Numbered from the stretch's first letter, positions 1 through 21,409 are shown. The stretch: 21,409 nucleotides of DNA from a virus (IMGVR_UViG_3300025759_000840:1-21409); one strand, 5' to 3'. The notes: generated by a model from the sequence alone, not told the origin. Numbers and translations are program-made.

Positions 1-105
1 ACTTTAAAGAACAGAGCTAAAAAAAAAGATAAATTCAAAAAAGATTTGAAAGATCCTAAATTTAGAGCTAAAGCTAAAATTATGGATTACAAATATATAT
101 TGTAA
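1..105 (+). CDS. C-terminal end of a small Lys-rich phage protein (5' partial)
   Basis: The reading frame is open from base 1 and stops with TAA at 103-105, giving 34 visible residues. The start lies outside the window. About 40% of the visible residues are Lys or Arg, with a KKKDKFKKDLKDPKFR stretch. From memory, similar short K-rich tails occur in small proteins of marine podoviruses, but I cannot name a family. The stop overlaps the next start as TAATG, so the gene belongs to the same translationally coupled run of basic mini-genes. Function unknown. Confidence 0.6.
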   Translation, partial: TLKNRAKKKDKFKKDLKDPKFRAKAKIMDYKYIL

Positions 106-239
106 TGGCAACACCAAAGAATAAAGCTTTATACAATAGAGTAAAATCGGAAGCTAAACGTAAATTTAAAACGTGGCCATCAGCATACGCATCAGCGTGG
201 CTTGTCAAAACGTATAAAAAGCGTGGTGGCAAATACTAA
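105..239 (+). CDS. 44-aa basic conserved phage protein
   Basis: A complete 44-residue reading frame starting at the ATG inside TAATG at 105 and ending with TAA at 237-239. The protein reads MATPKNKALYNRVKSEAK and then a core with W24-P-S-A-Y-A-S-A-W32 followed by LVKTYKKRGGKY. The pattern of a basic helix, an aromatic/Ser-Ala core and a terminal Y-K-x-x-G-G-K-Y recurs, from memory, in many marine phage and some bacterial small proteins of unknown function. About a third of the residues are Lys or Arg, so nucleic-acid contact is plausible but is inference. Both ends are stop-start coupled to neighbours, which supports the assignment despite its small size. Confidence 0.78.
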   Translation: MATPKNKALYNRVKSEAKRKFKTWPSAYASAWLVKTYKKRGGKY

Positions 240-466
240 TGGCTCAAGGTGGACTACGAAAGTGGTTTGCTGAAGATTGGCGAGATGTCAAGACAGGCAA
301 GAAGTGTGGACGTTCTGGTAAAGAAAAGAAATCTAGACCTTATCCTGCTTGTCGACCAAAAAAAGTAGCAAGTAGAATAAGTAAATCAGAAGCTCGTAAA
401 AAGACTGGCCCAAGAAAAGTCAAATGGTCAGTTACAGCTTCAGGGAGAAAACGAAAAAATGGCTAA
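239..466 (+). CDS. Basic conserved phage protein with CGRS/YPACRP motif (75 aa)
   Basis: The start is the ATG in TAATG at 239. The 75-residue protein begins MAQGGLRKWFAEDWRDVKTG and continues with K-C-G-R-S and then R-P-Y-P-A-C-R-P, so it carries two cysteines spaced about 15 residues apart, followed by a Lys/Arg-rich tail. I recognise the G-L-x-x-W-F ... W-x-D-V-x-T-G-x-x-C-G-R ... Y-P-x-C-R-P pattern as a recurring small protein of phages and large DNA viruses whose function is not established. Two Cys and no His argue against a classical zinc finger in the monomer. The 3' end overlaps the next gene by 8 nt. Confidence 0.82.
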   Translation: MAQGGLRKWFAEDWRDVKTGKKCGRSGKEKKSRPYPACRPKKVASRISKSEARKKTGPRKVKWSVTASGRKRKNG

Positions 467-740
467 ATCACCTGCATGGCAAAGAAAAGAAGGTAAAGAT
501 CCCAAAGGTGGATTAAACCGAAAAGGAGTAGCGTCATATAGACGAGCTAATCCTGGATCTAAATTAAAAACTGCTGTTACCACTAAGCCATCAAAATTAA
601 AACCAGGATCAAAAGCTGCTAAAAGACGTAAATCGTTTTGTGCTAGAATGAAGGGTATGAAGCGTAAGCTAACTTCTGCTAAAACTGCTAGAGATCCTAA
701 TTCAAGAATAAATAAATCATTAAGAAAGTGGAATTGCTAA
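459..740 (+). CDS. Basic conserved phage protein, SPAWQRKEGK / SRINKSLRKWNC type (93 aa)
   Basis: The 93-residue protein starts at ATG 459, overlapping the previous gene by 8 nt. Two conserved blocks are visible: an N-terminal SPAWQRKEGKDPKGGLN followed by KGVASYRR, and a C-terminal SFCARMKGMKRKLTSAKTA followed by DPNSRINKSLRKWNC. Both blocks are typical of a widespread family of small proteins in marine phages and cyanophages. From memory part of this family carries a domain-of-unknown-function label (DUF6321), which I could not check. It is strongly basic, with two cysteines in the C-terminal block. Location beside the terminase genes suggests a virion or packaging-associated role, but no activity is known to me. 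Confidence 0.85.
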   Translation: MAKSPAWQRKEGKDPKGGLNRKGVASYRRANPGSKLKTAVTTKPSKLKPGSKAAKRRKSFCARMKGMKRKLTSAKTARDPNSRINKSLRKWNC

Positions 741-973
741 TGAGTAAAAGTTTAGAAAAACTTGCAGATCAAATGATTCGGCTAACGCCTGAAGAAGGGC
801 AAAAACTACAGCTAATTATAAAAGCTAAGTTAATGCCTGAAATTGCTAAACAACAACAACAAGGGTTATTACAACAAGCTAATAATCCACAAATGGCACA
901 GATGGGAAATAGACAAGCAAGAATGCCTGTACCTACTTCTAGAGATGCTGCTATGAGAGGACTACTAAGATGA
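740..973 (+). CDS. Small Gln-rich helical protein (77 aa), unknown function
   Basis: I place the start at ATG 740, in a TAATG overlap with the previous stop, rather than the in-frame ATG at 728, which would lie 12 nt inside the neighbour and lacks a coupled arrangement. The 77-residue product begins MSKSLEKLADQMIRLTPEEG and continues with a helical, charge-balanced N-terminal half, then a QQQQG/LLQQANN glutamine-rich stretch and a Met/Arg/Pro-rich end. It is the least basic member of the mini-gene array. The N-terminal helix (residues about 4-30) could oligomerise. I do not recognise a family. Confidence 0.75.
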   Translation: MSKSLEKLADQMIRLTPEEGQKLQLIIKAKLMPEIAKQQQQGLLQQANNPQMAQMGNRQARMPVPTSRDAAMRGLLR

Positions 974-1152
974 GAATGAAAACAGCTTTGTTTCTTGGTA
1001 AAGTATATGCAAAAAAGGGTGCATCAAGTGCAACTGAAGCAATGAAAGCTCTTTCAGCTAAAACTAAGAAACACGTTAAAAAACATAAGCTAAAATATAC
1101 TGCAGGAGCTGGTGCTGCTGGAGGATATACAGCTTCTAAAATAAAGGACTAA
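970..1152 (+). CDS. Small basic protein with Ala/Gly-rich C-terminus (60 aa)
   Basis: It starts at ATG 970 in an ATGA overlap with the preceding TGA. The 60-residue protein has a Met/Lys-rich start, a central KTKKHVKKHKLKY block and an AGAGAAGGYTASKIKD end. The Ala/Gly stretch (about residues 44-54) is too short and too polar for a confident membrane span. Similar small proteins with K-K-H-K blocks precede Ala/Gly runs in other marine phages, from memory. Function unknown. Its position between coupled mini-genes supports expression. Confidence 0.7.
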   Translation: MRMKTALFLGKVYAKKGASSATEAMKALSAKTKKHVKKHKLKYTAGAGAAGGYTASKIKD

Positions 1153-1155
1153 ACT

Positions 1156-1260
1156 ATGCCAATGGTAGGAAAAAAGAAATACCCATACACAAAAAAGGGT
1201 AAAGCTGCAGCAAAGAAAGCTGCAAAAAAAATGGGAAAAAAAGTTAAGAAAGGTTACTAA
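1156..1260 (+). CDS. 34-aa Lys/Ala-rich peptide
   Basis: ATG at 1156 follows the previous stop by 3 nt and TAA at 1258-1260 overlaps the next ATG. The peptide is MPMVGKKKYPYTKKGKAAAK followed by KAAKKMGKK and a VKKGY end. Fourteen of the 34 residues are lysine, arranged with alanines in a pattern reminiscent of the C-terminal tail of histone H1. M-P-x-V-G-K-K-x-x-P-Y-T-x-K-G-K-A-A-A-K-K recurs, as I recall, in small proteins of many marine phages, so this is unlikely to be chance. DNA binding is a reasonable inference, not shown. Confidence 0.75.
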   Translation: MPMVGKKKYPYTKKGKAAAKKAAKKMGKKVKKGY

Positions 1261-1358
1261 TGAAAAACGTATTAACTAAAGCTCAACAAAAATTACCACA
1301 ACAGCTTAAAAATAAAATCATTAAATCTAAAATGAAAAAGAAAAAGAAGAAAAAATAA
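1260..1358 (+). CDS. 32-aa peptide ending in poly-lysine
   Basis: ATG at 1260 overlaps the previous TAA, and TAA at 1356-1358 ends the frame one base before the next ATG. The peptide starts MKNVLTKAQQKLPQQLKNKI and ends KMKKKKKKK. Residues about 5-24 could form a short amphipathic helix, and the tail is a near-homopolymer of lysine mixing AAA and AAG codons. Support comes from the exact fit between two coupled genes. There is no family recognition, so confidence is moderate. Confidence 0.62.
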   Translation: MKNVLTKAQQKLPQQLKNKIIKSKMKKKKKKK

Positions 1359-1359
1359 T

Positions 1360-1695
1360 ATGGCTAATGTAAAAGGAAACTATAAAGGTGGAAGAAGCAA
1401 AGAACTTGTAAAATATACAGTTACAGGTGCTGCTAAAGGTAGAGCTAAACAAGCTGTAGAAGCTAGTAAAAAGTTTATTAAAGATGTAGGAAGTAAAACT
1501 ACAGGACAGCAAAGATTTTTAGGAAAAACATTACCTAAAGCTTTATTTAAAACTGCTAAGTTTGCATTTAAAAATCCTATTACTGCAACAGCTGCGTTTT
1601 TAGCACCTGCTGCTATACAACCTTTTACTAAAAAAAAAGTTGCTTCTAGACCAAAACAAAAACAATATGATAGAAAAGGATTTAAAATTATATAA
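1360..1695 (+). CDS. Basic 111-aa protein, unknown function
   Basis: Start ATG 1360 follows the previous stop by one base; TAA at 1693-1695 overlaps the terminase small-subunit start. The N-terminal half is Gly/Lys/Ala-rich (MANVKGNYKGGRSKELVK), followed by several KKFIKD/KALFKTAKFAFK amphipathic segments, a hydrophobic Ala/Ile/Pro stretch at about residues 73-89 and a basic end (KKKVASRPKQKQYDRKG). The hydrophobic stretch might touch a membrane or another protein. A run of nine A bases lies at 1630-1638. A frame on the opposite strand covers much of this gene but is judged a shadow. I do not recognise the family. Confidence 0.75.
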   Translation: MANVKGNYKGGRSKELVKYTVTGAAKGRAKQAVEASKKFIKDVGSKTTGQQRFLGKTLPKALFKTAKFAFKNPITATAAFLAPAAIQPFTKKKVASRPKQKQYDRKGFKII

Positions 1696-2012
1696 TGGAA
1701 GATGAAACTAAACAAAAGAATCCAAATTTAGGTGGTAAAAGACCTGGTGCTGGTAGACCTCCTGGATCTAAAAGTAAAGTATTGTGGAAATCTATGGATC
1801 AATTAGCAGAGAAATATCAACATTCTCCTTTAGATTATTTGTTATCTGTGTTAAACAATCCTGCAAGTGCACCTGAACGTAAATTATTTGCTGCTGAAAA
1901 AGCTGCACCTTACATTCATCCAAAACTTGCAAGTACTACAACAAAGATAGGAACAGATGCCCCAGTCGAAATTAAAGTCCAATGGGAAAAAGACGAAAGT
2001 AAAGATAGTTGA
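1695..2012 (+). CDS. Probable terminase small subunit
   Basis: This 105-residue protein sits directly upstream of the large terminase and would recognise phage DNA to start packaging. After a polar N-terminus it carries GGKRPGAGRPPGSKSK (about residues 13-28), an AT-hook-like R-P-G-A-G-R-P-P-G block that is common in terminase small subunits. It then has a helical domain with L-x-Y-L-L-S-V-L-N-N-P and ERKLFAAEKAAPYIHPKLAS. The R-x-x-A-A-x-x-A-A-P-Y-x-H-P-x-L motif is, to my knowledge, characteristic of phage small-terminase families. The C-terminus overlaps the large-subunit gene by 56 nt. The start is the ATG in TAATG at 1695. Confidence 0.8.
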   Translation: MEDETKQKNPNLGGKRPGAGRPPGSKSKVLWKSMDQLAEKYQHSPLDYLLSVLNNPASAPERKLFAAEKAAPYIHPKLASTTTKIGTDAPVEIKVQWEKDESKDS

Positions 2013-3261
2013 GGTTCCATATAAACCTAGACCTTATCAATTAGAGTGTCACAAATCTTTAAAAAGATTTAATGTTCTAGTATGCCATCGTAGATTTGGT
2101 AAATCAGTATTATCTATAAACGAATTAATTAAAACAGCAGCAAAGAAACCTAGATCTTTGTGTGCATTCATAGCTCCAACATATCGCCAAGGAAAATCTA
2201 TCGCTTGGGAATATTTAAAATTTTATACAAAACCATTAATGCATTGGGGTGGTGGAAGAAACGAATCAGAATTAAGAATAGATTTGTATAATGGATCTAG
2301 AATCCAAATTTTTGGGGCAGACAACCCAGATAGTATTCGTGGAATGGGCTTTGATGCAGTTGTCCTGGACGAATATGCTATTATGTCTCCAAGAGTATGG
2401 ACAGAAATTATACGTCCTGCTATCGCAGATAAGCTAGGTTGGGTTATATTTATAGGTACACCAATGGGTCATAACTCATTTTGGGAAGTATATGATTTTG
2501 CTTTACGTGGTCATAAAGATTGGTATGGTAAATTATATAGAGCATCAGAAACTAATGTAGTACCTGATCATGAGTTAAAAGAAGCTCAAGCTATAATGAC
2601 TCCTGAACAATATGATCAAGAGTTTGAATGTTCATTTACTGCAGCAGTATCAGGTGCATATTATGGTAGACTGATAACTAAAGCAGAAAAAGAAAAAAGA
2701 ATTACTAAAGTACCATATGATGAAAGCGTTGGAGTTGAGACGTGGTGGGATTTGGGAATAGGAGATTCAACATCTATTTGGTTTGCACAAAGAATAGGTG
2801 AAGAAATTCATTTGATAGATTATTACGAAACATCAGGTGAATCTTTAGCTCATTATGCTAATGTGTTAGAAGAAAAGAATTACGCATATTCTTCTCATAT
2901 AGCACCTCATGATATAACAGCTAGAGAATTAGGAACAGGTAAATCTAGACTTGAAGTTGCAAACGAATTAGGTATAGATTTTGATGTGGCTCCAAAATTA
3001 GAAGTACATCATGGAATAGAATCAGTAAGAAATGCTTTACCTAATTGTTGGTTTGATAGAGAAAAATGCAAAGTAGGTCTTGATGCATTAAGACAATATC
3101 GAAAACAATGGGATGAAAAAAACCAAGTGTTTAAAAATAAACCTCACCATAACTGGTGTTCACACGCAGCTGATAGCTTTAGGTATGGATGTGTATCCGA
3201 ACCAATTGATACATCAGACTGGGATAGACCAATAACAGTAGATACAAAATACGTAATATGA
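1957..3261 (+). CDS. terL: Terminase large subunit (packaging ATPase and nuclease)
   Basis: This is the motor that pumps DNA into the prohead and cuts it. The 434-aa length fits the family. The ATPase domain shows RPYQ at 25-28, a Walker A-type loop CHRRFGKS at 43-50, Walker B VVLDE at 135-139 and the coupling motif GTP at 167-169. The RNase H-like nuclease domain begins around WWDLGIGD with acidic residues D265 and D270 and ends with HAADSFRY, where D406 is the likely third metal ligand. The ATG at 1957 is the only reasonable start I find in this frame, because no other ATG precedes the conserved RPYQ region, so the gene overlaps the small subunit by 56 nt. It shares ATGA with the portal gene. 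Confidence 0.95.
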   Translation: MPQSKLKSNGKKTKVKIVEVPYKPRPYQLECHKSLKRFNVLVCHRRFGKSVLSINELIKTAAKKPRSLCAFIAPTYRQGKSIAWEYLKFYTKPLMHWGGGRNESELRIDLYNGSRIQIFGADNPDSIRGMGFDAVVLDEYAIMSPRVWTEIIRPAIADKLGWVIFIGTPMGHNSFWEVYDFALRGHKDWYGKLYRASETNVVPDHELKEAQAIMTPEQYDQEFECSFTAAVSGAYYGRLITKAEKEKRITKVPYDESVGVETWWDLGIGDSTSIWFAQRIGEEIHLIDYYETSGESLAHYANVLEEKNYAYSSHIAPHDITARELGTGKSRLEVANELGIDFDVAPKLEVHHGIESVRNALPNCWFDREKCKVGLDALRQYRKQWDEKNQVFKNKPHHNWCSHAADSFRYGCVSEPIDTSDWDRPITVDTKYVI

Positions 3262-5405
3262 AAAAATCAAAACAAGAAATATTATCAGTACTAAGCAGAG
3301 AGATTCACAATGCATCAGGTTACATTGGTGGTGAGCTAGTTGCTAGAAGAAAAAAATCATTAGAATATTATTTAGGAATGCCTCTTGGTAATGAACAAGA
3401 AGGACGTTCTCAAGTTGTTTCTAATGATGTAATGGACACAGTAGAAAGTTTAATGCCATCTCTAATGAAGATATTTACTTCTGGAGATAATGTATTTCAA
3501 TGTGAAGGTGTTGGGCCTGAAGATGAAGAAATGGCTAGACAAGCATCTGATTATATTAACCATGTATTCTTAAAAGAAAATAATGGATTTACAGCTTTAT
3601 ATTGTGCATTTAAAGATGCATTAATACAAAAGAATGGTATCTTAAAAGTATATTGGGATAGTGCAAATAAAACTGAAAGAGAAGAATATACTAGATTAAC
3701 AGATGATGAGTTTAATGATTTAGTATCAGATTCACAAGTAGAAGTTAAAAATCATTCTGAATATGAAGAATCTATTACAGATGATAGAGGACAAGAAATA
3801 GATAAAGTTACCTTACATGATGTAGTTATTCATAGAACATCATTATATGGTGGAGTTAAAATAGAACCAGTACCACCTGAAGAATTTTTAATTGAAAGAA
3901 GATGTAAAGATTTACATTCAGCTAACTTTGTTTGTCATAGAACAAATAAAACTAAAACTGAATTAGTAGAAATGGGATTTGATCCTGATGTAGTTGAAGG
4001 ACTACCAACAGGAGATCCAGATTTTTATACAGAAGATAAGTTTGTTAGACATCAAAACGTAGATTTTTCTCATGGAGATAATACAGGAGATACAAGTACA
4101 GAAGATGTTTTAATCCATGAATGTTATGTTAAAATGGATTTAGATGATGATGGCAAAGCTGAGCTTGTTAAAATTATTGTAGCTGGTGATGGTAAGCATT
4201 TATTAGATATAGAAGAAATAGACACTATACCTTTTATATCTATGACTCCAGTTATCATGCCACACAGATTTCATGGTAGATCTATTGCAGAGCTAGTAGA
4301 AGATATACAATTAATTAAATCTACTGTAATGAGACAAATGTTAGATAACATGTATCTAACTAATAATAATAGAGTTGCAATCCAAGATGGTCAAGTAGCT
4401 ATGGACGATCTCCTAACTAATAGACCTGGAGGAATTGTAAGAACTAAACAACCACCACAAAATGTAATGATGCCTATTCAGGCACAACCTATTACAGAAC
4501 AAGCTAGTGGTATGTTAGCATATCTTGATGCAGTAAAAGAAACTAGAACTGGTGTAAGTAGAACTTCACAAGGTTTAAATTCAGATAGCTTAAATAATAA
4601 AACAGCTACTGGTATGAACCAAGTATTAACACAATCTCAAATGAGAATGGAGTTAATTGCTAGAATCTTTGCAGAAACAGGTGTTAAAGATTTAGCATTA
4701 AAAATATTTGAACTTGTTTGTAAATATCAAAACAAAGAAAAGATAGTAAGAATCAGAGGTAAATATATACCTATGAGACCTTACGAATGGAAAGATAGAG
4801 TTAATGTTACTGTTCATGTTGGATTAGGATCAGGTTCTAAAGAACAACAATTAATTATGGTTAATGCTATTCTTGAAAGACAAATGCAGGCAATAAACCT
4901 ACAACAAAATGTTTATGGCCCAATGGTTAATTTAAGAAATATTTATAACTCATTAAAGAAATTAGTTGAAAATGCAGGTTTAAATAATGTAGAACCTTTC
5001 TTTATGGATCCAGATGTTGGTGCATCTCAAATGCCACCACTTCCTCCTAAACCACCAACTGAGTTTGAAAAAGTTACTTTAGCTCAAGTACAAGGTGAGA
5101 ACCAAAGAGCACAGCTAAAAGCTGAAACAGAAGTCAAACGTATAGAATCTACTATGCGTGAATCTTTATTAGATTTTGAGTTGAAAATAAAAGAACTTGA
5201 GTTACAATATGGTTCTAAAATAGATGAATTAGAATTAAAACGAAGATCTATGTTAGAACAAACCGATCTTTCTAAATCAGGTGATTTAATGAAAGAAATA
5301 ATAAAGGGTCAAGGACAATTCTTTAATGGACAAAGACAAACAAATACAGAAGGGCAAGAGAGCAGAACAACTCCTCAACGATCCCCTTCTAAAAACAGCA
5401 TTTGA
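3258..5405 (+). CDS. Portal protein, SU10-like
   Basis: The 715-aa product forms the dodecameric ring through which DNA enters and leaves the head. The N-terminal region has RRKKSLEYYLGMPLGNEQEG and then RSQVVSNDVMDTVESLMPSL, with E-D-E-E-M-A-R-Q-A-S-D-Y-I-N-H-V-F and K-D-A-L-I-Q-K-N-G-I-L-K-V-Y-W following. This is the signature I know from portals of the phage SU10 type. The C-terminal part (about 610-690) is a long charged coiled coil. The last 27 or so residues are low-complexity Gln/Thr/Ser/Arg and lie over the start of the next gene in another frame. The start overlaps terL by ATGA. Family assignment is from memory of pattern, but the role is well supported by position and length. Confidence 0.9.
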   Translation: MKKSKQEILSVLSREIHNASGYIGGELVARRKKSLEYYLGMPLGNEQEGRSQVVSNDVMDTVESLMPSLMKIFTSGDNVFQCEGVGPEDEEMARQASDYINHVFLKENNGFTALYCAFKDALIQKNGILKVYWDSANKTEREEYTRLTDDEFNDLVSDSQVEVKNHSEYEESITDDRGQEIDKVTLHDVVIHRTSLYGGVKIEPVPPEEFLIERRCKDLHSANFVCHRTNKTKTELVEMGFDPDVVEGLPTGDPDFYTEDKFVRHQNVDFSHGDNTGDTSTEDVLIHECYVKMDLDDDGKAELVKIIVAGDGKHLLDIEEIDTIPFISMTPVIMPHRFHGRSIAELVEDIQLIKSTVMRQMLDNMYLTNNNRVAIQDGQVAMDDLLTNRPGGIVRTKQPPQNVMMPIQAQPITEQASGMLAYLDAVKETRTGVSRTSQGLNSDSLNNKTATGMNQVLTQSQMRMELIARIFAETGVKDLALKIFELVCKYQNKEKIVRIRGKYIPMRPYEWKDRVNVTVHVGLGSGSKEQQLIMVNAILERQMQAINLQQNVYGPMVNLRNIYNSLKKLVENAGLNNVEPFFMDPDVGASQMPPLPPKPPTEFEKVTLAQVQGENQRAQLKAETEVKRIESTMRESLLDFELKIKELELQYGSKIDELELKRRSMLEQTDLSKSGDLMKEIIKGQGQFFNGQRQTNTEGQESRTTPQRSPSKNSI

Positions 5406-5586
5406 AGATCTCTTAGAAATATATAAGCAAGAGATTTTTAATACAAATTTCGCTGACGATGATAAGCGTAAACACCTTTGGGTAGCCTACAATATGGTAG
5501 ACAAAATCAGAGGACATTTACAAAGTATCATGGCTAGTGGAAAACTAACTCAACAAGAGTTAGATCAATTAAATACAAGACGTTAA
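5326..5586 (+). CDS. Conserved small phage protein downstream of portal (86 aa)
   Basis: The protein starts MDKDKQIQKGKRAEQLLNDP and continues with LLKTAFEDLLEIYKQEIF, then DDDKRKHLWVAYNMVDKIRG and a polar helical end. The G-K-R-A-E-Q-L-L-N-D-P-L-L ... D-D-x-x-R ... W-x-A-x-x-x-V-D-K-I pattern is a recurrent small protein next to podovirus portals, with no function known to me. I keep the ATG at 5326 although it lies 80 nt inside the portal gene (frame +1), because the conserved part begins only about ten residues later. All-helical, and possibly a portal- or scaffold-interacting factor by position only. Confidence 0.83.
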   Translation: MDKDKQIQKGKRAEQLLNDPLLKTAFEDLLEIYKQEIFNTNFADDDKRKHLWVAYNMVDKIRGHLQSIMASGKLTQQELDQLNTRR

Positions 5587-5631
5587 TCTAACGAAACGTC
5601 AAATACGTCAACCAATTACGAAAGGAACGTT

Positions 5632-6606
5632 ATGGCAGAAGCCGACATACAAGGTGCAGCTGATAAAATTTCAGGAATATTGAATCCATCGGATCAACAA
5701 GAAACTGAAGTAAAAAAGACTGAACCATCAGAGTCGCCTGAGACACAGGCAGCAGAAAGTGAACCAACGTCTGAGGTAACCGAAGCAGAGACTCCTGAGA
5801 ATACTGAGGTAACAGAAGAAACACAAACAGAATTAGAGGAACCAGAACTCCACCGAGTTAAGATACAAGGTCAAGAGTTAGAGGTCACCCTTGATGAGCT
5901 GAAAGCAGGTTATTCTAGAGACTCAGATTATAGACAAAAAACTCATTCTTTAAGCCAAGAGAAAAAATCACTTGAGGAACAAAAGAGTAGTTTGCGTCAA
6001 ACTTATGAAACTCGTTTATCAGAGTTGAACAACTTAATAGCAACTGCTGACGCAACTGTCAGACAAAAACAAGGAAGCGAAGATCTTCAAAAACTTTACG
6101 AAGAAGATCCAACAGCTGCAGCCCGACTGGACTACCAGTTAAGACAACAACAAGAGCAGCTAAGTGAAATACAAAGTAAAGCAAAAGAAGCTCAACAAAA
6201 ACAATACCAAGAGTTCCTTGATACACAGAAAGAGTTAGCAGCACAAAAAATACCTGAGTTTGCAGATCCTAAAAAATCTGATTCATTTAAAACTAACCTA
6301 CGTAATTCATTACGAGACTATGGTTTTAATGATCAAGAAATTGGAACACTTGCAGATCATAGATTTTTAATGGTTGCAAAAGATGCTATGAGCTATCAAT
6401 CTTTAAAAGATAGAAAACCTATCATACAAAAGAAAGTAGCTAATGCACCTAAAGTAGTAAAAGCAGGTACAGCTAAGTCGTCAACAAGTTCTGGTAGAGA
6501 GTTAATAAGAAATAAAATTGGCAAGGTTCGTAAGACAGGAAACATTAATGATGCTTCTTCTGCGATTCTTGACATTATTAATCTTAAATCTCAACAAAGG
6601 AAATAA
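5632..6606 (+). CDS. Probable capsid scaffolding protein
   Basis: The 324-aa protein lies immediately before the major capsid gene, the usual place for a scaffold. Residues about 18-80 are extremely rich in Glu, Thr, Ser and Pro (ETEVKKTEPSESPETQAAES and similar), probably disordered. Then comes a short folded segment (HRVKIQGQELEVTLDELKAG YSRDSDYRQK pattern), a long Gln/Glu/Lys coiled coil at about 105-210, and a basic C-terminus (KKVANAPKVVKAG, GKVRKTGN). Acidic plus coiled-coil plus basic C-terminal end is typical of scaffolds that bind the shell through the C-terminus. I see no protease motif. A Shine-Dalgarno AAAGGA lies upstream of ATG 5632, after a 45-nt gap. Confidence 0.85.
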   Translation: MAEADIQGAADKISGILNPSDQQETEVKKTEPSESPETQAAESEPTSEVTEAETPENTEVTEETQTELEEPELHRVKIQGQELEVTLDELKAGYSRDSDYRQKTHSLSQEKKSLEEQKSSLRQTYETRLSELNNLIATADATVRQKQGSEDLQKLYEEDPTAAARLDYQLRQQQEQLSEIQSKAKEAQQKQYQEFLDTQKELAAQKIPEFADPKKSDSFKTNLRNSLRDYGFNDQEIGTLADHRFLMVAKDAMSYQSLKDRKPIIQKKVANAPKVVKAGTAKSSTSSGRELIRNKIGKVRKTGNINDASSAILDIINLKSQQRK

Positions 6607-6609
6607 ACA

Positions 6610-7551
6610 ATGGCACAACCAACTAATACGTTTGACACGTACGATTCAGTAGGGGAAAGAGAAGATCTTTCAGATGTTATCTATAGCATCTCTCCTACAG
6701 ATACGCCATTCTTAAGCTCAGCAGCAAAAACTCAAGCTACTGCAGTTTTACACGAATGGCAAACCGACTCACTAGCAGCAGCATCTACTTCAAATGCTGT
6801 AATTGAAGGTGATGAAGCAACTCTAGACGCATCAACTGCAACTAGCAGATTATCTAACTCTTGCCAAATCATGGACAAGACTGTGGTAATTACTGGTACT
6901 CAAGAAGCAGTAGATAAAGCAGGTAGAGCATCTGAAATCGCTTATCAAATTGCTAAAAGAGCTAAAGAGTTAAAAAGAGACATGGAAGCTACTTTGACTG
7001 GTAACCAAGCAGAAGTTGCTGGTAACAGTACAACAGCTAGAAAATTTGGATCTCTTGGTGCATGGGTTGCATCAAATGATGATCTAGGTGCTTCTGGTTC
7101 ATCAGGTGGAGCTGGTAACACAGCAAGAACTGATGGTACTCAAAGAGCCTTCACAGAAGCTCAATTAAAATCAGTTATCAAATCAGTATGGAATGCTGGT
7201 GGTGACCCTTCAATGGTTATGGTGGGCCCATTCAACAAACAAAAATTATCAGGCTTTACTGGTAATTCTACTAGATTTGATGCAGGTGCAGACGCTACAT
7301 TATACACTTCTGTAGACGTTTACGCTTCAGACTTCGGTCAGTTACAAGTAGTACCTAACAGATTCTCTAGAGATAGAGACGCTTATGTACTAGACATGAA
7401 CTACTGGGGTATTGCATTCTTAAGAGATTTCTCTATGCATGAACTTGCTAAAACAGGTGACACAGAGAAAAGACAGCTTTTAGTAGAAGCTACTCTTGAG
7501 TCAAGAAATGAAGCTGCATCTGGAATGGTTGCAGACTTAACTACTTCATAA
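6610..7551 (+). CDS. Major capsid protein, SU10-type (HK97 fold)
   Basis: This 313-aa protein would build the icosahedral shell. It begins MAQPTNTFDTYDSVGEREDL with SDVIYSISPTDTPFLSSA next, then HEWQTDSLAAASTSNAVIEG. These are the opening motifs I associate with major capsid proteins of the SU10 group (a family labelled DUF5309). Later parts include Gly/Ser-rich loops (about 155-175), MVMVGPFNKQKLSGF, and a C-terminal domain with YASDFGQLQVVPNRF and DRDAYVLDMNYWGIAFLR. The length fits the family. A good Shine-Dalgarno (AAAGGA at 6596-6601) lies 8 nt before the start. The codons differ from neighbours in using more C-ending forms, as expected for a very abundant protein. A strong hairpin follows the stop. 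Confidence 0.93.
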   Translation: MAQPTNTFDTYDSVGEREDLSDVIYSISPTDTPFLSSAAKTQATAVLHEWQTDSLAAASTSNAVIEGDEATLDASTATSRLSNSCQIMDKTVVITGTQEAVDKAGRASEIAYQIAKRAKELKRDMEATLTGNQAEVAGNSTTARKFGSLGAWVASNDDLGASGSSGGAGNTARTDGTQRAFTEAQLKSVIKSVWNAGGDPSMVMVGPFNKQKLSGFTGNSTRFDAGADATLYTSVDVYASDFGQLQVVPNRFSRDRDAYVLDMNYWGIAFLRDFSMHELAKTGDTEKRQLLVEATLESRNEAASGMVADLTTS

Positions 7552-7560
7552 TAATTATAA

Positions 7561-7600
7561 CTGTTTGGGGGAGTAACCTTTTAATCTGCTCCCCCAGCAG
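7561..7600 (+). terminator. GC-rich hairpin after the capsid gene
   Basis: TGGGGGAG at 7566-7573 pairs perfectly with CTCCCCCA at 7589-7596 around a 15-nt loop, and CTG 7561-7563 can pair with CAG 7598-7600. In such an AT-rich genome this stem stands out. No U-tract follows (the next bases are ATTCTAAACA), so it is either a weak/partial terminator or an RNA-stability element that protects the capsid message. It begins 10 nt after the capsid stop. Whether it stops transcription cannot be told from sequence alone. Confidence 0.5.
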
Positions 7601-7657
7601 ATTCTAAACAATTGAAGATCTGAGAGAGGGTTAGGATCGGAACAATTAAGGAACACA

Positions 7658-8005
7658 ATGAGAACATTAAACGACTATTTTATAACTTCAACTATCGCAG
7701 ACATCAGCACAGCATCTTCAACTTTTGTTGCAGTACCTGATGGTGGAAAAATTATTAAAATTCTTACAGCTTTACAAGGAGCTATTTCTGGAGCAAATGC
7801 AGGAATATCTTTTGAAATTGGTGGAACTGCAGTAACTGGTGGTGGCATAACTGTTGCACACTCTGGTTCAGCAGCAGGTGATGTAGACACAGCAGAACCT
7901 ACAGCAGCTAATAACGTAGAAGAAGGTGGAACTATCGAAATGATTACAGATGGTGCATCTACTGGTGCTAAAAAATTAGTAGTAACATTTGTTATTAGAA
8001 GATAA
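7658..8005 (+). CDS. Small structural protein, probable head decoration (115 aa)
   Basis: The 115-aa protein begins MRTLNDYFITSTIADISTAS and carries F-V-A-V-P-D-G-G-K-I-I-K-I, then Gly/Ala/Thr-rich segments and ends V-T-F-V-I-R-R. Composition and alternating pattern indicate an all-beta fold with no signal or membrane segment. Homologues with the MRTLNDYFI opening are frequent right behind the capsid gene in marine podoviruses, as I recall. A decoration or capsid-stabilising role is inferred from position. A 106-nt leader precedes it, ending in the Shine-Dalgarno AAGGAA 5-6 nt before ATG 7658. It is flanked by hairpins on both sides, suggesting separately tuned expression. Confidence 0.8.
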   Translation: MRTLNDYFITSTIADISTASSTFVAVPDGGKIIKILTALQGAISGANAGISFEIGGTAVTGGGITVAHSGSAAGDVDTAEPTAANNVEEGGTIEMITDGASTGAKKLVVTFVIRR

Positions 8006-8012
8006 TTAATTC

Positions 8013-8032
8013 TGGGGGTGGCAACATCCCCA
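8013..8032 (+). terminator. GC-rich hairpin with GCAA tetraloop
   Basis: TGGGGGTG (8013-8020), a GCAA loop (8021-8024) and CATCCCCA (8025-8032) form an eight-pair stem with one G-U wobble closed by a GNRA tetraloop, an unusually stable RNA fold. It starts 7 nt after the stop of the decoration-protein candidate. As with the hairpin after the capsid gene, no U-run follows (AACAAAAGGAG instead), and the next gene's Shine-Dalgarno begins within about 6 nt. It may be an RNA-processing or 3'-protection element rather than a true terminator. Confidence 0.5.
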
Positions 8033-8051
8033 AACAAAAGGAGAACAAAAT

Positions 8052-8327
8052 ATGTACGGGAGTAATTACGCAATGAGACCTCTAACTACACAAAAAGTTA
8101 CATCTTCTGGTTCGTCTGCACAATCTTCTGCATTTAGTGATAATATTGAATATATTAGAATTATACCAGATGCTGATTGTCATATAGAATTTGGAGTAAA
8201 TCCAACAGCAACAACATCTAAAATATTTTTAGAATCTAAAACTTCTGAATGTTTTAAAGTTTCGCCTGGCGAAAAAGTAGCTGTAATAGGATCAGTAAAT
8301 TTATACGTAACAGAACTATCAGAATAG
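8052..8327 (+). CDS. Small beta-rich structural protein (91 aa)
   Basis: It has a strong Shine-Dalgarno (AAAGGAGA) before ATG 8052. The 91-aa sequence begins MYGSNYAMRPLTTQKVTSSG and has I-E-Y-I-R-I-I-P-D-A-D-C-H-I-E-F-G-V-N-P-T-A-T-T-S, then F-K-V-S-P-G-E-K-V-A-V-I-G and L-Y-V-T-E-L-S-E. This looks like a compact beta-sandwich. The C-H-I-E-F-G-x-N-P-T-A-T-T-S and P-G-E-K-V-A-V-I-G motifs recur in small proteins of the head gene cluster of many podoviruses, from memory. Two cysteines are present. Likely a minor virion or decoration component; the exact role is unknown. Confidence 0.8.
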   Translation: MYGSNYAMRPLTTQKVTSSGSSAQSSAFSDNIEYIRIIPDADCHIEFGVNPTATTSKIFLESKTSECFKVSPGEKVAVIGSVNLYVTELSE

Positions 8328-8328
8328 T

Positions 8329-8670
8329 ATGGGAAAAGTCAGAGCTGTAGACTACGATAATGGAATAAAGACTAAGTATATCCAAGAATCAGATGGTAAA
8401 CTAACTATTAATAATGAACAAAATGTTAATGGTTTATTAGATAGAAATAAAAAGCTATATAATGATACTGATCAAGGATGGGTTTCTAAAGCAAAAGAAA
8501 TGAAACGAGTAGCTAGTGTTCCACCTCTTGTTCTACAGATCTGGGCTAAAGAATATAATGGAAGCAACAATTGGTTTGCTTTACCAAAAGACATACAAAG
8601 AAAAATAATGAAAACTAAGCTTAATAGTAATGAGTTTAGATATTTTAGAACAGCGTCAGGAAATTTATAA
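8329..8670 (+). CDS. Conserved virion-cluster protein (113 aa), unknown function
   Basis: It starts one base after the previous stop and overlaps the adaptor gene as TAATG at 8670. The 113-aa protein has a charged N-terminal region and a C-terminal domain with V-S-K-A-K-E-M-K-R-V-A-S-V-P-P-L-V-L-Q-I-W, followed by a set of basic helices and an N-E-F-R-Y-F-R-T-A-S-G-N-L end. Proteins ending N-x-F-R-x-F-R-T-x-x-G are common just before the head-tail adaptor in podoviruses, as I recall, but I know of no assigned function. The position suggests a head-completion or assembly factor. Confidence 0.8.
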   Translation: MGKVRAVDYDNGIKTKYIQESDGKLTINNEQNVNGLLDRNKKLYNDTDQGWVSKAKEMKRVASVPPLVLQIWAKEYNGSNNWFALPKDIQRKIMKTKLNSNEFRYFRTASGNL

Positions 8671-9332
8671 TGGCTATATCAACATATGCACAACTTAAAA
8701 CATCTATTGCAAACTGGTTAAATCGTAGTGATTTAACTTCAGAAATTAGTGATGATTTTATAAAACTATGTGAAGCAGACTTTAATGCTAAACTTAGAAT
8801 AAGACAAATGGAACAGCAAGATGATGTTACAATTGATGCTGAACAAGTAACAGTACCTACAGGATTTATAGCTGTTAGATCATTTTATATAGATTCAGGT
8901 GTAAAATATCCTTTAGAATATATAACACCAGCTAATATGTTTGAAATAAAAGGTGGTTCTAGAACTGGTAGACCTAGAGCTTACACAATAGAAAGCGATA
9001 ATGAAGTTGAAAAATTTAGATTTGCTCCTAGCCCTGATGTTTCTTATACTGGCAAGTTATCATATTACAAAGCTATATCAGAGCTTAGTGATACTAATAC
9101 ATCAAATTATATTTTAGCAAAACATCCAGCTATTTATTTATATGGTTCATTATATCATGCTGCTAATTTTCTTGGTGGTGTAGAACCAAATCAAGCACAA
9201 CAATGGTTAGCAATGTATGTGTCAGCTCTTGAAAGATGTGAGAACAATGACAAACAAGATACATATGGCAATGCACCAGTTGTTCAAAGAACAGACGTAC
9301 AAACAGACTTATCATTTTATAGGCAAAGATAA
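8670..9332 (+). CDS. Head-tail adaptor, SU10/T7 gp11-like
   Basis: The 220-aa protein begins MAISTYAQLKTSIANWLNRS DLTSEISDDFIKLCEADFNA (split here at residue 20), with an alpha-helical start, a beta-rich middle (VPTGFIAVRSFYID, PLEYITPANMFE) and a helical C-terminus (HPAIYLYGSLYHAANFLG, QQWLAMYVSALERCE). This arrangement matches the adaptor ring that docks under the portal in podoviruses of the SU10 and T7 kinds. It lies between the head genes and the nozzle, coupled to both by TAATG overlaps. Family assignment is by remembered motif; confidence in the role is high. Confidence 0.88.
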   Translation: MAISTYAQLKTSIANWLNRSDLTSEISDDFIKLCEADFNAKLRIRQMEQQDDVTIDAEQVTVPTGFIAVRSFYIDSGVKYPLEYITPANMFEIKGGSRTGRPRAYTIESDNEVEKFRFAPSPDVSYTGKLSYYKAISELSDTNTSNYILAKHPAIYLYGSLYHAANFLGGVEPNQAQQWLAMYVSALERCENNDKQDTYGNAPVVQRTDVQTDLSFYRQR

Positions 9333-10792
9333 TGCAGATACCTTTTGGAGAATGGCTACCTGATCAACCTGAACATTTGAATCCAGGAGCTAACGTAGCA
9401 ACTAATGTATATTATGCTCTTAATTCTTATAAGAGATTTCCTTCTTTGGTAGATTATTCTTCTAATAATATTACTAAAGATTCTAGAGGTGCAGGATCTT
9501 TTAGAGATAATGCAGGTAATGTATATAATTTTGTTGCAACTAACACAGATATTTATCAATTAGATGGTGGTACATTTACATCAAGAAAAGGATCTTTAAC
9601 AGGTGGAAATACAGATTTTTGGACATTTACACAATTTGGAAATTATATTATTGCTAGTAATGGAGTTGATGTTCCTCAGTATTATCTAATGGGTACTTCA
9701 ACTAACTTTGCAAATCTTAGTGCAATACAAACTGCAGGAACAACACCTAGCTTTAAAGTATCAGGAGTTATTCGAGACTTTTTAGTTACAGGTAACCAAA
9801 GCTCAAATCAAAATAGAATACAATGGTCAGGTATTAATGATATTACTACTTGGTCAGGTAAACAAGCAGACTTACAAGACCTTCCTGGATCAGGAGGAGA
9901 AATTACCCATATAACATCTGGAGAAATTTCATATGTCTTTAGACAAAACCAGATAATTCGTATGGACTATGTCGGAGGAGCTACAGTATTCCGACTATCA
10001 GTAATCTCACCTAATAGAGGTGCAGTATATGGCAGAACTGTAGCTCAAGATAATAGACGTGTATTTTTCTATGCAGATGATGGATTTTTTGAGCTTAATG
10101 GAGACAATGTAATATCTATTGGTGCAGAAAAAGTTAATAGATTTTTTGATTTAAATTTAAATAAAGCATTTACAGATAGAATTTGTGCAGCTGTAGATCC
10201 ATTTAATCAACTAGCATTATGGTTGTACCCTAGCGTAAATAATACTTCCAATACAACTGGAATTTGCGATAGAATTATAATCTATAATTATGCTACAAAA
10301 AAATGGTCTCTTGCAGAAGCTAACGCAAGTACAATTTTTAGCCAATTTGTAGGAGCTTATACTGTAGAATTAATGGATATTATTTCAGGAAACTTAGATC
10401 AAATTAATATTGCATTAGATACTGACTTTTGGAATGGTGGACAAAGATATTTAGGTGCAATTGATAGTAGTTACAAAGCAGCTATTTTTTCTGGAACAGA
10501 TAATGAAGGTGAAATAGAAACATCTGAAGTAGAATTATTTCCAGGTTTAAGAAGTAATGTTCAAAGTATTAGACCTATAGTAGATGCAGAAGCAACAGTT
10601 ACTATTAAAACTAGAGATAGATTAACTGATAATATAAATGAATCTTCTTCTGTTTCTATGAATGGAACAGGTATTAATCCAGTAAGACAATCTGGTAGAT
10701 ACGTAAAAATTAATGTTAAAACTCCGAGTGGAACTCCTTGGAGTCATGCACAAGGTATAGATCTTATTGCATCAAAAGCAGGATTAAGATGA
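9332..10792 (+). CDS. Tail nozzle / tubular tail protein
   Basis: The 486-aa protein begins MQIPFGEWLPDQPEHLNPGA and shows repeated beta-blade signatures: SFRDNAGNVYNFVATNTDIY, FTQFGNYIIASNG, GVIRDFLVTGNQ and RIQWSGINDITTWSG. Further on are Y-V-F-R-Q-N-Q-I-I-R-M-D-Y-V-G-G and V-F-F-Y-A-D-D-G-F-F-E-L-N-G. These are hallmarks, as I know them, of podovirus tail nozzle proteins (T7 gp12 or P22 gp10-like), built around a beta-propeller. It would hang from the adaptor ring and carry fibres. It is coupled to the adaptor by TAATG and to the 49-aa gene downstream by ATGA. Confidence 0.9.
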   Translation: MQIPFGEWLPDQPEHLNPGANVATNVYYALNSYKRFPSLVDYSSNNITKDSRGAGSFRDNAGNVYNFVATNTDIYQLDGGTFTSRKGSLTGGNTDFWTFTQFGNYIIASNGVDVPQYYLMGTSTNFANLSAIQTAGTTPSFKVSGVIRDFLVTGNQSSNQNRIQWSGINDITTWSGKQADLQDLPGSGGEITHITSGEISYVFRQNQIIRMDYVGGATVFRLSVISPNRGAVYGRTVAQDNRRVFFYADDGFFELNGDNVISIGAEKVNRFFDLNLNKAFTDRICAAVDPFNQLALWLYPSVNNTSNTTGICDRIIIYNYATKKWSLAEANASTIFSQFVGAYTVELMDIISGNLDQINIALDTDFWNGGQRYLGAIDSSYKAAIFSGTDNEGEIETSEVELFPGLRSNVQSIRPIVDAEATVTIKTRDRLTDNINESSSVSMNGTGINPVRQSGRYVKINVKTPSGTPWSHAQGIDLIASKAGLR

Positions 10793-10938
10793 CAGACAAA
10801 ACTGATATAGATAATGTTAGATATAGTTTTGAAACACAAGAATTTTTTCAAAGACAAATTGAAGAAGCAATTAACACTTTGATAAATGAAAAGAATAAAG
10901 AAAACCAAAAAGCATATGCTTGGTTTATAGGAGATTAA
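10789..10938 (+). CDS. 49-aa helical protein between nozzle and fibre
   Basis: I choose ATG 10789 (ATGA overlap with the nozzle stop) over the in-frame ATG at 10738, which would place 51 nt inside the nozzle gene with no conserved-looking residues. The 49-aa product MTDKTDIDNVRYSFETQEFF continues QRQIEEAINTLINEKNKENQ and ends KAYAWFIGD. It is a single long amphipathic helix with a W-F near the end, and could be a small tail or fibre-attachment factor or a chaperone. Unrecognised. The Shine-Dalgarno AGGAG for the next gene (10929-10933) lies inside its last codons. Confidence 0.7.
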   Translation: MTDKTDIDNVRYSFETQEFFQRQIEEAINTLINEKNKENQKAYAWFIGD

Positions 10939-10939
10939 A

Positions 10940-12721
10940 ATGGCAGGAATAAAAGATTATTCAACAACACAAGCTAGTAATACATCATTAAATAGTATCT
11001 CTGTTGCAGAAGGTATGTTACCTTCTAATATTAATAATGCTATTAGAGCATTGATGAAAAATACTAGAGAATGGTTTAATGATTCACAATGGGTAGAATA
11101 TGGAGATGGTGATGGAGCATACACAGCAGCATATGCTAGTGGTACGTCTTTTACTATTAATGGTGTAGATGTAACTGCTATTTATCATGCTGGAAGAAGA
11201 ATTAAATTAACTGCTTCTACTCCAGGAACTATCTATGGTACTATTGCTAGTACATCATTTTCTACAAACACAACAGTCAATGTAACATGGGATTCAGGCT
11301 CATTATCTAATGAAGCTATTTCTAATGTTTATATTGCTGCTTTATCTGCAACTAATAATTCAATACCTTCTGGTGTTATTTCAACTGCAACTCTTGCAGA
11401 TGGATCTGTAACTACTGTTAAATTAGCAGCTGATGCTGTAACAAATGCTAAAATTGCAGATGACAGCATAGACTCAGAACATTATGTTGATGGATCTATA
11501 GACACAGCTCATGTTGCAGACTCACAAATTACTACAGCAAAGATTGCTGATACAGCAATTACTACAGCAAAAATTACAGATGCAAATGTTACTACAGCTA
11601 AAATTGCAGCAGATGCAATTACTGGAGCTAAAATAGCTGATGATGCTATTAATAGTGAACACTATACAGATGGATCTATTGATACTGCACATATAGCTGA
11701 TGCTAATGTTACACTTGCTAAACTTGCTGCAAGCTCAGTAAACTCATCTAAAATTGTAGATGATTCTATTGTAAATGCAGATATTAATTCTAGTGCAGCA
11801 ATTGATGCAACTAAAATACATGATGGTACAATTTCTAATACAGAATTTGGTTATTTGAATGGTGTATCATCTGCAATACAAACTCAATTAGATGCTAAAC
11901 TTACAGCATCAAATAACTTATCAGATTTAGGAGCTGCATCAACAGCTAGAACTAATTTAGGTTTAGGAACTATTGCAACTCAAGATGCAAATAATGTTAC
12001 TATATCTGGTGGTAGTGTTACAGGTCTTGGAGCACCTTCAGGAACTTCTGATGCTGCAACTAAAAATTATGTAGACCAAGCTGTTGCTGGACTAAGAACT
12101 AGAATTGTAGCAGAATGTGCTACTACAGCTAATATAGATTTAACAGCAGATTTACAAAATGGTGATACTATTGATGGAGTAACTCTTGCTACTGGAGATA
12201 GAGTTTTAGTTAAAGATCAATCAACAGGATCACAAAATGGATTATATACAGTAGTAGCTAGTGGTACTGCAAGTAGAGATACTGAATACGATACTATTGC
12301 TGAGTTATCTGGTCAAATGGTTGTTATTAATCAAGGTACAACAAATGACAATAAAATCTTTTTATGTACTACAAATAATACAGCTACATTAGGATCTGAT
12401 ACAATAACATTTACAGTTATTACACCTGCTAATGTTGGAACAGTAACTTCAGTAGGAGTAGCTGATGCAGGTTCATCAGAATTTACAGTAGCAAACTCAC
12501 CAATTACTTCATCAGGAAATATTACATTAGCAGTTAATTCAATTGCTAATACTAAGATTACAGGATTAGGAACTTCATCTACATTAGATGTTGGAACTTC
12601 TGCAAATAATGTAGTACAATTAAATGGTTCTGCACAATTACCTGCTGTAGATGGTAGTCAATTAACAAATTTAAACGCAGCAACAAATGGATTTGCAATT
12701 GCAATGGCGATTGCTTTATAA
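10940..12721 (+). CDS. Main tail fibre with decapeptide repeats
   Basis: The 593-aa protein begins with a conserved phage-fibre head (MAGIKDYSTTQASNTSLNSI ... GMLPSNINNAIRALMKNTRE), likely the virion-attachment part. Residues 148-297 are 15 tandem ten-residue units of the type TTAKIADDAI, probably a trimeric fibrous shaft. Next come GYLNGVSSAIQTQLDAK and NLSDLGAASTARTNLGLG, fibre motifs I know from many phages, and a globular stretch with DAATKNYVDQAVAGLRTRIV, GDTIDGVTLATGDRVLVK, NGLYTVV and MVVINQGTT. The C-terminus (LDVGTSANNVVQLNGSAQLP) is another known fibre pattern. A Shine-Dalgarno AGGAG at 10929-10933 precedes the start. Confidence 0.88.
   Translation: MAGIKDYSTTQASNTSLNSISVAEGMLPSNINNAIRALMKNTREWFNDSQWVEYGDGDGAYTAAYASGTSFTINGVDVTAIYHAGRRIKLTASTPGTIYGTIASTSFSTNTTVNVTWDSGSLSNEAISNVYIAALSATNNSIPSGVISTATLADGSVTTVKLAADAVTNAKIADDSIDSEHYVDGSIDTAHVADSQITTAKIADTAITTAKITDANVTTAKIAADAITGAKIADDAINSEHYTDGSIDTAHIADANVTLAKLAASSVNSSKIVDDSIVNADINSSAAIDATKIHDGTISNTEFGYLNGVSSAIQTQLDAKLTASNNLSDLGAASTARTNLGLGTIATQDANNVTISGGSVTGLGAPSGTSDAATKNYVDQAVAGLRTRIVAECATTANIDLTADLQNGDTIDGVTLATGDRVLVKDQSTGSQNGLYTVVASGTASRDTEYDTIAELSGQMVVINQGTTNDNKIFLCTTNNTATLGSDTITFTVITPANVGTVTSVGVADAGSSEFTVANSPITSSGNITLAVNSIANTKITGLGTSSTLDVGTSANNVVQLNGSAQLPAVDGSQLTNLNAATNGFAIAMAIAL
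11381..11830 (+). repeat. 15 tandem 30-nt / 10-aa units in the fibre gene
   Basis: The protein reads in strict ten-residue periods from STATLADGSV through TTVKLAADAV, TNAKIADDSI, DSEHYVDGSI, DTAHVADSQI, TTAKIADTAI and so on to IDATKIHDGT. Positions 4-6 are typically K-I-A, K-L-A or H-Y/V-V/A, and position 10 is I or V. Units 3-5 and 9-11 resemble each other most closely (both contain xSEHYxDGSI then DTAHxAD), spaced exactly 180 nt, which suggests a six-unit block was duplicated. DNA identity between units is moderate, so the repeat is old or diversified at third positions. Confidence 0.85.
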
Positions 12722-12730
12722 GGAGAAAAC

Positions 12731-13057
12731 ATGGCACAAAACTTTAGAAGATACACAAGCAACGATGTAGGAACATCTGCAGCAACTTTATTTACTGCAG
12801 ACAGTTATGATACAGTAGTTGGTATATCAGTTTCAAATGTAACAACATCAGCTGTTGTAGCATCTGTATATATCAATGATGGTTCAAATGACATCTATCT
12901 TGTTAAAGATGCACCAATACCAACTGGTTCATCATTACAAGTATTAGATGGTGGAGCTAAATTTGTAGTTCAATCTGGTGATGCTTTAAAAGTAATATCA
13001 GACACAGCTTCATCTTTAGATGTTTGGGTATCAACAGTAGACGCAATCAGTTCATAG
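12731..13057 (+). CDS. Small beta-sandwich structural protein (108 aa)
   Basis: It has a strong Shine-Dalgarno (AAGGAGA) before ATG 12731. The 108-aa sequence begins MAQNFRRYTSNDVGTSAATL and is all-beta in pattern, with S-N-V-T-T-S-A-V-V-A-S-V-Y-I-N-D-G-S-N-D-I-Y-L-V and F-V-V-Q-S-G-D-A-L-K-V-I-S. It resembles the 112-aa protein encoded at 16940 in length, in the N-x-T-T-S-x-V ... D-S/D-G-S ... S-G-D-x-L-K/R order, and in ending just after a V-S-T/Y strand. Such proteins are frequent in marine phage tail clusters, from memory. Probably a virion protein of the tail or fibre region. Confidence 0.8.
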   Translation: MAQNFRRYTSNDVGTSAATLFTADSYDTVVGISVSNVTTSAVVASVYINDGSNDIYLVKDAPIPTGSSLQVLDGGAKFVVQSGDALKVISDTASSLDVWVSTVDAISS

Positions 13058-13068
13058 GAGAATAATCA

Positions 13069-13827
13069 ATGCCTTTTATTGGTAATCAACCAGCATTAAG
13101 TTACACAAGTTTTGCTAAGCAAGACTTCACTACAAGTGCGACTACATCTTACACATTGGATAATCCAGTTGCTAATGCAAATGAGTTAGCATTATTTATT
13201 AATTTTGTAAGACAAGAGCCTACAACTAGTTATTCTGCATCTGGCACAAGTTTAACACTAACAGAAGCTACATCTGTTGGAGATGATATGTACTGTGTGT
13301 ATTTAGGTAAAGCTGTTCAAACTGTAAATCCACCAAATGGTTCTGTTGGAACTGCACAATTAGCAAGTGGAGTTTTACCAACCAACACTCCATATTTTTA
13401 TGGCGAATTAGCTTCTAATCAAACTCTTACTAGAGATACAAATACTAAAATTACTGGTTTAACACAAAATGAATTAGATAGTGCTAGTGCATTTGATGGT
13501 ACAACTTTTACAGTACCAAGTGGTCAAGGTGGAAAATATTATTTAGAAGCTGTTGTTACTGGTAATTATGCTGATATTGGTAAAGATGGAGAAAAAACAG
13601 TATCGTATATTTATAAAAATGGTTCAGCAATTAAAACAGCAATACAAAGATTAGGTGATACTGGTCAAAATCAAAGAGCAGTTACTACAGTTGCATCTGG
13701 TCTTTTTAATTTATCTGCATCAGATACGATAGAACTTTACGCAAATTTTACAGATGCTAATGCAAGTGGAAGTGCAGTTGCTTCAGCTACAAATACAAGT
13801 TTAATGGGATATAAATTAATAGGATAA
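13069..13827 (+). CDS. Tail fibre / receptor-binding protein with C1q-like tip (252 aa)
   Basis: A Shine-Dalgarno (TAGGAGA) precedes ATG 13069. The N-terminal half (about 1-100; MPFIGNQPALSYTSFAKQDF, then the Y-T-L-D-N-P-V-A-N-A-N-E-L-A-L-F-I-N and Y-S-A-S-G-T-S-L-T-L-T-E-A stretch) is a beta-sandwich module that recurs in phage fibres. It ends with N-G-S-V-G-T-A-Q-L. The C-terminal half (FYGELASNQTLTRDTNTKIT onward, with F-D-G-T-T-F-T-V-P-S-G-Q-G-G-K-Y-Y-L-E-A) has the pattern of C1q/TNF-like tips, which trimerise and bind receptors. The domain call is by pattern, without a search. Confidence 0.82.
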   Translation: MPFIGNQPALSYTSFAKQDFTTSATTSYTLDNPVANANELALFINFVRQEPTTSYSASGTSLTLTEATSVGDDMYCVYLGKAVQTVNPPNGSVGTAQLASGVLPTNTPYFYGELASNQTLTRDTNTKITGLTQNELDSASAFDGTTFTVPSGQGGKYYLEAVVTGNYADIGKDGEKTVSYIYKNGSAIKTAIQRLGDTGQNQRAVTTVASGLFNLSASDTIELYANFTDANASGSAVASATNTSLMGYKLIG

Positions 13828-13830
13828 ATT

Positions 13831-14859
13831 ATGGCAATATCAAAAATACCAAGTGCTGGATTTCAAGACAATGTTAAGTTCAGAAACATCATCATCAATG
13901 GTGACATGAGCATAGCACAAAGAGGAACTTCAAAAACAAGTGCTGGTTCTACTAATGGTTCTTATGACACAATAGATAGATTTGCATTTGCAAGACTTAA
14001 TTTAGGTGCTTTTACTCAATCACAATCAACAGATGTACCAACTGGTCAAGGTTTTGCAAATTCTATGAAATTTGATTGCACAACTGCTGATGCTTCACCA
14101 TCTGCAGGAGATTATGCTTTTGCAGTTCAATATGCTGAGGCTCAAAATTGTCAATATTTAAAATTTGGAACTTCATCTGCTCAAAGTCTCACACTTTCAT
14201 TTTGGGTTAAATCAAATAAAACAGGAACTTACTGTGCTGATATAAGAAGTTTAGATAGTGCTAGGTTAATATCAAAAACCTATACAATTTCATCTGCTGA
14301 TACTTGGGAAAAGAAAACTATTACTTATGACGGTGATACAGTTGGAACTATAAATAATGATAATGGAATAGGCTTACAATGTAGTTTTTGGTTAGGTGCT
14401 GGAAGTAATTTTACATCTGGAACTTTAGCAACATCTTGGCAATCTTATGATGCTGCTGATAGAGCAGTAGGTCAAGTCAACCTTGCAGATAGCACAGCTA
14501 ATGAATGGTACATCACAGGAATACAATTAGAAGCTGGAACAACTGCATCTGATTTTGAGTTCTTGCCTACAGGAGTTATGGAAAGTTTATGTCAAAGATA
14601 TTATTTTTCAACTACTACATCTATGGCTGGTTATGTTACTGGTGCAAATCAAAGTGCTGGTTGTGTAAGTATATTTGCTCATCCTACAACTATGAGAGCA
14701 GATCCCACAGTTACATTAACTTATACTGCTGGAACTAATTACAGCAATTATAATACTAGAAACAGAGATGAAATAAATACTTCTATAAATATAAAAGGTT
14801 CTGCATCTGGTAGAGTTTTTGCAGATTTTAACCCTGTTACATTTGAGTCGGAATTATAA
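13831..14859 (+). CDS. Tail fibre-like protein with carbohydrate-binding-type domain (342 aa)
   Basis: The 342-aa protein begins MAISKIPSAGFQDNVKFRNI and has the conserved block I-I-I-N-G-D-M-S-I-A-Q-R-G-T-S, then Y-D-T-I-D-R-F. This block is, as I recall, typical of phage tail and fibre proteins. Its body is beta-rich with S-L-T-L-S-F-W-V-K-S-N-K-T-G-T and W-E-K-K-T-I-T-Y-D-G-D-T, a pattern like carbohydrate-binding jelly rolls, and W-Y-I-T-G-I-Q-L-E-A-G-T-T-A-S-D-F-E, which closes that domain. The last 100 residues look like a variable tip. It starts 4 nt after the previous stop and is followed directly by a small chaperone-like gene. Confidence 0.85.
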   Translation: MAISKIPSAGFQDNVKFRNIIINGDMSIAQRGTSKTSAGSTNGSYDTIDRFAFARLNLGAFTQSQSTDVPTGQGFANSMKFDCTTADASPSAGDYAFAVQYAEAQNCQYLKFGTSSAQSLTLSFWVKSNKTGTYCADIRSLDSARLISKTYTISSADTWEKKTITYDGDTVGTINNDNGIGLQCSFWLGAGSNFTSGTLATSWQSYDAADRAVGQVNLADSTANEWYITGIQLEAGTTASDFEFLPTGVMESLCQRYYFSTTTSMAGYVTGANQSAGCVSIFAHPTTMRADPTVTLTYTAGTNYSNYNTRNRDEINTSINIKGSASGRVFADFNPVTFESEL

Positions 14860-14861
14860 TT

Positions 14862-15050
14862 ATGATTAATAAAGAAAATATAAGCACAGTTACAAAAAAT
14901 TATTTTAACGATACTGAATTTGATTATGAAGTTGTGCATAATTCAATTACAACTTTTGTACCACTAGACGAAGCAAACACAGATTACCAAGCAATTCAAG
15001 AATGGATAGCAGATGGTGGAACAGTAATAGATAATGGGGGTACAGAATAA
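14862..15050 (+). CDS. Small fibre-associated protein, possible chaperone (62 aa)
   Basis: The 62-aa acidic protein MINKENISTVTKNYFNDTEF ends DEANTDYQAIQEWIADGGTV with IDNGGTE. The D-x-A-N-x-D-Y-Q-x-I-Q-x-W-I-A-x-G motif is one I know from small proteins encoded right after tail-fibre genes in many phages, where they are thought to help fibre folding. It begins 3 nt after the 342-aa fibre gene and overlaps the next fibre gene as TAATG, so it is physically embedded between two receptor-binding genes. The role is inferred from motif and position. Confidence 0.75.
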   Translation: MINKENISTVTKNYFNDTEFDYEVVHNSITTFVPLDEANTDYQAIQEWIADGGTVIDNGGTE

Positions 15051-15931
15051 TGGCTTATCTTGGCAGAGGATTAGATAAAATATCAAACATAGAGGTACTA
15101 GATAATATTACCTTTGATGGTTCTAGTTCTTATTCTATTACAAAAGGTTCAGTAGCATTTACACCAAACTCTGCTCAATCATGTTTGATTAGTATTGATG
15201 GTGTGGTTCAAGCTACTAACTTCTCTGTGAACTCATCTACAATAGACTTTGGCGTTGCTATACCAAGTACATCTACTTGCAATTTCTTTTTACATTATGG
15301 AACAGGAGTTATGACAGTACCTAGTGATGGCTCTGTTACACTTGCTAAACTTTCTGCAACAGGAACTAAAGATGCTACAACTTTTTTAAGAGGAGATAAT
15401 ACTTTTGCAACACCAAGTGATAATGTTGGTATTGTAAATTTAGGAACAACAACAGTTACAGGAACACCATCAGAAATTGATATTGATTTTGATACTTCAA
15501 CATATAACCAATTTAGAATTTTCTTTGAAGGCATACAAGGAACAGCAGATTTTAATATGTATGCAAGAGCAAAAGTAGGTGGTTCAATAATTACATCAAA
15601 TAATTATAATAGTGCAACTGTAAAAAAGTATGCAACTGGTTTTGATACAAATACCTATGGTGGAAACAATCAAAATGAATGGTATGTATCAAATAATATA
15701 GGTGCAGATACTTATGAAAATTGGGGTGCAGATATGTTGGTTAATATAGGCACAGGAACTGGTATGCCACAAATTACTATAAATTGTGCATACAAAGATC
15801 CTGCTGGTGCTTATGTTGCTAATTGGGGAACATTAACATATCAAAATTTTAGTGTGATTAATGGTTTTAGAATTTTTCCATCAACAGGAAATTTTGATAC
15901 AGGAAAATATACAGTGTGGGGTATTAAATAA
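15050..15931 (+). CDS. Tail fibre / receptor-binding protein (293 aa)
   Basis: The 293-aa protein begins MAYLGRGLDKISNIEVLDNI, an opening shared by many marine phage fibres. It continues with a beta-sandwich module (V-A-F-T-P-N-S-A-Q-S-C-L-I-S-I-D-G-V-V-Q) that ends D-G-S-V-T-L-A-K-L, a joint also seen in the 252-aa fibre at 13069. Then T-F-L-R-G-D-N-T-F-A-T-P leads into the C-terminal part (about 125-293), with beta-strands of the type found in fibre tips (Y-N-Q-F-R-I-F-F-E-G-I-Q, G-F-R-I-F-P-S-T-G-N-F). Coupled to neighbours on both sides by TAATG. Confidence 0.85.
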   Translation: MAYLGRGLDKISNIEVLDNITFDGSSSYSITKGSVAFTPNSAQSCLISIDGVVQATNFSVNSSTIDFGVAIPSTSTCNFFLHYGTGVMTVPSDGSVTLAKLSATGTKDATTFLRGDNTFATPSDNVGIVNLGTTTVTGTPSEIDIDFDTSTYNQFRIFFEGIQGTADFNMYARAKVGGSIITSNNYNSATVKKYATGFDTNTYGGNNQNEWYVSNNIGADTYENWGADMLVNIGTGTGMPQITINCAYKDPAGAYVANWGTLTYQNFSVINGFRIFPSTGNFDTGKYTVWGIK

Positions 15932-16179
15932 TGGCAACTAGATTAGTAAATGGAAAAATAATTGAAATGACATCTGTTGAAGAAATAAAATTAACAGAAG
16001 CTAGAAATAAAGCTAACGAATTTCAAACTGCTTGGGATAATGTTGATGAAGAAAAATTAACAGAGTTAAATGTAAAAGTTGAAACAATAAACAAATTAAA
16101 AAAAGCAAAATCTGGCAAACAAAAACTAAAAGACTTGGGATTAGATGGTGACGAAATCCAAGCTTTGATAGGAGTATAA
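15931..16179 (+). CDS. Small helical fibre-associated protein (82 aa)
   Basis: The 82-aa product MATRLVNGKIIEMTSVEEIK is followed by a long charged helix (about 18-60, rich in Glu and Lys) and a C-terminal K-L-K-D-L-G-L-D-G-D-E-I-Q-A-L-I-G-V. The K-A/L-K-D-L-G-L-x-x-D-E-I-x-A-L motif at the C-terminus is widespread in small phage proteins next to fibres, probably assembly factors. It immediately follows the 293-aa fibre through TAATG, matching the fibre-then-helper pattern of this region. No catalytic motif. Confidence 0.77.
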   Translation: MATRLVNGKIIEMTSVEEIKLTEARNKANEFQTAWDNVDEEKLTELNVKVETINKLKKAKSGKQKLKDLGLDGDEIQALIGV

Positions 16180-16183
16180 CAAT

Positions 16184-16627
16184 ATGGCATTAATTACATT
16201 AGGAGCAAACTCTGGTAAAGGAAAGGTTTTGCAAGTGTCTGATATGGTAATAATAACTTCAGAACAAGTTTTAACATCAAATACTTATACAGATTTAACA
16301 AGTGCAACAATAAATATAACACCTAACTCTACTTCAAGTAAAATAATTTTAACTGCTAATATAAATGCTAAATATAATCAAAATACTGCTGGTTATGGAA
16401 TAAAATTTTTTAGAGATAGCACAAACATTTTTACCACAACTCATGATTATGCTTCTATAAGTCAAGCAAGTGCTCAAAGATTTATGCAAATCTTTAATTA
16501 TATAGATACACCTTCAAGCACAAGTTCAATTACATATAAAATACAAGTAGCTACTCATAATAATACAGATGTTAGATTTCAAAATTCAGCACAATCAACT
16601 TTTTATTTAATGGAGATACAAGGATAA
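16184..16627 (+). CDS. Short tail-fibre tip protein (147 aa)
   Basis: A Shine-Dalgarno (TAGGAG) lies in the end of the previous gene, 10 nt or so before ATG 16184. The 147-aa protein opens MALITLGANSGKGKVLQVSD and contains Y-T-D-L-T-S-A-T-I-N-I-T-P-N-S-T-S-S-K-I-I-L-T-A and Y-I-D-T-P-S-S-T-S-S-I-T-Y-K-I-Q, both recurrent in marine phage fibres, as I recall. The pattern fits a C1q/TNF-like beta-sandwich tip without a long shaft. It ends with L-M-E-I-Q-G and is coupled to the next gene by TAATG. It may attach to another fibre as an exchangeable tip, which is inference. Confidence 0.82.
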   Translation: MALITLGANSGKGKVLQVSDMVIITSEQVLTSNTYTDLTSATINITPNSTSSKIILTANINAKYNQNTAGYGIKFFRDSTNIFTTTHDYASISQASAQRFMQIFNYIDTPSSTSSITYKIQVATHNNTDVRFQNSAQSTFYLMEIQG

Positions 16628-16947
16628 TGACAATATCAGATGCAATAAAAAGAATAAATTCAAATGCAGAATATACATATCAAGGTGAAGATATAAATTC
16701 TATTCAATGGCTTAATGGAACAACACCTATACCAGTAGCTGATATAGAAGCTAAGATGAATGAAATGGCTAATGAGCCAGAACAATCTGATTACGCACAA
16801 CAAAGAAGAAATAGTTACCCTAAAATTGGAGATCAACTAGATATGTTGTGGCACTCAATAGATCAAGATGAAGAATTAAAAACTAAGTATTTTAACTTTT
16901 ATCAGGCTATTAAATCTGTTAAAATAAAACATCCTAAAAATGGCTAA
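16627..16947 (+). CDS. Tail-fibre assembly chaperone-like protein (106 aa)
   Basis: The 106-aa acidic protein MTISDAIKRINSNAEYTYQG has the C-terminal block Y-A-Q-Q-R-R-N-S-Y-P-K-I-G-D-Q-L-D-M-L-W-H-S-I-D-Q, then F-Y-Q-A-I-K-S-V-K-x-K-H-P. I know the R-R-x-x-Y-P-x-I-x-D-Q-L-D-x-L-W motif from the C-terminus of many phage proteins encoded after tail-fibre genes, where it is associated with fibre assembly. It follows the 147-aa tip gene by TAATG. The 3' end overlaps the next gene by 8 nt. Confidence 0.83.
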   Translation: MTISDAIKRINSNAEYTYQGEDINSIQWLNGTTPIPVADIEAKMNEMANEPEQSDYAQQRRNSYPKIGDQLDMLWHSIDQDEELKTKYFNFYQAIKSVKIKHPKNG

Positions 16948-17278
16948 TATATATAAAAATGCAGGTTTTGATTTAACGACAACTTCTAAAACAGATGTCT
17001 ATACAGTACCTGCTAATAGAACTACTATAGTAAAAACTATTCAATCAACTAATACTACGACTTCTAATGTTGATACTATTGGATATGTTTATGATAGTAG
17101 TGCTACGACAGAATATGAAATAGCTCACCATACATTAAATGCTAAAGATTCTATTAATTTTATTGAAGGAACATTAGTATTAGAATCTGGTGATATATTA
17201 AGATTAGAAGCTGCAACTGCAAATGCTGTAGCAGGAATTGTTAGTTATTTAGAAATATTTGACGAAAAGTCTGCATGA
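16940..17278 (+). CDS. Small beta-sandwich structural protein, paralogue-like of the 12731 gene (112 aa)
   Basis: Begins MANIYKNAGFDLTTTSKTDV with Y-T-V-P-A-N-R-T-T-I-V-K-T, then N-T-T-T-S-N-V-D-T-I-G-Y-V-Y-D-S-S, L-V-L-E-S-G-D-I-L-R-L-E-A, and a V-S-Y-L-E-I-F-D end. The same order of elements occurs in the 108-aa protein at 12731 (TTSAVVASVYINDGS, VQSGDALKV), so the two look homologous. Such proteins often sit among fibre genes in marine phages. Likely a small virion component; where it sits on the particle is unknown. It overlaps neighbours on both sides, with the next gene starting in ATGA. Confidence 0.8.
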   Translation: MANIYKNAGFDLTTTSKTDVYTVPANRTTIVKTIQSTNTTTSNVDTIGYVYDSSATTEYEIAHHTLNAKDSINFIEGTLVLESGDILRLEAATANAVAGIVSYLEIFDEKSA

Positions 17279-17709
17279 TTGAATTGGTTAAAATACCAAA
17301 AGAAAATATTGATTCTGTTTGGTTACATTGCAAAGGTTTAATAGCTAATGCTTTAGCAAGATCAAATGGATATGCATCTGAAACTCATTTTAAACAATGG
17401 ATTAAAGATGATAAAATGCAACTTTGGTTTCTTTGGGATAGCGAACTAGATATTCAAGATAGAATGTATGGTGTAGTTGTTACTGAAGTTATACAAAGAC
17501 CATTACAACGATGTCTTAATATTAAAATTATGACAGGTAAACATCGTGATAAATGGCAGCATTTAATAAAACAAATAGAAGAATTTGCATGGAATAATAA
17601 ATGTGATTTATTAGAGCTTGTTGCTAGACCTGGTTGGAAGCGTGTGCTAAAACCATATGGTTACAAAGAAAGCCATGTATTATTAGAAAAACATAAAAAG
17701 GAGAAATAA
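17275..17709 (+). CDS. GNAT-fold protein, T7 gp13-like virion-assembly candidate (144 aa)
   Basis: The 144-aa protein MIELVKIPKENIDSVWLHCK shows the pattern of a GNAT acetyltransferase fold: a helical start, a beta-strand R-M-Y-G-V-V-V-T-E-V, C-L-N-I-K-I-M-T-G, a helix, and a C-terminal C-D-L-L-E-L-V-A-R-P-G-W-K-R-V-L-K-P-Y-G-Y-K-E-S-H-V-L-L-E-K in three joined pieces. In T7-like phages the corresponding position is held by gp13, which has a related fold, is required for virion assembly and has no known enzyme activity; this is from memory. I do not see a canonical acetyl-CoA loop (R/Q-x-x-G-x-G/A), so catalysis is doubtful. Confidence 0.75.
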   Translation: MIELVKIPKENIDSVWLHCKGLIANALARSNGYASETHFKQWIKDDKMQLWFLWDSELDIQDRMYGVVVTEVIQRPLQRCLNIKIMTGKHRDKWQHLIKQIEEFAWNNKCDLLELVARPGWKRVLKPYGYKESHVLLEKHKKEK

Positions 17710-17712
17710 CAT

Positions 17713-18435
17713 ATGTCATCTGGAGGAGGAGGTTCTGGAACTTCAATAAGTACTGCACAACCATATGCACCAGCAGAACCTGCAATACAACAAATATTAT
17801 CTGAAGCAGGAACCATTTATGGTCAAGGGCCAGGTGCTGCAGGATATGTACCACCTAGTACACAAACTACACAAGGCTTAGCTGCACAAGAGCAAATGGC
17901 TCAAGCTGCTAACCAACAAATATTAGGAACTATACAAGGACAGTATACTAACCCTTTCTTATCTCCTTTGATTAGTCAAGCTGCTACTGATATATATTCT
18001 AATGTTGCTGGACAATTTTCAGGAGCTGGTAGAACACCAGGATCACCATTAATGCAAAGCCAAGTAGTTGGTCAAGTTGCAGACAAAGCATTACCATTTG
18101 CATTTGGACAGTTAGAAAGAGAAAGAGCAAGACAATTATCTACAGCTCAACAAGTACCTAGCTTAACAGCAGTTGGTGGAGCTTTAGAAGATATACAAAG
18201 AGAACAACAAATGGCACCTATGCAATCATTACAGCAATACTATAATCTTGCTGCACCAATTGCATTTGGTTTGCCAACACAACAACAAACAATGACAGCA
18301 CCCAAAGCCAATCCTATAACAATGGCTGCAGGTGGAGCTTTGACAGGTGCAAGTTTAGCACCAATGTTAGGAGCTGCAGGGCCTTATGGAGCAGCAATAG
18401 GAGCTGGATTTGGATTATTAGGAGGACTATTATAA
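17713..18435 (+). CDS. Gly/Gln-rich internal virion (ejection) protein candidate (240 aa)
   Basis: A Shine-Dalgarno (AAAGGAGA) precedes ATG 17713. The N-terminus MSSGGGGSGTSISTAQPYAP is Gly-rich. The middle is Gln/Ala-rich and helical with TQGLAAQEQMAQAANQQILG, LISQAATDIYSNVAGQFSGA G-R-T-P-G-S-P and a QLERERARQLSTAQQVPS segment. The C-terminus (about 203-240) is a Gly/Ala-rich hydrophobic stretch (AAGGALTGASLAPMLGAAGP and on) that could insert in membranes. Location after fibres and before other unknown virion genes matches podovirus ejection proteins (the T7 gp14 position). Role is inferred. Confidence 0.75.
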   Translation: MSSGGGGSGTSISTAQPYAPAEPAIQQILSEAGTIYGQGPGAAGYVPPSTQTTQGLAAQEQMAQAANQQILGTIQGQYTNPFLSPLISQAATDIYSNVAGQFSGAGRTPGSPLMQSQVVGQVADKALPFAFGQLERERARQLSTAQQVPSLTAVGGALEDIQREQQMAPMQSLQQYYNLAAPIAFGLPTQQQTMTAPKANPITMAAGGALTGASLAPMLGAAGPYGAAIGAGFGLLGGLL

Positions 18436-18530
18436 TGAAATTAAAAGAACATATACCACATATTATTAAAGAACATAAAACAACTTGTGCAGTAGTAGCT
18501 GTTATCATTATTGTTTTAGCTATATTATAG
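18435..18530 (+). CDS. 31-aa single-span membrane protein
   Basis: ATG 18435 overlaps the preceding TAA (TAATG), and TAG 18528-18530 ends the frame. The peptide is MKLKEHIPHIIKEHKTTCAV followed by VAVIIIVLAIL. The basic, amphipathic N-terminal 16 residues precede a run of about 15 hydrophobic residues (17-31) reaching the C-terminus, the signature of a tail-anchored or reverse-signal small membrane protein. Its Shine-Dalgarno-bearing end serves the next gene. It could be a holin-like lysis protein, an ejection-channel helper or another small membrane factor; no homologue is recognised. Its short length makes it easy to miss in gene calls. Confidence 0.68.
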   Translation: MKLKEHIPHIIKEHKTTCAVVAVIIIVLAIL

Positions 18531-18533
18531 GAG
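18529..18533 (+). promoter_or_regulatory. Shine-Dalgarno overlapping the upstream stop codon
   Basis: AGGAG spans the TAG stop (18528-18530) of the 31-aa membrane-protein gene and lies 5 nt before ATG 18539. This fixes the start of the downstream 317-aa gene and means ribosomes ending the small gene cover the next binding site, a classic arrangement for coupled expression. Confidence 0.7.
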
Positions 18534-18538
18534 TTTAA

Positions 18539-19492
18539 ATGTCAGGAGGAGGAGGATCATCTTCAGATTCAGGTGGTGGAGGAGGGCCTCCAGGTGGAGG
18601 AGATAAAGGAATGTACTCCACAAAAGCTAGTAGAACACAACCAACAGCTAGAGATATAGCTATGGGAGGTGGTACTTCTAGTTCACCTACTAAATATGTA
18701 TCTAAACCAAAAGCTACAAAAACATATGTAACTTCGCCTGGTGGAGGTAGAGATTCAGGAGCTAAACCAAAAGTAATAGTTCCTAAAAAAAAACCAATAC
18801 AAGTAAGTTCAGATGACGAATATGATGTACCTGATAAAGATCATTACAGACAAACACAAAAAGATATAGCAACTACTAATAAAGAATTAGCTAAAAATGA
18901 TCAAACAGACATTAAAATGTCTAAAGAACAATATGATTTATTTAACAAAAATCTTAATGAATACTATGGTACAGAAAATGTTAAATATGAACCATATGGT
19001 AGAGCAGGAAAAGGAACTGTAAATCTTTCATTTAATGAACATTACAATAATGTTATTACACAAAATCCTGCATTAAAATTTTCACCAACTCTTGCATTTT
19101 TAACTGCTGCAGGTAGAAATGTAAATGAGTATTTAACAAGTGATTATGGTACTTATAAATATGCAGGGCCAGGTACAGACTCTGGTGGTTTGTTAGGTAG
19201 TGGTAAAAGAACTCAACAACAAACTGAGAGACAACTTATGAGCAATGTAGCACCTGATGCACCTTATATTGTCTCTGGATTAGATAAACCAGATAGCTCA
19301 CCTGCTGCAGATTTTTTTGCTAAAATAAATAAAAATAAAAACGAATTGTTTTTTCAAGATCAATATGATTCTGCTAAAGCTAAAATGCAAGGTATACTTG
19401 GATCTCCAAGTCCTATGCGTTATTTAGCTATAAGTGAGAGTCCATTTTATGGATGGTTAAAGAAAAACAATTTAGATAAAGGAATATTATAA
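18539..19492 (+). CDS. Gly-rich virion-cluster protein, possible internal protein (317 aa)
   Basis: The N-terminus MSGGGGSSSDSGGGGGPPGG is a strongly disordered Gly/Ser tract, followed by a basic region (KYVSKPKATKTYV, PKVIVPKKKPIQ; about 50-95) with a run of nine A bases in its DNA. A charged helical part follows (KDHYRQTQKDIATTNKELAK). The C-terminal two thirds look globular, with M-S-K-E-Q-Y-D-L-F-N-K-N-L-N-E-Y-Y-G-T and S-P-T-L-A-F-L-T-A-A-G-R-N-V-N-E-Y. I do not recognise a family. The Gly-rich start resembles that of the 240-aa gene just upstream. The context suggests an internal or ejection protein. Its stop overlaps the next start as TAATG. Confidence 0.72.
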   Translation: MSGGGGSSSDSGGGGGPPGGGDKGMYSTKASRTQPTARDIAMGGGTSSSPTKYVSKPKATKTYVTSPGGGRDSGAKPKVIVPKKKPIQVSSDDEYDVPDKDHYRQTQKDIATTNKELAKNDQTDIKMSKEQYDLFNKNLNEYYGTENVKYEPYGRAGKGTVNLSFNEHYNNVITQNPALKFSPTLAFLTAAGRNVNEYLTSDYGTYKYAGPGTDSGGLLGSGKRTQQQTERQLMSNVAPDAPYIVSGLDKPDSSPAADFFAKINKNKNELFFQDQYDSAKAKMQGILGSPSPMRYLAISESPFYGWLKKNNLDKGIL

Positions 19493-20631
19493 TGGGATTA
19501 TTAGACAATACATATCTTGGAAGTATATTTGACGATTGGAAAAATCGAAATGTTGAAGATATATTTAAAAATGCAGATACAAGTAGAGCAAAAGGAAATT
19601 TAGATACTGCTGGTGGAGTAATTTCTTCTGATCCATTAAGACGAGTTACTAGACAAGATGGTGTTAAAGTTCCAATTAAAACTGCGAATAGAAATGTACC
19701 ACAAGCTAATGAACAAAGTAAACAAGCAGCTATGATGAGTCCTTCAAATACTCAATCTTTATTTCAATCTCAAACACCTATGCCTATGAAAGAACCATCA
19801 GATCCAATAGTAACTGGTGGACAAGGTACACAACAAGCTGACATAGGATTTTTACAAAGATTGTCTAATATGGCAGGTGTAGATATGGATAAAGCTATGG
19901 CTACTTGGAAAGATAAAGGTGGTTTTGAAGGTCTTATGGCTAACCCTGCATTTACATTAGGACTAGCATTTATGCAAGCAGGAGCTGAAGGTAAAAGTTT
20001 AGGTCAAGGTGCATTAGATAATGTATTGAAAGCAGGAGCTATATCACAAAATTATAAAAAAATTATAGAATCTAGACAAGGTGGAGTTATAGAAGCTACT
20101 GAAGGTCAAATGGATCAAATTAAAAGTGTTCTTAAATCTAAAGGCATGGATAAACCAAGTTGGTGGAGAAAAATGTTTCCTGGTAATCAATCTGAATCAT
20201 ACGAACAAGCTGTTGAAGATATTGTTATGAAAGTACAAATTAAAGTACGAGAAATGAAAAAAGCAGCTAAAGCATCTGGTAAAGATATTGTAGTTGGAAA
20301 CAGATTATATAAAAAAATTATTGATGATATGATTGCTAGTGGTGAAATTAGTAAAGTAGGTGGTATTAATATTGGAGGAGCTCAAATTATTGACGCTACT
20401 TTAGAAGCTCAAAAAAGAGAACATGGTGGACCAGTAGAAGCTGGTAAGCCTTATGTTGTAGGTGAAGTTGGCCCTGAAATAATAATACCTACTTCAGATG
20501 GCAATGTACTATCTAATGATGACTCACAAATATTTAATATGCTATTAGCATCTAACCCACAATTACAAAAGGTATCTAAGCAAAGAGCTGAAAAAATACT
20601 TAGAGCTAGATTCCCTGAATATTTTGAATAG
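19492..20631 (+). CDS. Virion protein with tape-measure-like C-terminal motif (379 aa)
   Basis: The 379-aa protein opens MGLLDNTYLGSIFDDWKNRN. The first 110 residues are polar and likely disordered. Residues about 117-185 are helical with an Ala/Met/Gly-rich part (NPAFTLGLAFMQAGAEGKSL), and 200-300 are charged helices. At 312-333 is a segment with GGPV, then PYVVGE, then GPE and IIP (bases 20425-20490). This G-G-x-V-x-x-G-x-P-Y-x-V-G-E-x-G-P-E pattern is well known, to me, from the C-terminal ends of tail tape-measure proteins of long-tailed phages. In a podovirus cluster it more likely marks an internal or ejection protein. Its stop is 8 nt before the next start. Confidence 0.75.
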   Translation: MGLLDNTYLGSIFDDWKNRNVEDIFKNADTSRAKGNLDTAGGVISSDPLRRVTRQDGVKVPIKTANRNVPQANEQSKQAAMMSPSNTQSLFQSQTPMPMKEPSDPIVTGGQGTQQADIGFLQRLSNMAGVDMDKAMATWKDKGGFEGLMANPAFTLGLAFMQAGAEGKSLGQGALDNVLKAGAISQNYKKIIESRQGGVIEATEGQMDQIKSVLKSKGMDKPSWWRKMFPGNQSESYEQAVEDIVMKVQIKVREMKKAAKASGKDIVVGNRLYKKIIDDMIASGEISKVGGINIGGAQIIDATLEAQKREHGGPVEAGKPYVVGEVGPEIIIPTSDGNVLSNDDSQIFNMLLASNPQLQKVSKQRAEKILRARFPEYFE

Positions 20632-20639
20632 GAAATACA

Positions 20640-21293
20640 ATGATTAAAAAATTTATTATTAGAAAAAGTCCTAAGTTTAAAGGTATTACTAAATTACCAG
20701 CACAAAAAAAACCTAAAGTAAAACCATTTAGTTCTGATGCATCTATATTAAGACAACATAGAGCTGAAAAACTTGCAGCTAAATCTGAAGCTAGTGCTAT
20801 GTCTATTGGTTTGCAAAGAGTAAGAGCTAAAGGTATGCAATTATTTAGTAAAACAAAATTTTATAAAACAAAACCTGGTACTAATTTTACTGTTAAAACA
20901 ACAGAAGGTAAAAGAGCTTTAGGTATTGTTGAAAGAGCTAAAACTAGAGCTATTAAAATAGCTAGAACTAAAGGTATATCTACTTTAGAATCTAAAAGTA
21001 AATCTTTAAATGTACCTATTAGAAGATATGGTAGTCAAAAATCTAAATTTGTTCAAAAACTTACAGAACAAGAATCAAGAGAATTAGGTTTTCCACCATC
21101 AGAAGTTTTTAAATCAAGTAAAAAAACTCCTATGACTGATGTAGATAAAGTTTTAAGTCAATTTTCTACAGCAGAAAAGTTTAATCCTAAAACAGGTAAA
21201 TATCAAACTATAAGAAGATATGATGTAAGAACTAAATCTGGAAGAATGGGTAGAGCACCAACTTATAGAGAATTACAAAAACGTAAAAAATAA
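20640..21293 (+). CDS. Highly basic protein (217 aa), unknown function
   Basis: The 217-aa protein MIKKFIIRKSPKFKGITKLP has basic residues throughout (PAQKKPKVKPF, KSEASAMSIGLQRVRAKGMQ, ERAKTRAIKIARTKGI, IRRYGSQKSKFVQK and a KSGRMGRAPTYRELQKRKK end). About a quarter of its residues are Lys or Arg with few acidic ones. The central part is probably helical. I recognise no domain. High charge in the ejection-protein region suggests an internal protein bound to packaged DNA, by inference only. It starts 8 nt after the previous gene and overlaps the next ATG as TAATG. Confidence 0.75.
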   Translation: MIKKFIIRKSPKFKGITKLPAQKKPKVKPFSSDASILRQHRAEKLAAKSEASAMSIGLQRVRAKGMQLFSKTKFYKTKPGTNFTVKTTEGKRALGIVERAKTRAIKIARTKGISTLESKSKSLNVPIRRYGSQKSKFVQKLTEQESRELGFPPSEVFKSSKKTPMTDVDKVLSQFSTAEKFNPKTGKYQTIRRYDVRTKSGRMGRAPTYRELQKRKK

Positions 21294-21409
21294 TGGCTAA
21301 CGATTTTGATCTTAATGAACCAAAACTTAAAGATCCAGTTAGACAAATACCAGATGGTTTACAAGAACCTATAGAAGATAAAACTCCTGGGTTCTTTCAA
21401 TCTTTAAGA
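21293..21409 (+). CDS. N-terminal fragment of a further virion-cluster protein (3' partial)
   Basis: The gene starts with the ATG in TAATG at 21293 and runs open to the window edge, giving 39 residues: MANDFDLNEPKLKDPVRQIP followed by DGLQEPIEDKTPGFFQSLR. The visible part is polar, acidic and proline-containing, as in disordered N-termini of large internal virion proteins. Identity cannot be decided from this fragment; in podoviruses of this layout a long ejection or transglycosylase-bearing protein often lies here. Confidence 0.65.
   Translation, partial: MANDFDLNEPKLKDPVRQIPDGLQEPIEDKTPGFFQSLR

Follow-up and report, generated by a model that had tools for sequence, protein, structure and literature searches.

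Nine small genes (g0 to g8) lie head to tail in positions 1-1695 of a 21,409-nucleotide stretch of viral DNA, called the window here, directly before the genes for the small and large terminase subunits (terS and terL). With a probability of about one half, this array represents a late modular set of virion-internal, DNA-binding basic proteins, with one small domain encoded per gene. DNA binding, packaging and ejection are what we infer for the proteins in this podovirus-like phage. New in this analysis are the assignment of two gene products to the halves of DUF5872 (the second one probably) and of a third to DUF6321, the recognition of a fused counterpart in cyanomyoviruses, and the link to capsid-targeting sequences (CTS).

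Organization, charge and selection of the mini-gene array

All genes of the array are located on the plus strand. The first, g0 (1..105; dN/dS 0.13), is the 3′ part of a mini-gene with an open 5′ end; in relatives the gene is complete and encodes about 50 aa with a net charge of +13. It is followed by g1 (105..239; 44 aa, net charge +12, dN/dS 0.06), g2 (239..466; 75 aa, +21, 0.09), g3 (459..740; 93 aa, +27, 0.19) and g4 (740..973; 77 aa, +6, 0.18), which encodes a Gln-rich, non-basic protein that is found in most relatives and is predicted to form an N-terminal helical hairpin. The position that g5 (970..1152; 60 aa, +13, 0.30) occupies is variable in relatives. The nearly constant g6 (1156..1260; 34 aa, +14, 0.15) encodes an AAAKKAAKK peptide and matches phrog_33179 (E 4e-7), and g7 (1260..1358; 32 aa, +14, 0.19) has a poly-Lys tail and a homologue in Pelagibacter phage Lederberg. 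The last gene, g8 (1360..1695; 111 aa, +23), encodes a basic protein with one hydrophobic Ala-rich segment and is under the weakest constraint (0.53). The terS gene (1695..2012, plus strand) is terminase small subunit-like (phrog_641, E 6e-8), and the product of terL (1957..3261, plus strand) is 52% identical to TerL of HTVC106P. One-nucleotide TAATG overlaps connect g0/g1, g1/g2, g3/g4, g6/g7 and g8/terS, while the remaining junctions are an 8-nt overlap (g2/g3), a 4-nt ATGA overlap (g4/g5), a 3-nt gap (g5/g6) and a 1-nt gap (g7/g8). The nine-gene layout, the junction types, the AAAKKAAKK peptide and the poly-Lys tail had all been described in the initial annotation, and every one of them was recovered. 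The window does not hold the whole array, since close relatives have two further basic genes upstream, of about 88 aa (+13) and about 42 aa (+16).

Eight of the nine genes encode strongly basic proteins, with a Lys plus Arg content of 24-44% and a net charge per residue of 0.21-0.44; g4 (16%, 0.08) is the exception, in agreement with the earlier claim that all but one are rich in these residues. The net charge per residue of 25 of the 26 other window genes was between -0.16 and +0.07 (Mann-Whitney test against the array, p=6.5e-6). The GC content of the array (0.339) equals that of the rest of the window (0.333) and the charges are far apart, and thus the basicity is not an effect of base composition. 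Random ORFs of window composition had a mean charge of +0.075 per residue and a 99th percentile of 0.244, so that the values of the array were seldom reached, albeit g5 and g8 were just mildly unusual against this null model (P 0.02-0.03). Two classes can be distinguished, i.e., hydrophilic basic proteins (g0-g3, g6, g7 and x1, one of the additional modules, designated x, that were found in relatives) and basic proteins with one Ala/Gly-rich hydrophobic segment (g8 and many proteins of the x2 and g5 type). The sole other strongly basic gene of the window is located at its opposite end (20640-21293) and encodes a protein of 217 aa with about +0.19 per residue. In addition, 12 of the 24 arginine codons in g1-g3 (105-740) are CGN codons, compared to 35 of 245 in the rest of the window, which hints at a transfer of g1-g3 from a less AT-rich phage.

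For an analysis of selection, 80 IMG/VR contigs on which a related terminase is encoded were retrieved, and dN/dS values were compared among all six frames. For each of the nine genes the in-frame value, 0.06-0.53, was the lowest of the six. The two other forward frames had values of 0.78-3.4, and the low values in the -1 reverse frame mirror the third codon positions, as is usual. For comparison, the values were 0.30 for terS and 0.10 for terL. In a first-pass calculation the values of g0, g5 and g8 had been somewhat larger, with a maximum of 0.58. All nine genes are therefore under purifying selection, as had been supposed, and none of the in-frame ratios in relatives was close to 1.

The array was also mapped in 56 loci, one of them the window, that extend far enough upstream. 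The order was x2 - x1 - g0 - [g1-g2] - [x3/x5/x7] - g3 - [x4/x8/others] - g4 - [g5 or others] - g6 - g7/x5 - g8 - terS - terL. Modules were gained and lost among the IMG/VR relatives, and nearly every insert was small and basic too, so that the set is conserved with modular turnover. The most constant members were g4 and g6, and g1 and g2 co-occurred in 12 of 12 contigs, while two more contigs end before g1. The near-constancy of the non-basic g4 indicated that the array is not purely a charge device. A fusion of g2 and g3 by frameshifting was considered and rejected, because relatives have x7 or x5 inserted between the two genes. Upstream of x2, the genes were mainly on the opposite strand in 14 of 14 readable loci (e.g., L064), which indicated that the array opens a rightward terminase/head operon. 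Judged from its position, this operon is presumably late. A promoter scan upstream of the array gave no excess above shuffled sequences. A tblastn search with g6 and x5 against named phages had no match; this result is uninformative, because BLAST filters low-complexity sequences and Lederberg does have a visible homologue of g6. Public annotations miss or misframe this g6 homologue (L002:5400-5510) as well as the g2 homologue in CRP-2 (L084:2317-2532), the frame of which departs from the annotation.

DUF5872 and DUF6321 in split and fused form

The g1 protein matched positions 1-39 of the DUF5872 family PF19197 with 47.5 bits (E 3.2e-12; gathering cut-off 27.5), and the g2 protein matched positions 53-88 with 25.0 bits (E 3e-5), slightly under the cut-off of 27.5. 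Each spans half of the 116 positions of the family, and the two align in order. By sequence, g1 thus corresponds to the N-terminal half of DUF5872, and g2 probably to the C-terminal half. The g3 protein matched DUF6321 (PF19846) with 72.9 bits (E 3.5e-20), above the gathering cut-off of 28.5. An alignment of 31 DUF6321 sequences contained 38 invariant columns, and the structure prediction was helical with moderate confidence (pLDDT 83.7, pTM 0.52). Fold searches in the PDB had no match for g3 (Foldseek, VIA-align) or g4 (Foldseek), a PDB sequence search with g3 and the P-SCSP2 homologues of g1 and g2 gave nothing significant, and an NCBIfam search had no match. DUF6321 is present in 526 of 50,697 phage records, mostly of cyanophages; no recorded function and no paper on this family were found. 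For DUF5872 one listing was found, in which it is a single protein of unknown function of the algal giant virus CpV-BQ1 (PMC12085832). This eukaryotic virus protein shares with g1 and g2 the family assignment PF19197.

A fused counterpart was found in the cyanomyovirus T4-GC119 proteins, the gene of which lies between terS and terL (gp16 and gp17), namely S-BM3 SBM3_00185, S-SM1 SSM1_115, P-HM1 PHM1_110 and S-CREM2 gp137. Like the array they are basic and adjoin the terminase genes, and they have a C-terminal DUF6321. The S-BM3 form (337 aa, net charge +40) adds g1-like and g2-like modules. It contains LRDWF...KPKC (g2-like, by eye), KFDVYPSAYANGW...GGGW (g1-like, with a DUF5872 score below the cut-off), CWKGY..VPNCVP and then DUF6321. 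Judged by motif, the same plan of fused g2, g1 and DUF6321 occurs on many IMG/VR contigs. In contrast to the array, T4-GC119 is one fused protein, has CTS-like motifs in many cases, and belongs to phages of different morphology and host. No other evidence for a joint function of g1-g3 is as strong as this fusion. The earlier proposal of a joint action is thus supported, and for g1 and g2 also by their membership in a single Pfam family and their constant co-occurrence.

In other marine phages the modules are separate. The Roseobacter phage CRP-2, phage C72C1, the Pelagibacter phages HTVC106P, HTVC027P and HTVC023P, and the Prochlorococcus podovirus P-SCSP2 have homologues of g1 and g2 as separate genes that lie side by side or nearly so. 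In HTVC027P (gp49-gp52), P-SCSP2 (19-23) and CRP-2 (gp70 and the unannotated frame) they form small basic tandem genes as in the window, with DUF5872 halves in all three and DUF6321 after the g1/g2 homologues in HTVC027P and P-SCSP2. Their genome positions are different from that in the window, i.e., between the scaffold and capsid genes in P-SCSP2, upstream of the capsid gene in HTVC027P and upstream of terS in CRP-2, and they were never named or assigned a function. Small genes that adjoin the DUF5872 halves in P-SCSP2 (P-SCSP2_20, L089:2749-2874) and HTVC023P (HTVC023P_53, L096:11007-11372) encode Lys-rich proteins with one EF-hand-like motif each (DKNKDGKISGEDF). In a protein of 205 aa that has a CTS-like start (L166:3668-4285), an x3-like module (GLWDNIHAKRKRIASGSGEKMRAPGSEGAPT) is fused to DUF6321, and therefore a further module of the array also exists in fused form.

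Capsid-targeting-like motifs and virion proteomes

The internal proteins of T4 are small and basic, are present in about 300 copies each, and bind DNA in low salt; they enter the prohead via an N-terminal signal of 10 residues, with residues 4 and 7 mainly responsible for targeting and residues 8 and 10 for cleavage (PMC9026906). Their lysines touch the DNA phosphate (PMC3012670). DUF6321 ORFs of cyanomyovirus contigs were found to contain 13 CTS-like motifs in 38 proteins, compared to a mean of 0.34 and a maximum of 2 in 200 rounds of shuffling; this count applies to a looser motif at any position. About half of the motifs were at or near the N-terminus, and most of the internal ones directly preceded a domain, e.g., SFDSFMTE before ASPAWQRK, TFSQFMAE before VAAWQRK, and SFQQFQE before KCWKGYKQV. 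In an alignment (A1), short myovirus forms have a CTS-like leader ahead of the domain that starts with MAKSPAWQRK in the window phage. A strict N-terminal CTS was present on 3 of 41 DUF6321 ORFs, which is no significant enrichment (p=0.34). These counts, and those for S-CREM2 that follow, are exploratory, because the motif pattern was picked after some of these N-termini had been seen.

S-CREM2 served as an independent check of the motif. Its strict form M.[STDN][FY]..[FY]..E occurred on three ORFs only in 94% of the S-CREM2 genome, in all cases at annotated starts. These were the SAM hydrolase gp6, gp136 and the cytidylyltransferase gp154 (on L090, L091 and L180), and all three are within the published virion proteome, which comprises 52 of 219 proteins (p about 0.013). 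A strict CTS is thus a possible explanation for the entry of the SAM hydrolase and the cytidylyltransferase into virions. In the same virions gp137 was detected with 4 peptides (4.1%) and gp136 with 8 peptides (PMC10665884, Table 3). DUF6321 is at residues 415-488 of gp137, and gp136 is its basic CTS neighbour; the 4 peptides of gp137 may derive from its non-basic N-terminal part. For S-SZBM1 30 virion proteins were reported, and the DUF6321 protein SSZBM1_192, which begins with MKTFKQYITE, is absent from them (PMC9146016, Table 1). This absence is weak evidence. Small Lys-rich proteins readily escape tryptic MS. The papers on P-SCSP1u and P-SSP7 had no usable virion MS list. As to the packaging into virions that the initial annotation had put forward, the CTS-like motifs of cyanomyovirus DUF6321 proteins and the detection of gp137 are indirectly in favour, and the missing report for S-SZBM1 and the low coverage of gp137 are against it.

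Two further genes were observed in this context. About 24 contigs that had been fetched for the DUF6321 protein contain a small gene starting with MKSFKQFLSES..I.GDFNGNLYV, a near-perfect CTS-like N-terminus. It is found on cyanomyovirus contigs within L099-L163 (e.g., L099, L110 and L116), and in S-SZBM1 it is SSZBM1_191, directly after the DUF6321 gene; by its sequence the product appears to be a further internal head protein. The other gene, SSZBM1_194 (L098:7253-9376), is flanked in S-SZBM1 by terS and the DUF6321 gene and encodes 707 aa with a net charge of +65 and a Pfam S-AdoMet_lyase match (E 6.8e-8) within a Lys-rich chain.

Proposed function and alternative explanations

As virion-internal proteins, the products of the array would be translated in a coupled fashion during prohead formation, with their genes opening the terminase/head operon. 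The Lys/Arg-rich proteins would bind to the DNA of the phage or to the core of the prohead, get into the head ahead of the genome or along with it, offset part of the charge on the DNA, and be carried into the next cell. Members of the hydrophilic class would coat the DNA, and those with a hydrophobic segment might touch the head core, or the membrane during entry. Taken as single copies, the window proteins have a summed net charge of about +140. At about 100 copies of each, they would balance about one fifth of the phosphate in a genome of some 37 kb, assuming a genome size like that of HTVC106P and copy numbers of the order found in T4. Like T4 IPI, IPII and IPIII, the proteins are small and basic, several occur together, and their genes are probably late, as judged from the start of the terminase/head operon. 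No sequence homology to the T4 proteins was found. Besides the proteome data, several results count against a virion-internal set: no window protein starts with the CTS-like pattern [FY]4..[FY]7..E10, a scan of window proteins did not recognise any prohead protease, the strict CTS is not enriched on DUF6321 ORFs, the fold searches had no match, and the nearly constant g4 is not basic. As the window proteins do not have the CTS, the array is not claimed to encode T4 internal proteins, but is likened to them by analogy of working. With histone H1-like or protamine-like viral condensing proteins, g6 and g7 share the Lys/Ala-rich composition only; neither had a Pfam match, and g6 matched only phrog_33179, a family of unknown function.

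Alternatively, the proteins might be accessories of the terminase or of packaging, with concatemer DNA or the motor, and not the completed virion, as their place of action. The location would fit, since the array overlaps terS in the window and adjoins it in IMG/VR relatives, and T4-GC119 is encoded between terS and terL. However, the modules are away from the terminase genes in P-SCSP2 (scaffold/capsid), HTVC027P, HTVC106P, HTVC010P and Lederberg, and S-CREM2 gp137 was detected in virions, which makes this explanation rather unlikely. Somewhat less likely still is a role in host takeover, in which the proteins would bind to the nucleoid, RNA or ribosomes of the infected cell. Phage takeover genes are likewise small, very basic, modular and variable in their sets, and some array members have a hydrophobic segment, but the array opens the terminase/head operon and is not part of the upstream gene block on the opposite strand, and in other phages the modules are among head or late genes. 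Nothing was found in favour of the earlier idea of host-nucleoid binding, and the promoter-proximal site in the operon argues for late timing. It is improbable that membrane-active or lysis-related basic peptides (g8, x2, x8-x11) are combined with unrelated basic genes: hydrophobic segments are present in g8 and several array members, and related small genes lie downstream of the M15 peptidase gene in HTVC106P, HTVC010P and Lederberg, but the hydropathy peaks mostly stay below the level of clear transmembrane segments, hydrophobic segments are absent from g0-g3, g6 and g7, and the g1-g3 fusion points to one function. Chance ORFs in AT-rich DNA or decayed remnants of a once-fused gene, which AAA codons making K-rich frames common at 33% GC and the two halves of one Pfam family might suggest, are contradicted for all nine genes (g8 being the least certain), because the six-frame dN/dS values and the composition nulls rule out chance, the frames are intact across dozens of contigs, and the split g1/g2 state is common to unrelated phages.

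Within the preferred reading of a virion-internal set, it is tempting, if tentative, to regard the array as a virion core-peptide polyprotein in unlinked form, the modules of which are exchanged across phages of unrelated morphology and hosts. In cyanomyoviruses, T4-GC119 would be directed to the prohead, and the T4-like prohead protease would cleave it behind CTS-like xxE sites, freeing several basic peptides that remain with the DNA. In podovirus-like and siphovirus-like relatives, each of these peptides would have its own gene within a coupled array. Phages in which no T4-type maturation protease is recognised would then have swapped a processed core polyprotein for a row of mini-genes. If this is true, DUF5872 and DUF6321 are common DNA-core proteins of marine phages. 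The link to the head interior makes two widespread families without a recorded function directly testable, and with them a whole class of tiny, often unannotated genes of pelagiphages.
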